Assembly: GCF_902170785.1 (NCBI RefSeq)
Contig: NZ_CABHYG010000009.1
Location: forward strand, 62,001-126,000
Direction: 5' to 3'
DNA from: Yersinia proxima
GTDB taxonomy: Bacteria; Pseudomonadota; Gammaproteobacteria; Enterobacterales; Enterobacteriaceae
Length of the DNA stretch: 64,000 nt
Part shown: piece after piece, positions 1 through 64,000 of the stretch
Layout of the letters: the number at the start of each line of letters is the position of its first letter
How positions within the stretch are numbered: position 1 is the first letter of the stretch
Made by a program: the position numbers and the translations under genes
Notes under the pieces: generated by a model
What the model was told of the DNA's origin: nothing
Databases searched by the model: none
Seen by the model: the letters and a program-made list of their open reading frames with translations, nothing else

Positions 1-151
1 GAGCACCGGCCCACATCCCTGCCACCACCATAAGTATTGTTATCCATACGACGCGATTTAATGCAGGCGCAGGCCTAACAGCCCAACTCAGCCCCAGTAA
101 TAACGCGACAGGTAAAAAGGCTTGTAGTACGGAAACAAAAAAGTAACTCAT
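1..151 (-). CDS. Fe-S membrane protein of the fetMP-type iron operon (N-terminal fragment)
   Basis: Only the first 50 codons are in the window; the gene runs off the left edge. The start ATG (149-151) is preceded on the minus strand by a purine-rich AAGG about 8 bases upstream. The peptide begins MSYFFVSVLQAFLPVALLL and shows one long hydrophobic segment, a short RPAP linker and the start of a second segment, so this is a polytopic inner-membrane protein. Operons of the FTR1-P19 type commonly carry next a DUF2318 membrane protein with an Fe-S domain, and the N-terminus and position fit that. The identification rests mostly on context; the diagnostic Cys-rich part lies outside the window. Confidence 0.6.
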   Translation of the reverse strand, partial: MSYFFVSVLQAFLPVALLLGLSWAVRPAPALNRVVWITILMVVAGMWAGA

Positions 152-247
152 TAGCACACCTTGGAGGGATCACAACACCTGCCAGTTATCACTGCTGACC
201 TTACAGGAAACTGATAACACCCATTATCTGACCATTTATCATAAAGA

Positions 248-280
248 AAAGCCGCGACAACGATGCTGCCATCGCGGCCA
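248..280 (-). terminator. hairpin after fetP (terminator or attenuator)
   Basis: Inverted repeat GCCGCGA (251-257) / TCGCGGC (272-278), just downstream of the fetP stop. Read on the minus strand it is followed by TTTTCTTT, as in an intrinsic terminator. The next gene of the operon starts about 100 bases further on, so it may reduce rather than stop transcription. Confidence 0.6.
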
Positions 281-286
281 GTGTTA

Positions 287-814
287 TCAATTCAGGCCGG
301 TATATTTAAAGTCATAACTCACATCAAAAGGTTTCCACCAGCGACCAACACCGGTTTCGCTATCGGTATGGCGATGCAGACCCGCTTTGGATGGCTCGCT
401 GATATGGTAGGTAACTTTGTAATTACCTACGCCCATCATTTTGATATTCGCGCCATAATGTGGGCCATCACTGGCAACCATTGGCATAAATGTACCTTCT
501 TGCTTAGCACCCGTGTCTGTATTCACCAAGGTATAAGCGATGGTCAGGTATGGCATCCATTCACCGGCACCGAAACCATTTTTATTACCTTCAGTAGCAT
601 GAATATCCGCTTCCAGATGGATATCGGCTTTCGCGGCAGGCAAGCCCATGCCACGAGGCTCCATATCAATCGGTTGCAAATAAACCGCAGCAATTTCCAT
701 ATCATTAATTTTGATAGGTTCGCCCGCAGGATACTCTTTAAAGGCAAAAGCAGCAGGTGCTGCAAAAATACTTGCAATGATGCTGCTGGCAATAATCGTT
801 TTCTTCATAGTCAT
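287..814 (-). CDS. fetP: P19-type periplasmic iron-uptake protein
   Basis: The 175-residue product is a periplasmic metal-binding protein of the P19/Tp34 family, which works with an FTR1-type permease to bring ferrous iron (with copper as co-ligand) across the inner membrane. A signal peptide MKKTIIASSIIASIFAAPAAFA is visible, followed by the mature start FKEYPAG. The His/Met/Glu-rich stretch around IHLEADIHATEGN, the Met-rich loop PIDMEPRGMG and the C-terminal HRHTDSETG supply the expected metal ligands. I chose the ATG at 814 because GAGGG lies 8 bases upstream; an in-frame GTG at 823 and an ATG at 808 are alternatives. It lies 80 bases downstream of fetM in the same orientation and is followed by a hairpin. 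Confidence 0.88.
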   Translation of the reverse strand: MTMKKTIIASSIIASIFAAPAAFAFKEYPAGEPIKINDMEIAAVYLQPIDMEPRGMGLPAAKADIHLEADIHATEGNKNGFGAGEWMPYLTIAYTLVNTDTGAKQEGTFMPMVASDGPHYGANIKMMGVGNYKVTYHISEPSKAGLHRHTDSETGVGRWWKPFDVSYDFKYTGLN

Positions 815-894
815 GTAACACACCCTCAGGTATCAAATGATAAGTACAGTTTGTTATTCACACCGGCATCATGCCGGGCCATCATACTGAGATA

Positions 895-2832
895 TTACTG
901 AGCCGGAATAGCGCGCCCCCGCCGCTGCATTACCCACAAGGCAACCAGCGCAGCAATCAGCAATATTCCTTGAGGAATCAATGTTTCCAGATACGGATAG
1001 ATCCCTAACCAACTAATTTCAGGTACGCCAGGCAGCAGTGTTGGCTCAAACAATTTGCCTTCAATCAACTCAAGAACACTCTTACCGGCAAACACAAATG
1101 CCATCAGGTACATAAAACCACCGGTAAACATAAAGAAGGGTTTGAGCGGCAATTTGACGACGGTAAAGCGCATGACCAGATAAGCCACCAGCAAGATGAC
1201 ACAACCGACACCAAAACCGGCCAAGATAGACAGGTGACCGCTCGTTGTACTGGCGTCACCCATCAGTGCGAGATAGAACAGAACGGTTTCAGCCCCTTCG
1301 CGGTACACCGCCAGGAAACTGGTTAGCCATAGCCCTATCATTGAGCCACTACTGAGTGACTTGGAGAATTTCCCCTCCAGATAGGCTTTCCATTGGCGTG
1401 CTTCCGTTTTTGATAGCAACCAATAACTCATGGAGAACAGCATCACCACCGCAATCATCATGGTGAAACCTTCTAATAACTCTCGACTTTGCCCTGAATT
1501 TGCAAATAGCCACTGGAAGACAAAGGCCGTTAACACACTGGCAATTAAGGCCACCACCACGGATTGGCGAATCAGTGGCAATTTGTCCTGATGATTGTTT
1601 TTCACCAGATAAGCGACGATAGCCGCCACAATCAGCAAGGCTTCCAACCCTTCGCGCACAATGATCAGCAAGCTGTAGATGAACAGACTCCAATCCGTTT
1701 CATCCCCGCCACCGAGCATCTCAACCGCGCTGGCCAGATCTTTTTGCAAGGCCACGGCTTCCGTTTGTAGCTGTTCTACTGGCTGACCGGCTTTCATCAA
1801 ACTGACTAAGCGGGTGAAATGGCCCTCTAATGTTGATTTGAACGCAGCATCACGCGAGCCAACTTTATTCTCCATACCGCTGGCTTCGAATAAATCAAAA
1901 TAAGTATCCTGGACGGCCATCATTGCTGGCGTGGTTTGCCCGTTCTGGTACTGGCTGATGGCTTCGCTAATAGCCTGATTTATTTTGCTGGAAACAGCTG
2001 CCCAATCGGCATTAGCCTGCCCATCAGAATTGGCATTTGAGTCAGAAGGTTGTCCTGAGGCGGGTTGATCAGCGGTAACTTGCTGCTGCTCACGGGTAGT
2101 CGGTAAGCCCGGCAATGTATCTTCGATGGTTTGAAGTAAGCCCGTGACACGATAGGCAACTTCGGTTAGTTGGTCGGGTTTACTGGTTAAATCGATGAGA
2201 GCAGTAAATTGTTGGTTTATCGCCGCGGCTTGTTGTGCAGAGCGATTGCCACGCACCGACATCTCCATTTCAGAGTTTTTAAACCCCAGATAGTGCGCTT
2301 GTTGCACACTTTGGCTGGCGGCTGCGAATTTACCTTCTTGATATTCACTAATAGCCTGCGCCAATAAGTCATCAATAATCTTGAAACTTTGCTGCCAGTA
2401 AACAGCAATGTCGCTGTTTTCATAGGTTGCATGTTGCTGTTCAGCAGTAAGTTTATGGCCGTCAGTTAAAACGGGCAGTACGCCAGCCAACTCACCTTTA
2501 AGCCAATTAATTTTTTTATCAACCTCAGCCTGGGGTTTCCCCTCGCCGATCATGCGCCGGATTTCACCAAAGGCGGCTTCCATTTGATAACTTTTCTGCG
2601 CCGAAATATTGATGCGAATCGGCCCTTCCAGGTTCTCAAATACTTCAAAATAAGCCATTTGTACCGTGGTGCGGGCTTCATCATTTTTCTGCTGTTGGTA
2701 CAACTGAGAGGTTTTATCGAGACGGGATTGGATATCATTGACCCACTGCTGATAGTCTTGAGTCGCCCAGGCTAAAGAGCTGGATAGCCACCAACAACAG
2801 CAAAGCAGGAAGAGTTTGTGCCAAGTTCGCAT
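895..2832 (-). CDS. fetM: FTR1-family iron permease with large periplasmic domain
   Basis: Integral inner-membrane iron permease, 645 residues. The N-terminus is a signal peptide (MRTWHKLFLLCCCWW, cleavage near AWA). It is followed by about 350 residues of helical, Gln-rich periplasmic sequence that contains two similar repeats (FEVFENLEGP near 60 and FDLFEASGME near 310). The C-terminal 270 residues hold the seven-helix FTR1 core. Both iron-translocation motifs are present: REGLE near residue 392 and REGAE near 511. The length fits FetM-type proteins rather than the shorter EfeU. It is the first gene of the fetM-fetP operon; a strong Fur-box match lies 23 bases upstream of the start, so repression by Fur-iron is inferred. 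No clear Shine-Dalgarno sequence precedes the ATG. Confidence 0.88.
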   Translation of the reverse strand: MRTWHKLFLLCCCWWLSSSLAWATQDYQQWVNDIQSRLDKTSQLYQQQKNDEARTTVQMAYFEVFENLEGPIRINISAQKSYQMEAAFGEIRRMIGEGKPQAEVDKKINWLKGELAGVLPVLTDGHKLTAEQQHATYENSDIAVYWQQSFKIIDDLLAQAISEYQEGKFAAASQSVQQAHYLGFKNSEMEMSVRGNRSAQQAAAINQQFTALIDLTSKPDQLTEVAYRVTGLLQTIEDTLPGLPTTREQQQVTADQPASGQPSDSNANSDGQANADWAAVSSKINQAISEAISQYQNGQTTPAMMAVQDTYFDLFEASGMENKVGSRDAAFKSTLEGHFTRLVSLMKAGQPVEQLQTEAVALQKDLASAVEMLGGGDETDWSLFIYSLLIIVREGLEALLIVAAIVAYLVKNNHQDKLPLIRQSVVVALIASVLTAFVFQWLFANSGQSRELLEGFTMMIAVVMLFSMSYWLLSKTEARQWKAYLEGKFSKSLSSGSMIGLWLTSFLAVYREGAETVLFYLALMGDASTTSGHLSILAGFGVGCVILLVAYLVMRFTVVKLPLKPFFMFTGGFMYLMAFVFAGKSVLELIEGKLFEPTLLPGVPEISWLGIYPYLETLIPQGILLIAALVALWVMQRRGRAIPAQ

Positions 2833-2854
2833 AATGAGTGACGCACATGAAGTT

Positions 2855-2873
2855 GATAATGAGATTTATTAAC
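2855..2873. promoter_or_regulatory. Fur box upstream of fetM
   Basis: The 19 bases GATAATGAGATTTATTAAC match 15 of 19 positions of the classical Fur consensus GATAATGATAATCATTATC. The site lies 23 bases upstream of the fetM start and 133 bases upstream of the divergent gene at 3006. Match counted by eye; function inferred. Confidence 0.7.
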
Positions 2874-3005
2874 ATTAACACTAAACAACAGAAATGTGTC
2901 TTGATCCGTATCAAAATATATTTAGTCTTTTGAATTTTTGTTTAAAAATGCGGAATACCTCGCAAGATTAGGGCGAGTAACAGCAATGAATAAGGCGGTT
3001 TGGTG

Positions 3006-3524
3006 ATGAGTCACATTCAAACGGAATATGAACAGGTTCGCGCAATTATCGGTGATAATTCTTTAATAACTCTGCTATCTATCGGCCATGAATCGACAAC
3101 GGTGGTCGCGGGTAGCTCTGGCATGGTTTTCGCTGAACAGTGGCTTACTGTTGGATCTAATAATGTTGCTTTGCGTTATTTCAAACATAACCCCCCCACG
3201 CCAGATGAGATGGAAACCGCCATTATGGTGGTGGAAGATGAGGTTATTCGCATCAGCCCTGCGGTGAATAAAACCTCACAACTGATTACCACCGATGATT
3301 ATATTGCCGAGATTGCACATCTTGCGGGCTTACCCACGCAAGCGAAAACCGTTATGTCGCTGGAGTCTGTTGAGCGAATGTTTGACCGGCTGGCAGCCGT
3401 CATGATGGGTAGGCCAGCTGCATCGGAAGGAATTCCCGCAGATAATGAATTTGCTGCACGTTTGCTGATTTTACGCGAATTTATGCATCATTTGCAGTTT
3501 TCTGCCATTACAGTGCTGAGATAA
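3006..3524 (+). CDS. conserved hypothetical protein, divergent from fetMP
   Basis: I do not recognise this 172-residue protein. It has no signal peptide, membrane segment or Cys cluster and looks cytoplasmic. Visible features are a Gly-rich beta-strand stretch near residues 30-45 (VVAGSSGMVF), an acidic segment PTPDEMETAIMVVEDEV, and a helical C-terminus ending EFMHHLQFSAITVLR. AAGG lies at 2992-2995; in-frame GTG (3003) and TTG (3000) codons just before the ATG are closer to ideal spacing, so the exact start is uncertain by one or two codons. It shares its upstream region, including the Fur box, with fetM, so iron-linked expression is possible but not shown. Confidence 0.7.
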   Translation: MSHIQTEYEQVRAIIGDNSLITLLSIGHESTTVVAGSSGMVFAEQWLTVGSNNVALRYFKHNPPTPDEMETAIMVVEDEVIRISPAVNKTSQLITTDDYIAEIAHLAGLPTQAKTVMSLESVERMFDRLAAVMMGRPAASEGIPADNEFAARLLILREFMHHLQFSAITVLR

Positions 3525-3559
3525 AAACGACATGGTTGAGTGAGTGTTTTGGCTAAAAA

Positions 3560-3595
3560 AACTGACAGGGCCGTATTCGCGGCTCACTGTCAGTT
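3560..3595. terminator. bidirectional hairpin between convergent genes
   Basis: Perfect 9-bp inverted repeat AACTGACAG (3560-3568) / CTGTCAGTT (3587-3595), with an inner GCCG/CGGC stem. A run of A (3555-3561) precedes it, giving a U-tract for minus-strand transcripts. It sits between the convergent genes ending at 3524 and 3659. Confidence 0.6.
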
Positions 3596-3631
3596 CATAA
3601 TTAATAGTCAGTTCATAATTAATGGTCAGTT
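3589..3631. repeat. short tandem repeat, 18-bp unit
   Basis: The unit GTCAGTTCATAATTAATR occurs at 3589-3606 and 3607-3624, followed by a partial GTCAGTT at 3625-3631. The first unit starts inside the 3' arm of the terminator hairpin, so the array looks like slippage duplication of terminator-flanking DNA. Confidence 0.8.
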
Positions 3632-3658
3632 TCTTTTTACTGCCGATGATGATTCGGC

Positions 3659-5299
3659 TTACTTACCGGTTTTTTTAACCAGATTATCCGCAGGTAATTC
3701 CCCCGGCAGATAATTAGGTAAACGACCGGCCGGGAAAATAGCCAGTAGTGATAACAATGCCATAATCAATAAACCAAATTTCAGTGAGCGAAGACGGGCT
3801 TCTTCATTGACTCGCACCGCTTCCGCGACCTGCTCTGGTGTCGCAGTGGTTTGCGCCAACACGCCTTGCAGACGGTCATTACTGACGAAGTTGATGCTAT
3901 CCATATTTACTTGCGCCTGAATTTCTGGTGTCAGAATTGGCGTTTCAGCCACACCACGGATCACGTTGGCACTGAGCAAACCGACCAGCAGCGCACCGGC
4001 AACAGCAGTACCGATAGCATTTGCCAGGTTATTAGTCGTACCACGTAATGAGCCGACATCTCCGGCCAGTTCTTTCGGTGAGGCACTGACCAACACGTTG
4101 AACAGTAAAGTTACCAACGCCCCCTGAGCCAAACCAAATACCACTAAACCAAACAGTACCGCGAATTCACTCCAGTTATTGCGCACCACAAATGCCAGCC
4201 ACAACAGAGCAATGGTACAAGTGATGAAACCATAACGGCCAATTTTGCGTGGTGTCAGCTTCTTATAGAAACGAACAATCAACATCGCTGAGAAGAACAC
4301 CGATAAGTTAAATGGCATCATGGCAATCGCCGTCGCCATCGGGGTACTGCCCTGCACTATCTGGATATACAACGGAACCGAGAAGTTCAGCATAGCTTCC
4401 AGTGCAACCACTGCAAACATAGCAAATACAGCGGCTTTTTCAGTCGGTGAGCTAAGCACTTCCAGCGCCAATAAAGGTGTTTTACCTTGTTCTTGACGAC
4501 GGCGAGTCCAGACGACAAACGCCTGACCCAGCACAATACCCAATACAATCATGAAAGGTGCAGGAGAGAAGCCCAGCAGATCGAATGGCGCACCATCACG
4601 AACCAGACCGAAGCCCCAGCGATTGAGGTTGTTAAAGCCAAATGACAGCAGGATAATCGCCGACGCAGCCAAAATGACACCGAACACATCAATGCCAACT
4701 TCCGGGCGGCCCTGGTCAGACTTCAAACGGAAGCTCAACACAAAGATGATGGCAGACAACACAATCAAGATGCCGAACGCTGGACGCCAGCCGATATATG
4801 TTCCCAGAACACCACCAATCAGGAATGCTGCCACACCGGCACCGGCACGCGCTGAGCCTAAAGCACCCAGTGCTGTTGCCTGTTGCGTACCGCGGTAGTT
4901 TTCAGCAATCAAGGCCACCAGAGCAGGAACCAACGCGGCACCCGCCAGACCACTTAATGCCTGAGCACTGATCATCACGGTGACATTTGGGCTGAATGTC
5001 ATCATGACCTGCGCGACACCAAACAACAGAACGGTACTGCGGAATACCACCAGCGGCCCGAAACGTTGGTTGAGTTTGGCACCCAACATCACGAAACCAG
5101 CAACAGACAGTGAGTACATCACGATCGCCGTTGCAATCGTCGTTGGTGGCACATTAAAGCTCTTGACCATTCCACCTAACGCTACCGGCAGGGAGGCCAC
5201 GTTAAATGACATCAGAATCTGGGCCAATGCGATGGTGATCATCGGCACCCAAGACTCTTTAATTTCTGCACCTGCGCGGTGAGTTGATTGATTCGCCAT
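3659..5299 (-). CDS. MFS transporter, DHA2-like (14 membrane segments)
   Basis: Inner-membrane proton-driven transporter of the major facilitator superfamily, 546 residues. Length and about 14 hydrophobic segments point to the DHA2 drug/proton antiporter group. The loop GAKLNQRFGPLVVFR after the second segment corresponds to the family's motif A region, and GSARAGAGVAAFLIGGVLG resembles the antiporter motif C. The start at 5299 (MANQSTHR) is preferred over the upstream in-frame codon at 5326 because AAGGA lies about 12 bases before it. It is 111 bases downstream of the glutaminase on the same strand and may be co-transcribed with it. The substrate is unknown; neighbours suggest an amino-acid-related metabolite, but drug export is equally possible. 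Confidence 0.8.
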   Translation of the reverse strand: MANQSTHRAGAEIKESWVPMITIALAQILMSFNVASLPVALGGMVKSFNVPPTTIATAIVMYSLSVAGFVMLGAKLNQRFGPLVVFRSTVLLFGVAQVMMTFSPNVTVMISAQALSGLAGAALVPALVALIAENYRGTQQATALGALGSARAGAGVAAFLIGGVLGTYIGWRPAFGILIVLSAIIFVLSFRLKSDQGRPEVGIDVFGVILAASAIILLSFGFNNLNRWGFGLVRDGAPFDLLGFSPAPFMIVLGIVLGQAFVVWTRRRQEQGKTPLLALEVLSSPTEKAAVFAMFAVVALEAMLNFSVPLYIQIVQGSTPMATAIAMMPFNLSVFFSAMLIVRFYKKLTPRKIGRYGFITCTIALLWLAFVVRNNWSEFAVLFGLVVFGLAQGALVTLLFNVLVSASPKELAGDVGSLRGTTNNLANAIGTAVAGALLVGLLSANVIRGVAETPILTPEIQAQVNMDSINFVSNDRLQGVLAQTTATPEQVAEAVRVNEEARLRSLKFGLLIMALLSLLAIFPAGRLPNYLPGELPADNLVKKTGK

Positions 5300-5410
5300 A
5301 AATATCTCTATCCTTTTGAAAAACAATATTGTTTTAAACTCAACCCGGTTTTACAAAGCGCGTTTGTCGCCACATGACCGGTTTTTTGAGTTTTACCTGA
5401 CTCTCACGGC

Positions 5411-6418
5411 TCAACTCTTTTCGGTGTAAGGCTCAGAAACAAACATGTCCATCCCAAGACTACGTGATAAGAACCGAGCGGCCAGTTGACCTTTAACACT
5501 ATTACCAGCGCTATCCAGTAACGGTGCAAAAGTCCCCAACCCACCCTTACCCGGTGACACTGTCACAATACCGCCACCAATACCGCTTTTCCCAGGAAGG
5601 CCGATATCATAAAGCCAGTCCCCAGATGTTTCGTACAACCCTGCCGTTACCATTACCGCCAATGCGTAATGGCAAACATCATTATCGACCACCCGCTCAC
5701 GAGTCAGTGGATTAACCCCACCGTCCGCCAGTGTCGCACCCATGACAGCTAAGTCCTTAGCACTGACATTCAACGAACATTGGCGCGTATAGAGATCGGT
5801 GGCGATAAGGGGATCGCACCCCAGACGTCCATAACCTTCCAATACATTGGCTATGCCACGATTGCGGAAATTGGTTTCACAAGCAGATTGATACACTTCT
5901 TCATTAAGGGTCAGTTCTCGGCCAGCAAAGCGACACAAACCGTCATAAATGAATTTCCACTGCTCGTCACTGGTCGCCCCTGGAACCAGGCTGGTGGTGG
6001 CAATAGCACCGGAGTTCACCATAGGATTAGTGCGCCCATCAGGTGCCCGCTCAATGGCCGTCACTGAGTTAAATGCCATACCTGTGCTGTTGACGCCCAG
6101 TTTTTCACGGGCAACTTTCGCCCCGATAGCCTGGCAGACCAGTGCAAAAACAAAAGGTTTGGAGACGCTCATGATGGTAAATTCATAATCTACATCACCA
6201 GCTGAATGCACTTTACCGTTAGTGCCGACCATGCAGACGCCAAATAGATTAGGAGGAATGCGTTCTAATGCAGGATAAACCGTCGAAACAACACCTTCAT
6301 TGTCAGTACTAAACCGTTTGTGGGCTTCTTGCACCAATTTAACCACCGTATCTGGATCTGGCAGATGTCCGGTAGATACATAGTCGATAATTCCATTTTT
6401 GCTATCATCTGTAGGCAT
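5411..6418 (-). CDS. glsA: glutaminase
   Basis: Serine-dependent beta-lactamase-fold glutaminase, which hydrolyses L-glutamine to L-glutamate and ammonia in the cytoplasm. At 335 residues it is slightly longer than the usual 305-310, the excess being N-terminal. The Ser-x-x-Lys catalytic motif is at S84-V-S-K87. The conserved MVNSGAI asparagine and the C-terminal glycine-rich GLPGKSGIGGGI motif are present. GGGAG lies 8 bases upstream of the ATG. The MFS gene follows on the same strand, and a two-component system is divergent upstream across a 708-bp spacer. In enterobacteria glutaminases of this family help acid resistance through ammonia release; whether this one does is inference. Confidence 0.92.
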   Translation of the reverse strand: MPTDDSKNGIIDYVSTGHLPDPDTVVKLVQEAHKRFSTDNEGVVSTVYPALERIPPNLFGVCMVGTNGKVHSAGDVDYEFTIMSVSKPFVFALVCQAIGAKVAREKLGVNSTGMAFNSVTAIERAPDGRTNPMVNSGAIATTSLVPGATSDEQWKFIYDGLCRFAGRELTLNEEVYQSACETNFRNRGIANVLEGYGRLGCDPLIATDLYTRQCSLNVSAKDLAVMGATLADGGVNPLTRERVVDNDVCHYALAVMVTAGLYETSGDWLYDIGLPGKSGIGGGIVTVSPGKGGLGTFAPLLDSAGNSVKGQLAARFLSRSLGMDMFVSEPYTEKS

Positions 6419-7126
6419 ATAGTTATCTCCCGTTTGCCTTCTGTTTATTTTTCTTTCTTTCTTTTGGCTCTATGGCTTATTTTAATCGCCAGAAATACAG
6501 CTACGTTTTAATTTATATAAAACGATAATAGTAATTTTTAGTTTCTCTGAGTCCTGCGTTATCAAAAGATCATAAAATTCTCAGAGTAAGATATCTCAGG
6601 TTATGGAAACTGTATATCAGTTGTTTTGAATTACTGGATTATGTATTTTTCAAAAGAAAACATAAAAAAACATTGTAATGTCATAGTAATAGCGATAAAG
6701 GATGTGATTTTTGCTCGCGGTTATTTAATAACAAACAGCAGATAAACATGTAAGTCAGCATTAATCCGACATAATAATTAATTATTATCTATAACGAGCC
6801 ATTTAAATAAATGTTACGCATTGGTACACATATTCCAGCGCCAAAACAACATCAAGCGGAACATCTCTTCCCCCCCAATAGCGCTACAGTCTTCACCCAC
6901 CGACACATAAAAGCATAAAGCCCCCCTTACATCAAAGAGACCCGCACAGGGGTAAAATTGATAACGATAAGAATCGTGATGTCACTAAAGTGACCCTACG
7001 TCTCAACCACCTAATAAGTAAACAGCGTAAACTGTAGGGTAATAATGTTTGCAGCTATTTATATGGCACTCGGATCAACAAGCTGGACGCCTGAACAACA
7101 CGCAGCCGGTGTCTCTGGAGACTGAC
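6419..7126. other. 708-bp intergenic region between glsA and the sensor kinase gene
   Basis: AT-rich divergent spacer without a convincing ORF. It must carry the promoters of glsA (minus) and of the kinase/regulator pair (plus). A small palindrome ACGAT-AAGA-ATCGT lies near 6964-6977, followed closely by TGATGTCACTAAAGTGACC-like inverted sequence. These are possible regulator sites, but I could not assign any known operator with confidence. Confidence 0.5.
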
Positions 7127-8803
7127 ATGAACAACGCAACAACGGCTGGAAAGCAAAAAGTGCCATTACGACTGAGTACATCAATAACCCTGATGGTCTC
7201 TGCGGTAATCGTCTCAGTGCTATTGGTGGTTCACACATTCTTCTTCATGCAACTTAGTCAGATGGCACAAGATGGCTTGCGCGATAAAGCCGTTGCCGTC
7301 GCGCGAGCCTTATCTTTTTCACCGACGATTATTCACGGGCTAACAGATCCAGAATCCGAACGACAGATTCAGGCTTACACCAGTGAAGTTCAGAAAGCGA
7401 ATGACCTGCTGTTTATTGTTGTAACTGATATGAAAGGTCTTCGTTATTCACATCCTAACCCTGAGATGATCGGTCAGCATTTTATCGGCGATGATTTACA
7501 ACCGGCACTGCAAGGCAAAGAGAATAGCGCAATAAACCAAGGGGTACTGGAAAGAGCATTACGTATTTTTATTCCTGTCTATGGGCCTCATAGCCAGCAA
7601 ATTGGAGTCGTCGCGATTGGAATTTCTCTGACCAGCATTGATACAGTTGTCAGTGAAACCCGTTGGACTATCCCCTGGATCATATTATTTGGTGCACTGA
7701 TTGGCTCACTCGGTACATGGTTTCTAGTTAAGGCGCTGAAAAGAATCATGCTGGGCTTCGAACCCTACGAAATATCTAACCTATTTGAACAGCGTAACGC
7801 CATGCTGCAATCAATTAAAGAAGGTGTCATCGCTGTTGATGCTGGCTCGCGCATTACTGTGGTCAATCATGAAGCAAAGCGTTTATTTAAGCAAAGTGAG
7901 CCGATGGAGAATTTATTACTCAGCAATGCCATTAAATATTGGCCCGTGCGTTTGTATTTGCAGCAGGTTTTAGAAACCGGCATTGCCCGCCGTGATGAAG
8001 AGATCAGCTTTAACGGCAGCATATTACTGACCAACACTGTTCCGGTGATGGTGAAAGGCGATATTATCGGCGCAATCGCCACTTTTCGAGATAAAACTGA
8101 AATCAGTCAGTTAATGCAACGTCTGACTGGCATGGCGCATTATGCCGATGCATTGCGTGCACAATCACACGAATTTATGAATAAACTCCATGTGATTCTG
8201 GGTTTATTACATATGAAGCATTACCAGCAGCTTGAAGATTATATTGTTAAAACATCAAATAATTATCAGGCGGAAATTGGCTCGTTACTACGCAAGGTAA
8301 AATCCCCTGTCATTGCAGGTTTTATGTTGGGTAAAATGAACCGTGCGCGCGAATTAGGGATCGTTCTTTCCATCAGCGACGATAGTTTATTGCCAGATAC
8401 TGATGATGAGCAAGTGACGACCACCTTAATTACGGTATTAGGTAATCTGATAGAAAATGCCATGGAAGCTATTGGTAGCCAATCTCAACGAGAAATAAGT
8501 GTCAGTTTCCATTATCAAAATGGCCGGGTACATTGTGTCGTAAGTGATGATGGGCCTGGTATTAAAGCTGAGTTACAAGACTGTATTTTTGACAATGGCT
8601 TCTCGACAAAAGGGGATGAACACGGCATTGGTTTGAGCCTGGTTCGCCAAAGTTTAGAAAGTATTGGCGGCAATATTGAATTCGATTCTGAGGCCGGGGT
8701 TTTTACACAGTTCTTTATCAGTATTCCCTACAATATAACCTCAAATAACATGGCTTATAGTGATAATTTTTCAAACAATATCAGCGCGGTAAATCATGAT
8801 TAA
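7127..8803 (+). CDS. sensor histidine kinase, CitA/DcuS family
   Basis: Membrane sensor kinase, 558 residues, of the family that senses di- and tricarboxylates. Domains in order: first membrane segment (about 20-45), periplasmic PAS-like sensor domain (to about 180), second membrane segment (about 185-205), cytoplasmic PAS domain (about 220-330), and a kinase core. The phospho-acceptor His is H348 in SHEFMNKLH, which is typical of this family. The ATPase part shows the N box GNLIENAMEA (from residue 439), DDGPGI and GIGLSLVR. The start at 7127 has GGAG 6 bases upstream; an in-frame start at 7049 lacks this. The stop overlaps the start of the response regulator by 8 bases, so the pair is translationally coupled. 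The ligand cannot be read from sequence. Confidence 0.88.
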   Translation: MNNATTAGKQKVPLRLSTSITLMVSAVIVSVLLVVHTFFFMQLSQMAQDGLRDKAVAVARALSFSPTIIHGLTDPESERQIQAYTSEVQKANDLLFIVVTDMKGLRYSHPNPEMIGQHFIGDDLQPALQGKENSAINQGVLERALRIFIPVYGPHSQQIGVVAIGISLTSIDTVVSETRWTIPWIILFGALIGSLGTWFLVKALKRIMLGFEPYEISNLFEQRNAMLQSIKEGVIAVDAGSRITVVNHEAKRLFKQSEPMENLLLSNAIKYWPVRLYLQQVLETGIARRDEEISFNGSILLTNTVPVMVKGDIIGAIATFRDKTEISQLMQRLTGMAHYADALRAQSHEFMNKLHVILGLLHMKHYQQLEDYIVKTSNNYQAEIGSLLRKVKSPVIAGFMLGKMNRARELGIVLSISDDSLLPDTDDEQVTTTLITVLGNLIENAMEAIGSQSQREISVSFHYQNGRVHCVVSDDGPGIKAELQDCIFDNGFSTKGDEHGIGLSLVRQSLESIGGNIEFDSEAGVFTQFFISIPYNITSNNMAYSDNFSNNISAVNHD

Positions 8804-9518
8804 TGTATTGATAGTAGATGATGATGCAATGGTAGCGGAGTTGAACAAGTGTTATCTGAGCCAGGTGGCAGGTTTCAACTGTTGCGGTTCAGTCTCCAGC
8901 TTACAGCAAGCCCGTGAGCATTTTATGGCCGCATCACAGCCCACTGACTTGGTCTTGTTAGATGTATTTATGCGCCAAGACAATGGATTGGACTTACTAC
9001 CTGTCCTACGCGAATTCAGTGAACATACTGATGTGATTGTTATTTCATCTGCCACGGATGTAAATACTATTAAAAAAGCACTGCAATACGGTGTGGTGGA
9101 TTACTTAATTAAACCATTTCAATTTTCGCGTTTTGAAGAAGCGCTTTCTACTTATCGCGAAAAGCAGAACTTATTGGGGCAACGTGAATATTGCGCGCAA
9201 GAAGATGTCGATTCATTGTTACGCCGCAGTAATGCGATCATATCTACCGAACGAAAAAAATTACCCAAGGGCCTGACAGCGCAAACACTACGAACTGTTT
9301 GTGAATGGATTCAAGAAGTGCAAGAGAGTGAGTTTTCAACCGAACAAATGGCAAATGCTATTGGTATTTCACGCGTTTCTTGCCGTAAGTATTTGATTTA
9401 TCTTTCTGATACTGAGGTTTTGAATACTAAGGTTTTATATGGCGCAACTGGACGCCCAGTTTATCTGTATAAACTTTTGCTTGGCAAACAAGAGCTATTA
9501 AAACAATACTGCCAATAA
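8796..9518 (+). CDS. response regulator, DpiA/DcuR family
   Basis: Cytoplasmic DNA-binding response regulator, 240 residues, partner of the kinase just upstream. The receiver domain (1-120) has the acidic pocket D8-D9-D10, phospho-acceptor D56 (LVLLDVFM), and the conserved lysine K106 (DYLIKPFQF). The C-terminal third contains the helix-turn-helix typical of CitB/DcuR-type regulators (STEQMANAIGISRVSCRKYL). Its position between a divergent glutaminase/MFS pair and a downstream asparagine permease makes these the most likely targets, but this is inference from gene order. A hairpin terminator follows at 9550-9583. Confidence 0.88.
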   Translation: MINVLIVDDDAMVAELNKCYLSQVAGFNCCGSVSSLQQAREHFMAASQPTDLVLLDVFMRQDNGLDLLPVLREFSEHTDVIVISSATDVNTIKKALQYGVVDYLIKPFQFSRFEEALSTYREKQNLLGQREYCAQEDVDSLLRRSNAIISTERKKLPKGLTAQTLRTVCEWIQEVQESEFSTEQMANAIGISRVSCRKYLIYLSDTEVLNTKVLYGATGRPVYLYKLLLGKQELLKQYCQ

Positions 9519-9549
9519 CATCACCATCAAGCTGAACTCAGCACTTAAT

Positions 9550-9583
9550 AACAGACGGTACACGATAGGAAATACCGTCTGTT
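9550..9583 (+). terminator. terminator after the response regulator gene
   Basis: Perfect 11-bp inverted repeat AACAGACGGTA (9550-9560) / TACCGTCTGTT (9573-9583) with a 12-base loop, 31 bases after the stop codon. The following bases ATATTAT give only a weak U-tract. Confidence 0.7.
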
Positions 9584-9672
9584 ATATTATGACTGCAACA
9601 TTTATTTACATTACCCAATCTAACGACAGCGCAGCATCGGTATCTGAATGGTATTTATTAACCGCTCACTTT

Positions 9673-9716
9673 ATTGTAGGTTATTTAATCAAAAAATAAA
9701 TACTATTACCTACAAT
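9673..9716. promoter_or_regulatory. inverted repeat, possible regulator site or second hairpin
   Basis: Nine-base perfect arms ATTGTAGGT / ACCTACAAT separated by 26 bases of nearly pure A/T. The long spacer argues against a simple terminator. It lies between the response regulator gene and ansP, so it is a candidate binding site, unproven. Confidence 0.35.
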
Positions 9717-10227
9717 GAGTTTTATTCTAAATAAAAATAAACCCTGATTTTATAAAATTACATCAACACTGTATTATCTACTCATTCAATTAAAACAACA
9801 TACAATTACAGATTAAGTCATTATATTAGATGACATATAAAAATTTAAACATTATCAACGCGGATAGTTATTTTTTGTGTTTGAAACAAAAAACAATATT
9901 CCAGCAATAACAACCAGTTACATCAACAATTACAATTTAACAAATAACCAAAATAAATACATAAACACAGAAGCATCTATCGTGATTATAAATTAATCTC
10001 CTTATCTAATTACTGATTCCTGTAATACAGCAAAAAAAAATAATTTATAAGTGAATATTTTTTTGCCTCATAACGACATAAACGATAGCATGCCCTCCCA
10101 TAATTCAATAGTCGTGCTAAACACCATAACAAGTGAAGGCGCTAAGACGCTATTTATGCATTAACCTTTAGCAATCAGTTGCAGTAATACATTCACAATG
10201 ATTGCACAACAGACGGGAAAATAGGGA

Positions 10228-11751
10228 ATGTCAATAATATCAGGAAAGCACTCAACGGAAGCTCCTCCTCACGCGGCGAGAAAGCGTTGGTTGGATTCTC
10301 ATGATACTGGCTATCACAAAAGTATGGGCCGACGTCATATACAGATGATAGCGATCGGCGGTTCTATTGGTACTGGCTTGTTTTTGGGTACAGGTGCCCG
10401 GTTACAAATGGCAGGCCCAGCATTAGCTTTGGTCTATTTAGTTTGCGGGATTTTCTCGTTTTTCATCCTCAGAGCCCTAGGTGAACTGATTTTACATCGC
10501 CCTTCCAGTGGTAGCTTTGTTTCATATGCTCGTGAGTTTCTCGGCGAAAAAGCATCTTATGTGGCCGGCTGGATGTATTTCCTCAATTGGGCAATGACCG
10601 GCATTGTCGATATCACTGCTGTTGCCCTCTATATGCATTACTGGGGTACTTTCTCAGATGTTCCTCAGTGGTTGTTTGCTTTAGGTGCGCTATCAATTGT
10701 CGCCACCATGAATATGATTGGAGTGAAATGGTTTGCAGAAATGGAGTTCTGGTTTGCATTGATCAAAGTTGCTGCTATTTCGCTGTTTTTAGTCGTTGGC
10801 GTGATCTTCCTCGGTACGGGGCAAAGCGTTGCTGGCCATCCATCTGGCATACATTTGATAACGGATAATGGCGGATTCTTTCCGCATGGTTTGCTTCCTG
10901 CATTGGTATTAGTTCAGGGGGTCATATTTGCTTTTGCAGGTATTGAGCTAATTGGCACCGCTGCCGGAGAATGTAAAGACCCGGAAAAAATGCTTCCTAA
11001 GGCTATTAATAGCGTGATTATACGTATTGGACTGTTTTATGTCGGCTCTGTGGTTCTGCTGGTATGTTTGCTACCCTGGAATGCCTATCAAGCAGGCCAA
11101 AGTCCTTTCGTAACATTCTTCAGTAACTTAGGTGTCCCTTACATCGGGACTGTCATGAACATTGTGGTTTTATCTGCTGCACTTTCTAGCCTAAACTCAG
11201 GTCTATATTCTACCGGACGTATATTACGTTCGTTATCAATGGGCGGCTCTGCTCCGAAATTTATGTCGAAAATGAGTCCTCAATCTGTTCCCTATACAGG
11301 GATACTGGTGACAGTTTGCGTCTATATCTTGGGTGTAGTATTAAATTATCTTGTACCATCACAAGTATTTGAAATTGTATTAAATATTGCATCATTAGGA
11401 ATTATTAGTTCATGGGCTTTCATCATTGTTTGTCAGATGAAGTTGCGTCAGGCAATAAAGAGAGGGACAGCGAAACCTGTCTCTTTCAAAATGCCCGGAG
11501 CCCCGATAACATCCTGGCTGACACTGTTCTTCCTGGCGGGTGTATTAGTGATGATGGCGTTCGACTATCCAAACGGTACTTGGACCATTGCAACGTTACC
11601 TGTGATCGCCATATTGCTGGTTATTGGTTGGTTTTGTTTGCGTAAACGCGCCCATGAGGTCGCCGTAGACCCAATGAGTACTTCAACCAAAGAAAATGAA
11701 GTGCAAATAACACAACCAGCTGAGTTATATGAACAAAAATCAGTAGGCTAA
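10228..11751 (+). CDS. ansP: L-asparagine permease
   Basis: Inner-membrane amino-acid/proton symporter of the APC (amino acid transporter) family, 507 residues with about 12 membrane segments. The family signature is at the first segment (GGSIGTGLFLGTGARL). The N-terminal extension with KRWLDSHDTGYHKSMGRRH and the loop after segment 5 resemble enterobacterial AnsP more closely than the other members such as GabP or AroP. Uptake of asparagine fits the glutaminase and amino-acid theme of the neighbourhood. The gene stands alone behind a 700-base regulatory region and ends at a bidirectional terminator. The AGGGA next to the ATG is too close for an ideal ribosome site. Confidence 0.85.
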   Translation: MSIISGKHSTEAPPHAARKRWLDSHDTGYHKSMGRRHIQMIAIGGSIGTGLFLGTGARLQMAGPALALVYLVCGIFSFFILRALGELILHRPSSGSFVSYAREFLGEKASYVAGWMYFLNWAMTGIVDITAVALYMHYWGTFSDVPQWLFALGALSIVATMNMIGVKWFAEMEFWFALIKVAAISLFLVVGVIFLGTGQSVAGHPSGIHLITDNGGFFPHGLLPALVLVQGVIFAFAGIELIGTAAGECKDPEKMLPKAINSVIIRIGLFYVGSVVLLVCLLPWNAYQAGQSPFVTFFSNLGVPYIGTVMNIVVLSAALSSLNSGLYSTGRILRSLSMGGSAPKFMSKMSPQSVPYTGILVTVCVYILGVVLNYLVPSQVFEIVLNIASLGIISSWAFIIVCQMKLRQAIKRGTAKPVSFKMPGAPITSWLTLFFLAGVLVMMAFDYPNGTWTIATLPVIAILLVIGWFCLRKRAHEVAVDPMSTSTKENEVQITQPAELYEQKSVG

Positions 11752-11764
11752 ATAAAATATGCAG

Positions 11765-11792
11765 TCCGTAGGTTGGTAAATAAACCTACGGA
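11765..11792. terminator. bidirectional terminator between ansP and the yeaO-like gene
   Basis: Perfect 10-bp stem TCCGTAGGTT (11765-11774) / AACCTACGGA (11783-11792) with an 8-base loop, followed by TTTAGTTT. The 3' arm includes the stop codon (11786-11788) of the convergent gene. Confidence 0.8.
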
Positions 11793-12145
11793 TTTAGTTT
11801 ACCGAGCAGAAAATCACGCAAAACTACTGCCTGATTATTTTTCGCATCACGGCTGCCATATAACAACGTGATCGGCTGGTGTTTCAAAACAGCCAGCAAA
11901 GGTTCCCAGGCAGTAGAGTTATTGAGCTGGGCCTGATAGCGTATGACAAATTCCGGCCAATCCAAATGTTGGTGAAACCATTGCCGCAAAGCGTTATCTG
12001 GTGCAACCTCTTTTAACCATACGACCCCCTCCAGGCGTGCTTTACTGATGCCACGCGGCCATAAACGGTCAACCAAGAAAGTATGGGCCTGATAAGGTGG
12101 TTCAACATCATAGACCCGCTGTAATGTAATCTTATTTATACTCAC
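11786..12145 (-). CDS. DUF488 family protein, YeaO-like
   Basis: Small cytoplasmic protein of 119 residues in the DUF488/YeaO family, whose function is not established. The family motif is visible as FLVDRLWPRGISK near residues 23-35, and the C-terminal LLYGSRDAKNNQAVVL matches the usual TLLYAARD-type strand. The start is GTG (12143-12145), supported by an excellent AAGGAG six bases upstream. Its stop codon lies in the terminator shared with ansP. It is probably a one-gene unit; the VOC gene upstream lies about 100 bases away on the same strand. Confidence 0.8.
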   Translation of the reverse strand: MSINKITLQRVYDVEPPYQAHTFLVDRLWPRGISKARLEGVVWLKEVAPDNALRQWFHQHLDWPEFVIRYQAQLNNSTAWEPLLAVLKHQPITLLYGSRDAKNNQAVVLRDFLLGKLNP

Positions 12146-12244
12146 AGCAATCTCCTTTCGCTCTTTTCAGCACTCCAATTAAATCAGTGACTGGTTTACA
12201 ACCCATCTAATGTCGGCTTTATTTTCTAATCGGCAGTGAGAATT

Positions 12245-12637
12245 CTATTTTTGGTAGAGATCCCAGCGGTTACCATAAATATCTTCAAACACCACGACCA
12301 TACCATAGGCTTCTTCACGCGGTTCCTCACAAAACGTCACCCCTTTAGACTTCATTAATTGATAATCACGCCAGAAGTCTTCGGTCTCAAGAAAAAGGAA
12401 TACCCGTCCGCCACATTGATTACCAATAAAAGCCGCTTGATTATCATTAGAGGCACGAGCCAGCAATAAGCGACACTCGCTATCTTCTGTTGGTGAAACC
12501 GATACCCAGCGTTTCCCTGGCTGCGGCTCATCTTCCCTCAAAAAGAAACCCAATTTTTCAGTGTAATACTCAATCGCTTTATCGTAATCGTCAACCACAA
12601 TGGCGATGTAGCCTATCCCTCTTCTTTTACTCGTCAT
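12245..12637 (-). CDS. VOC (glyoxalase/bleomycin-resistance fold) family protein
   Basis: Cytoplasmic protein of 130 residues with the vicinal oxygen chelate fold. Two beta-alpha-beta modules are visible: IAIVVDDYDKAIEYYTEKLGF at the N-terminus and VFLFLETEDFWRDYQLMKSKG in the second half. It ends with the common VVVFEDIYGNRWDL strand, whose Glu/Asp could be metal ligands. A strong GGAGGAG lies just upstream of the ATG. The family includes glyoxalases, dioxygenases and antibiotic-binding proteins; nothing in the sequence decides between them. Confidence 0.8.
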   Translation of the reverse strand: MTSKRRGIGYIAIVVDDYDKAIEYYTEKLGFFLREDEPQPGKRWVSVSPTEDSECRLLLARASNDNQAAFIGNQCGGRVFLFLETEDFWRDYQLMKSKGVTFCEEPREEAYGMVVVFEDIYGNRWDLYQK

Positions 12638-12815
12638 ATATTATTCTCCTCCAACACAGTTATCTTAACTCTAATGCTACAAATATCTCTCGACAAGCAT
12701 AAGAGGTCTGTCACTCATTCTAAACACTGTAACATCCGGCAAAGGCCATGATAATTATTTATTCATAAATACGAACATGTTATATTTCTTCCAATTGAAT
12801 TATTGGTGAAAAAAA

Positions 12816-13841
12816 ATGACCACAGTGCTGATTAATACAACCAGACAGATGAAAAAGAAAAATATCATGCTGGTGACTAGCACATTAAAATCATTAGTAT
12901 CCGCAACCAAAGGCGATATATCCACGCAAACAGGGTTAAGTCTGGCAACCTGCGGTACTATCCTGAATGAGTTATGTGCTGAAGGAGAGGTCATTGAAGT
13001 GTCTCTCGATGAATCACGCGGAGGCCGACCAGCAAAACGTTATATATATAACGCCGATTACTTTAGTATATTAAGTGTTTATGCTGAAGGCACCAATGAC
13101 AGTGGCATCATTTCGTCTTATCTCACCTCTGCCGATGGCAAAAAAATTCAAGAATATAATGAAGTCTATAATAATCTGACTGTAGATATGTTAATTAATC
13201 ATATTCAAGAAATTATAGAAAAACATCCTAATATCAAGGCATTAGGCCTTGGTCTCCCTGGCGTCGTAGTCGATGGGAAAGTCCTGACTTGTGATATTAC
13301 TCACTTAGAAGGACTGGATATTGCTGAGCGGTTAAATAGTCGATTTGATATTTTCGTCCAAGTGGGCAATGATATGAATTACACAGCATTTGGCTTCTAT
13401 CGAAATGATTGTCGCAATATAAATGACCCTATCGCTTACATTTTCATGCCTCCACGACATTGCGCAGGTTGTGGCATCGTTATTTCTGGAAAGATGCTAC
13501 GTGGGGCAAGTCAATTTGCGGGTGAGGTATCAAAACTACCCTACTATGATAATTTAACCACCGCGGAGAATACTAATCCTCATCATATCCCCGAGTTTGA
13601 AAAGCTCCTCCATATCACTTCATCTTTAATTGTTATTATTAATCCAGTCACAGTAGCAATATCAGGGAATAACATCAATCAGGCATGTATTGATGCGCTA
13701 ACGATTGAGTTATTAAAGAAATTTGACAGCAAGCATATTCCACATTTTGTTTATCGCGATTCTATAAAATCTGATTACCATAAAGGCATATCAGAATATA
13801 CCCTTGATGCCTACAATAATTTTAGGGTCTTTGACTGCTAA
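12816..13841 (+). CDS. ROK-family transcriptional regulator, shortened
   Basis: NagC/Mlc-type regulator of 341 residues. An N-terminal winged helix (GDISTQTGLSLATCGTILNEL, residues about 31-51) is followed by the typical DESRGGRPAKRY linker and a sugar-kinase-like ROK domain with GLGLPGVVVDG and VGNDMNYTAFG. Canonical ROK repressors are about 400 residues and carry a Cys-rich zinc loop after the GEVGHM-type strand. Here the sequence runs from GASQFAGEVSKLPYYDN into a short C-terminal part without that loop, so about 60 residues are missing. Translation may start at the ATG at 12849 (MKKKN). The ybjJ-ybjI pair downstream in the same orientation is its probable target, by position only. Confidence 0.75.
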   Translation: MTTVLINTTRQMKKKNIMLVTSTLKSLVSATKGDISTQTGLSLATCGTILNELCAEGEVIEVSLDESRGGRPAKRYIYNADYFSILSVYAEGTNDSGIISSYLTSADGKKIQEYNEVYNNLTVDMLINHIQEIIEKHPNIKALGLGLPGVVVDGKVLTCDITHLEGLDIAERLNSRFDIFVQVGNDMNYTAFGFYRNDCRNINDPIAYIFMPPRHCAGCGIVISGKMLRGASQFAGEVSKLPYYDNLTTAENTNPHHIPEFEKLLHITSSLIVIINPVTVAISGNNINQACIDALTIELLKKFDSKHIPHFVYRDSIKSDYHKGISEYTLDAYNNFRVFDC

Positions 13842-14079
13842 TCCTGACCGACTCCAATGATGTTGAAAGCCCTGCTATAACACTAAAAATCTCATATCTG
13901 TGACCACCGTTATATCCCTCATTAATCGCCTCGAACAAACACGCACCACGGCAGAATGTTCTTGACACCTCAGGTGCTATCACTATATTTTATGACTTAA
14001 TATAAGTCTTTTATTAAGTGTTTTTATCTTGATTCCGCAGCTGGTTTCAACACGAATAACCACCTAAAGGCCACACTGA

Positions 14080-15249
14080 ATGTCTAGCTATACTCTCGAT
14101 TCCCCCCTGGATACTTATGCTAAACGAGCATCTACGCGTGCCATTTTCTTTGTTGCCGGGTTTGCTATGGGACTTTGGGCGTCGCTGGTGCCTTATGCAC
14201 AAAGTCGACTGCATTTCGATGCGGGGGCATTAGGGTTATTATTACTTTGTTTAGGGACTGGTTCACTATTAGCCATGCTTTTCTCAGGAAAACTCATCGG
14301 CCAATTTGGGTGCAGAAATATCATGTTATTGGGTATCTCACTCACCTGCATATTTCTACCAACGCTGGCAATCATTGATCATTTTCTTTTTATGGCGTTA
14401 TGCCTATTCTTTTTTGGCGCAGGTATTGGCCTGACAGATGTTGCAATTAATGTTCAAGGTTCATTAGTGGAGCAGTCATCTAATAAGCCCCTGATGTCTG
14501 GCTTCCACTGCCTCTTCAGTGTTGGTTCAATTGCCGGTGCTGGTGGCGGTGCGATATTATTTACGCTTGGTTTGATGCCTCTCTCTGTGACATTCATTGC
14601 CATTACAGTAATCGCCATTATTACCGCTACAGTTTTCAATGAATTAATCCCCTTTGGTGATCATAAAGAACCTACTGAGCAAGCAATAACAAAACCAAAG
14701 CCCAATTTCCGACTCGTGTTAATGGCATTAATGTGCATGATTTGTTTTATGGCGGAAGGTGCAGTATTAGATTGGAGCGGTGTTTTTCTCACTAATGATC
14801 GGGGCCTTGATATAACACATGCAGGCTGGGGATTCGCAATTTTTGGTGGAACGATGTCAATCATGCGTTTCACTGGCGATAAAGTTGTCAGCCTTTTGGG
14901 GCGTAAACGCGTGCTGATTTTCAGCAGTATCATCGCCATGATCGGTTATGCAATTGCGGTCATTATACCTGACTGGAAATTTACACTGTTTGGTTTTGCG
15001 CTGGTAGGAATTGGCGCTGCCAATATTGTTCCCGTGCTTATCACACTGGCTGGTCAAGAGAAAGTTATGCCGGTAAATATGTCTGTTGCTATGGTTGCCA
15101 CATTGGGTTATTTCGGTGTTCTCGGTGGACCAGCACTGATTGGTTTTATTGCTCATTTAACAGATCTTTATACTGCATTCTCGGTTGTTGCACTGACTTT
15201 CCTGATCATTACACTCGGCTCATTTAAACTAAAATATACCAGCAACTAA
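14080..15249 (+). CDS. ybjJ: MFS transporter, YbjJ-like
   Basis: Inner-membrane transporter of 389 residues with about 12 membrane segments, similar in layout to E. coli YbjJ. The N-terminus RASTRAIFFVAGFAMGLWASLVPYA and the loop GKLIGQFGCRNIMLLG after segment 2 are typical of the group; ADVAIN-like LTDVAINVQG follows segment 4. Adjacency to ybjI, also seen in E. coli, supports the naming. The substrate is unknown. A clear intrinsic terminator follows, yet ybjI has its own start 180 bases on, so the two may be separate units. Confidence 0.75.
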   Translation: MSSYTLDSPLDTYAKRASTRAIFFVAGFAMGLWASLVPYAQSRLHFDAGALGLLLLCLGTGSLLAMLFSGKLIGQFGCRNIMLLGISLTCIFLPTLAIIDHFLFMALCLFFFGAGIGLTDVAINVQGSLVEQSSNKPLMSGFHCLFSVGSIAGAGGGAILFTLGLMPLSVTFIAITVIAIITATVFNELIPFGDHKEPTEQAITKPKPNFRLVLMALMCMICFMAEGAVLDWSGVFLTNDRGLDITHAGWGFAIFGGTMSIMRFTGDKVVSLLGRKRVLIFSSIIAMIGYAIAVIIPDWKFTLFGFALVGIGAANIVPVLITLAGQEKVMPVNMSVAMVATLGYFGVLGGPALIGFIAHLTDLYTAFSVVALTFLIITLGSFKLKYTSN

Positions 15250-15335
15250 CCTTTGTCCTGAAAAAACATAAAGAGTACCTATTTGTTAAAAAAATCTCTA
15301 ACGAGAAAAGTGTGACTGAGTATGGTAATTTTACC

Positions 15336-15364
15336 AGCTAGCAGATTGTTGCTAGCTTTTTTTT
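15336..15364 (+). terminator. intrinsic terminator after ybjJ
   Basis: Perfect 8-bp stem AGCTAGCA (15336-15343) / TGCTAGCT (15350-15357), 6-base loop, followed directly by a run of eight T (15357-15364). Confidence 0.9.
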
Positions 15365-15430
15365 AGAGAAATAACGCTAAGATATTCTCTATCAAACGAC
15401 TATCTTCAATATGTTAAAGAGGGAAACAAA

Positions 15431-16243
15431 ATGAGTATTAAAATCGTTGCCGTTGATATGGATGGAACCTTTCTTAACGACCAAATGAACTTTGATAGGA
15501 AACGATTTAGCGAACAATATGCGCAATTAAAAGATAATGGGATAAAGTTCGTCGTTGCCAGTGGCAACCAATATTATCAGCTAATTTCATTCTTTCCAGA
15601 CATTGCCCATGAAATTGCATTTGTTGCTGAAAATGGTGCCTATGTTAGCAATAAGAATGCGGAGATTTTTTGTGGAGAAATATCCAATGATGATTGTGAT
15701 AAAGTTCTAAAAACACTATTACCGATACCCTACCTTGATATTATTGTTTGCGGAAAGAATGGAGCATATATGCTCCATTCATCAGATAACGCGTTCTTTA
15801 CCACCATGAGTAAATATTATCACCGTCTCAAAATAATCGATAATTTTAATCAAGTGGATGAGCCTGCTTTCAAGTTCGCCATCAGTTTGCCCGATGAAAA
15901 ATTGGCGGACTTTATGACGTTCATCGAAACTGAATTAGGCGATATCGTAGCACCTGTGTCCAGTGGACATGGTTCCGTTGACCTGATCATTCCCGGTGTA
16001 CATAAAGCCAATGGTATTAAATTACTCCAAAATATATGGGGTGTGAAAGACAAAGAAGTTGTGACTTTTGGTGATGGTGGCAATGATGTCGAGATGTTGC
16101 AATATGCCGGTTTTGGATTTGCTATGGCGAATGCGCCAGAACGTATTAAAAAAATAGCGAAATATCAGGCCGATTCGAATAATGACTCAGGTGTATTAAA
16201 TATCATTGATAAAATTTTAAGAAAAGAGCCTCCATTTGCATAA
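15431..16243 (+). CDS. ybjI: HAD-family (Cof type) phosphatase, YbjI-like
   Basis: Cytoplasmic haloacid-dehalogenase-type phosphatase, 270 residues. Motif I is DMDGTFLND (D9 nucleophile, D11 acid); motif II is VVASGNQYYQL; motif III/IV is VVTFGDGGNDVEML. The segments ISFFPDIAHEIAFVAENGAY and LIIPGVHKANGIKLLQ agree closely with what I recall of E. coli YbjI, and somewhat less with YbiV. Those enzymes dephosphorylate sugar phosphates and FMN in vitro. A good GAGGG lies 7 bases before the ATG. Confidence 0.85.
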   Translation: MSIKIVAVDMDGTFLNDQMNFDRKRFSEQYAQLKDNGIKFVVASGNQYYQLISFFPDIAHEIAFVAENGAYVSNKNAEIFCGEISNDDCDKVLKTLLPIPYLDIIVCGKNGAYMLHSSDNAFFTTMSKYYHRLKIIDNFNQVDEPAFKFAISLPDEKLADFMTFIETELGDIVAPVSSGHGSVDLIIPGVHKANGIKLLQNIWGVKDKEVVTFGDGGNDVEMLQYAGFGFAMANAPERIKKIAKYQADSNNDSGVLNIIDKILRKEPPFA

Positions 16244-16310
16244 TTATAATCATCCGCATAAAATTTAGCAGTTATTCCCTTTCCATCGTGAGTAATTATA
16301 AAGACAACAT

Positions 16311-16331
16311 GGGGGCAACATGATTGCCCCC
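16311..16331. terminator. bidirectional terminator between ybjI and tcyN
   Basis: Perfect 8-bp stem GGGGGCAA (16311-16318) / TTGCCCCC (16324-16331) with a 5-base loop, between convergent genes. Confidence 0.7.
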
Positions 16332-16367
16332 CACAATGATTTTACATAGCTCACTGGAACAGCTTGA

Positions 16368-17123
16368 TCAGTGATTATTTAAAAACTTATCCAGAAATTG
16401 GCGAGTTCTTTCATGCTGCGGATCAGCAAACAATTCTTTCGCCGGGCCTTGTTCCACTATCCTTCCGTGATCCATAAAAATAGCCCGATCAGCCACATCA
16501 CGGGCAAAACTCATTTCATGAGTGACGATAACCATCGTCCGTTTTTCTTCGGCCAGTGCGCGAATGGTATTTAACACCTCACCCACCAGTTCTGGGTCTA
16601 ATGCGGATGTCGGCTCATCAAATAGAATGACCTGAGGCTGCATAGCGAGTGCCCGAGCAATAGCCACTCGCTGTTGTTGTCCACCGGATAAACGACGAGG
16701 ATAAGCATCTTCCTTGCCACTTAATCCAACTTTCGCCAACAGCTCACGCGCACGTTTTACCGCCTCTGACCGTTTTTCACCCTTAACAATCACCGGCCCT
16801 TCAATGATATTTTCCAACACCGAGCGATGGGGAAATAAATTGAAGCTCTGGAACACGAAACCGACTTTTTGCCGTAATGCACGAACTTGTCGTTGCTGCT
16901 TATTTATAGGGATGCTGCCATCAATCTCTATATCACCAACCCGAATAATCCCAGAGTCAGGTGTCTCAAGCAGATTGATACTACGTAACAACGTTGTTTT
17001 GCCTGAACCACTTGGTCCAATTATCGCCACCACTTCGCCGCTGTTCACTTCAAGTGAGATACCGTGCAGTACCTGTTGACCTTTAAACTGTTTGGTCAAC
17101 TCTTTAATGTCGATGGTACTCAT
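16368..17123 (-). CDS. tcyN: L-cystine ABC importer, ATP-binding subunit
   Basis: ATPase of a polar amino-acid ABC importer, 251 residues (the E. coli equivalent is YecC). It has Walker A GPSGSGKTTLL (about residues 36-46), signature LSGGQQQRVAIARAL, Walker B VILFDEPTSALDPE and the switch histidine in VIVTHEMSF. It is the last gene of dcyD-tcyJ-tcyL-tcyN and starts 2 bases after the tcyL stop. A bidirectional hairpin follows it. Together with TcyL and TcyJ it imports L-cystine and related sulfur amino acids. Confidence 0.9.
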   Translation of the reverse strand: MSTIDIKELTKQFKGQQVLHGISLEVNSGEVVAIIGPSGSGKTTLLRSINLLETPDSGIIRVGDIEIDGSIPINKQQRQVRALRQKVGFVFQSFNLFPHRSVLENIIEGPVIVKGEKRSEAVKRARELLAKVGLSGKEDAYPRRLSGGQQQRVAIARALAMQPQVILFDEPTSALDPELVGEVLNTIRALAEEKRTMVIVTHEMSFARDVADRAIFMDHGRIVEQGPAKELFADPQHERTRQFLDKFLNNH

Positions 17124-17125
17124 GG

Positions 17126-17788
17126 TTACTCCTGATCCTGACGATTAACATGGGCTTCCAGACGATTTTGCAATGCTGATAACAGGGTCGCCATGATCCA
17201 ATAAATCAGTGAGGCCGCCAGATACATAGTGAAAACTTCCAAAGTGCGAGAAGTCACCAATTGCGCCTGGCGGAAAAGTTCGGGAACCTGGATGGTCGCG
17301 GCCAACGAGGTATCTTTGACCAAACCGATAAAACTATTGCCCAACGGAGGAAGTGCAGTACGACCTGCTTGCGGCAATATCACTCGGTAGAGAGTTTGCC
17401 AACGCGTCATGCCGATACTGGCGGCGGCTTCCCACTGCCCTTTCTCAATGGATGAAATCGCAGCACGCAATGTTTCTGAGGTATAAGCGGCCGTATTCAG
17501 TGATAAGCCAATTAGCGCTGCTGGCATAGGATCCAGCTCAATCCCAAATTGCGGCAAACCGTAATAAATCATAAACAGTTGAGCAATTAGTGGAGTACCC
17601 CGAAAAATAGAAACGTAAAAACGAGAGAGGAGTGAAAGAGGCAAGAATCGGGATAACCGCATCATGGCTAACATAAAACCTAATGCCAGACCAAAAAACA
17701 TCCCCCCCAGACTAAGCTGGAGGGTAAACCAGGCACCTTTCAATAAAAATGGTGCTGAATCCAGCACCAGTTGAATACTTTCTTGCAT
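17126..17788 (-). CDS. tcyL: L-cystine ABC importer, permease subunit
   Basis: Inner-membrane permease, 220 residues, of the His/Glu/Gln/Arg opine family (E. coli YecS). About five membrane segments are visible, and the cytoplasmic EAA loop reads EAAASIGMTRWQTLYRVILPQA, which contacts the ATPase TcyN. The ATG overlaps the tcyJ stop codon (TAATG), indicating translational coupling with the binding-protein gene upstream. Confidence 0.9.
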   Translation of the reverse strand: MQESIQLVLDSAPFLLKGAWFTLQLSLGGMFFGLALGFMLAMMRLSRFLPLSLLSRFYVSIFRGTPLIAQLFMIYYGLPQFGIELDPMPAALIGLSLNTAAYTSETLRAAISSIEKGQWEAAASIGMTRWQTLYRVILPQAGRTALPPLGNSFIGLVKDTSLAATIQVPELFRQAQLVTSRTLEVFTMYLAASLIYWIMATLLSALQNRLEAHVNRQDQE

Positions 17789-18588
17789 TATTTAGTTACG
17801 TCCGCACCAAAATATTTTTCTGAAATTTTGGCCAAGGTGCCATCTTTTTGCATTTCAGCAATAGCTTGATTGATAGCAGCCAACAGCTCCGGATTATTTT
17901 TACGCAATGCCACACCTGACTCCTGACGGGCAAATGCCGGGCCAGCAGCGGCCAGGGTATTGTTGGTTTTCTTCACCAAATCCAGAGCCGCTAAGCGGTC
18001 AACCAGAATGGCATCTGTACGACCAACACGAAGATCTTGATACTTAGTTGGGTCATCATCATAGGTGCGAATATCAACATCTTTCAGGTTTTCGCGTAAC
18101 CATTGTTCATAGTTACTGCCCAAACCCACCCCCACTTTCTTACCTACCAAATCTTCAGGTTTGGTGAACTTACTTTCATTGCCTTTCTTGGTCAGAACCT
18201 GAATGCCCGATACTGTATAAGGTGTTGAGAAATCATATTTTTTCTTACGTTCATCTGAAATCGTAACCTGGTTAATCGCCACATCAATACGCTTAGATTC
18301 CAGTGAGGCCAGCATACCATCCCACTTCGTTGGCGTGATTTTTGCCTTAACGCCCATATGCTCCGCCAATGCATTGGCGAAATCCACTTCGAAGCCGGTG
18401 AGCTTGCCATCTTCACCCTGGAAACTGAACGGTGGATAAGTTCCTTCCAACCCGACAATCAGGGTTCCTCGTTCTTTAACCTGATCTAACAGATCACCCG
18501 CAGCATAAGACTTCACATTCAGGCCAGTTGCCAGTGCAACCGCCATCATGCCCAGAACAACCCGACGACGTACAATTGAAAAGCCCAT
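17788..18588 (-). CDS. tcyJ: L-cystine-binding periplasmic protein
   Basis: Periplasmic solute-binding protein, 266 residues, formerly called FliY because it lies near fliA in enterobacteria. The signal peptide is MGFSIVRRRVVLGMMAVALA, cleaved after SYA. The family pattern LIVGLEGTYPPFSFQGEDGK and GFEVDFANALAEHMGV follows, and the C-terminal GTLAKISEKYFGADVTK is typical. It captures cystine and delivers it to TcyL/TcyN. It is preceded by dcyD on the same strand. In E. coli the order is fliZ-tcyJ-dcyD-tcyL-tcyN; here dcyD comes first. Confidence 0.9.
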   Translation of the reverse strand: MGFSIVRRRVVLGMMAVALATGLNVKSYAAGDLLDQVKERGTLIVGLEGTYPPFSFQGEDGKLTGFEVDFANALAEHMGVKAKITPTKWDGMLASLESKRIDVAINQVTISDERKKKYDFSTPYTVSGIQVLTKKGNESKFTKPEDLVGKKVGVGLGSNYEQWLRENLKDVDIRTYDDDPTKYQDLRVGRTDAILVDRLAALDLVKKTNNTLAAAGPAFARQESGVALRKNNPELLAAINQAIAEMQKDGTLAKISEKYFGADVTK

Positions 18589-18706
18589 AAATACCCCAGC
18601 TGTGATGTTTATTTTTGATATTCAACACTTTATCAGTGTTGTTAATAGAATAAAGAAATATAAACTAATAACGATAGCTATAAATGGAATAAGCAATAAC
18701 CAAAGA

Positions 18707-19699
18707 TTACACCTGCGGATGATAAGCAAACAATGCAGGTGCACCGCCGGTATGGATGAACAAAATGGGCCCATTACCGCGAAATTTGTGTTGCTTAATA
18801 CCATCAAGTAAACCAGCCATCGCTTTGCCGGTATAAACCGGGTCCAGCAACATCCCCTCGAGTCTTGCCAAAAGCGAGATCGCCGCCAGCCCTTCTGCAT
18901 TCGGCATACCATATTGAGGCGCGAAATAATCATCCCATAAGGTGATAGCCGCCAGTTCACCACTCATTCCAAGCGATGCCGCCAATTCTTGTTGAATCTG
19001 AGTAACTTTAGGGTGTTGTTCTTCTGCTTTGCGCGATACCGTGACACCAATCAGTTCCACATGTGGTAGCAACTGCTGCAGACCCACTGCCAACCCCGCA
19101 TGGGTGCCCGCACTGCCTGATGCGACAACCACCGAGCTAAAAGCGACGTTCCCGACCGATTGATCTGCAATTTCCAATGCACATTGCACATATCCCAATG
19201 CGCCCAAGGCATTAGAACCCCCAACCGGTACTACATAGGGACGAAAACCTTGCGCCTCAATACGAGTTGCCAACTCAGCCAATTGCTGGTTTGGGTCATA
19301 TAGGCCATCACACATCACCACTTCAACATTAAACAAATCCAACAGCAACCGATTGCCATTGGTCAGATAGTTTTCCTGTGAGGTCTCGATAGGATTCTCA
19401 AGTAACGCAACACAATGCAACCCCAATTTTGCGGCGACAGCCGCTGTTTGGCGCACATGATTAGACTGGATAGCTCCTGCAGTCACTAATGTATCCGCTC
19501 CCAGTCTCAACGCATCAGCCGCCAAAAACTCCAACTTACGCAGCTTATTACCGCCAAGTGCCAGTGGTGTGACATCATCACGTTTAATATAGATCTCACG
19601 TCCTACATAGTCAGAGAGGCGAGATAGCTTTTCTAATGGCGTGGGATTGCCGACTAAATCCAGGCGCGGGAAATTTTCCAATTTTTGTTTAAGCGTCAC
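18707..19699 (-). CDS. dcyD: D-cysteine desulfhydrase
   Basis: PLP-dependent cytoplasmic enzyme of the ACC-deaminase/D-cysteine desulfhydrase family, 330 residues, which converts D-cysteine to pyruvate, sulfide and ammonia. The Schiff-base lysine is K52 in [24 protein letters not shown] holds the substrate-side Ser/Asn, and the phosphate-binding region is [12 protein letters not shown]. The start is GTG with GGAGGG just upstream. It heads the cystine-import operon, so imported sulfur amino acids can be detoxified or used as a sulfur source. It is separated from fliZ by a strong terminator and an ERIC-like element. Confidence 0.9.
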
Positions 19700-19740
19700 G
19701 GGCCCTCCAAGAAATTAATGAGTTACTGCAACTATTACTC

Positions 19741-19852
19741 TAAGTAATTCGAGTTACAGATAGGCAGAAGCAAGCCAATCCCCGACAGACTGACTCCAGG
19801 CAGTGGCCTGGGTAAGTAAATGTTGTTAACACCCCTGCTCAAGTGCGGAGGG
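19741..19852. repeat. degenerate ERIC element
   Basis: Aligns by eye with the ERIC copy at 49818-49938: shared blocks include AAGTAATT, TAGGC-GAAGCAAGC, AATCCC, a central inverted part near GGTAAGT, AACACCCCTGC and CAAGT-CG-AGGG. It is clearly more diverged than the other copies. Confidence 0.6.
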
Positions 19853-19943
19853 AAAACATAGATTTATCAGAAACAACGCTAATAATCACTGATTTTATTA
19901 TAGATGTAGGTAAGCAATCGCGCAGAGGAATGTATGGGATAAT

Positions 19944-19975
19944 AAAAAGCCCGGTCAAGGAGAACCTTGCCGGGC
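19944..19975 (-). terminator. strong terminator of the fliA-fliZ unit
   Basis: On the minus strand an 11-bp GC-rich stem (arms 19949-19960 and 19965-19975, one bulged base, 4-base loop) is followed by TTTTT (19944-19948). It lies downstream of fliZ and upstream of dcyD. Confidence 0.9.
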
Positions 19976-20078
19976 GGGGAATCACTGAAGATAATGACGT
20001 AATCGTTTTGATTTATATTTGAAGCACTTTCAATGAAAAACACAGAGTTTTCTCAAATGAAAACACTCCGTCATAACC

Positions 20079-20588
20079 TTAGTAATTCTTTTGCCATGCC
20101 AAATATTGATCATACTTACGCAAAGCAATGCGGTAATTGTTATGCGCGGCATTTGGCAGTTCATCAATAATACGCTGATGCATGGTTTCGCTGGCAAATT
20201 TATCTGCTGGGTAATTGGTCGCAACCAGCATTTCATCCAACCGACGCAACCGCACAACATATTCGCGAACCGTACTATGACTCATCTCAGTTTGTTCAAA
20301 TAAATACTGTTTGAACGCCATGATATCGAAATAACCCGGCGTACTATTGCAATATATCTCACTGCAAAAACGGCACAATGCGGTTAATTCATGCTGGAGC
20401 TTTAACCAGACCTGATCATCAATGGGCTGATCCATGCCGGCAATCGCTTCTTTATTGATAATTTGTCCGCGGAAAACCAACGCCATACGATCAAGTTGTT
20501 TATGACAATGTGAACAATGAGTTTGGCTGTGCTTATAATCTTTTAAATAACGGCTCAGCGGCCGCTTTTTTAACTGAAGTCCTGGCAT
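20079..20588 (-). CDS. fliZ: flagellar/virulence regulator FliZ
   Basis: Cytoplasmic DNA-binding regulator, 169 residues from the chosen ATG at 20588. It is recognised from LKKRPLSRYLKDYKHSQTHC near the N-terminus, FDIMAFKQYLFEQTEMSHS, and STVREYVVRLRRLDEML, which carries the core-binding recognition helix. In Salmonella and E. coli FliZ activates flagellar class 2 genes and antagonises sigma-S promoters. It lies 55 bases downstream of fliA. An in-frame GTG at 20618 would add ten residues with no homology. Compared with E. coli the C-terminus is shorter, ending at DQYLAWQKNY. Confidence 0.9.
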   Translation of the reverse strand: MPGLQLKKRPLSRYLKDYKHSQTHCSHCHKQLDRMALVFRGQIINKEAIAGMDQPIDDQVWLKLQHELTALCRFCSEIYCNSTPGYFDIMAFKQYLFEQTEMSHSTVREYVVRLRRLDEMLVATNYPADKFASETMHQRIIDELPNAAHNNYRIALRKYDQYLAWQKNY

Positions 20589-20643
20589 AAGAAGACCTGC
20601 ATTAATAAAGTTAAACACTGTGATATCACTGAGCGAAAATGAA

Positions 20644-21366
20644 TTATGAGTCGTTATTCAGGCGAGCGCGTAAGCGTTTTATCGCCTGGCTATGAAGCTG
20701 GCTGACGCGGGATTCCCCCACTTCCAGCACGGCGCCGATTTCTTTCAGGTTCAGCTCTTCCTGGTAATACAGCGTCAACACCATTTTTTCACGTTCCGGC
20801 AAAGCCTCGATCGCTTCAATAACACGTTGACGCAGATTTCCTTCCAATAAATGCTGTAGCGGATTGGCATCTTCATGCCCTTCCAGCATGGGTTCGACGC
20901 TTTCGCCATGCTCTTCCCGCCACTCGTCATAGGAAAAAAGCTGGCTGTTGTTGGTGTCCAACAAGATCTGGCGGTACTCAGTCAAATCAATATCAAGATT
21001 TTGTGCGACTTCCTGCTCAGTCGCCGGACGTCCGAGCCGCTGTTCAACCTTTTGCATCGCACTGGCCACTTCGCGTGCATTGCGCCGTACACTTCGTGGC
21101 GCCCAATCTCGGCTGCGCAGTTCATCCAACATCGCGCCACGTATACGCTGTACCGCATAAGTGGTAAATGCGGTTCCTTGTAAAGCGTCATAACGCTCAA
21201 CAGCATTCAGCAGACCAATCCCCCCAGCCTGCAACAAATCATCCAATTCCACACTGGCCGGCAGGCGCACCTGCAAACGCAATGCCTCATGTCGAACCAG
21301 AGGAACATAGCGTTGCCAGAGGGAATTCTTGTCCATCACGCCTTCGGCGGTATACAGATCGCTCAC
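20644..21366 (-). CDS. fliA: flagellar sigma factor sigma-28
   Basis: RNA polymerase sigma factor of 240 residues that transcribes class 3 flagellar genes. Region 2 reads VELDDLLQAGGIGLLNAVERYD and FTTYAVQRIRGAMLDELRSRDW. Region 3 reads RSVRRNAREVASAM. Region 4 reads EREKMVLTLYYQEELNLKEI with GESRVSQLHSQAIKRLR. The start is GTG at 21366, with a second possible start at MDKNSLWQRYV. FliA is held by FlgM (gene at 58371) until the hook-basal body is complete. It is followed by fliZ and a terminator. Confidence 0.95.
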   Translation of the reverse strand: MSDLYTAEGVMDKNSLWQRYVPLVRHEALRLQVRLPASVELDDLLQAGGIGLLNAVERYDALQGTAFTTYAVQRIRGAMLDELRSRDWAPRSVRRNAREVASAMQKVEQRLGRPATEQEVAQNLDIDLTEYRQILLDTNNSQLFSYDEWREEHGESVEPMLEGHEDANPLQHLLEGNLRQRVIEAIEALPEREKMVLTLYYQEELNLKEIGAVLEVGESRVSQLHSQAIKRLRARLNNDS

Positions 21367-21556
21367 TAGACAGGCACCTAAGGGTAAGAGAGTCGTACCA
21401 TTATCCTGTCCGGTCAGTCAGACAATCGCCTGAATAGGCCTATAAAAAGGCGGCTATTTGACTTATGCCCACTTATGTATGCTATCTGTCTCGCTTTAAA
21501 GGATTTCAATAACGCCATTAATTTTTATCTGAGTGATGAAAAACCGATCACTGGCG

Positions 21557-22762
21557 CTATACCAAAAGTTGTAATAATGAGAGATCATCATTAATCTTCA
21601 CTTTGTCGATTTCTGTTCTAAAGTCGGCTTCAACCTTAGCGCTGTGCTGCCTAAAGGCATGATAGGAATAGAAAATATCAATAACATCGTCTTCCGTAAT
21701 CATCCCGACTTTAAGTATGTGGGCACTAATCAACGAGCGAATAAAGAAGAAATCGACCATTAATAAATAGAGCTCTTTTAATAGCGGTTGACCACCACGA
21801 ATGGCAAATTGGTTGTGGTGCAATCGATAAAGGAAATAATTACGTAACACATGAGGATGGTTGGAAAAAAAAGGCAATGCCTTGTCATTCCAAGCTGCAC
21901 TCAATAATTTCATTCTTTCTTCAAGTTGTTCATTGTCGAACTCAACGACCAGATGCTCAATCAGCTTTCCGAGGTAACTATATAAGGTTTCCCTTCCTCT
22001 TGAATTTGGCGAGTCAATACAGCATTGCTGAATACGGATAAGCAACTGCCATTGAAGGTTTTGATTGAATGGGATATTTTGCAAATGCCCTGCAACAGAG
22101 CCGCCTTGCAGCTTCCCAAGTAGAGCTTCAAAATACGCTTCCATCGCCGGTAATTTACTGTCTATCGTGCCTTCTAATTTTTGACAATAAAGTAAGAAAG
22201 AGGCAATGCTATATAAGTTTTCTTCAATACGGGGTTGAGGAGACATCAAAAAATTAGCACAAAATAAATTAATTAATTGCCCTTCAATATTGAGTTCAGG
22301 TGCTCTGAAATAACCATTTTTCTGAATAGGTATAGACTGCATATTCAAAGCAGTCGGGTTAAACAGCACTTGCCGCGCAGCTTCTGGACAAGAGATATTT
22401 AAACTATTGCGCTTTTCATGACGATAAACATGTTCCAGTCGTGGATAGGATGAGCAAGTTTCACTTAAGGCATCCGCCCCTAAACGCTTATGTACTTTGC
22501 ACAGTTGGTCTTGATCCAAATAAGGGCAATTGCCTTGTTCATTGAGCTTAATTTCAGCCCAATTTGAAAAGCTGGCTCTACTGACTGAAATATCTGTTAT
22601 AGCAATACGTCTAATCTCAGCGTTTTGGCTTTTTGTATATTTACGGTATGTTTGTTTATCGAGAGTAATACTCCAGCGCTTACAGCAGTGATCACGACAA
22701 GCTGCACCCACGCAGCTGAAATTAGTAACATAATCAGGTTGAACTACCATAAGCTCTTTCAC
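21557..22762 (-). CDS. fliB: flagellin lysine N-methylase
   Basis: Cytoplasmic enzyme of 401 residues that methylates surface lysines of flagellin before export. The N-terminal cysteine cluster C17-x4-C22-x3-C26-C27 ([16 protein letters not shown]), followed by [15 protein letters not shown] and SETCSSYPR, is the family signature and is thought to hold an Fe-S cluster. The start is a GTG at 22762 with GGAG 6 bases upstream; an ATG lies four codons in. It sits between fliA and fliC, as in Salmonella, and is transcribed with the same polarity as fliC but beyond the fliC terminator. Confidence 0.9.
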
Positions 22763-22844
22763 TTAATACTCCTCTGCCATCCGTATTTATCCCATGTTTT
22801 AATCTAGGGTAATTTCTTTACCGGAAAAAAATTAACCTAGAATA

Positions 22845-22869
22845 AAAGGCGGCAATACAGGCCGCCTTT
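22845..22869 (-). terminator. fliC terminator
   Basis: Perfect 9-bp stem AAAGGCGGC (22845-22853) / GCCGCCTTT (22861-22869) with a 7-base loop. On the minus strand it is followed by TTATTCT. It lies 41 bases after the fliC stop. Confidence 0.8.
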
Positions 22870-22909
22870 ATAGTGCATTCCTAGGGTGAAATTATTATTT
22901 CAGCCTAAA

Positions 22910-24055
22910 TTAACGCAGCAGAGACAATACTGTTTGTGGAACCTGGTTAGCCTGAGCCAGAACAGAAGTACCCGCTTGTTGCAGAATCTGTGCACGGCTC
23001 ATGTTGGATACTTCAGTTGAGTAATCCGCATCTTGAATACGGCTACGAGCTGAAGTCAGGTTGTTTACTGTGTTGTTCAGGTTGGTGATGGTTGACTCAA
23101 AACGGTTCTGAGACGCACCTAACACGCTGCGCTGAGTATCAACCGCTTTCAGTGCTTTATCGATATCGGCCAGCGGTGTAGTACCCGCAGCAGTACCATC
23201 AGCAGCAACCTGACCTTTCAGTACATCAAAGCCTTCGGCTGCAACAGTACGGGCGTTGCCATTTACCGCTTCACCTGCATCAGTAGAGGCCTTCAGTGCT
23301 GTAGTGTAAGTACCATTCGCTGTAGTCAACGCAGTTTTTGCTGCATCTCTGGCGGTAGCATCAGCTAAAGTTGTACCGTTAGCGGCATCATCAGCAACGG
23401 CTTTTTGATAGGCTTTCTCTGCTGTTGCAAGATCCGTTGTTTTAGTTGTAACTGCTGTTTTTGCAGTATCCAAAGCAGTCGTTGTCGTGAACTTATAAGT
23501 ATTAATGGTATCGCCTGAAGTACCATCTGTATTAGCTGCCGCCAGGTTCCAGCCTGAGCTTTTACCGATAGCAATGCTGATTTGTTCGTTATCTTTAGAA
23601 CCCACCTGGAAATCATAGCTTGAATCCGTTGCAGTACGGTTATCCAATACTTTGATGCCGTTGAAATCAGTTTGCTTGGTTACACGGTTGATTTCTTCCA
23701 TGCGCTGGTTAACTTCAGACTGAATTGAGTCGATATCAGATGCTGAGTTAGAGCTGTTTTGCGCCTGAACGGTCAGGTCACGGATACGTTGCAAGTTGTT
23801 GTTGATTTCGCCCAACGCACCTTCAGCGGTCTGAGACAGTGAAATACCGTCGTTGGCATTACGTGCCGCTACAGTCAAACCGTTGATGTTAGAAGTGAAA
23901 CGGTTGGCAATCGCCTGACCCGCTGCATCATCTTTTGCGCTGTTGATACGCAGACCGGAAGACAAACGCTCAATGGCGGTGCCTAAAGAAGACTGGGATT
24001 TGTTCAGGTTGTTCTGAGTCAGCAGAGACAAGCTGTTAGTGTTAATGACCGCCAT
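22910..24055 (-). CDS. fliC: flagellin
   Basis: Filament subunit, 381 residues, exported through the flagellar type III system. The N-terminal D0/D1 ([40 protein letters not shown]) and C-terminal D1/D0 ([20 protein letters not shown] to VLSLLR) are standard. The central part (about residues 195-290) is unusual: it is dominated by Ala, Thr, Lys and Asp with a near-heptad rhythm ([12 protein letters not shown]-like), suggesting helices rather than the usual beta-rich D2/D3. It contains about nine lysines, possible FliB targets. A sigma-28 promoter lies about 75 bases upstream. Only one flagellin gene is present here. Confidence 0.95.
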
Positions 24056-24128
24056 AGTAGGTATTCCTTAAATTCTGTTAGATTATGGTTCTGGCTTATC
24101 GCCCACGGTTTTATCACCGTTACAGCTT

Positions 24129-24155
24129 GTATCGGCGGATTTGACCAAACCTTTA
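24129..24155 (-). promoter_or_regulatory. sigma-28 promoter of fliC
   Basis: Read on the minus strand: TAAA (24155-24152), exactly 15 bases, then GCCGATAC (24136-24129). This matches the sigma-28 consensus TAAA-N15-GCCGATAA at 11 of 12 positions. Confidence 0.9.
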
Positions 24156-24258
24156 ATTAACTATTTTGGAATATCGCCACTAAATAGGTGATTCAATGCC
24201 GCAAATAGCACTCTGTTATCCCCTGCTATTCTGCCCATCATAAATTCTATTTTATGTG

Positions 24259-24285
24259 TAAACTTTTCCATCCCCTGGCCGATAA
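24259..24285 (+). promoter_or_regulatory. sigma-28 promoter of fliDST
   Basis: TAAA (24259-24262), 15-base spacer, GCCGATAA (24278-24285): a perfect match to the sigma-28 consensus, 34 bases upstream of the fliD start. Confidence 0.93.
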
Positions 24286-24319
24286 CCCGGTAACGACACT
24301 TGAATATTAAGGATTAGAC

Positions 24320-25720
24320 ATGGCAAGTATCAGTTCGCTAGGTGTAGGGTCAGGCATGGATTTAAGTTCTCTGTTGACGAGTTTATCAAATGCGGAGCAA
24401 GCGCGATTAACACCGCTGACAACCCAACAGACCAGTTATAAAAGTAAACTTACCGCTTATGGTATTTTGCAAAGTGCACTGGCTAAAGTAGAAACCGCCT
24501 CAGCTGCGTTGAAAAAAGCTGACACACTGACCTCTACTGCTGTAAGTAGCACTAACACAGCATTCAGTGCGGTAACTGATAGTGCGGCCAGTGCCGGTAG
24601 TTACACTATCGAAGTCAGCAATCTGGCGAAAGCACAATCTTTATTGTCAGCAGAAGTACCCAATGCGACCAATAAATTAGGTAATGATAATGCCTCACGG
24701 ACTATCACTATCACCCAGCCTGGCAAAAAAGATCCGTTGGAAGTCACCCTAACCAGCGAGCAAACGTCGCTGACAGGTATCCGCGATGCCATCAATAAAC
24801 AAGAAGGTGGTGTTAGCGCCAGCATTATGAAAGCGGATGATAATACCTATTATCTGGCGTTGACGTCTAAAGATACCGGCACCCAGTCAGAAATGACTAT
24901 CAGTGTCACCGGTGATGATACTTTAAATGACTTTCTTAATTACACACCAAGTAGCACCGGTGGTAGCGGTGGTATGACGCAAAAAGTGGCAGCAGAAGAT
25001 GCAGCGCTGACAGTCAATGGTGTGGCGATTACACGCCAAAGCAACACTATTACTGATGCTCCACAAGGCGTTACCTTAACACTGAAAGCCAAAACCAAGG
25101 CCAATGAGCCTGAAACTCTTAACATTACGCGCGACAGCACCGCGATGAAAGCAGCGATTCAAACCTGGGTTGACGCCTATAATTCATTGCAAACCACTTT
25201 CGGCTCACTCACTCAGTACACCGCAGTGGAGCAAGGAAAAGATCAGTCAACCAATAATGGTGCACTGGTCGGCGATGGTACATTGCGCAGTATTCAGACA
25301 CAGTTAAAAAGCCAATTGGCTTCGGCTCAGTCAGGTGATGTGAAGACCTTAGCCAGCCTGGGCATCACACAAGATGTAAAAGGCAAACTGACCATAGACT
25401 CAACCAAACTGGATAAAGCGTTAACCGAGAAACCAAACGGTGTAGTGACATTCTTTGTGGGTGATGGCAAAGAGACTGGATTTGCTACCCAGACTGATAA
25501 TTTGCTCAATACGGTACTCGATACCACTAAGGGCACACTGAAAAGCGCCACTGACGGTATCAATAAATCATTAAAAAATCTGGATACTCAAGTCACGGCA
25601 ACCACAGCCAGCATTGCATTAACCATTGAGCGTTATAAAACACAATTTACTCAATTGGATAAAATGATGACATCAATGAACAGTACTGTCAGTTTCTTAA
25701 CGCAACAATTTTCTTCATAA
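24320..25720 (+). CDS. fliD: flagellar filament cap protein
   Basis: Filament cap (HAP2), 466 residues, which sits at the filament tip and guides flagellin folding. It begins MASISSLGVGSGMDLSSLL, the usual FliD start, and has the conserved LTPLTTQQTSYKSKLTAYG. The C-terminal coiled coil ends in IERYKTQFTQLDKMMTSMNS. AAGGA lies 8 bases upstream of the ATG. It is the first gene of fliD-fliS-fliT, driven by the perfect sigma-28 promoter, and is divergent from fliC. Confidence 0.95.
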   Translation: MASISSLGVGSGMDLSSLLTSLSNAEQARLTPLTTQQTSYKSKLTAYGILQSALAKVETASAALKKADTLTSTAVSSTNTAFSAVTDSAASAGSYTIEVSNLAKAQSLLSAEVPNATNKLGNDNASRTITITQPGKKDPLEVTLTSEQTSLTGIRDAINKQEGGVSASIMKADDNTYYLALTSKDTGTQSEMTISVTGDDTLNDFLNYTPSSTGGSGGMTQKVAAEDAALTVNGVAITRQSNTITDAPQGVTLTLKAKTKANEPETLNITRDSTAMKAAIQTWVDAYNSLQTTFGSLTQYTAVEQGKDQSTNNGALVGDGTLRSIQTQLKSQLASAQSGDVKTLASLGITQDVKGKLTIDSTKLDKALTEKPNGVVTFFVGDGKETGFATQTDNLLNTVLDTTKGTLKSATDGINKSLKNLDTQVTATTASIALTIERYKTQFTQLDKMMTSMNSTVSFLTQQFSS

Positions 25721-25730
25721 GGGATAGGAT

Positions 25731-26129
25731 ATGTACAACCGATCAGGGAGCCAGGCGTATGCTACGGTAGGCCTGGAAAGTGGGGTAATGAGCGCCAGCC
25801 CACATCAATTGATCGTGATGCTATTCGACGGGGCGCAGAGCGCCCTGGTTCGCGCCCGCATCTTGATGAATCAGGGAGATATTCCTGCCAAAGGTGCTGC
25901 ACTTTCTAAAGCCATTAACATTATAAATAATGGGTTAAGTGCAGGTCTTGATATGGAAAAAGGCGGTGAGCTGGCACAGAATTTGTCGGCTTTATATGAC
26001 TATATGTCGCGGCGCTTGCTGCATGCCAACTTGCATAATGACGAACAGGCAATTACTGAAGTGCTCGCTTTGCTCGAAAATATTGCGGATGCCTGGCGGC
26101 AGATTGGCCCCAATTATCAACCTGATTAG
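25731..26129 (+). CDS. fliS: flagellin export chaperone
   Basis: Cytoplasmic chaperone, 132 residues, that binds the C-terminus of FliC and keeps it unpolymerised for export. Family motifs: [20 protein letters not shown], the Ala-rich second helix [20 protein letters not shown], and [28 protein letters not shown] precedes the ATG, which lies 10 bases after fliD. Confidence 0.95.
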
Positions 26130-26140
26130 GACCCCATTTA

Positions 26141-26503
26141 ATGGAACGTCACCAGCACCTTTTGTCTGAATATCAACAAATCCTGACCCTCAGCGAGCAA
26201 ATGTTAGTGCTGGCGACCGAGGGCAATTGGGATGCGCTGGTTGATCTAGAAATGACTTACCTTAAAGCTGTTGAAAGCACCGCTAATATCACTATTTCTT
26301 CATGCTCATCGTTAATGCTACAAGAATTATTACGGGAGAAGCTAAGAGCTATTTTGGATAATGAAATTGAGATTAAACGTTTATTGCAACTACGCCTTGA
26401 TGCATTAAGTGAGTTAGTTGGACAATCAACAAAACAACAGGCGGTAAATAATACATACGGCCAATTCCCTGATCATGCTTTGCTATTAGGCGAAACACAG
26501 TAA
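26141..26503 (+). CDS. fliT: FliD export chaperone / FlhDC antagonist
   Basis: Small helical cytoplasmic protein, 120 residues, starting [21 protein letters not shown]. In Salmonella FliT escorts FliD to the export gate and, when free, binds FlhD4C2 to reduce class 2 transcription. Identity is supported mainly by position behind fliS and by the WDALVDLE segment; sequence conservation in this family is low. AGGA lies 9 bases upstream. No obvious terminator follows before the AraC-type gene. Confidence 0.9.
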
Positions 26504-26776
26504 TCTACAGCTAGTATGGCCATAAAATAGTATTTGTAACTGAACTATCGCTTGCAACTGCAATTATTGAAATAGCAATCAATTTTAATTGTTATGGTTT
26601 TTAACAAATAAATTTATTGATGGTAACAACTTTCCATGTCTGATTGACTATTATTCTCACTCCACAGCTTTTCGCTAAAATAGTCAGTGATAGTGAATTT
26701 TCTATTAAAATAAGTTGCTAGTCTGCCATTCAAAGCGTAAAGATATTCTCAGGCCAAAATTGTGAAATGAATATCG

Positions 26777-27646
26777 ATGGAACGTACAATTAAATTTTGT
26801 CCCGGGGTGGGTAGCTCGGCACATGTTATTCAACATACAGAGCTACTCCTTACATCAGTCTATATTGAGCATCCTTTGCTCATTATGGTTAACCGTGGGC
26901 ATAAAGTCATTCGCTGGGCTAATCAAGAGTGTATTGTCCGAACGGGTGAAATAGTTGCCGTCAGCAGCGGGCAAACAGTTGATGTAATTAATGGATTATC
27001 TGATGATGGGTTATTTTTCAGCCATCAGCTCCGTTGTGATCCTCGTTTGATAGCCACCTTCGCCAATCATCCTGCCTCTGCTGGCCTCGGGGTTATACCT
27101 GGCGTTATGCCTGTGCGTGATTTGGCACCTGAATTTATTAATACTTTCGGCAATACATTTAAAGCAATATCCGATGTGGGTGATATCCCCCCTACTATCG
27201 TCAGGCACCGTATGCTTGAATTATTACTTTGGTTAGCTCAGCGTGGTGTTAAATTTAAACTAAATGATGGTCATTCATTAAGTGAAAAAGTACGCCGTTG
27301 CCTGTCAATTGACCCACATAAAATATGGTCTGCCGCTGAAGTTGCTGATCATATGGCAATGAGTGAAGTGGTATTACGGCGAAAATTAGCGGCCGAAAAT
27401 ATACTCTTACGTGACTTGATGATAGATGTCCGCATGACCAGTGCCTTACGTTTATTGCAAGGGACTGATTGGCCCATTTCATTAATTGCCAGCCAGGTAG
27501 GCTATGAAAGCTCCTCACGTTTTGCTGAGCGTTTTCGCAAACGTTTTGGATTTGCGCCTACTGCGATACGTGGACATCACCGATTACAACCTCCCGATAA
27601 TGATCCACCGCAGGTAAACTATCACCGTTATTTAAATCTGATTTAA
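26777..27646 (+). CDS. AraC-family transcriptional regulator
   Basis: Regulator of 289 residues with a C-terminal AraC-type double helix-turn-helix: AAEVADHMAMSEVVLRRKL (first) and ISLIASQVGYESSSRFAERF followed by KRFGFAPTAIRG (second). The N-terminal 170 residues resemble a cupin-like effector or dimer domain, with IVRTGEIVAVSSGQTVDV. The arrangement recalls AraC regulators of virulence and stress genes, but the effector and targets are unknown. It stands alone between fliT and the HD-GYP gene, both in the same orientation. The ribosome site before the ATG is weak. Confidence 0.85.
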   Translation: MERTIKFCPGVGSSAHVIQHTELLLTSVYIEHPLLIMVNRGHKVIRWANQECIVRTGEIVAVSSGQTVDVINGLSDDGLFFSHQLRCDPRLIATFANHPASAGLGVIPGVMPVRDLAPEFINTFGNTFKAISDVGDIPPTIVRHRMLELLLWLAQRGVKFKLNDGHSLSEKVRRCLSIDPHKIWSAAEVADHMAMSEVVLRRKLAAENILLRDLMIDVRMTSALRLLQGTDWPISLIASQVGYESSSRFAERFRKRFGFAPTAIRGHHRLQPPDNDPPQVNYHRYLNLI

Positions 27647-27984
27647 AGTTGGCATTAACCTGCTCAGTCCCTTTTTTTGGCTACTTTCGATATAGTTTAC
27701 TTACTTCTCTCAATTCATACAGTTGTATCCTTATGCAGCTATCTCACTCTTTTTATAGATAATCATCCTGGCTGCTAACTGCTGCTTTTAGATATTTTGC
27801 GCGTTAAAACATTATTTTTAGTACCAACAGTAGTATTTTCCTCCATAAGTCATCGTTTAAAATCAACAAAAGTCTTTACAATCATATGATTAATCATAAC
27901 TCACTGAAAAAAAGAGGAATATGTTAGTTATGTGAGTACATTCTATGATTAAAATTGATTAAATAATAATCTCTCAGGATGGCT
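27647..27984. other. 338-bp AT-rich intergenic region before the HD-GYP gene
   Basis: No ORF or recognised motif. It separates the AraC-type regulator from the HD-GYP gene and should contain the promoter of the latter; the AraC-type protein is a natural candidate regulator, but no site could be assigned. Confidence 0.4.
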
Positions 27985-30936
27985 ATGATGCCCAATAACC
28001 TGTTCGGACTAAAAAGCCGCTATCCTTTACATATCCAGATTGCGGCTCTCTTTACGCTACTGATTGTCTCAATCGGTACTGTCATTATCATTTTTGGTCA
28101 TAGCCAGCTGACTAAATTGACTGAAATCAGCACCAACAGACAGTATCAAAAAACGGGCGAGGCAATCGCGGCAGAATTGGACGCTGTAACACGCCCCATG
28201 ATGATGTCTGTCAACATTCTTTCCAGTATGCAAATTACAGAGTTATCAACACTTGAACAGCGCATGGGTTTTGTCGGTAAATTTATTGAAATACTTAAAC
28301 AAAATGACTACGCCAGTGCCGTATATAGTGCCTATCCTAATGGTGACTTATTTATGTTGCGGCGTCTGACTGAAGCTAACCGTAAATTATTTCATGCCCC
28401 AGAGGGAGCCGAGTGGATGATTCAAAGCAATCGTTTCCTCGATAGCTTACCGGAAAAACGGTTTATTTATCTGAATGAAAAGCAGCAAGTCATTGCAGTT
28501 ATGCCTAGAGACAATGATAACTATGATCCCAGAAAGCGAGATTGGTTTATTTTAGCTTCAGCCAGCCCTGGCCTTATTACATCCCCTATTTATATTTTCA
28601 AGGGAACCGGTGAAGCGGGTTTTACCTATAGTCGTCGTTCTGAAAATAACCAATCCGTCATTGGATTAGATGTATCATTGGCCTCGTTATCCGAATTTTT
28701 AATAAGACAGAATCTGCCACCTGATAGCCAGGCCATTATTATCAACTCACGCGGGGAGATCATCGCGAGTTTACCTAAATCTAAAGAGACCTCGGTAAAC
28801 AGTACTCATTCAGATAAACAAATTCCGGTATTACAAACACTGCTAAATACCCGAGAAAATAGCTCCGGAGGTACTAATAACAATGACAGTAGCATCATGT
28901 TTGAAGCACAAGGAAAGCATTGGTACGGCTCAATCGTCGATATTGATAATGGTGGCAATGAATATCAGTTGGTTATCGCTACTCCAGCAAGCTATCTCAC
29001 CGCTGATGCGAATTCGATTCGCAATCACTCGACCTTTATTGCTTTTATTCTGCTAATGCTCAGCCTGCCACTTGTTTGGTATTTCTCACGGAAGATATCG
29101 AATCCACTTATTCGTCTTCGCCAGGATGCCGACTCCATAAGTAACTTACATTTCGAGGAACGTGAATCTGAGCACTCCATGATTGAAGAAGTCGATGAAC
29201 TACACAAATCAATGTCAAAAATGAAATCAACTCTAAAGCAGTTTATTTCAATGGGTAATATGTTGACAGCTGAAAACAACTTCTTCCGTCAAATGCAGGG
29301 GCTATTAAGTGAAACTACCGAAATAGCAGCGATGACTGGTGGCATTATATTTTTGGCAGATAAAAATGAAGGAACTTTCACGCCAACTGCATTTCGCTGG
29401 AATGGCGAAAATATCCCAGTAGCTGAAATGTCTTCATTGAGCATTAAAGAAGATAACTTCACCGCTTTTCAGCCAGTACTTGAAGGCACAACTATTGCTG
29501 GAACATTAAATAAAGAGAATATATTCAATCAACTGCAAGAATTTCTGCAGCCGTATTTACCATTACGCTTTGTTGCCGTCCCAATGAAAACACATGACCA
29601 GCAACTTTTAGGTTTCTTGTTGTTGTTCAATCCTTATCAATTAAATGCAGATCGCGAACGCTCTAAAATTCAGTTGGTTAACGCACTGGTTGGCAGTTTA
29701 TCTGTTTCTGTTGAGACTCAGCAGTTATTACAGGAGCAAAAAAACCTACTCAATGCATTTATTGAACTTATTGCGGGGGCCATCGATGCCAAAAGTGCTT
29801 ATACCGGCGGCCACTGCCAGCGAGTTCCTGAAATCACTAAAATGCTCGCCAGGGCCGCTGTAAATATCAAAGAAGGGCCTTTCGCCAACTTTAGTTTATC
29901 TGAAAATGAGTGGGAAGAACTGCATACAGCATGCTGGTTACACGATTGCGGTAAAATAACAACGCCCGAATTTGTTGTGGATAAATCGACAAAACTGGAA
30001 TTAATTTATGACCGTATCCATGAAATACGCATGAGATTTGAAGTGTTAAAACGCGAGAAAGAAATTGCCTTCTTACGTCGTCATGCCACCGTTAGTGCTA
30101 ATGAAACAGATCAACAAGCACTGGCCGAGGAATTACGTCAATTGGACGATGATTTTTATTTTATTGCCCACTGTAATATAGGTGGCGAATTTATGTCGGA
30201 TGAAGCAATAGCGCGTATTCAGCAAATTGCCGAGTATCGTTGGACTAGAACATTAGATGACAATGCCGGTGTTGCTCAGGAAGAACGCGAGCGCAAAGCG
30301 CGACAGCCAACAGTTTCCCTGCCGGTGCAAGAACCGATGCTGGCGGACAAAAAAGAACATTTCATCTACCGTGATAATAAAAATAAACGCCCAGAATATT
30401 ATGATTTCAAATTACCAGAACCGACTTTGCTTTATAACCGTGGTGAAATTTACAACCTCAGTATTCGGCGTGGTACATTGACCGAAGAGGATCGTTATAA
30501 AATAAATGAGCACATTATGCAGACCATTGTGATGCTCAAGAAACTCCCCTTCCCGCGCACAATGGCAAATGTTCCGACTATTGCCGGGGGACATCATGAG
30601 CGTATGGACGGTAAAGGTTATCCGTATCAGCTCACTTATAAACAGATGAGTATTCCTGTTCGAATGATGGCTATTGCCGATGTATTTGAAGCACTGACAG
30701 CTGCAGATCGCCCTTATAAGCAAGGAAAACTATTATCTGAAGCGCTCAATATTATGTTGAATATGGTGAATGAAAATCATCTGGATAGAGAGCTGTTTAT
30801 TCTGTTCCTCGAGTCTGGAATCTGGCATGAATATGCTATTGCTCACTTGAAGGCAGACAAAATCGATAATGTTGATATTTCGGTAATACTGCAAAAAATT
30901 GGCCATCAAAATATCGTACTGGCACAGAGCGCTTAG
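27985..30936 (+). CDS. membrane sensor HD-GYP domain protein (cyclic-di-GMP phosphodiesterase-like)
   Basis: Large inner-membrane signalling protein, about 983 residues. Order: membrane segment (about 17-37), periplasmic double-Cache-like sensor (about 40-345), second membrane segment near residue 350, HAMP linker, a GAF-like region (about 440-600), and a C-terminal HD-GYP domain. The catalytic residues are H612 (GHCQRVPEITKM), H655-D656 (HDCGK), H872-H873 (HHERMDGKGYP) and G880-Y881-P882, numbered from the ATG at 27979. About 215 residues separate HDCGK from HHE, against roughly 60 in RpfG-like domains, so a charged 150-residue insertion interrupts the fold. All metal ligands are kept, so activity is plausible. 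ATGs at 27979, 27985 and 27988 are all possible starts. Confidence 0.88.
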   Translation: MMPNNLFGLKSRYPLHIQIAALFTLLIVSIGTVIIIFGHSQLTKLTEISTNRQYQKTGEAIAAELDAVTRPMMMSVNILSSMQITELSTLEQRMGFVGKFIEILKQNDYASAVYSAYPNGDLFMLRRLTEANRKLFHAPEGAEWMIQSNRFLDSLPEKRFIYLNEKQQVIAVMPRDNDNYDPRKRDWFILASASPGLITSPIYIFKGTGEAGFTYSRRSENNQSVIGLDVSLASLSEFLIRQNLPPDSQAIIINSRGEIIASLPKSKETSVNSTHSDKQIPVLQTLLNTRENSSGGTNNNDSSIMFEAQGKHWYGSIVDIDNGGNEYQLVIATPASYLTADANSIRNHSTFIAFILLMLSLPLVWYFSRKISNPLIRLRQDADSISNLHFEERESEHSMIEEVDELHKSMSKMKSTLKQFISMGNMLTAENNFFRQMQGLLSETTEIAAMTGGIIFLADKNEGTFTPTAFRWNGENIPVAEMSSLSIKEDNFTAFQPVLEGTTIAGTLNKENIFNQLQEFLQPYLPLRFVAVPMKTHDQQLLGFLLLFNPYQLNADRERSKIQLVNALVGSLSVSVETQQLLQEQKNLLNAFIELIAGAIDAKSAYTGGHCQRVPEITKMLARAAVNIKEGPFANFSLSENEWEELHTACWLHDCGKITTPEFVVDKSTKLELIYDRIHEIRMRFEVLKREKEIAFLRRHATVSANETDQQALAEELRQLDDDFYFIAHCNIGGEFMSDEAIARIQQIAEYRWTRTLDDNAGVAQEERERKARQPTVSLPVQEPMLADKKEHFIYRDNKNKRPEYYDFKLPEPTLLYNRGEIYNLSIRRGTLTEEDRYKINEHIMQTIVMLKKLPFPRTMANVPTIAGGHHERMDGKGYPYQLTYKQMSIPVRMMAIADVFEALTAADRPYKQGKLLSEALNIMLNMVNENHLDRELFILFLESGIWHEYAIAHLKADKIDNVDISVILQKIGHQNIVLAQSA

Positions 30937-31022
30937 CAAGCAAAAAACAGAGAGTGATAGGGAGGCGTTAAGGTTATGCTGAACCAAATCATTTTATAGT
31001 CGACAATGTCGGGAGCAAATAC

Positions 31023-31625
31023 GTGTTCTACAGTTACGGTGAAACAGAGATTAGTCATCTTAAGCGACGGGATAAAAAGATGGCGGCAGCTATCGAACGA
31101 TTAGGAATGATTGCCCGTCCATTATCACCAGATTTATTTGCTGCACTCATCAGAAATATTGTTGACCAGCAAATTTCCGTTAAAGCGGCACTCACCGTTA
31201 ATGCACGTCTTATGGCATTAGTCGGCACGGTAACACCGATAACTATTGCCGCAACCCCGATAGACGTTATTCAGGGGTGCGGGATGACTATGCGTAAAGC
31301 CGGATACATTAAAGGTGCTGCCGATGCAGCACTTGATGGATCATTAGATTTATCGGCTATTGCTCAGTTACCGGATAATGAGGTCATTACACAGCTTTCG
31401 AACTTGAATGGTGTCGGTATCTGGACGGCAGAAATGCTGCTTATTTCGTCACTTTCTCGCCCTGATGTCCTCAGTTGGGGTGATTTGGCCATTCGCCGTG
31501 GCATGATGAATTTATATCGCCACAAAACGCTACCGCGCGAACGTTTTGAACGCTATCGCCGCCGCTACACCCCTTATGGCACAACCGCATCTCTATATTT
31601 ATGGGCGTTGTCCCATGAAGTTTAA
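31023..31625 (+). CDS. DNA-3-methyladenine glycosylase II-like (HhH-GPD) protein
   Basis: Base-excision-repair glycosylase, 200 residues, with the helix-hairpin-helix GPD fold. It has IVDQQISVKAALTVNARL and the hairpin LNGVGIWTAEMLLI, followed by the catalytic-aspartate motif SWGDLAIRRGMMNLY. It lacks the N-terminal domain of E. coli AlkA, as many bacterial paralogues do. The start is GTG with GGGAG 8 bases upstream. The stop codon TAA lies one base before the left 14-bp repeat of the prophage remnant; before insertion the gene would have met fliE tail to tail. Confidence 0.85.
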   Translation: MFYSYGETEISHLKRRDKKMAAAIERLGMIARPLSPDLFAALIRNIVDQQISVKAALTVNARLMALVGTVTPITIAATPIDVIQGCGMTMRKAGYIKGAADAALDGSLDLSAIAQLPDNEVITQLSNLNGVGIWTAEMLLISSLSRPDVLSWGDLAIRRGMMNLYRHKTLPRERFERYRRRYTPYGTTASLYLWALSHEV

Positions 31626-31639
31626 ACACCCATATTCAT
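31626..31639. repeat. left att-like direct repeat
   Basis: ACACCCATATTCAT, identical to 34396-34409. It starts one base after the stop codon of the glycosylase gene. Confidence 0.8.
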
Positions 31640-31907
31640 AATGTGTGATGGTTCAATTTAAGTTCGGATTAATTCTTGAAACATCAGGTATGGCGTATCT
31701 TACCGCAAAGTGTCTTGCCAATCGTTGGCATAGTTCGAGTTAGTTTTTGGTAATTTTTTGCCCATTTTTGCCCTATTCACTATGGCTCTCATACCGCCTA
31801 TCACAACAGATCCCCACTAAAGATGATCAACTGCCGCTCAGATGTTAAACTTCTCGCCATCAACAGAACCGGCAATTTATGTTGGATGCCGATAAATGGA
31901 AATAAGA

Positions 31908-33203
31908 ATGACTTCTGTAAAATCAAAGCTGCAAGTCGCTATGGTACTGGCTGTTACTGTAATCGTTTATGCAGCAATTGTGATTGTGGGGCTGCGCGGT
32001 TCGCTTAATGGGGACTTTGATCAGTACCTGGTTCCGGGTAAGTACGCTGCACCTGCAAATATCGCCACACATGGATTTGATAACAGAGTATTTTACGAGA
32101 AATCAGCTGGGTGGGATGGTCAATTTTACTACTATCATTCTGATGACCCGCTGCTATTAAAGGATACGGTAGAGCACATAGATATGCCTGCATATAGAGC
32201 GCAGCGAGTAGGCATTCCTGCAATAACATATGTTTTATCAAGACTAACAGGTCAAGACTGGGTATCACCAAAATTCTACTTTACTGTTACGGTTGGATTG
32301 CAGCTTATAGCTGCTTATATGCTGGCAACATTCCTCATTAGTCGTGGATATTCGGCCTGGTATGCACTCGTTTGGGCTGTAGGAGGGTCAACATTATATA
32401 CCGTTGGATTTGGCTTTATAGATGGCAGCGCTGATGCATTGATAATAATCTCGCTGATACTGTATGCAAATAAAAATTTAAAACTATACATTCTTGCAAT
32501 GTCTTTAGCTGTCCTATCCAAAGAGTCTTATGTTCTAATTCCCGTAATCCTTGCTTTTTCACAATTTATTTCACACACACATAGATTTATATTCACCAGG
32601 CATTCATTTAAATTATCACAGACAATAAAAAGTACACTACCTAACTGTATTCCACCAATTATATTGTTATCTTGGATTTTATATCTTCACTTACATTTAA
32701 ATACAAATCACCTTTTTGATAAATCTAGCTCAGGAATGCTGAACCTACCATTTAAAGATATGATTCATTACATAATGGCTGGTATTAATGGTGAAACACT
32801 TAGCTATCTTGGTGAAATTAGAAAAAATTTCCCTTCATATAGGATATCTATCGGAGTATCAATTTTCTCGATAATGTTAATAACGGTATTTTCAATATCC
32901 ATTCACAGAGTAGTTACCAATAGTAATAACTTTATTCTAAATCCAATTTCATTAGGTGTTTTACTATGCACCATAACATTGTCTGCGGTATATATGTGCC
33001 TCGGAGCTACTCAGCTATGGGAACCTGTCGGGTTCGTTAAGGCATCATCGCTAGTCATAGGCATGTATTTGATATATTCCGCGATTAGCAAAGAAAAAGT
33101 TACCTACATAGTGCTTATTCTTAGTATTGTATTTTCTATATACAGCGCTGTAGTGGTTACGGACAGAAATGGACTGCCACCATTTGTTAGACATGTAAGC
33201 TAA
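31908..33203 (+). CDS. polytopic membrane protein, probable GT-C-type glycosyltransferase
   Basis: Inner-membrane protein of 431 residues with about 10 hydrophobic segments, beginning at residues 7-28. I do not recognise a named family. The first periplasmic loop has acidic motifs NGDFDQYLVPGKY and GWDGQFYYYHSDDPLLLK, and a later SKESYVLIPVILAF segment; such Asp-rich first loops are characteristic of GT-C glycosyltransferases that use lipid-linked sugars. Serotype-converting phages carry such enzymes next to their att site, which is where this gene lies. The partners gtrA and gtrB are absent. The second half is very AT-rich. I chose the ATG at 31908, with GGAA 8 bases before; 31896 is an alternative. 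Confidence 0.65.
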   Translation: MTSVKSKLQVAMVLAVTVIVYAAIVIVGLRGSLNGDFDQYLVPGKYAAPANIATHGFDNRVFYEKSAGWDGQFYYYHSDDPLLLKDTVEHIDMPAYRAQRVGIPAITYVLSRLTGQDWVSPKFYFTVTVGLQLIAAYMLATFLISRGYSAWYALVWAVGGSTLYTVGFGFIDGSADALIIISLILYANKNLKLYILAMSLAVLSKESYVLIPVILAFSQFISHTHRFIFTRHSFKLSQTIKSTLPNCIPPIILLSWILYLHLHLNTNHLFDKSSSGMLNLPFKDMIHYIMAGINGETLSYLGEIRKNFPSYRISIGVSIFSIMLITVFSISIHRVVTNSNNFILNPISLGVLLCTITLSAVYMCLGATQLWEPVGFVKASSLVIGMYLIYSAISKEKVTYIVLILSIVFSIYSAVVVTDRNGLPPFVRHVS

Positions 33204-33264
33204 TAACTCCCCTACATTTTCAGCAGGGGGAATTATCAGATAGGAGCGCCTAATTGACTCCATG

Positions 33265-34209
33265 TTATTGATCCTGATGCCCCAAACAAATAAACTGTAT
33301 CTTTCTGGCAGAGTCGACCCCAACAGATGCAGAGCTAAGCCCTAAGTTACCACCGGTAACAATGGTGCAAACTGACGCAAAAGTAGGCGTAATAACATAC
33401 CCATTAAAGGTATTTTTAAAACTAGACATATTAGATACTGACCAAGTGGCATAATAGTAATCCATATCACTTATTATAGGTAAGTTAGTCGGAATTACTG
33501 CAATCGTATACTGTTAATCAGTTTCAAACGCATCCTTTATATTGCCAACAAATATGTTTTTACCAATACGGTGCCCGATTCCGTTAGCTTGAGCCCCTAT
33601 TGCGCAATTAAACAATCAGCTTTCACCTATAGCAACTTTTCTAGACAAAGCACCAGTCTGTATTCCGGATGCTGTAGGCAATATATTCTCAACATTAGCT
33701 TGGATGGTAGCATTACCTCTAACGGCATATACATCATGATTTTTAACGTTTTTACACACCTGATTTGTTACTGTGTTTCTACTAGAATTTACAGATGGAT
33801 TTATATATCAACCGTACTCTAAGTAGACTGCAACATTTCTGTGAAAAGTTGCATTGCTTGTAGTGCCCTCAAGCTGTATTCCGCTAAACCCTAACACAGG
33901 AGGTCAAGCACCAGTTAAGTCGGTACCGCCCCATAAGGCCAAAAGTGATTGTTCATTATTTTATGAGTATCCACCCCTTGATATATATAACACTTTGCCC
34001 ATCTAGCCCGTTGCATAAAACTCTTTGCAGTGAAAAACCAGAGGAAATAAGATCATGTTGAAACCAACTATTAAATTTCCAGTAACTGTAATATATTCAC
34101 CTTCTGCAAGAATTGCAGTTCCGATAAAGTTTACAGCGTTAATTTGTGGGGCCGTAGTTGTTGATGGGGTGATTGCAACTCCAGCAAACCCAGCAAACCC
34201 ATCATTCAT
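33265..34209 (-). pseudogene. beta-helix/tail-spike-like protein remnant with six internal stops
   Basis: One minus-strand reading frame of 315 codons runs from 34209 to the final TAA at 33265-33267. It is interrupted by six stops: TAG 34003-34005, TAA 33961-33963, TGA 33904-33906, TGA 33808-33810, TGA 33616-33618 and TAA 33514-33516, without any frameshift. Read through, it gives a coherent protein: TAILAEGEYITVTGN, LGFSGIQLEGTTSNATFH, NHDVYAVRGNATIQANVEN, GHRIGKNIFVGNIKDAF. The repeated short strands with Asn/Gly turns suggest a right-handed beta-helix as in phage tail spikes or pectate-lyase-like proteins. The 5' end is lost where it meets the integrase remnant (about 34190). Confidence 0.65.
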
Positions 34210-34356
34210 TGCATCACAGATGGGTCACGCATCAGCACCGATGGTTTTCTCTGTTTATGGTGAGTGGATCCAGACAATAATGATGAACAAATGGCATTAA
34301 TCAATGCTAAATTTTCTCAAAATGCCCCACTCATGCCCCATAAGAAAATTGGATAG
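34199..34356 (+). pseudogene. tyrosine integrase, C-terminal remnant with frameshift
   Basis: From 34199 the plus strand encodes PSFIASQMGHASAPMVFSVY GEW, which is the end of a phage tyrosine recombinase: the GH motif (H codon 34226-34228) and the nucleophile Tyr codon (34256-34258 or neighbouring). At about 34267 the frame shifts by one base and continues DPDNNDEQMALINAKFSQN APLMPHKKIG to the TAG at 34354-34356, a tail common in enterobacterial phage integrases. The N-terminal nine tenths are missing. The position 40 bases inside the right att-like repeat is normal for an integrase gene. Confidence 0.75.
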
Positions 34357-34391
34357 TAGTTTTTACTATATAATTCAATGGCATTACTCAC

Positions 34392-34709
34392 TCAGACACC
34401 CATATTCATGACATCTTGATAAGCTGCTACCAGTTTATTACGTACTTGAATACCGAGTTGTAAAGATACAGACGACTTCTGCATATTCACCATCACGTCA
34501 TTTAGGCCGACGCCGGGCACACCTAATTCAAAATTTTGCGCCAATGTACGGGCGGTCTGCTGATTTTCACTGATTTTACCAATAGCGGCTTTTAATTCGC
34601 TGGCGAAACCGGCCTCAGCGGGCAGTGTTTTCGCTGAACCAGATGCTTGCAATGCCGTGACCTGTAATTGCTGTAAAACCCCTTCGATACCTTGAACAGA
34701 CATGTTCAT
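34392..34709 (-). CDS. fliE: flagellar hook-basal body protein FliE
   Basis: MS-ring/rod junction protein, 105 residues, exported by the flagellar system and joining FliF to the proximal rod. It starts MNMSVQGIEGVLQQLQVTAL and ends KLVAAYQDVMNMGV, with the family's FSELLKAAI-like FASELKAAIGKI and PGVGLNDVMVNMQKSSVSLQ. It is divergent from fliF as in other enterobacteria. Its last four codons coincide with the right repeat of the prophage remnant. Its present stop TGA (34392-34394) comes from the element; the protein end is nevertheless restored. Confidence 0.95.
   Translation of the reverse strand: MNMSVQGIEGVLQQLQVTALQASGSAKTLPAEAGFASELKAAIGKISENQQTARTLAQNFELGVPGVGLNDVMVNMQKSSVSLQLGIQVRNKLVAAYQDVMNMGV
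34396..34409. repeat. right att-like direct repeat inside fliE
   Basis: ACACCCATATTCAT, identical to 31626-31639. On the minus strand it supplies the fliE codons ATG AAT ATG GGT and the first two bases of the last Val codon. Confidence 0.8.
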
Positions 34710-35032
34710 CCCCAGAGTGCGTCAGTAGGTTAATAACTGCGTGACAAATTCGCTCGCAAAAGCGGTTGTTCACCATTCAAACAGCTATCACTTTTTTCAG
34801 GATGACACCCTAACACATCATTTTTGCGCTAAAGCGGCTAAATAGACGTAAAAATACCGGCTTATTGAGCCATCGAATTTCCACTTACAGCAAATAATGG
34901 CATGCCGATAAAAGGGGATATCAGCTATTGATGCGTTATCGCTCACAGCATTTGGGAGTCTGTTTTGTTCCAACACATTAGTTACATAAAAAATACTAAC
35001 TCAAACGTTATTCAGCTTGGCCAAGGACGTGT
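34710..35032. promoter_or_regulatory. fliE-fliF divergent regulatory region (323 bp)
   Basis: No gene. It must contain back-to-back class 2 promoters for fliE and fliF. A sigma-28 minus-10-like GCCGATAA at 34904-34911 is present, but the base group 15 upstream is TTAC rather than TAAA, so use by FliA is doubtful. FlhDC sites could not be assigned by eye. Confidence 0.5.
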
Positions 35033-36736
35033 ATGAATGCCTCGATAACTGGCGGTGAAAATCGTGAGAACACCTTTACGACGACACTGGCACGCCTACG
35101 CGCGAATCCAAAAATCCCACTGCTGATTGCTGCGGCTGCGGCGGTCGCTATTATTGTCGCGCTGATGTTATGGGCTAAAAGCCCGGATTATCGCGTCCTT
35201 TATAGCAACCTGAATGATCGTGACGGTGGTGATATCGTCACGCAGTTGACGCAACTGAATATTCCCTATCGCTTCGCTGATAATGGCGGAGCATTGTTGA
35301 TCCCGGCAGATAAAGTACATGAGACCCGTCTGCGTCTGGCTCAACAAGGTTTACCTAAAGGTGGTGCAGTAGGCTTTGAACTACTGGATCAGGAAAAATT
35401 TGGCATCAGCCAATTCAGCGAACAAGTCAACTACCAGCGTGCGTTGGAAGGCGAACTGGCACGAACGATTGGCACACTCGGCCCGGTCTTAAATGTGCGG
35501 GTGCACTTAGCCATGCCGAAACCGTCACTGTTCGTCCGTGAGCAAAAATCACCAACAGCCTCTGTCACACTCGCCCTACAACCAGGTCGTGCTCTTGATG
35601 ATGGTCAAATCAACGCCATTGTCTATATGGTTTCCAGCAGTGTGGCAGGTTTACCGCCAGCTAACGTCACCGTTGTCGATCAAACCGGACGTCTGTTGAC
35701 ACAATCGGATAGCGCCGGTCGTGATTTAAATGCAGCGCAACTCAAATTTACCAATGAAGTTGAAAACCGCTTCCAGCGCCGCATTGAAACTATCCTCGCA
35801 CCGATGGTGGGCAGCGGTAATGTTCATGCACAAGTCACCGCACAAGTTGATTTTGCCAGCCGCGAGCAGACTGACGAAGAGTACAAACCGAATCAGGCTG
35901 CTAACCAAGGGGCTGTGCGCTCTCAGCAAGTCAGTACCAGTGAACAACTCGGTGGGAGCAATGTCGGGGGTGTTCCAGGGGCATTATCCAACCAGCCTTC
36001 AGCCACACCGGTCGCACCGATTGAAGTGCCTCAGGCAACCCCTGCGGCAGGTGCTGCAGCAAATACCGCTAACGCAGCGAATCGCCCGGCAACCGCAGCC
36101 AGACAAACCGCGACGTCCAGCAATAGCCGTCATGACCAAACCACCAACTTCGAAGTTGACCGTACTATCCGCCATACCCAGCAACAAGCCGGCATGGTGC
36201 AGCGCCTCTCTGTTGCCGTGGTGGTTAATTACGGCAGCGATAAAGCGGGTAAACCTATCGCGCTGAGCAAAGATCAATTAGCGCAGGTGGAATCGCTAAC
36301 GCGCGAGGCCATGGGTTTCTCCACGGTACGCGGCGACACATTAAATGTGGTGAACACACCGTTTAATGCCACTGACGATGCTGGCGGCAGTAACTTGCCA
36401 TTCTGGCAACAACAGTCGTTCTTTGATCAGTTGCTGAATATTGGTCGCTACTTGCTCATCTTACTGGTGGCGTGGATCTTGTGGCGCAAACTGGTGCGCC
36501 CACTGATAGCTAAGAAGCAAGTGGCGGATAAAGCAGCAGCATCAGTCAATAACATTGTTCAGGCTGCACAAACCACTGAAACAGCGAAACAAACTAAAGA
36601 AGAGCTGGCCCTGCGTAAGAAAAATCAGCAACGAGTCAGTGCTGAAGTTCAGGCCCAGCGTATACGCGAACTAGCGGATAAAGACCCACGTGTTGTCGCG
36701 CTGGTTATCCGTCAATGGATGAGTAATGACCAATGA
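35033..36736 (+). CDS. fliF: flagellar MS-ring protein
   Basis: Inner-membrane ring protein, 567 residues, the base on which the C-ring and export gate assemble. Membrane segments lie near residues 28-48 ([19 protein letters not shown]) and 455-475 ([15 protein letters not shown]). The periplasmic ring-building motif domains include [16 protein letters not shown] and [21 protein letters not shown] disordered Ala/Thr/Pro stretch occurs near 320-370. The C-terminus ([20 protein letters not shown]) binds FliG. AAGGA lies upstream of the ATG. The stop overlaps the fliG start (ATGA). Confidence 0.95.
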
Positions 36737-37725
36737 GCCTGACCGGAACTGAAAAAAGCGCCATCATGCTGATGACTCTGGGTGAAGACCATGCCGCCGA
36801 GGTGTTTAAACACCTCTCCTCGCGTGAAGTCCAACAGCTCAGTACCACCATGGCGAGTATGCGTCAGGTTTCTCACCAACAGTTGGTTGATGTATTGGCT
36901 GAGTTTGAAGACGATGCAGAGCAATATGCCGCACTGAGTGTGAATGCCAGCGATTACCTGCGCACCGTGCTGATAAAAGCATTGGGGGAAGAACGCGCCT
37001 CCAGTCTGTTGGAAGACATTCTGGAATCACGCGAAACCACCAGCGGCATGGAAACCCTCAACTTTATGGAGCCGCAGATGGCGGCCGATCTGATCCGCGA
37101 CGAGCATCCGCAGATTATCGCCACTATTTTGGTTCATCTGAAACGCGCTCAAGCGGCCGATATTCTGGCACTGTTCGACGAACGCCTGCGTAACGATGTC
37201 ATGTTGCGTATCGCCACCTTCGGCGGCGTTCAACCGGCGGCATTGGCTGAATTGACCGAAGTGCTGAACAACCTGCTCGATGGTCAGAATCTCAAACGCA
37301 GCAAAATGGGCGGTATCCGCACTGCGGCTGAGATTATCAACCTGATGAAGACTCAGCAGGAAGAGACGGTTATGGACGCGGTACGCGAATACGACGGTGA
37401 ATTGGCTCAGAAAATTATCGACGAGATGTTCTTGTTCGAGAATTTGGTCAGTGTCGACGACCGCAGCATCCAGCGTTTACTGCAAGAGATCGACAACGAG
37501 TCGCTACTGATAGCCTTGAAAGGTGCCGATCAGGCACTGCGCGAGCGCTTCCTCAGCAACATGTCGCTGCGGGCAGCAGAAATTCTGCGCGACGATTTGG
37601 CCACCCGTGGGCCGGTACGTATGTCTCTGGTCGAAAACGAACAGAAGGCCATCTTGCTTATCGTCCGTCGTTTGGCGGAAAGCGGCGAGATAGTCATCGG
37701 CGGCGGCGAGGATATCTATGTCTGA
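36733..37725 (+). CDS. fliG: flagellar motor switch protein FliG
   Basis: C-ring protein, 330 residues, linking FliF to FliM and contacting the stator to make torque. The N-terminal domain starts [19 protein letters not shown]; the middle domain contains [13 protein letters not shown] (the EHPQR-like motif); the C-terminal charged helix [20 protein letters not shown] carries the torque residues. The start overlaps fliF by four bases and the end overlaps fliH by eight, so the three genes are coupled. Confidence 0.96.
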
Positions 37726-38440
37726 TAGGATTAATACCCTGCCCTGGCAACCCTGGTCATTGAATGACTTTGCCAGCCAACCTGAGCCTACCGCGGCCGC
37801 TGCGCCGCCGGATATCAGCATGCTGTTTACTGATGAGCCCAGAGAGGACGGCGAACCAGCAGAAGGTGATGAACAGCAGATATTGATGAACCTGCAACTC
37901 GAAGCCGAGAAGCAGGGTCGCCAGCAAGGATTTGCCAAAGGGTTACAAGAGGGCCTGGATAAAGGTTACCAAACCGGTCTGGAAGAGGGGCATCAGCAAG
38001 CGCTGGCCGATGCTGAGAAACAATTGGCCCCTATCACCGCACACTGGCAAACCTTGGTCAGCGACTTCCAGAATACCCTTGATGCGCTGGACAGTGTCAT
38101 TGCCTCACGGCTAATGCAAATGGCATTGGCGGCAGCCAAACAGATTCTGGGTCAACCGGCGATTTGTGATGGCACCGCGTTGCTGGCACAAATTCAGCAA
38201 ATGATTCAGCAAGAACCCATGTTTGCCGGTAAACCGCAATTGCGTGTCAATCCTAATGATCTCGCCGTGGTTGAGCAGCGCTTAGGCTCGACCTTGAGTC
38301 TGCATGGCTGGCGTTTGTTGGGCGATAGCCAAATTCACCCAGGTGGCTGCAAAGTCAGCGCTGAAGAAGGTGATTTGGATGCCAGTCTGGCGACGCGCTG
38401 GCATGAATTATGCCGTCTGGCAGCGCCGGGAGAATTATGA
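37718..38440 (+). CDS. fliH: flagellar export ATPase regulator FliH
   Basis: Cytoplasmic stator of the export ATPase, 240 residues, which dimerises and holds FliI inactive or at the C-ring. It starts with the Trp-containing segment [12 protein letters not shown] used for docking. It has the Gly-rich repeat [26 protein letters not shown] (GxxxG helix dimer) and a C-terminal domain that binds FliI. GAGG lies 6 bases before the ATG, inside fliG. Confidence 0.95.
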
Positions 38441-39804
38441 TGACTGCGCGCCTCGGTCGCTGGCTGGCTTCGATGGATAAATTCGAAGAGCGTATTAGCC
38501 AATCAACTACCATTCGCCGTTACGGGCGGTTAACGCGTGCCACCGGTCTGGTGCTGGAAGCCACTGGTTTGCAACTGCCACTGGGGGCCACCTGTCTAAT
38601 CGAGCGCCATGATAACGGTGAAGTACAAGAAGTTGAGAGCGAAGTGGTCGGCTTTAACGGCCAACACCTGTTCCTGATGCCACTGGAAGAAGTGGAAGGG
38701 ATTGTGCCCGGCGCCCGTGTTTATGCGCGCATCACCACCGGTGGGGCTTCTGCCAGTAAACAGTTGCCACTCGGCCCAGAACTACTGGGGCGCGTATTAG
38801 ATGGCAGTGCCAAGCCACTGGATGGTTTACCCGCTCCTGAAACCGGCTATCGCGCCCCGCTCATCACTCCCCCGATCAACCCATTACAACGTACCGCAAT
38901 TGAACAGGTATTGGATGTTGGCGTACGTACCATTAATGCCCTGCTGACCGTCGGTCGTGGGCAGCGTATGGGGCTGTTCGCTGGCTCTGGGGTGGGGAAA
39001 AGTGTGCTGTTAGGCATGATGGCTCGCTACACCCAAGCGGATGTGATTGTGGTTGGCTTGATCGGCGAACGTGGCCGAGAAGTAAAAGATTTTATTGAGA
39101 ATATTTTAGGCCCCGAAGGGCGTGCGCGCTCAGTCGTCATCGCGGCACCGGCTGACGTATCGCCGTTACTGCGCATGCAAGGTGCGGCTTATGCCACTCG
39201 TATTGCAGAAGATTTTCGTGATCGTGGTCAGCATGTCCTGCTTATCATGGACTCCCTGACGCGCTATGCCATGGCACAACGTGAAATCGCGCTGGCTATC
39301 GGCGAGCCTCCGGCGACCAAAGGTTATCCGCCGTCGGTATTCGCCAAATTACCGGCGCTGGTTGAGCGTGCCGGTAACGGGGTGTCCGGTGGTGGATCGA
39401 TCACCGCATTTTATACGGTATTGACCGAGGGCGACGATCAGCAAGACCCGATCGCCGACTCAGCTCGCGCCATTCTTGATGGGCATGTGGTGCTATCGCG
39501 CCGCCTGGCTGAATCAGGTCACTACCCCGCTATTGATGTTGAAGCCTCTATCAGCCGTGCCATGACCTCACTGATAGATGAGAATCATTACAGCAAAGTT
39601 CGTCAATTTAAACAATTGCTTGCAAGTTTTCAGCGTAACCGCGATTTGGTCAGCGTTGGAGCCTATGCCGCCGGCAGTGACCCATTACTGGATAAGGCCA
39701 TTGCTTTGTATCCGCAAATGGAAATCTTCTTGCAGCAAGGCATGTTCGAACGCAGCAGTTACGAAGATGCCTGCCAGCATCTGAAAAGCCTGTTTCCGGG
39801 TTAA
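38437..39804 (+). CDS. fliI: flagellar export ATPase
   Basis: Type III export ATPase, 455 residues, an F1-beta-like hexameric enzyme that unfolds substrates and delivers them to the gate. Walker A is [16 protein letters not shown], Walker B region [18 protein letters not shown], and the family segment [18 protein letters not shown] is intact. The start ATG at 38437 overlaps the fliH stop and follows GGGAG; an in-frame ATG at 38410 inside fliH is less likely. An ERIC element follows before fliJ. Confidence 0.95.
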
Positions 39805-39836
39805 TAGCCAGTGACCCAAGCCACAGCCCCTGTCGT

Positions 39837-39961
39837 ATACCCAAAGTAGTTGGCGTTGCAGGTAGGCGGCAAGTGAATAAATCCCGATGAGCTGACTCAA
39901 GTCAGTGATTCGGGTGCATGAACGTAGCTAACAACCCTGCGGCGTCAAATACGAAGGGTAT
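39837..39961 (+). repeat. ERIC element between fliI and fliJ
   Basis: 125-bp imperfect palindrome bounded by ATACCC and GGGTAT, with the ERIC blocks GTTGCAGGTAGGCGGCAAG, AATCCCGATGAGCTGACT and GTCAGTGATTCGGGT. It ends 12 bases before the fliJ start, just ahead of its Shine-Dalgarno sequence. Confidence 0.85.
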
Positions 39962-39973
39962 TTGAGGAATACG

Positions 39974-40420
39974 ATGAAAAATCAGTCACCTCTCGTCACC
40001 CTGCGCGACCTGGCTCAAAAGGCAGTCGAGCAGGCAAGTACTCAATTAGGGCAGGCACGCCTGTCCTATCAGAATGCTGAGCAGCAACTCAGTATGTTGC
40101 TGTCCTATCAGGATGAATACCGGGTGCGGTTGAATGACACGCTGAGTAACGGCATGGCCTCTTCCAGTTGGCAAAATTATCAGCAATTTATTCAAACACT
40201 GGAGCAAGCCATTGAACAACATCGTCATCAATTGGCCCAGTGGAATACCAAAGTTGAACAAGCAGTCAAGCATTGGCAAGAAAAGCAACAGCGGTTAAAT
40301 GCATTTGAAACACTGAATGAGCGGGCTGAAACCAGCGCGCGCTTGCAAGAAAACCGATTGGATCAAAAATTGATGGATGAGTTCGCTCAGCGCGCCTCAC
40401 AAAGGAGTCTAAATTCATGA
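39974..40420 (+). CDS. fliJ: flagellar export chaperone FliJ
   Basis: Coiled-coil cytoplasmic protein, 148 residues, that inserts in the FliI hexamer and helps to energise export. Nearly the whole chain is helical and Gln-rich ([37 protein letters not shown]). The ATG at 39974 has GAGG 8 bases upstream; the TTG at 39962 lies in the ERIC end and is not needed. It overlaps the fliK start. Confidence 0.93.
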
Positions 40421-41769
40421 ATCTGTCTTTATTGCCTGCTGTTACAACTGCTGGTGAAGCCGAGGGGGCATCATCCTCATCATCCATTGCAGCACTCTTT
40501 ACCGACGCAGGGTTGCCGGCTGATTTCGCCAAACTGTTAGGCGATCAATTGGGAAAAGAACTCACCGCTCTGGATGCTTCGACCCTGAAATCATCTCTCG
40601 CTGCAACAACTGACCTCACCGCTGATGTTGACAGTGGTAAGTCAGCTGGCGGTAGCAGCAAGTTGAACCAATTATTGGCGGCATTAGGTGATATCAGTGC
40701 CACGCTACCGGCGGGTTTGACTCATGCCGGACAGACTGGCGAAGCAGCCGGTAGTAAGAAAACCGCAACCAGTGATGACAGTAAGCTCGACAGTGCCAGT
40801 GATAAAACTGATCCCACTGCATTGCAGACGTTACTGGCAATGTTGCCGCATCAGGTCGCTAACACGTTGGGCACTGCGAACAATGGGCAAAAGGCCACAC
40901 TGACTGATGGTAAAGGCTTGACGGACAGCAAAACTACCGTCCAGCAAGATATTGCCACTCTAACCAGCCTGACATCGCAAGATAAAGGGTTAGCTGCGCT
41001 GATCGGTGGCACCGTAGGCAGTGTGAAGAGTGATAAAGCTGCGAACAGTGGCGATACCTTGCCAGGCGCAACCACTAAAACCAAAACTACCGCCGCTCAA
41101 GATAAGCAGGCTCAGTTAAGTGCGAAAGATACCGATACTCTTAATGCCAAAGTTGCACCGCTGGCCGCACAAGTTGATACCACAGTGACCGCCGCCACAG
41201 ATAGAACTCTGGTCAGCTCGGCTGCCGTGACCCCGTCCCTCCCTCCGGTGTCCAGCCCCGTGTTATCGACTACCGCCAGCACCCATATCGCGGCTCCTGC
41301 AAGTGGTTATTTAAGCGCACAGTTGGGCAGCCAGGAATGGCAACAATCGCTGGGGCAACAAGTGATTATGTTCAGCCGCAATGGGCAACAAAATGCCGAG
41401 TTGCGCCTCAATCCGCAAGAATTGGGGGCGTTGCAAATTAGTCTGAAAATCGACGATAACCAGGCGCAGTTACACTTTGCTTCAGCACACAGCCAGGTTC
41501 GGGCCGCAATTGAAGCTGCTATGCCAAGTTTGCGCACCGCTCTGGCTGAAAGTGGTATTCAGTTAGGCCAAAGCAGTGTCGGCAGCGAAGGTCAATGGCA
41601 ACAAGCACAACAACAAAGCCAGCAGAATCAGCAAGACTTTGCCTCACGCGGTCAACCTGGATACGGTGAAATCGCCACGGACGGAGTGCTGAGCAGCACG
41701 CAATTGGTCACACCAGCCTCACTGCAAGCGCTGGCAAATGGTAACGGCGGCGTTGATATTTTCGCCTAG
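40417..41769 (+). CDS. fliK: flagellar hook-length control protein
   Basis: Exported molecular ruler, 450 residues, which measures hook length and switches substrate specificity through FlhB. The long N-terminal two thirds are low-complexity (Thr, Ala, Lys, Asp), as expected of the stretched ruler. The conserved C-terminal switch domain begins near residue 305 and includes [20 protein letters not shown] and [25 protein letters not shown] lies 10 bases before the ATG. Confidence 0.94.
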
Positions 41770-41959
41770 CGGGGATGTTAATTGCGCCAAAAGGTGACAA
41801 ACGAGCAAGTTAGGCCGTTTTTCGCCACCTATTCTGCCTATTGGGATTAAAGATACGCGGGATAATCATTAGTAATAATTTGGATAGCCGGGTGTCAGTT
41901 GCTCCTGGCTATTACCGTGAACCACCGGTTTGATACCAAAACAGGAATTTGCCTTCTCC
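41770..41959. promoter_or_regulatory. fliK-fliL intergenic region
   Basis: 190 bases without a gene. It separates the fliFGHIJK and fliLMNOPQR transcription units known from relatives, so a class 2 promoter for fliL is expected here. No clear sigma-28 site is present. Confidence 0.45.
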
Positions 41960-42430
41960 ATGTCTCAAAATACCTTCCCGGCCAAGCGTAAGAGTTCGAT
42001 CTGGGTGATCCTGCTGGTGCTGATTGCCGTAGCAGCCACTGCGGGTGGCGGTTATAGCTGGTGGATACTCAATCAGAGTAAACCCGCCACAGCGAAAGTG
42101 GCCCCAGTAATCCCGGTATTCATGCCACTGGAGACCTTCACGGTCAATCTGATCACGCCAGATAATAATCTGGATCGTGTGCTTTATATCGGATTAACGT
42201 TAAGACTTCCCGACGATGGCACTCGCACAAGACTTAATGACTATCTGCCGGAAGTGCGCAGCCGTCTGCTGCTACTGCTCTCCCGTCAGTCCGCTGATAG
42301 CCTGGCGAACGAAGAAGGCAAACAGCGGTTAGTTGGTGAAATTAAAAACGTTCTTAGCCCGCCAATGGTTAAAGGTCAACCTAATCAGGTAGTCAGCGAT
42401 GTGCTGTTTACCGCATTTATATTGCGATAA
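41960..42430 (+). CDS. fliL: flagellar stator-associated protein FliL
   Basis: Single-span inner-membrane protein, 156 residues, that surrounds the stator and supports torque. A membrane segment (SIWVILLVLIAVAATAGGGY, about 13-32) follows a basic N-terminus KRKSS, and the periplasmic domain contains FMPLETFTVNLITPDNN. The start at MSQNTF (41960) gives the usual length; an upstream in-frame ATG at 41930 would add ten residues. It heads fliLMNOPQR. Confidence 0.93.
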   Translation: MSQNTFPAKRKSSIWVILLVLIAVAATAGGGYSWWILNQSKPATAKVAPVIPVFMPLETFTVNLITPDNNLDRVLYIGLTLRLPDDGTRTRLNDYLPEVRSRLLLLLSRQSADSLANEEGKQRLVGEIKNVLSPPMVKGQPNQVVSDVLFTAFILR

Positions 42431-42435
42431 TCATT

Positions 42436-43440
42436 ATGGGCGATAGCATTCTTTCACAAGCAGAGATTGACGCACTGTTGAACGGCGACAGCGGAGGTGA
42501 TGAACCCGAAGCTGTCACTGGCAACGAGACAGACGTCAAGCCTTATGATCCGACGACCCAGCGACGTGTGGTGCGTGAGCGTCTCCATGCGCTGGAGATA
42601 ATCAATGAGCGGTTTGCCCGTCAGTTCCGTATGGGGCTGTTTAACCTGTTACGCCGCAGCCCAGATATCACGGTTGGCCCGATAAAAATTCAGCCATATC
42701 ATGATTTTGCCCGTAATTTGCCCGTGCCAACTAACCTCAACTTAATACATTTGAAACCGTTGCGCGGAACAGCACTGTTTGTTTTCGCTCCGAGTTTGGT
42801 ATTTATTGCCGTTGATAACCTGTTTGGCGGTGATGGCCGCTTCCCGACCAAAGTGGAAGGCCGCGAGTTTACGCATACAGAACAACGCGTCATTAACCGG
42901 ATGTTACGTTTAGCATTAGACGCTTATCGCGACGCCTGGGCTCCCATCTATAAGATAGATGTGGAATATGTCCGCTCTGAAATACAGGTGAAATTCACCA
43001 ACATCACTACTTCTCCTAACGATATTGTGGTCACAACCCCTTTCCATGTGGAGATCGGTGCGTTAAGTGGTGAGTTTAATATTTGTATTCCATTCGCCAT
43101 GATTGAGCCATTACGCGAGCTGCTGACCAATCCACCCCTAGAAAATTCCCGTCAGGAAGACAGTCATTGGCGTGAGACTTTGGTCAAGCAAGTTCAGCAT
43201 TCCGAGCTGGAACTGGTGGCTAATTTTGTCGATATCCCACTGAGATTGTCGCAGATACTCAAGCTACAACCGGGGGATGTGTTACCGATAGATAAACCGG
43301 ATCGACTGATTGCTCATGTCGACGGCGTACCAGTGCTGACCAGTCAGTACGGAACATTAAACGGGCAATATGCCCTACGTGTTGAACATTTGATTAACCC
43401 TATTTTGAATGCTCTGAATGAGGAACAGCCCAATGAGTGA
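42436..43440 (+). CDS. fliM: flagellar motor switch protein FliM
   Basis: C-ring protein, 334 residues, which binds phospho-CheY and sets rotation direction. The CheY-binding peptide is at the very N-terminus (ILSQAEIDALLNG). The middle domain has the FliG-binding GG motif (NLFGGDGRFPTKVEGREFT), and the C-terminal SpoA-like domain binds FliN. Its last codons overlap fliN. Confidence 0.96.
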   Translation: MGDSILSQAEIDALLNGDSGGDEPEAVTGNETDVKPYDPTTQRRVVRERLHALEIINERFARQFRMGLFNLLRRSPDITVGPIKIQPYHDFARNLPVPTNLNLIHLKPLRGTALFVFAPSLVFIAVDNLFGGDGRFPTKVEGREFTHTEQRVINRMLRLALDAYRDAWAPIYKIDVEYVRSEIQVKFTNITTSPNDIVVTTPFHVEIGALSGEFNICIPFAMIEPLRELLTNPPLENSRQEDSHWRETLVKQVQHSELELVANFVDIPLRLSQILKLQPGDVLPIDKPDRLIAHVDGVPVLTSQYGTLNGQYALRVEHLINPILNALNEEQPNE

Positions 43441-43849
43441 CCCTAAGTTTCCGTCTGATGATGGAAAGGAATCCGTGGACGATCTGTGGGCTGATGCGTT
43501 TAATGAGCAGCAGACAGCGGAGAAACCAGCGGCCACTACTGATGGTGTATTTAAATCACTGGAAGCGGCAGACGCACTGGGTAACCTGCAAGATATCGAT
43601 TTGATTCTTGATATCCCGGTGAAACTGACCGTTGAATTGGGTCGCACCAAAATGACTATCAAAGAGCTGCTGCGTCTGTCCCAAGGTTCAGTTGTTTCTC
43701 TGGATGGCCTGGCAGGTGAACCTTTGGATATTCTGATCAACGGCTATCTGATTGCGCAGGGTGAAGTGGTGGTGGTTGCGGATAAATACGGCGTTCGCAT
43801 TACTGACATTATTACCCCGTCAGAACGTATGCGTCGTCTGAGTCGCTAA
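43433..43849 (+). CDS. fliN: flagellar motor switch protein FliN
   Basis: C-ring protein, 138 residues. The variable acidic N-terminus (KESVDDLWADAFNEQQ) is followed by the SpoA domain: IDLILDIPVKLTVELGRTKM, LLRLSQGSVVSLDGLAGEPL and NGYLIAQGEVVVVADKYGVR. The ATG at 43433 lies inside the end of fliM and is preceded by GAGG. The stop overlaps the fliO start. Confidence 0.96.
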   Translation: MSDPKFPSDDGKESVDDLWADAFNEQQTAEKPAATTDGVFKSLEAADALGNLQDIDLILDIPVKLTVELGRTKMTIKELLRLSQGSVVSLDGLAGEPLDILINGYLIAQGEVVVVADKYGVRITDIITPSERMRRLSR

Positions 43850-44433
43850 TGACCGCAGCGCAAACAGTGGCGACAATAACCACTGACTCAACATCTTCTG
43901 ATTCCGCACCGGCTGCCGATATGCCGGTGTTAGGAAATACTCAGGTGACAATACCACAAACCCCTGTTACCGGGTTTGCGGCCAGTCATCCGGGTATCGC
44001 CTCGCAACAAGCTGCCCCAGCGATACCCGCAGGCTCAGTGTTGACGCAAGTTGGCTCGGTGCTGGGCGGTATTTTACTGCTGATTTTATGTGCCGCCTGG
44101 CTGGTGCGCCGCTTAGGTTTTGCACCACAGGCCCGCAACAATAAGTTGTTAAATGTGCGAGCCAGTTGTCAGGTTGGTCAGCGCGAACGCGTTGTTATTG
44201 TCGAAGTGGACAACACCTGGCTGGTATTGGGTGTTACTGCACAAAATGTGACACAGCTTCATACTCTGCCACGCCCATCGGTTGACGAAACCGACACCGC
44301 GCTGTCGGCTGATAGTGGAAAACCGGCCGATTTTCGCCAGATACTGAACACCTATCTATTAAACAAAAAATCGCTGTCAAACAAGAATTCGCTATTAAAC
44401 AAGAAGTCAAAACCTCCGGAAAAATCGGCATGA
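43849..44433 (+). CDS. fliO: flagellar export protein FliO
   Basis: Membrane protein, 194 residues, which assists assembly of the FliP ring of the export gate. It has one membrane segment near residues 65-85 ([20 protein letters not shown]) and a small cytoplasmic domain containing [20 protein letters not shown]. It is longer than the 125 residues of the Salmonella protein: about 50 disordered residues precede the membrane segment, and a repeated Lys/Asn/Ser tail ([16 protein letters not shown]) follows. The start overlaps the fliN stop and the stop overlaps fliP. Confidence 0.9.
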
Positions 44434-45182
44434 TGTCCCTGCGTCCACTCATCAATAAAGCCCCCCTACTGCTATTTGCACTACTGTGTTCTCCAGCAGC
44501 AATGGCGCAACTGCCGGGTATTATCAGCCAGCCGTTGGCCAATGGCGGGCAAAGCTGGTCTTTACCGGTACAGACGCTGGTCTTTATTACCACCCTGAGC
44601 TTCCTGCCTGCTGCATTACTGATGATGACCAGCTTTACTCGCATCATTATTGTGCTTGGGTTGCTGCGTAACGCATTGGGTACTCCCTCAGCACCACCGA
44701 ATCAGGTGATGCTGGGTTTGGCGCTGTTCCTGACTTTTTTCATCATGTCGCCGGTGTTTGACAAGGTCTATCAAGATGCTTATCTGCCCTTCAGCCAGGA
44801 CAAAATAAGTATGGAAGTCGCGATGGATAAAGGCTCGCAACCGTTGCGCGAGTTTATGTTACGCCAGACCCGCGAATCTGACCTGGCGCTGTATGCCCGT
44901 TTAGCTAATCTGCCGCCACTGGAAGGGCCTGAAGTCGTACCTTTGCGCATTCTGTTACCGGCGTATGTGACCAGCGAACTGAAAACCGCTTTCCAAATTG
45001 GTTTTACCGTATTTATTCCGTTTTTGATTATCGACCTGGTGGTGGCCAGTGTGCTGATGGCTCTGGGGATGATGATGGTTCCGCCCGCCAGTATCTCGTT
45101 GCCCTTCAAACTGATGCTGTTTGTGTTGGTTGATGGTTGGCAGTTGCTACTCGGCTCGTTAGCGCAGAGTTTTTATAGCTGA
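44430..45182 (+). CDS. fliP: flagellar export gate protein FliP
   Basis: Core of the export gate, 250 residues, with a cleavable signal peptide ([15 protein letters not shown]) and four membrane segments. Conserved blocks: [40 protein letters not shown], and [20 protein letters not shown]. It starts within the end of fliO. An ERIC element separates it from fliQ, where the two genes are nearly contiguous in E. coli and Salmonella. Confidence 0.95.
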
Positions 45183-45183
45183 T

Positions 45184-45308
45184 TAACCCATCATATTTCA
45201 CGCTACATGTGCGTTGGCTGCTTTCGTTCACCCCAGTCACTTACTGATGTAAGCTCCTGGGGATTTACTCTATTGCCGACTTCCTGTAACGCGAACTATT
45301 TAGGGTTA
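45184..45308 (-). repeat. ERIC element between fliP and fliQ
   Basis: 125 bp bounded by TAACCCA and TAGGGTTA, in the opposite orientation to the copy behind fliI, with the ERIC blocks CGTTGGCTGCTTTCGTTCAC and ACTTACTGATGTAAGCTCC. It begins 2 bases after the fliP stop. Confidence 0.85.
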
Positions 45309-45363
45309 TAAATAAGTATTTTTACGTCTCATTCATAACGGTTGTGCAAGGGGTAAATACGTC

Positions 45364-45633
45364 ATGACACCAGAATCGGTAATGGCCCTCGGCGTTGAGG
45401 CAATGAAGATAGCCCTTGCACTGGCTGCACCATTATTGCTGGCGGCATTAATCAGCGGCTTAATTGTCAGCCTGCTGCAAGCCGCAACACAGATCAACGA
45501 AATGACACTGTCATTTATCCCCAAAATACTGGCAGTGTTCGCTACCATGGTTATTGCTGGCCCGTGGATGCTCAGCCTGATCCTTGACTATATGCGTAAT
45601 TTATTCACCAGCCTGCCAACGTTGATTGGCTAA
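45364..45633 (+). CDS. fliQ: flagellar export gate protein FliQ
   Basis: Small inner-membrane subunit of the export gate, 89 residues with two membrane hairpin segments ([20 protein letters not shown] and [20 protein letters not shown]) and the conserved [20 protein letters not shown] loop. A good AAGGGG precedes the ATG, so translation does not depend on coupling to fliP across the ERIC element. Confidence 0.95.
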
Positions 45634-45635
45634 GC

Positions 45636-46418
45636 ATGCTGTCTCTTGATACCACTCAACTTAGCGTCTGGGTCAGCCAGTATTTCTGGCCACTGATCCG
45701 CATCTTGGCACTGATCACTACTGCGCCAGTATTAAGTGAAAAGCAGATTAACCGTAAAGTGAAAGTTGGTCTGGCGGTATTAATTACCTTTTTGATTGCT
45801 CCCTCCCTGCCAGCGGTAAATATTCCTTTAGTCTCCAGCGGAGCTTTCTGGGTCGCTGGCCAGCAGGTATTGATTGGCGTCGCTATCGGCTTGACTATGC
45901 AGTTTGCTTTTGCCGCTATCCGATTGGCCGGTGAGGTAATTGGTTTACAAATGGGTTTGTCTTTCGCCACCTTCTTTGACCCCTCCGGTGGGCCGAATAT
46001 GCCGGTCCTCGCCCGGTTGTTAAACTTACTGGCGATGCTGTTATTTCTCTCCTTCGATGGTCATTTGTGGCTAATTTCTTTATTAGCCGACAGTTTTCAT
46101 ACCTTGCCTATCCAGTTCGAGCCACTTAATGGTAATGGTTTTCTGGCATTAACTCAGGCCGGTTCTTTGATCTTTATGAATGGTCTGATGCTGGCATTAC
46201 CGCTCATTACTCTGCTGCTTACCCTAAACATGGCGTTAGGGATGCTGAACCGTATGACGCCACAACTTTCTGTTTTCGTTATTGGTTTCCCGCTGACATT
46301 GACGGTCGGTATTATCTCGCTGGGATTAATCATGCCACTATTAGCACCTTTTACCGAACATCTGTTTGGCGAGTTCTTTGACCGCCTGGCGGGTGTATTA
46401 AGTGGTCTGGCAGGTTAA
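45636..46418 (+). CDS. fliR: flagellar export gate protein FliR
   Basis: Inner-membrane subunit of the FliPQR gate, 260 residues, about six membrane segments. It is recognised from [24 protein letters not shown] and [18 protein letters not shown]. It starts 2 bases after fliQ and is the last gene of fliLMNOPQR. A tandem ERIC pair follows. Confidence 0.95.
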
Positions 46419-46442
46419 GTCTTAAGATTGTAGTAAGCCAGT

Positions 46443-46529
46443 AAACGAGATTATCCCGATGAGCTTACATCAGTAAGTGATTCGGGTAAGCGAGTGCAGT
46501 CAACACTGCTGCAACTTGAAAGATGACGA
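46443..46529 (+). repeat. ERIC-type element, tandem copy 1
   Basis: Core of an ERIC copy (AGCTTACATCAGTAAGTGAT, then CAACTTGAAAGATGACG). It matches 46571-46657 at 86 of 87 positions. Its left end (46428-46442) is degraded. Confidence 0.85.
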
Positions 46530-46570
46530 CATACCTCTATCCAATAGATTTCATGTTGCAGCAAGGCGGC

Positions 46571-46657
46571 AAACGAGATTATCCCGATGAGCTTACATCA
46601 GTAAGTGATACGGGTAAGCGAGTGCAGTCAACACTGCTGCAACTTGAAAGATGACGG
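46571..46657 (+). repeat. ERIC-type element, tandem copy 2
   Basis: Second copy of the same core, 128 bases after the first; the single difference is at 46609 (A for T). The left end GTTGCAGCAAGGCGGC (46555-46570) is better preserved than in copy 1. Confidence 0.85.
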
Positions 46658-46668
46658 ATAGAAAAGAA

Positions 46669-46767
46669 GGTATGTCACCCCAAACCTTAGTGGGAAAAGG
46701 TGACATACCAAAAAGTGTACCCGGTTTAAGTACACTTAAGAGGGAACCTGCGGGCTGGCCCACAGGT
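46669..46767. terminator. hairpin cluster downstream of flgL and fliR
   Basis: Three inverted repeats between the convergent operons: GGTATGTCACC (46669-46679) / GGTGACATACC (46699-46709); AAGTGTAC (46713-46720) / GTACACTT (46730-46737); and ACCTG-GGGC / GCCC-CAGGT (46746-46767). The last is 10 bases from the flgL stop and is the likely flgKL terminator, though its U-tract is poor. Confidence 0.6.
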
Positions 46768-46777
46768 CGAAGACGGA

Positions 46778-47758
46778 TTACTTATTCAGTTGGAACAGAG
46801 ACAAGCCCTGCATATTGGTGAATGTGGTGTATGACGCCTGTAATGCGGCTTGTTGCATGACATAGGACGAAATAGCAGCGTTCCAGTCCACATCTTGTAA
46901 GTCACTCAAACGCTGTTCGTTGATTAACTTACGATCAGAACCCAGGCTGTCAAGACTGTCTAATTCCTGTAATTGCGTACCAATCTCAGCCTGTACTGAC
47001 AGCACGTTGTTCAGTGAGTTAGCCATGCCGCGGATGCCTTTATCCATCTCATCAGAAGCCTGCTGTTTCACATCATCCGTTGCGCCTTGCAGTGGGGTCT
47101 TCAATGACTTCAACACGGTGTCGATGGTATTAAAGATATTGCTTTCAGCGGCTACCGGATCACCATTCACATCATTAGGCTCTGGTGTCGCATTGCTGGT
47201 TAATGCCATAAATACGCTGGAACCGGTATGCCCCACCGTCATGGTACGGTTCGAGTCTACCCGTTGTTGAATCGCAACATCTCCCCCGACATAAGTCACT
47301 TCACCGGTATTGCTCACCGCGAAAGGCGCTTTATCACTTTGAAAGCCACCAAACATATAGCGGCCATTACCGTCAGTGGAGTTGGCCTGATTCAACAGCT
47401 GGTCTTTTAGACCCTGCAATTGTGTTGCCATTGACGCCCGGTCATCATCACTCAAAGAGTCTTTAGCGGCACCAATGATCAGACTTTGAATCGACTGAAT
47501 GGTGGAGGTCGCCTGTGACAATACAGTGGTTTCCAACGAGGAGCTTTGGCGAGCATAACTCCGGGCTAAGGTGTATTGATTATTTTCTGACTGGGACTGT
47601 GACACCATAACCGCCTGAGAGGCCGCCATCGGATCATCAGAGGGATTGACCACCCGCTTACCCGTCGAGAGCTGTTGGCCCGACTGCATCCACAAGGATT
47701 GAGCATTAGTGATGCCCTGCATATTTTGTTGATACAGCATGCTGGTACTTAAGCGCAC
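46778..47758 (-). CDS. flgL: flagellar hook-associated protein 3
   Basis: Hook-filament junction protein HAP3, 326 residues, flagellin-like at both ends: MRLSTSMLYQQNMQGITNAQ and GKRVVNPSDDPMAASQAVMV at the start, and AAISSYVMQQAALQASYTTF at the end. The start is GTG at 47758, with AAGGA 10 bases upstream. It is downstream of flgK in the same unit. Confidence 0.94.
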   Translation of the reverse strand: MRLSTSMLYQQNMQGITNAQSLWMQSGQQLSTGKRVVNPSDDPMAASQAVMVSQSQSENNQYTLARSYARQSSSLETTVLSQATSTIQSIQSLIIGAAKDSLSDDDRASMATQLQGLKDQLLNQANSTDGNGRYMFGGFQSDKAPFAVSNTGEVTYVGGDVAIQQRVDSNRTMTVGHTGSSVFMALTSNATPEPNDVNGDPVAAESNIFNTIDTVLKSLKTPLQGATDDVKQQASDEMDKGIRGMANSLNNVLSVQAEIGTQLQELDSLDSLGSDRKLINEQRLSDLQDVDWNAAISSYVMQQAALQASYTTFTNMQGLSLFQLNK

Positions 47759-47872
47759 GATGTCAGTTCCTTTTTAGCAACAGCTTAGTCAGTTTTCCCG
47801 TGTTAAGTGCAATACTGACTAAACCTAAAATGAGATAAGTAGCGGCAGCAACGCCCTGCCGCTAACCCAAAA

Positions 47873-49537
47873 TTACCCGCGCAAGTCCAGCAATGCGTTA
47901 AACAAAGTTGAAGCGGTTTGCATCACCTGCGCATTCGCCAGATAATATTGCTGGAAACGCTGTAAATCACCGTACTCTTCGTCCAGATTCACGCCAGAAA
48001 TTGACTGCTGTTCTGCCGTCAACTGGGTAACGATGTTGGCCTGCGCCGTGCTATTGGTTTTTGCCGTGGCTGTCTGGTTACCCACATTACTGACCAACCC
48101 GGCATAAGCACCTGACAGTGTTGCTTTACCATCGACCAGTTTCTTGGTTTGTAGATCCAGCAGTGCTTGCGCATTGACGTTGTCACTTGCACCACCATCA
48201 GCAGTTCCACCCGCGGCAATCATGCTGGAGTCTGTAATGGCAACCTGTAAATTAGCCGCGACGTTAGAAACGGTTTTAACTGTGAATTTATCTTTCGCTT
48301 GTGGGCCGGTTGTGCCGTTATCAATACTGACCGCCACACCGTCAAAATTCAGCGTCGGCTTACCGTCGGCATCCGTACCCGCCGTAGTCGGCACTTTGGT
48401 GTTATCCGACAAACGTGTGACCTGCCAATTGGTGCCATCAAATTCCACGGTATAATCACTGGCTTTTACTTTAGAGGTATCGGTATAAGCCACAGTTAAA
48501 CCGGCATCGCCCTGATTTTTGCTATTTTTCACCACAGAAGGGTCTGCGAAGCTGAAGAAATCTGTGCCCGCATCACCATTAGCATCAAAGCCAGCTTTAT
48601 GTTGGGTGTTAAAGCTATCAGCCATCACCAGCGCTAATTGCCCCAGTTGGTTACGAGCGCTATCCAGCGCTTCGCTGCGGAATTTCAAGGTTCCACCCAG
48701 TGACCCGCTAGTCAGGCGACTTTGGTCGATCTCCATGGTCTCGCCAGAGCCACGGTTATAGCCCAGGGTGAGGCGAGTCGCATCGGCACTGGATGGAATA
48801 GCTTCTACTTTATAAGCATTCGGCCCTTGCACCAGAGACAAGCCACCGGCAAACGACACATTGTAAGTATCGCCATCTTGCTGGGTTACCGTCACGGCTA
48901 CAATCTGGTTTAACTCGGTCACCAATTGATCACGTTGGTCGAGTAAGGCATTCGGCTCACTACCACTGCTGCCTCGCAGACGGGTAATCTGGTCATTTAG
49001 TTTGGCGATTTGCTCTGCATAGTTATTAATTTGCGTCGCACTGTCGGTTATCTTTTGATTAACGCCAGTATCCATATCGCGCAGATATTTATCGGCATTT
49101 TGGAATTGGTTAACCAACCCTTCGGCTTTACCCAATACTGTTTTACGCGCAGCATCATCGCCCGCGTTACTCACCAGATTTTGCAAGTTACTAAAGAAGT
49201 CTTGCATCGTGGTTGAGATATTATTTGAGGTATTGGACAGTAAATTATCAATTTGCGAAATTTGTTGATAATAGGTTGTCAGCCCGCTGCTTTGCGTTTG
49301 CGAGGCACGCAATTGGTTGGTAATAAAGGCGTTATACTCACGGTTAACACCGGTCACGGACACACCATTACCAATAAAACCCGCAGGGCTTAAGGTGCCA
49401 CCGTTTTGCGCAAAAATAGTGTTCTGACGGTTATAACCGGCTACCTGGAAATTGGTGATGTTGTTACTGACGGTGCTCAGGGCATATTGTGCTGCGCTCA
49501 GACCACTCATCGCAGTATTCATTAAACTATTGGACAT
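47873..49537 (-). CDS. flgK: flagellar hook-associated protein 1
   Basis: Hook-filament junction protein HAP1, 554 residues. The N-terminus carries the rod/hook family motif ALSTVSNNITNFQVAGYNRQ, and the C-terminus ends GDLQRFQQYYLANAQVMQTA with LFNALLDLRG. AAAGGA lies 8 bases upstream of the ATG. Two ERIC elements separate it from flgJ. I found no sigma-28 promoter with correct spacing in the 100 bases before it. Confidence 0.95.
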   Translation of the reverse strand: MSNSLMNTAMSGLSAAQYALSTVSNNITNFQVAGYNRQNTIFAQNGGTLSPAGFIGNGVSVTGVNREYNAFITNQLRASQTQSSGLTTYYQQISQIDNLLSNTSNNISTTMQDFFSNLQNLVSNAGDDAARKTVLGKAEGLVNQFQNADKYLRDMDTGVNQKITDSATQINNYAEQIAKLNDQITRLRGSSGSEPNALLDQRDQLVTELNQIVAVTVTQQDGDTYNVSFAGGLSLVQGPNAYKVEAIPSSADATRLTLGYNRGSGETMEIDQSRLTSGSLGGTLKFRSEALDSARNQLGQLALVMADSFNTQHKAGFDANGDAGTDFFSFADPSVVKNSKNQGDAGLTVAYTDTSKVKASDYTVEFDGTNWQVTRLSDNTKVPTTAGTDADGKPTLNFDGVAVSIDNGTTGPQAKDKFTVKTVSNVAANLQVAITDSSMIAAGGTADGGASDNVNAQALLDLQTKKLVDGKATLSGAYAGLVSNVGNQTATAKTNSTAQANIVTQLTAEQQSISGVNLDEEYGDLQRFQQYYLANAQVMQTASTLFNALLDLRG

Positions 49538-49636
49538 GAAGAGATCCTTTTACCGCAGGCGATTCACATCGCACACCTGCATTTATTAATATGGGGATAC
49601 TGCCTGAGGAAACCTAAGCCCCCGCACAGCCTATCT

Positions 49637-49761
49637 ATACCCTTCTTACTTGAAGCCGTAGCTATGTTAGCTGCTCTCTCTCACCCGAATCACTGACTGA
49701 TGTCAGCTCAGCGGGATTCGCTCGTTTGCTGCCGTGCTACAACTCCAATTACTTTGGGTAT
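49637..49761 (-). repeat. ERIC element upstream of flgK
   Basis: 125 bp bounded by ATACCC and GGGTAT, including CCGAATCACTGACTGATGTC and CCAATTACTTTGGGTAT. Same length as the copies behind fliI and fliP. Confidence 0.85.
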
Positions 49762-49817
49762 TATCGACCCGAATTTAGAAAACTTGAGTGAAAATATGGG
49801 TGTAAAACTCGATCATC

Positions 49818-49938
49818 ACCAAAGTAATTGAAGTCGCAGGTAGGCGGCAAGCATGTGAATCCCGCTGAGCTTACTCAGGTAAGTGATTCGGGTTCTCATG
49901 CGAAGCCAACACTCCTGCGGCTTCAAGTACGAAGGGGA
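49818..49938 (+). repeat. ERIC element abutting the flgJ stop
   Basis: About 121 bp starting ACCAAAGTAATTGAAGTCGC and ending GTACGAAGGGGA, inverted relative to the neighbouring copy at 49637-49761. Its right end touches the flgJ stop codon (49939-49941). Confidence 0.85.
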
Positions 49939-50901
49939 TTAGAACAACTGACTCAGATCGCTACTGTAGGCTTTTACCGCCTGTTCACCGGCATTCTTCA
50001 TTTGCTGAATGACACTCACCAATTTTTGAGCATATTGCGGATCAGTCGCATAACCGGCACGTTGCAAAGCATGCGCGCCTTGTTCAGGGCTTTGAGCCGC
50101 AGCGACATTGGCGTAGCGCGGATTTTGAGTCAGCAATTTGACATAATCACTGACAGCCTCGACGTAGGAGCCATAAACCCGGAAGCGGGCTTTGGTTTTC
50201 TTCGCCACACCTTGCTCATATTCCGTGGTGGTGATTTCACTGACCGGGCCATCCCAGTTGCTACCTGCTTTGATACCAAAGACGTTATAACTGCTTTTGC
50301 CATCAGCCGTCGGGATCTCTCGCTGACCCCAGCCAGATTCCAACGCGGCCTGCGCCATAATAAGCTGATGCGGAATGCCACTCTGTTGGCTGGCAATTTG
50401 TGCCGGAATCGACATACGTGCGACGAAGTTGCCGGTGCTTTGTGGCAGTGACGCTGAATTGTTGGCCGGTGGTGTCGGTATTGCCCGACGCACCATTTGC
50501 TCCAATGCTTGCGCTGGCAGAGTTTGCAGAACTTCGTTATCCAGCATCATTGGCACTGTGCCTGCCGCTTCACTCGGTGAAGTCGTACCCGAAAGCTGCT
50601 CCACCATCATATCCGCCAGCCCTAACCCCTTAACCGACATTTGCTGAGCGATCTGTTGGTCATACATTGAGGTATAGAGACGAGTTTGATCACTGTTCAT
50701 AACGCCATCTTGCGGCAAAGCAGAACGCATGCTTTTCAGCATCATCTGCACAAACATCCCCTCCACCTGCTGTGCAACCTTCTTTAGGTTGCCATCGGGA
50801 TCTCTGGCCGCATCGCGTTTTAAGCTATTCAGCGATTGGGTATCATAAGCCGCCCCGAACATTTCATTGGCGCTGCCAGGCATTGCCATCAAATCGCTCA
50901 T
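49939..50901 (-). CDS. flgJ: flagellar rod assembly protein / peptidoglycan hydrolase
   Basis: Dual-domain periplasmic protein, 320 residues. The N-terminal part (VEGMFVQMMLKSMRSALPQD) is the rod cap. The C-terminal part is a glucosaminidase-type hydrolase that opens the wall for the rod, with the catalytic Glu in MAQAALESGWGQREIPTADG. It overlaps the flgI stop (TAATG). An ERIC element follows it directly. Confidence 0.95.
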   Translation of the reverse strand: MSDLMAMPGSANEMFGAAYDTQSLNSLKRDAARDPDGNLKKVAQQVEGMFVQMMLKSMRSALPQDGVMNSDQTRLYTSMYDQQIAQQMSVKGLGLADMMVEQLSGTTSPSEAAGTVPMMLDNEVLQTLPAQALEQMVRRAIPTPPANNSASLPQSTGNFVARMSIPAQIASQQSGIPHQLIMAQAALESGWGQREIPTADGKSSYNVFGIKAGSNWDGPVSEITTTEYEQGVAKKTKARFRVYGSYVEAVSDYVKLLTQNPRYANVAAAQSPEQGAHALQRAGYATDPQYAQKLVSVIQQMKNAGEQAVKAYSSDLSQLF

Positions 50902-52022
50902 TAGATAATTTCCAATTTAGCCCGTAAGCAGCCGGCACTTTGCATCGCCTGCAAGATAGACATCAAATCGATCGGTGTGGCACCCAGTGAGTTCAAGGCG
51001 CGTACCACATTATTTAGATTCGGGCTGGCATTAACGCGCTGCAATACGCCACCTTGTTGCTGAACGGAAATTTGGGTATTCGGTGTCACAACCGTCTGGC
51101 CACCACCGAACGGCGTATCTGGCTGACTGACGATATTTTGTTTATCCACCACCACCGACAGGTTCCCTTGGGCTACAGCACAGGAATCCAACACCACATT
51201 GCGGTTCATCACCACCGAGCCAGTACGGGAGTTGATAATGACCTTGGCATCACCTGCATCAACATTGACTGGAATATTCTGGATATCCGCCAGGAAACGC
51301 ACCTGTGAACTGTTACCGCGCGGTACTAAAACCTGAATAGTTCGGGCGTCGATGGCGGAGGCAGAACCGAAACCACGCTGGCGGTTGATAGCATCACTGA
51401 CCTGCTGCGCCATGGTGAAATCTTCATTATTCAATTGCAGATTAATCACCCCATCAGTGCCAAAGGTGGTCGGCAGTTCGCGCTCAATCGTCGCGCCATT
51501 ACTGATGCGCCCACCGGTTAATTGGTTGACCTGAACACTGCTGCCACCAGAGGAAGCCCCCGCTCCTCCCACTAATACGTTACCTTGCGCCAGGGCATAA
51601 ACCTGATTATCGACCCCTTTTAGCGGGGTCATCAGCAGCGTACCACCACGAATACTTTTGGCGTTCCCCATTGAGGACACCACCACATCAATAGTTTGCC
51701 CTGCACGGGAAAACGCCGGCAACTTAGCAGTAACCATCACTGCTGCCACGTTTTTGAGCTGCATATTAGTGCCCGGTGGCACGGTAATCCCCAGTTGGGA
51801 CAACATGTTGCTCAGACTTTGTGTGGTAAACGGTGTTTGCATGGTTTGGTCACCGGAACCATCTAACCCCACCACCAGACCGTAACCAATTAATGCGTTA
51901 TCGCGCACGCCCTGAACGGTCACCAAATCGCGGATACGCTCGGCTGACGCCGGTAATGACACCAGCGTGAACAGCACAACAAGCTGCATAATAAATTGAG
52001 TGATAAGTGACTGTTTACGCAT
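50901..52022 (-). CDS. flgI: flagellar P-ring protein
   Basis: Periplasmic P-ring subunit, 373 residues, forming the peptidoglycan bushing. The signal peptide is [20 protein letters not shown], cleaved after PASA, and the mature start is [21 protein letters not shown] Cys pair for the disulfide ([10 protein letters not shown] and [12 protein letters not shown]) is present. The ATG at 52022 is preceded by AGAGG; the TTG one codon earlier is not needed. Confidence 0.95.
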
Positions 52023-52033
52023 CAATGGGCCTC

Positions 52034-52750
52034 TTAGTATGGCGAAACATTAAGGAAGAACCGCTGCAACCAGCCCATGGTTTGCGCTTCATTGATATAA
52101 CCATTACCCACATACTCGATACGCGCATCAGCCACCTGAGTTGAGGTCACGGTATTACTGCCGCTGATGGTGCGTGGGTTGACGACCCCAGAGAAGCGAA
52201 TGAATTCGGTGCCCTGATTAATTGCTATCTGTTTCTCACCCACCACATGCAAGTTGCCGTTAGCCAGCACTTGATCGACGGTCACTGTGATGGTGCCACT
52301 GAAGGTGTTGTTCGCATTAGCCCCCCCCTTGCCACCAAAGGTGTTATCACCAGAAATATCCATATCCGCGCGTGCATTACCCAGTAACCCTTCGAGATAG
52401 CGAGGAGCAGTCGCAACACCAAATTTGCTGGAACCATTACGGCTCGCATTGGCTGAAGAGCTTTTGCTGGCACTGACATTTTCCTGCAAAGTGATCGTCA
52501 GTGTGTCACCGACATTACGTGGGCGACGGTCTTCGAACAGTGGCTGATAACCATAGTTCATCGGCTGGGCAGCCTGGAAAATAGAACCATTCGGAAGTGG
52601 CGCACTGGCAGGAGCAGGCTGGGCAGAGGTCGAACCATCTACCAGTGATTTGTGCGGAATATACGCGCAGCCATTGAGTAGCAGCGTCGCCATCAAAGGC
52701 GCACCCACCCATTTCAACTCAGCTAATTTACGCAGCGGCTTTCTATCCAT
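52034..52750 (-). CDS. flgH: flagellar L-ring lipoprotein
   Basis: Outer-membrane L-ring lipoprotein, 238 residues. The lipobox is LLNGC with Cys28 as lipid anchor, then a Pro/Ala linker. The family blocks [20 protein letters not shown] and [20 protein letters not shown] are intact. The C-terminus [12 protein letters not shown] is typical. Confidence 0.95.
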
Positions 52751-52812
52751 CTCTGATTATCTGTCCTGTAACCTGTTGGCGGCTGGCAAGATCAGCCATT
52801 CTGCGGCAATCA

Positions 52813-52830
52813 GGGGGCATCATTGCCCCC
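52813..52830 (-). terminator. intra-operon hairpin after flgG
   Basis: Perfect 7-bp GC stem GGGGGCA (52813-52819) / TGCCCCC (52824-52830) with a 4-base loop, 11 bases after the flgG stop and before flgH. There is no U-tract, so it may be an mRNA-stability or attenuation element rather than a terminator. Confidence 0.5.
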
Positions 52831-52841
52831 CGAGAGCGGAT

Positions 52842-53624
52842 TTACAGTTGTGTCAGTTTTTGCAACATCTGATCTGACGTTGAAACCGCTTTACTGTTGA
52901 TTTCATAGGCGCGTTGCGTCTGGATCATGTTGACCAACTCTTCCGCCACATTGACGTTAGAGGTCTCAACATACCCCTGATACAGCAAGCCCCCGCCGTT
53001 CAGACCCGGCGTAGTTTCATTCGGTGCACCAGAGCTGGCGGTTTCCTGATACAGGTTTTCACCTACACTCTCCAGGCCGCTGTTATTGATGAAGGTCGTC
53101 AGTGTCAGTTGTCCGACTTGCTGAGTGGCTGTTTGCCCCTGCAAAGTGACACTAACGATACCGTCACGCCCAACCGTCATACTCAGCGCATTAGCTGGAA
53201 TGGTGATAGCGGGTTGCACCTGAAAACCACCTGATGTCACGAGTTGACCATTTTGGTCAACCTGGAAAGAGCCATCACGGGTATAGGCATTGGTGCCATC
53301 AGGCATTTGTACCTGAAAGAACCCCTCACCTTTGATAGCGATATCTTTGCTATTATCGGTTTTGGACAAATTGCCCTGGCTGTGCAAACGCTCAGTGGCA
53401 ACTGGACGAACACCAGTACCAATCTGTAAACCTGATGGCAAAGTGGTCTGCTCGGAAGATTGCGCTCCCGGTTGACGCATGGTTTGGTACAACAAATCTT
53501 CAAACACCGCTCGCTGGCGTTTAAAGCCATTGGTGCTGACGTTCGCCAGGTTGTTGGCGATAACATCCATATTGGTCTGCTGGGCATCCAGACCGGTTTT
53601 GGCAATCCAGAGTGATCGGATCAT
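52842..53624 (-). CDS. flgG: flagellar distal rod protein FlgG
   Basis: Distal rod subunit, 260 residues. The N-terminal motif [26 protein letters not shown] and the C-terminal [20 protein letters not shown] are the paired coiled-coil signatures of rod and hook proteins. The central part [20 protein letters not shown] is as expected. Its stop is followed by a short GC hairpin before flgH. Confidence 0.96.
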
Positions 53625-53650
53625 CAGTTTATTCCTCTGCGCCTAGGCGC

Positions 53651-54406
53651 TTAGCTCATAGCTAATAGTTGATTAGCGCGCTGTTCGTTCTCATCCACAC
53701 TGTGGATGACTTTCATTTGCATTTCAAAACTACGGGCATTGGCAATCATGTCGGTCATGGCTTCAACCGCTTTTACATTGCTGCCCTCCAGCACGCCCGG
53801 CATAATCTTGATAAGTGGGTCATTCGCCAACTGAGCACCACGCGCCTGTTGTGTCGCAGGAGTCAGATGGAACAAGCCGTCATCGCCGTGCATCACTTCA
53901 CCCGCCGTTGCTCTGACTCGTTTAATCTGACCAAGCTGAGCAATGGTATTCGGTGAGTCACCGGCGTTCAGTGCCGAAATAGTGCCATCGGCAGCAATGG
54001 TGACAGCCGCCTGCGGAGGCACTTCAATCGGGCCGTTATCACCCATTAGCGGGTAACCCTGTACCGTCATTTGCCCATCAGCCGAGATTTGAATATTCCC
54101 GTTACGGGTATAAGCCTCAGTGCCATCGGGCAGTCGAACCGCCAAATAGCCATCTTGCTGCAAGGCCACATCCAACGGGCGACCGCTGTAGTTCATCGTC
54201 CCCTGGCTAATATCTACGCCGGGGGTCGATGCTGTGACCATGGTGCGAGTGGCCATACTTGGCCCATCAATAGGCACAGCCCGCATCGCCGCCAACTGCG
54301 AGCGAAAACCCGGCGTCGAGGCATTAGCCAGGTTATTAGCAGTAACCGCTTGCAGTTCGAGTGACTGCCGGGCAGCCCCCATAGCGGTGTATATTGCGTG
54401 ATCCAT
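53651..54406 (-). CDS. flgF: flagellar proximal rod protein FlgF
   Basis: Proximal rod subunit, 251 residues, starting MDHAIYTAMGAARQSLELQA with the rod motif VTANNLANASTPGFRSQLAA. It ends EAMTDMIANARSFEMQMKVI. It lies between flgE and flgG in the usual order. Confidence 0.95.
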   Translation of the reverse strand: MDHAIYTAMGAARQSLELQAVTANNLANASTPGFRSQLAAMRAVPIDGPSMATRTMVTASTPGVDISQGTMNYSGRPLDVALQQDGYLAVRLPDGTEAYTRNGNIQISADGQMTVQGYPLMGDNGPIEVPPQAAVTIAADGTISALNAGDSPNTIAQLGQIKRVRATAGEVMHGDDGLFHLTPATQQARGAQLANDPLIKIMPGVLEGSNVKAVEAMTDMIANARSFEMQMKVIHSVDENEQRANQLLAMS

Positions 54407-54427
54407 GAGCGAGTCCCGTCAGTTCGA

Positions 54428-55687
54428 TTAACGCAGGTTAACCAGAGTTTGTAAGATCTGATCCTGGGTTTTGATAGTTTGCGCGTTGGATTGATAGTTA
54501 CGCTGCGCCACAATCATGTTCACCAGCTCTTTACTCAAATCCACGTTAGAAGATTCCAGTGCGCCGCTGGTCAAGGTTCCGAAACCACCGCTGCCCGCCG
54601 TCCCAAGGATTGGGTTGCCGGATGAAAGTGTTTCTTTCCATACGTTATCGCCTTCGGATGACAAACCTTCAGGGTTAGCGAAGTTGACCATCACGATTTG
54701 ACCCAGCAACTGGGTCTGCGAGTTGGAATAAGTACCGACTACCGAACCATCGTTATTAATCTGGAAGCCGGTGAATTCACCCGCGGCGTAGCCAGTTTGG
54801 TTTTGGGTCACAATGCTATCTGTACCGGTATTTTGCTGCTTGCTGCCCGCCACACTCAGCGTGAAAGTTTGTGCTGGTGCACCGTTAACCACACCCATTG
54901 GGATAGTCAATGTGAAGTCAGTAGTACTGGCTGGATTAGTACCATTGGTAACACTTTGCAGTGCGCCGTTGGTATCGAACGTCATGGAGCCGCGTTTATC
55001 CGCCGTTTCTGCCGGTTTAGCACTGCTATCGAGGGTGTATACATCCCAGGTGTTACCCGCCGTGGTACTTTCAGAGCGTTTAACGTAGAACACGTTGATT
55101 TCATGGCGGTTACCCAAACTATCGAAGGTAGTCATGTTATTGACGAAACTGTAGGTGTCAGGTTTGGTCGAATCAAAAGTGGTGGCGACGGGAATAACAT
55201 CATGGGTTGAGGTCAGGTTAGCCACCATGGTGCCTGAGGTCGTCGCCTTGGCTGGGATCATATCCTGCGGAACAGACAGTGCTACCGGGTTCGCCCCTTG
55301 CTGTACGGTCGGAGGAGTACCGGTTGCCGGGTAGCCGGTCAGGCTCAGGCCCTGCATATTGACGATATTACGGTTCTCATCCAGTTTAAACTGACCGTTA
55401 CGGGCATATAACACACCGCCGCTGCTGTCTTGCATACGGAAGAAACCACTTTGACTGATAGCTAAGTCCAGACGGCGGTTAGTGGTGGTAGTTGTACCGT
55501 CGTTAAAGTCTTGAGTAATACCTGCGACTTTAACCCCCATCCCGGTCTGAGAACCGGCAAACATATCGGCAAAAGAAACTGAGCCGGCTTTAAAACCTGA
55601 CGTCGCCGAGTTGGCGATGTTGTTACCGATCACATCCAGGTTACTGGACGCTGCGTTCAAACCGCTGACTGCTTGAGAAAAGCCCAT
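54428..55687 (-). CDS. flgE: flagellar hook protein
   Basis: Hook subunit, 419 residues. The N-terminus is MGFSQAVSGLNAASSNLDVI GNNIANSATSGFKAGSVSFA and the C-terminus is LVNMIVAQRNYQSNAQTIKT with LVNLR. The central Thr/Ser-rich domains are of normal size for enterobacteria (about 400-420 residues). Length of the hook is set by FliK. Confidence 0.96.
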   Translation of the reverse strand: MGFSQAVSGLNAASSNLDVIGNNIANSATSGFKAGSVSFADMFAGSQTGMGVKVAGITQDFNDGTTTTTNRRLDLAISQSGFFRMQDSSGGVLYARNGQFKLDENRNIVNMQGLSLTGYPATGTPPTVQQGANPVALSVPQDMIPAKATTSGTMVANLTSTHDVIPVATTFDSTKPDTYSFVNNMTTFDSLGNRHEINVFYVKRSESTTAGNTWDVYTLDSSAKPAETADKRGSMTFDTNGALQSVTNGTNPASTTDFTLTIPMGVVNGAPAQTFTLSVAGSKQQNTGTDSIVTQNQTGYAAGEFTGFQINNDGSVVGTYSNSQTQLLGQIVMVNFANPEGLSSEGDNVWKETLSSGNPILGTAGSGGFGTLTSGALESSNVDLSKELVNMIVAQRNYQSNAQTIKTQDQILQTLVNLR

Positions 55688-55832
55688 TTTCTTCTCCGTT
55701 AGATTCGGGGTCCGTGAAAGACCTTAAGCATTGATGACATATCAAACGCTACTTTTAAAAATGATGGTGAATCAGTTCGAATCATTGGTTCACCGTAATG
55801 TTTTTTGCTACTGCTTCGGTCAAATAAGTGCG

Positions 55833-56519
55833 TTATAGAATCTGACGAACCTTATCCATGGTGATAGTCCCTGCCAGACCGAGATCCAATTTAGAACCGT
55901 CACTACCGCGGGTCACACCATTCACAATGGCATAGCTCAATGGTGTCGCAACCACCGATGCTCCTCCATTCGTGGCGGTGATCGAAACTGTGTATGCGCC
56001 ATCTGGTGCATTGCCACCTGCATCCAATGAACCATCCCAGGTAAAGGCATGCACGCCAGCCGTTAGTCCACCAATTTCAATGGTACGTACCGCTATGCCA
56101 TTGCTGTCACTGATAGTGGCGGTCACTTTGTCTGCGGCACGCTCCAGCTCAACACCAAACGGTGTTGTCGTCACAACGCCATCTTTGCTGCCAGCCAACA
56201 CGTTAGTTCCCGGAACCATCACGCCGCGACCAATCAGGCTGCTCGCTTGCAAAGACTGGCTGCTATCAATTTGGCCGGAGATAGAACCCAGCGTGGTATT
56301 CAACTTTTCAATGCCGCTTACGGTGTTGATCTGCGCTAATTGCGTGGTCAACTCGTTGTTTTGCATCGGGTTGGTTGGGTCCTGATTTTTTAACTGCGCC
56401 ACCAGTAAGGTCAGAAAACTGTTTTGCAGATCCTGACTGGTACTGCCGGTGGTAGAACTGTTACCGGTGGTGCTGGTGATACCGTAATCGCTATCGGTCA
56501 GGGAATTGGTAATGGCCAT
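55833..56519 (-). CDS. flgD: flagellar hook cap / assembly protein
   Basis: Hook cap, 228 residues, needed for FlgE polymerisation and then discarded. The conserved N-terminal block SFLTLLVAQLKNQDPTNPMQ NNELTTQLAQ is present, and the C-terminal beta domain includes HAFTWDGSLDAGGNAPDGAY TV. It lies between flgC and flgE. Confidence 0.95.
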   Translation of the reverse strand: MAITNSLTDSDYGITSTTGNSSTTGSTSQDLQNSFLTLLVAQLKNQDPTNPMQNNELTTQLAQINTVSGIEKLNTTLGSISGQIDSSQSLQASSLIGRGVMVPGTNVLAGSKDGVVTTTPFGVELERAADKVTATISDSNGIAVRTIEIGGLTAGVHAFTWDGSLDAGGNAPDGAYTVSITATNGGASVVATPLSYAIVNGVTRGSDGSKLDLGLAGTITMDKVRQIL

Positions 56520-56534
56520 TTATGCAAGCTCCTG

Positions 56535-56939
56535 TTATTGACCTAATGTCAGCGTCTTGAGCATCAGAGATTTGGTGGTATTCAGCACTTCAACGTTGGC
56601 CTGATAGCTGCGTGAGGCGGAAATGGTGTTCACCATCTCGCCGGTCACATCAACATTAGGCATACGGACATATCCCTTGGCATCAGCCAATGGGTTACCT
56701 GGTTGAAAGACCAAACGGTCGGGTGCCGGGTCATCGACGATTTGTGTCACACGCACGCCGCCGGTTTCCTGGCCTGGCTGCGCTGCCACCTGGAATACCA
56801 CTTGTTTGGCGCGGTAAGGTTGTCCATCCGGCCCCGTCACACTGTCGGCGTTCGCCATGTTACTGGCGCTCACGTTCATCCGCTGCGACTGAGCTGATAA
56901 TGCTGAGCCGGCAATATCAAAAATATTCAGTAAAGACAT
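56535..56939 (-). CDS. flgC: flagellar proximal rod protein FlgC
   Basis: Rod subunit, 134 residues, with [28 protein letters not shown] at the N-terminus and [20 protein letters not shown] at the C-terminus. It starts 5 bases after flgB ends. Confidence 0.95.
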
Positions 56940-56944
56940 CCGTC

Positions 56945-57358
56945 TTATCCTTGTTGTAACACTGACATCATCCCTTTAATCTGACCGCCAAGAACGGTCA
57001 AATCGGTCTGATATTTCAGGCTGTTATCGGCAAAATTGGTACGTTCACGGTCCATATCCACCGTGTTGCCATCCATCGATGGCTGATCCGGGACACGGAA
57101 TAATAAGTCCAGGTCAGGTGGTTGAACTGTACTTGCCGGGATATGGCGGGCTGACGTCAAACTGAGCGACACCCCAGTACCGCTGGCACGTCCTTGCTCC
57201 ATCACTTTTTTCAGTTGACTGGAGAAATCAATATCACGTGCCTGAAAGCCGGGTGTATCCGCATTAGCAATATTGGACGACAGGATCTCCTGTCGTTGCG
57301 CACGCAAATTAAGCGCCTCTTGTTGAAAACGCAGAGCACCGTCCAGTTTGTCGAGCAT
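56945..57358 (-). CDS. flgB: flagellar proximal rod protein FlgB
   Basis: Rod subunit, 137 residues and first gene of flgBCDEFGHIJ. The motif [24 protein letters not shown] is typical. The C-terminus [20 protein letters not shown] is as expected. Divergent from flgA. Confidence 0.95.
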
Positions 57359-57548
57359 AGTCCCCCCGCAAGGTTAGAATTTGGAGCCGACAGCATAAAC
57401 GCCGCACAAGGAAGCCTATCGTCAGAATAAGGGCAAAATGCGTCGCTATTTATCCCCTTAACCTCACCAAGGTACGGGTACACTAGTGGGCAACTGGGGC
57501 CAACCCTGGTGTTATCGGGTTGTGTTGATGGAGAAGAGATGGGTGGCA
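57359..57548. promoter_or_regulatory. flgB-flgA divergent regulatory region
   Basis: About 190 bases between the starts of flgB and flgA. In relatives this interval carries back-to-back FlhDC-dependent class 2 promoters. I could not assign FlhDC boxes by eye. Confidence 0.5.
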
Positions 57549-58223
57549 ATGAACAGAAATGGCGTCATAACATTAGCTTTAGGGGGGCTGCTGCTCAGTC
57601 AGACCGTCACTCATCAAGCGATGGCGGCAGATTTATCAGCGCAGGTAAATCAATTCTTCCAACAGCAATATCCGGACAAGGAGAGCCAGGTTAACGTGGT
57701 GATTAAAACCCCGCAGAACCAGTGGCCACAATGTGAGATGCCGGAAATCACACTACCGGCCAATGCCCGTCCTTGGGGCAATATGAGTCTGTCGGTGCGT
57801 TGTGATGGCGTGCGGCGTTTTATTCAGACCCAAGTACAAGTCAGTGGTCATTATGCCGTGGCTGCTCGTCAACTGGCAGCAGGTACAAAAATTACACCGC
57901 AAGATATCGATATGAAAAAAGGTCGGCTCGATACCCTGCCGCCCGGCGCATTATTGGAACCCAACTTTGCTCAAGGTGCGGTCAGTTTACGGCAAATCAA
58001 TGCCGGTCAGCCGTTGACACGCAATATGTTGCGTCGCCTGTGGATAATAAAAGCAGGACAAGATGTACAAGTCTTAGCGCAAGGTGAAGGGTTTAATGTT
58101 AACAGTAATGGTAAAGCGATGAATAATGCAGCCATTCAAGATAATGTTCGGGTACGTATGGCCTCAGGTCAAATCGTCAGTGGCATCGTGGCCGACGATG
58201 GCACCGTACGTATTCTGTTATAG
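57549..58223 (+). CDS. flgA: flagellar P-ring assembly chaperone
   Basis: Periplasmic chaperone for FlgI, 224 residues from the chosen start. The signal peptide MNRNGVITLALGGLLLSQTV is cleaved after QAMA. The C-terminal SAF-like domain is visible (YAVAARQLAAGTKITPQDID, then WIIKAGQDVQVLAQGEGFNV). An in-frame ATG at 57528 (MEKRWVAMNRN) would give a longer n-region and cannot be excluded. A perfect sigma-28 promoter for flgM starts 5 bases after the stop codon. Confidence 0.93.
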   Translation: MNRNGVITLALGGLLLSQTVTHQAMAADLSAQVNQFFQQQYPDKESQVNVVIKTPQNQWPQCEMPEITLPANARPWGNMSLSVRCDGVRRFIQTQVQVSGHYAVAARQLAAGTKITPQDIDMKKGRLDTLPPGALLEPNFAQGAVSLRQINAGQPLTRNMLRRLWIIKAGQDVQVLAQGEGFNVNSNGKAMNNAAIQDNVRVRMASGQIVSGIVADDGTVRILL

Positions 58224-58227
58224 TTAT

Positions 58228-58254
58228 TAAAGTTTTTTTAACCTGTGCCGATAA
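58228..58254 (+). promoter_or_regulatory. sigma-28 promoter of flgMN
   Basis: TAAA (58228-58231), 15-base spacer, GCCGATAA (58247-58254): perfect consensus, about 117 bases upstream of flgM and directly behind flgA. It would make flgM a class 3 gene as well as part of the flgA transcript. Confidence 0.92.
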
Positions 58255-58370
58255 CTCTTATATGCAGTTATTTGCGGGTAAAAAGTGACAATCCCGCCAT
58301 TCTTTTACTGAAAGATAAAAGTATTGCGGGTCGATAAACGTCAATCCCGCTATAGAGGGAGCAACAGAAC

Positions 58371-58670
58371 ATGAGTATTGATCGCACTCAGCCGTTATTA
58401 CCGGTAACACAAGTGCAGCCACGGGAAACCAGTGATATTGCGCAACAAACGCGTAAACCTTCCGCTCAATCAAAAACACAGGTGAGTGGTACTGAGGTTA
58501 AATTGAGTGATGCACAGGCAAAACTGATGCAACCGGGCAGCCAGGACATCAATGTAGAACGTGTCGAAACGTTAAAACAGGCGATCCGCTCAGGCCAACT
58601 GACGATGGACACCGGTAAAATTGCTGATGCCTTGCTCAAAAATGTCGCCGATGACCTGAAGAATAGCTAA
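58371..58670 (+). CDS. flgM: anti-sigma-28 factor
   Basis: Small, largely unfolded protein of 99 residues that binds FliA and is exported once the hook is finished. The start [19 protein letters not shown] and the sigma-binding C-terminal half ([29 protein letters not shown]) are typical. It is transcribed from its own sigma-28 promoter, so FliA and FlgM form a feedback loop. Confidence 0.95.
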
Positions 58671-58719
58671 ACATAAAAAATAGTTAACCGTAAAATTATT
58701 GACCGTAAAAGGATAGGTG

Positions 58720-59160
58720 GTGGTGGAAAGATTACAAACCAATCTGGACCAGCAACTGGAACTGCTTGAATCCCTGAAAACTGTAGTAGCACAAGAGCAG
58801 CAATTGCTGTGCTCCGGTCGGATTCAAGGTATCGTGCTGCAAGGCGTCACTGAACAAAAAAGTTCAATTTTGGCGACCTTGGCTTATCTGGACCAGACCC
58901 GGCTCACCACCGAAAAAACTATCAATACTCAAGCGCCCTACAACAACGTCACTGCATTGGCAGAGCGCTGGCAACGTATTTTGGAACTGGCCGAAAGCCT
59001 GCGCTACGGCAACCTGCATAACGGACTTTTGCTGCAACAGCATATTGAGCATAACACTCAAGCGCTGGCGGTTTTGAATACACGTCACGGCCAATCCCTC
59101 TACGGGCCAGATGGTCACTCCAAAGGTGCCAGTTTACTGGGTCGCAAGATTGGTATTTAG
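58720..59160 (+). CDS. flgN: FlgK/FlgL export chaperone
   Basis: Helical cytoplasmic chaperone, 146 residues, which escorts FlgK and FlgL to the export gate. It is Gln/Leu-rich (LDQQLELLESLKTVVAQEQQ). The start lies in a run of three GTG codons (58717-58725) behind AAGGA (58709-58713); 58720 or 58723 has the better spacing. The stop codon is 2 bases from the stop codon of the convergent inv gene. Confidence 0.92.
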   Translation: MVERLQTNLDQQLELLESLKTVVAQEQQLLCSGRIQGIVLQGVTEQKSSILATLAYLDQTRLTTEKTINTQAPYNNVTALAERWQRILELAESLRYGNLHNGLLLQQHIEHNTQALAVLNTRHGQSLYGPDGHSKGASLLGRKIGI

Positions 59161-59162
59161 CA

Positions 59163-61691
59163 CTATTGATACTGTGCACAGAGGGGATACGCCGGTGATA
59201 CCGATGTCCCCTGTAATGCACCACTAGCCATATTCATAGCGACAAATTCTGTGCTGGTCTTTTTAGTCCAATAATTGCCTGTTGGCCAGTTAGCACTATC
59301 ATAGTTAGTCAAATTCCCCCACTCTCCCCATAAAGTACCGTCTGGCGATCGCGATCCATTGGTGGCGCGCGACGACTCAATCAGCGTGACTAAATCACCA
59401 AGCTGCTGGCACTCTCTACTCGCCGCTAAACTTTCCATCGGTGAACTACTCTCTAAGGAGACCCACAAATTAGGTTTGAATTGATAGGTGGCCGTATAAG
59501 TCGGGAATTTTTTACTTTTTGCCGTCACAGCAACGGTAATACCATAAGTTTTATAGGTAATCTTGACTTTACCCTGACTATCAACCGCCACATTGGGTGC
59601 ATAGGATGATGTCCAGTCATACTGGGTATTATTCGTCACATTATTATTCATCTCCAACTGGAACGCGGCGTTACTAAAGATAGTTTTCGGGAAACCTTTA
59701 TCTGTGGCAAATTGCTCACCGTTCACCGTAATACCGGTAATCTCTGGCACCGGGTACAGGGTGATTTTTTTCTGCAACAAGTCTAGTGGTGCCCCATCCA
59801 CCTGCGGCGTGATGTCGACATTTCCAGCGGTATTCCCCACCACACTGGCGGTATAACTGTCAGCGGTTTCGGTTATCGTACTAATAGTTACCGGAACACC
59901 ACTTTGTATAAACACCAGATCTTTTACCCCACGGATAAACTCATTATTTTTATTCCGCAGAACAAACGTTAGTAACGACTGCATAGAGCCATCAGCAACA
60001 ATATCAGGTGTGGAAACGCTAAAACTTGAGTATGTGGCATCTGGCGTCATATCCAGAGGCTGCATGATAAATTGCACATCAACAGTAGACTGTTGCCCTT
60101 CAATGTCCAACGTGACCACCGACACACCAACAGTAGTGCTAGTTAATGCAATGCTTATCACGCCCTGCGCGTTGGTTTTTGCCGTGACTTCACTGGGAAG
60201 CGCATCATTAGTGGTGGTTATCATCCCCTCTTGCCCGACAATCGGCGTACCATCACTATCAGTCACCGTAAATGCCACCGTGATGGGAGTGTTGCCATCA
60301 GCAAGCGCACCATCATTAATCACCTCCGAGGTGATATTAAACTGGGGCTGCTGCACAATAACGGTCAATGTCGATGGGTTAGAGCTATTGCCGCGGTTAT
60401 CGATGGCCGTGGCGCTGAGGGTATAGGTGTTGACCGCCGGTTCGTTTACACCCGTTGTTGTCGTGGCAGCACGACTCACTGCCGCGACACGTTGATAAGG
60501 TGGCAATACCACATTGTAATGTGTTGCACTAACGGGTATTAATTTACCGCCGGTAGCAACCCATTGAGCATCATTCCAGATAATACGCTGTAGTGTAGTT
60601 TGAGGCTGTATTTGTGCGCTAACGGAATAAACATGCCCCGGCAGGCCGGAGATAACGGTGGGTGAGAATGCTAATTTGAAAGTATTCTGTTTTTGGTATT
60701 CCAGAACAATATTCGGATTGCGTTCAACCAGATTATAACGGCTCTCAGCCAGTAAACGGGTTCCGGCCACCGCTGAGGGGCTAAACTGCGAGCGGAAATT
60801 TTCACCCAGCCGATAATCCAGTTGTAAGTTCCATTGTGTTTCATGCTGTCGACTTTTCCCCATTCGTTGATCGACCCCGAGGGTAATAAAAGGGATTGGC
60901 GTATAAATAAGCCCTGCGGTCACTGCATAAGGATTACTTTGCAAGTTGTCTTTACCAAATAAAGCAACCCGCTCACCACGGTACTGCTCATACTTTAATT
61001 TCCCACCCAGTTGCGGCAGCGCAGGTAAATAGGCTTTGGCGTGAATATCACCCCCGTTTGCCGGGCGCTCATTATAGTCAACGAAATCACGAGATTGATG
61101 CCAACCATTGAGACGAAAATAACCATTAGCCGATAACTGTAAATAATCAGTCCAGGCTTCCGTACCCACGCCAAGACGATGATTGTGCCCGGTCATATCA
61201 TTGTCATAGAAAGTGTTAAAGCCATACATCCAACGTTGTTGAAAAGTACGCACCCCAGTGCCGATATTAAGAGTATTACGGCTGTCTTTATTTCTAATGC
61301 CTAGCTGACTAAAAAATAGATATGAAGCAGAGTCATACCAAGGTAATAACCAGTCGAGAGAACTTTCTTTGAGGGAGAATTTTTTGTCAAAGTTAACATT
61401 AACCTGAGCCGTCCCAAATCTATTTAACCAGTGCTTTACTTCCTGATTTGCCGCGTCATTTACCATTGATCTGGTGATACTGGATGCATTACCCGACACC
61501 GCCAGACTGGTTCCGGTATTGATCATCTGATTGATGGTTTCATTGTGGTTAGCAGGGTTATCTAACTCTTCTGAATTAAAATAATGTTGCTGTGAGCCGC
61601 CAGAGGTCAATATACCAAATATTAAACCAGCCGATAATATTAACCGGACAATAATTTTGGTCACAGTTAGCGTATTAAAAAATGAATACAT
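59163..61691 (-). CDS. inv: invasin (inverse autotransporter adhesin)
   Basis: Outer-membrane adhesin of 842 residues that in Y. enterocolitica and Y. pseudotuberculosis binds beta-1 integrins and drives uptake by host cells. A signal-anchor-like N-terminus (RLILSAGLIFGIL) is followed by the beta-barrel region (NDAANQEVKHWLNRFGTAQV; KFSLKESSLDWLLPWYD). Then come Ig-like domains and a C-terminal lectin-like domain with Cys in SRECQQLG and YPLCAQYQ and the conserved segment SRSPDGTLWGEWG. It is close in length and sequence to the Y. enterocolitica protein (about 835) as I recall it. The ATG at 61691 has AAGGAG 7-8 bases upstream; an upstream start at 61784 lacks support. Confidence 0.92.
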   Translation of the reverse strand: MYSFFNTLTVTKIIVRLILSAGLIFGILTSGGSQQHYFNSEELDNPANHNETINQMINTGTSLAVSGNASSITRSMVNDAANQEVKHWLNRFGTAQVNVNFDKKFSLKESSLDWLLPWYDSASYLFFSQLGIRNKDSRNTLNIGTGVRTFQQRWMYGFNTFYDNDMTGHNHRLGVGTEAWTDYLQLSANGYFRLNGWHQSRDFVDYNERPANGGDIHAKAYLPALPQLGGKLKYEQYRGERVALFGKDNLQSNPYAVTAGLIYTPIPFITLGVDQRMGKSRQHETQWNLQLDYRLGENFRSQFSPSAVAGTRLLAESRYNLVERNPNIVLEYQKQNTFKLAFSPTVISGLPGHVYSVSAQIQPQTTLQRIIWNDAQWVATGGKLIPVSATHYNVVLPPYQRVAAVSRAATTTTGVNEPAVNTYTLSATAIDNRGNSSNPSTLTVIVQQPQFNITSEVINDGALADGNTPITVAFTVTDSDGTPIVGQEGMITTTNDALPSEVTAKTNAQGVISIALTSTTVGVSVVTLDIEGQQSTVDVQFIMQPLDMTPDATYSSFSVSTPDIVADGSMQSLLTFVLRNKNNEFIRGVKDLVFIQSGVPVTISTITETADSYTASVVGNTAGNVDITPQVDGAPLDLLQKKITLYPVPEITGITVNGEQFATDKGFPKTIFSNAAFQLEMNNNVTNNTQYDWTSSYAPNVAVDSQGKVKITYKTYGITVAVTAKSKKFPTYTATYQFKPNLWVSLESSSPMESLAASRECQQLGDLVTLIESSRATNGSRSPDGTLWGEWGNLTNYDSANWPTGNYWTKKTSTEFVAMNMASGALQGTSVSPAYPLCAQYQ

Positions 61692-62021
61692 TAATGCACT
61701 CCTTTGGCGTGAGCTAACGCGGCAATATTTACTTAAAGAGTTACGATAATAAGCAGCAATAATAGAGTAGCAGAATTTACACAATGCAAATTAAAATATT
61801 AAAAAACACAAATGTAATTACCGAAAGGTAATTATAAGGTAACATGATAATATCAAATTATTAATTTAATCATTTAAGTATATTTATGCTAAATATATAG
61901 AGCCTGAGTTTCATTATCAAAATAACTTATCTCCGATTCATAAAATAGACTCTCTTCATTTTTCACGAGGCATTAATCTGATGGGGCTAAGCAACCGTTG
62001 GCTTAGTTTAAAGGAGGGAAT
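61692..62021. promoter_or_regulatory. inv upstream region (330 bp, AT-rich)
   Basis: Very AT-rich divergent spacer between inv and the small ORF at 62022. In Yersinia inv is silenced by H-NS and activated by RovA at such AT-rich DNA; the base composition here fits, but no specific site was assigned. Confidence 0.55.
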
Positions 62022-62171
62022 ATGAAAAAACAGAGTGTACTTTTGAGTTTGGTTTTTTGCGGTGTGATGGCGATGTCAGTCCATTCAACGGCGCAGGCAA
62101 AAGAGCTCAGCAGCATGATGCTGCTACCTATATGTTGCGCCTTCACTTATCCATTTTGGATTCAACGATAA
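62022..62171 (+). CDS. small exported peptide ORF (49 residues)
   Basis: Not recognised. The ORF starts with ATG behind an unusually strong AAGGAGGG (62010-62018). Residues 1-26 form a textbook signal peptide (MKKQSVLLSLVFCGVMAM, cleavage after TAQA). Only about 23 residues remain, KELSSMMLLPICCAFTYPFW IQR, with two adjacent cysteines. The stop overlaps the 3' end of the convergent flhE by 10 bases. It may be a true secreted peptide or the 5' stub of a gene truncated against flhE. Confidence 0.5.
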   Translation: MKKQSVLLSLVFCGVMAMSVHSTAQAKELSSMMLLPICCAFTYPFWIQR

Positions 62172-62584
62172 TTGACGATGACCTGATTATTAATCACTTG
62201 CAGTGGTGGGTTGACCCGCCCTTTTCCCGCAATAAAGTAAATAAAAGTCAGTTGAGTCGCGGCCGCTTCTCCTGCCAACCCACGGCTCAGCCCACTGCCG
62301 CCCTCAAGTGGCATACAGCGGGTTGGCGTACATAACTTAACTTGTAAACCATCGGGTGCTACTGACATTAATTGGTAGCGCCAACTTATCGAGACAATTC
62401 GCGCGTTCTCTTGCGCCAGTGCAACCGGTGATTGCAGCGGTTTAGCTGAGATTGCCACACCCCGTACACTCTGAGTAATGCCAATATCGTCTGCCACCCA
62501 GGAACCTGAAGCCATTGCATTTAATGGTAATATTCCGATTGAAAGCAAGCCCACCAGAACTCTTCGGGAAAGACAAGTCAGCAT
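62162..62584 (-). CDS. flhE: flagellar protein FlhE
   Basis: Periplasmic protein of 140 residues at the end of the flhBAE operon; in Salmonella its loss affects proton leakage through the export gate and swarming. It has a signal peptide (LVGLLSIGILPLNAMASG) and the motifs GSWVADDIGITQSVRGVAIS and SISWRYQLMSVAPDGLQVKL with a Cys pair (KLCTPTRCMPL). The ATG overlaps the flhA stop (TAATG). Confidence 0.92.
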   Translation of the reverse strand: MLTCLSRRVLVGLLSIGILPLNAMASGSWVADDIGITQSVRGVAISAKPLQSPVALAQENARIVSISWRYQLMSVAPDGLQVKLCTPTRCMPLEGGSGLSRGLAGEAAATQLTFIYFIAGKGRVNPPLQVINNQVIVNYR

Positions 62585-64000
62585 TAGGCTGCTCCTATGG
62601 TTGAGGTCATACGGATTTGGCGATTGTCGCCGATTTCCAGATTAGACAGCACCACCATCTGCGGCAAGCTGCGGCGCAAGAAGCGGGCTAATAATGCGCG
62701 CAGTGCGTGATTAACCAACAACACCGGCGGGGCACCCAGCATCTCTTGGCGTTGCAGTGCTTGCTTGGATTGTTCCAGTAGGCGGTCAGCCAGACCCGGC
62801 TCCAGACCGCTGCCACCTTGCAGTGCTTGTAATAGCAAGCGCTCCAAGGCTGCATCCAGTCCAATAACTTGAATTTCGCCAGTACCGGGGAACCACTGCT
62901 GGGCAATTGATCGGCCCAGCGCAACGCGTACCACCGCGGTTAACTCATAAGGGTCAGTTTGATTGGGTGCATGTTCAGCAAGTGTTTCAATAATGGTGCG
63001 CATATCACGAATGGAGACCCGCTCCATTAATAGGTTTTGCAGCACCTTATGCAGCGTGGTTAAGGTCACCACACCTGGAATGAAGTCCTCTGTCAGTTTC
63101 GGCATCTCTTGTGAAACCCTATCCAACAGTTGTTGGGTTTCCTGACGACCGAACAATTCACTCGCATATTGACTGATCAGATGATTTAAATGCGTGGCGA
63201 CGACCGTACTGGCCTCAACCACGGTAAACCCTTGAATCTGCGCCTGTTCACGTAATGCACTTTCAATCCATACCGCAGCCAAACCAAACGCTGGATCTTG
63301 CGTCGCTTCGCCGGGCAATGTCCCAACCGCGTTACCTGGATTGATCGCCAACCAGCGGCCCGGATGGGCTTCGCCACTGCCAATCTCGACCCCTTTCATC
63401 AGAATCCGATAACTCGCAGGCGGGAGTTCCAGATTATCCCTGATATGAACTACCGGCGGCAAATAGCCCATTTCCTGAGCAAACTTTTTGCGGATACTGC
63501 GAATGCGCCCGAGTAACTCACCATTTTGCTGGAAATCGACCATCGGAATCAGACGATAGCCAACTTCCATACCCAGAGGATCTTCCAGTTGCACATCTGA
63601 CCAGGTAGCCTCAGACGCTTGCTGTTGATCCTGCACAACCGGCGTTTCAGCCGCCGCAGGCTGCTGTGATTGCTTACCGCGCAAACGCCAGGCTAATGCC
63701 AGCAATGCCGCCGTAAATAATAGAAACACAAAGTTAGGCATACCGGGCACCATACCCAGTAATCCCAATACGGCGGCACTCAATACCATCACCCGCGGGT
63801 TGTTGAACAACTGGGTGACCATTTGCTGGCCCACATCCTGATCAGTGCTCACTCGGGTAACAATAACACCCGCAGCGGTGGAGATAACCAGTGCCGGGAT
63901 TTGCGCAACCAAGCCGTCACCAATAGTCAACAGCGTATAGGTTTCGGCAGCATGGCCCACGGCCATGTTGTGCTGGAGTACCCCGACTAACAGACCGCCG
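62584..64000 (-). CDS. flhA: flagellar export gate protein FlhA (C-terminal part)
   Basis: The gene runs off the right edge: 471 codons plus the stop are in the window, of about 692. The visible part begins in the membrane domain (GGLLVGVLQHNMAVGHAAET, YTLLTIGDGLVAQIPALVIS TAAGVIVTR) and includes the last two membrane segments, the linker and the whole cytoplasmic ring domain that docks chaperone-substrate complexes (PLGMEVGYRLIPMVD; PPVLLVNHALRALLARFLRR). It is co-transcribed with flhE through an overlapping stop/start. flhB should lie just outside. Confidence 0.95.
   Translation of the reverse strand, partial: GGLLVGVLQHNMAVGHAAETYTLLTIGDGLVAQIPALVISTAAGVIVTRVSTDQDVGQQMVTQLFNNPRVMVLSAAVLGLLGMVPGMPNFVFLLFTAALLALAWRLRGKQSQQPAAAETPVVQDQQQASEATWSDVQLEDPLGMEVGYRLIPMVDFQQNGELLGRIRSIRKKFAQEMGYLPPVVHIRDNLELPPASYRILMKGVEIGSGEAHPGRWLAINPGNAVGTLPGEATQDPAFGLAAVWIESALREQAQIQGFTVVEASTVVATHLNHLISQYASELFGRQETQQLLDRVSQEMPKLTEDFIPGVVTLTTLHKVLQNLLMERVSIRDMRTIIETLAEHAPNQTDPYELTAVVRVALGRSIAQQWFPGTGEIQVIGLDAALERLLLQALQGGSGLEPGLADRLLEQSKQALQRQEMLGAPPVLLVNHALRALLARFLRRSLPQMVVLSNLEIGDNRQIRMTSTIGAA

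What the first reader, a model, noticed from the sequence alone, without database searches (positions are those of the whole stretch)
31626..34409. Prophage remnant integrated at the 3' end of fliE, with att-like repeats still readable
The exact 14-bp direct repeat ACACCCATATTCAT occurs one base after the glycosylase stop and again across the last codons of fliE. Joining the outer flanks at this repeat rebuilds an empty site in which fliE ends ATG AAT ATG GGT GTT TAA; with the element it ends ATG AAT ATG GGT GTC TGA, encoding the same residues. So the element restores the coding end of its target gene, as site-specific phages do at tRNA genes, but here the target is a flagellar structural gene. 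The integrase remnant lies 40 bases inside the right repeat. I know of no described phage using fliE as attB, though I cannot search.
Basis: partly seen in the sequence, partly recalled or inferred. Interest (0 to 1): 0.78.

Follow-up and report, generated by a model that had tools for sequence, protein, structure and literature searches.

The report
Phage remnant at flagellar gene fliE
The two ends of an old bacterial virus still sit at the last codons of a flagellar gene in a Yersinia genome; related viruses use this same docking site across gut bacteria, so it is a real but essentially known kind of thing.

Summary
Observation and main interpretation hold. The 14-bp repeat (31626-31639, 34396-34409) flanks the two ends of a deleted prophage: attachment arm, intact 435-aa cell-surface gene, 3' part of a P22-type tailspike gene, last 54 residues of a tyrosine integrase, then fliE's last codons. 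A relative (G002) has the gapless empty site; two others carry full-size prophages (about 51 and 55 kb) with intact integrase at this place and the repeat at both ends. Of 25 Yersinia genomes, 9 show this element family at fliE.

The site is not special to Yersinia. Related integrases abut fliE's 3' end in 13 of 35 loci from a genome scan, and in at least 7 of 5,426 E. coli genomes. Two isolated phages carry a matching attP; with E. coli lysogens they place strand exchange at or next to GTGATG, so the phage supplies FliE's last residues. MG1655 keeps such a remnant (intG, 'cryptic prophage PR-G'), and a 2013 Cronobacter table lists a prophage at fliE, so 'no described phage' does not hold. What I did not find in print: mapped att sites, genus-wide occupancy, and evidence that fliE targeting is not one integrase clade.

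The parts
31023..31625 (+). host flank: HhH-GPD DNA glycosylase gene
   Evidence: Pfam PF00730 1.2e-12; same gene abuts fliE directly in G002
31626..31639 (+). glycosylase-side copy of the att core (14 bp)
31640..31782 (-). glycosylase-side attachment arm of the phage, with tandem GGGCA-type motifs near 31753-31776
   Evidence: aligns with the same end in G013, G024, G012 and viral contig L059; role as integrase-binding arm inferred
31896..33203 (+). open 435-codon membrane-protein gene related to the AZOBR_p60025 cell-surface glycopolymer family; phage-borne accessory (conversion-type) gene
   Evidence: NCBIfam NF046093 4.4e-37, 127.5 bits against a cut-off of 150; two 51% paralogues in own genome, one beside a tailspike gene
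33239..34179 (-). broken 3' part of a P22-type tailspike gene (matches residues about 264-640 of the relative; head-binding domain missing)
   Evidence: tblastn with the L177 tailspike, 2e-62, more than one frame, 6 stops in the main frame; the relative has PF09008 Head_binding 4e-59
34193..34356 (+). integrase remnant: last 54 residues in two frames, then the stop
   Evidence: 89-96% identical to the intact 429-aa integrases of G013 and G024
34318..34395 (.). fliE-side attachment arm (TGCCCCA motifs at about 34321-34342)
   Evidence: conserved in G012, G013, G024, G003, G014 and less well in other genomes; role inferred
34396..34409 (+). fliE-side copy of the att core; encodes the last codons of FliE on the minus strand
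34392..34709 (-). target gene fliE, open to its normal C-terminus
   Evidence: PF02049 1.5e-26

Best explanation
A temperate, P22-like phage with a Fels-1/wrbA-type tyrosine integrase inserted by site-specific recombination between its attP and an attB made of the last codons of fliE. Its attP carries a copy of those codons plus a stop, so fliE stayed whole. Later a large internal deletion (joint at about 34180-34193) removed nearly everything between the tailspike gene and the last 54 codons of the integrase gene, leaving an immobile remnant with both att ends and one open accessory gene. Shown: repeats, empty site, full-size relatives at the site, conserved arms, identity of the pieces. Inferred: the deletion, and that the arms bind integrase. 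The exchange point mapped on E. coli relatives (at or next to GTGATG) is taken over to Yersinia by analogy.
For: repeat; empty sites; G013 and G024: 55.5- and 50.8-kb fliE-glycosylase intervals with the repeat at both ends and an intact 429-aa integrase next to fliE; a 20-kb stretch of each matches terminase, lysis or head genes of phages; integrase remnant; arms conserved; tailspike remnant; on own-genome contig C15 the same order of accessory gene, tailspike and, about 39 kb on, integrase; 13 of 35 integrase loci at fliE; E. coli prophages at fliE; 72, 73, 79 (isolated phages with fliE-type attP).
Against: No excision, attP circle or induction was seen for the window element, and none is expected with a broken integrase. 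Remnants in G003 and G019 lack the second core, and in G006 and G014 the glycosylase-side arm is partly or almost wholly lost. The short fragments alone have only weak PHROG hits (best 2e-6, a family of unknown function). The 435-aa gene has no match among 50,697 phage records, nor in the other 29 genomes searched. That the deletion was one event is not shown.
Confidence: 0.96

Rival explanations
1. The element is a phage satellite or small island (own integrase plus cargo) and was never a full phage.
For: Intervals with a remnant at this site are mostly small (1.4-4.6 kb in 6 Yersinia genomes, the window included) and hold diverse ORFs.
Against: The window piece holds a tailspike remnant in the position and orientation seen beside the paralogue on contig C15 of the same genome; full-size prophages with the same arms and integrase exist at this site.
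Confidence: 0.03
2. The accessory gene and tailspike piece came in separately (homologous recombination or another route) next to an older integrase remnant, so the interval is a mosaic and not one deleted phage.
For: 440 bp on the glycosylase side (31749-32188) are 84% identical to another locus of the same genome (L177), while the integrase piece is 89-96% identical to fliE-type phages; phage mosaicism makes either route possible.
Against: Both outer arms are of the fliE-phage type, and the order arm, accessory gene, tailspike, integrase is the order on contig C15.
Confidence: 0.12
3. The 14-bp repeat is chance, or a shared end of converging genes, with no integration.
For: Both copies lie at gene ends.
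Against: Empty site, full-size prophages and conserved arms.
Confidence: 0.005

Closest known systems
E. coli K-12 MG1655 cryptic prophage PR-G (intG, b1936)
   Same: Integrase remnant directly against the fliE 3' end with the fliE core retained; 5,246 of 5,426 E. coli genomes hold at least 80% of the 536-bp intG-fliE stretch
   Different: E. coli type core; one core copy only in the 11-kb stretch read, and nothing like the tailspike or accessory gene is annotated there
Prophage at fliE listed for one Cronobacter genome (PMC3680222, one table passage seen)
   Same: Prophage at fliE
   Different: Sequence not examined here; no att mapping in the passage seen
Phages CobraSix and IdasGreatGrand (records OK499971, PP925829)
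   Same: Integrase family and fliE-type attP beside the integrase
   Different: Hosts Enterobacter and E. coli; integrases 52-54% identical to the Yersinia one; lysogeny at fliE not documented in what I saw (no paper naming CobraSix)
e14 at icd in E. coli K-12
   Same: Prophage supplies the C-terminal codons of its protein-coding target, with conservative residue changes (passages of PMC6379469 and PMC11148124)
   Different: Other gene, and a longer duplicated segment (163-165 bp)
Fels-1 / PPwrbA / Gifsy-2 integrases
   Same: Intact Yersinia relative is 50-54% identical to them over nearly the full length; the Fels-1 record notes similarity to the 933W integrase
   Different: Other attB sites (wrbA by record name; the rest recalled, not tested)

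Membership tests
Site-specific prophage remnant at a gene 3' end | Direct repeat of target gene end at both borders | tested here: met
Site-specific prophage remnant at a gene 3' end | Precise empty site in relatives | tested here: met
   G002 vs window, 414 columns without gap; G010 vs G024
Site-specific prophage remnant at a gene 3' end | Integrase gene next to one att site | tested here: met
   remnant in window, intact in G013 and G024
Site-specific prophage remnant at a gene 3' end | Target reading frame kept after insertion | tested here: met
   window; last codons to the stop in 12 genome-scan loci and 2 E. coli lysogens
Site-specific prophage remnant at a gene 3' end | Excision or integration activity | not testable with these tools
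   no reads, no bench; window integrase is broken
P22-like (short-tailed) phage | Tailspike with P22-type head-binding domain | tested here: inconclusive
   window keeps only the part matching residues 264-640; the relative on C15 has PF09008
P22-like (short-tailed) phage | P22-type portal, scaffold, coat, ejection genes | tested here: inconclusive
   absent in the window remnant, so cannot be judged there; such genes are annotated in the E. coli UTAK-1 prophage at fliE
Fels-1/wrbA-type tyrosine integrase | Homology over the full length | tested here: inconclusive
   intact relative in G013 is 50-54% identical to Fels-1, PPwrbA and Gifsy-2; the window keeps only the C-terminal 54 residues
Fels-1/wrbA-type tyrosine integrase | Catalytic residues of the tyrosine recombinases | not tested
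   invariant columns were listed for four relatives but not mapped to known catalytic residues
AZOBR_p60025 cell-surface glycopolymer family | Score above curated cut-off of NF046093 | tested here: not met
   127.5 bits against 150: related, not filed as a member; fold model too poor to use (pLDDT 36)

The most novel reading that the evidence does not exclude
The end of fliE is an attractor: one integrase subfamily has come to target it more than once, independently, across Enterobacterales. Each insertion rebuilds both FliE's C-terminus and a fresh attB, so the site is used repeatedly, and the swap of FliE's last codons and 3' flank could tune flagellar assembly in lysogens.
Probability: 0.15. 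Interest if true: 0.65.

Novelty: new member of a known kind. Interest (0 to 1): 0.3.

Why it matters
It adds a well-resolved protein-gene attB (attP, hybrid sites, empty site, re-use beside older remnants) to the list of prophage sites. It places the small intG fragment at fliE in E. coli in a wide family, and marks fliE as a place to look when flagellar loci differ between related strains. Integration into protein genes is itself common: 43.4% of genomic islands in the TIGER/Islander resource (passage of PMC12424338).

Tried and rejected
Structure of the 435-aa protein: AlphaFold with 3 sequences gave mean pLDDT 36, so no fold search was made. PHROGs on the short fragments: weak only. 435-aa protein against phage records: no match. 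Promoter and terminator scan of the element: no terminator-like site (shuffles 1.9), 4 promoter-like sites (shuffles 11.7). The four Yersinia genomes with an interval of about 0.53 kb (G004, G016, G018, G023) were first suspected of holding a remnant; they carry a small secreted-looking ORF, read by eye, and no second core; the same ORF is in G003 and G019, so these four were not counted as phage. One clade of fliE integrases was tested and rejected, with the caveat of long branches. Tree rows: L090, L091 and L094 were dropped as broken, L092 and L093 (Marinobacter, 27%) were not used; L062 and L067 (contig ends) carried the label 'other' in the count of 6 changes and were left out of the count of 5 and of the clade test's rival rows. 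One search found fliE in 12 of 35 loci; L067 was missed there because its contig ends 71 bp past the integrase, but its last bases read as a fliE end, so I count 13; L062 (45 bp left) cannot be judged. Literature: searches, of which I saw listings; passages (or their absence) in the papers, and the outline of PMC6379469. A prophage at fliE is in print. I found no paper that maps it, but I opened only 4 of the 26 papers listed, and subscription papers are mostly not held.

Full report
Observation. The repeat is real and is the only exact 14-mer direct repeat in 29000-38000. Its right copy encodes the last codons of fliE (34392-34709, minus strand) and its left copy follows the glycosylase stop directly (31625/31626).

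Genus. The window is G000:C8:62001-126000. I compared the fliE-glycosylase interval in 25 genomes of the genus, the window's own included. Full-size: G013 (55.5 kb) and G024 (50.8 kb). Remnants with the core at both ends: G000 (the window), G012, G006, G014. Remnants with the fliE-side end only: G003, G019. Contig break with a core on each contig (one mismatch each): G017. No element: G002, G005, G007, G009, G010, G015, G020, G021, G022 (matched gene ends 3-117 bp apart). An interval of about 0.53 kb with a small ORF and no second core: G004, G016, G018, G023. Not comparable because the glycosylase is elsewhere or was not found: G001, G008, G011. So 9 of 25 carry the element family. The G002 empty site aligns with the window's outer flanks without a gap, 32 mismatches in 414 columns. 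The core is not invariant: most relatives differ from the window's 14-mer by one base.

Anatomy. From the glycosylase side: core; an arm of about 140 bp shared with G013, G024, G012 and viral contig L059; an open 435-codon membrane-protein gene; a tailspike remnant on the other strand; the last 54 integrase residues; the fliE-side arm, which overlaps the integrase end; core. On contig C15 of the same genome the order is the same: a 580-aa paralogue (51%) beside a 640-aa tailspike with a P22 head-binding domain, and an integrase of the same family (55%, no stops) about 39 kb further on; I read only the two ends of that stretch. The window element therefore looks like the two ends of such a prophage after loss of the middle. 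The tailspike piece matches residues about 264-640 of the C15 protein in more than one frame, with 6 stops in the main one; the integrase piece is in two frames. The accessory gene alone is open. It is shorter than its paralogues (435 against 580 and 583 aa), and I cannot tell whether that is natural. GC of the element is 0.384 against 0.464 for the window.

Full-size relatives. G013 and G024 have identically placed 429-aa integrases, 90% identical to each other, whose ends lie a few dozen bases from fliE. A 20-kb inner stretch of each matches lysis, terminase or head genes of phages. Viral contig IMGVR_UViG_2706794642_000003 shows a prophage end followed at the core by a second element end (L059): tandem use of the site.

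Beyond Yersinia. With the integrase alignment, 35 loci came from one scan of the genome collection. In 12, fliE's 3' end lies 42-77 bp past the matched integrase end, and in one more (L067, Lelliottia) the contig end carries a fliE end: 13 of 35, in Yersinia, Buttiauxella, Citrobacter, Enterobacter, Lelliottia, Pseudenterobacter, Pantoea and an Enterobacterales MAG. Next to other members I identified five other genes: aldehyde dehydrogenase (L081) and GFO/IDH/MocA oxidoreductase (L061) within 45 bp; FAA hydrolase (L066), 2-hydroxyacid dehydrogenase (L078) and zinc alcohol dehydrogenase (L084) some 200-600 bp away. In E. coli, 7 of 5,426 genomes hold a match across the whole integrase-plus-fliE query (a lower bound, since only one query was used and 40 rows were listed). 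Two were read and hold full-size prophages between fliE and yedK. At their far end the core is followed by an older integrase fragment, which in MG1655 touches fliE and is annotated intG, cryptic prophage PR-G. So new phages entered at the core that an older remnant had left in place.

Mechanism detail. Isolated phages CobraSix and IdasGreatGrand carry the sequences CATGTGATG-GGCATGCAAGTTTAG and CATATGATG-TCCATGCAGGTGTAG beside their integrases; CharmingMan, SaltyDalty and KPP5665-2, looked at in the same way, do not show this core. In the two E. coli lysogens the fliE side reads host up to GTGATG and then phage-like; the far side reads phage-like up to TGATG and then AGCATGCAGGTGTAG, as in MG1655. 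Exchange thus falls in or next to GTGATG, the Val-Met codons, and the phage supplies the last four residues and the stop. In 30EVA1 this makes the end MGMQV where the host end (far copy, and MG1655) reads MSMQV. The lysogens' own phages are not the two isolates, so this mapping rests on close similarity. Residue-changing restoration has a precedent in e14 at icd (passages). A cassette inserted in fliE abolishes K-12 motility (passages of PMC4476827), so an intact fliE plausibly matters to lysogens (inference).

Origin of targeting. On a tree of 35 integrases, the 14 fliE rows need 6 changes of label, or 5 with the two contig-end rows not counted, and one clade is rejected (p-AU 3.5e-7). Long branches are present and direction cannot be read, so repeated gain is one reading; switching away from an ancestral fliE site is not excluded.

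Novelty. A prophage at fliE appears as a table entry in a 2013 Cronobacter paper (PMC3680222, one passage seen), and PR-G is in the MG1655 record. The finding is a new, well-resolved member of a known kind.

Noticed in passing
G000:C15:424000-438000 (L177) and C15:465648-466904 (L204): A probable prophage of about 40 kb between mtn genes, with a paralogue of the window's accessory gene at one end and an integrase at the other; the sequence past this integrase matches the record start of phages vB_YenM_06.16-1 and 29.18 by eye, so these phages probably use this site.
   Followed up: partly
G000:C4:15000-29000 (L178): Another 51% paralogue of the accessory gene, near an acyltransferase-like gene, an integrase-like C-terminal fragment and icd (named by eye): possibly a remnant at the icd site.
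   Followed up: no
L046, L047 and L050-L053: A conserved ORF for a small secreted-looking protein (about 102 aa) lies between fliE and the glycosylase gene in 6 of 25 Yersinia genomes; function unknown.
   Followed up: no
L046 787-3846; L048 1047-1626: Other remnant intervals at fliE hold a 1020-aa autotransporter-like ORF (G019) and a toxin-antitoxin-like ORF pair (G006), named by eye from the translations.
   Followed up: no
L059 1072-1902: Prophage end followed at the core by a second element end without a visible integrase in a viral contig: accretion at the site.
   Followed up: partly
L077 and L091 (Pantoea septica contig NZ_MLJJ01000006.1): Two integrases of the family 8.6 kb apart, the second broken and next to fliE.
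   Followed up: no
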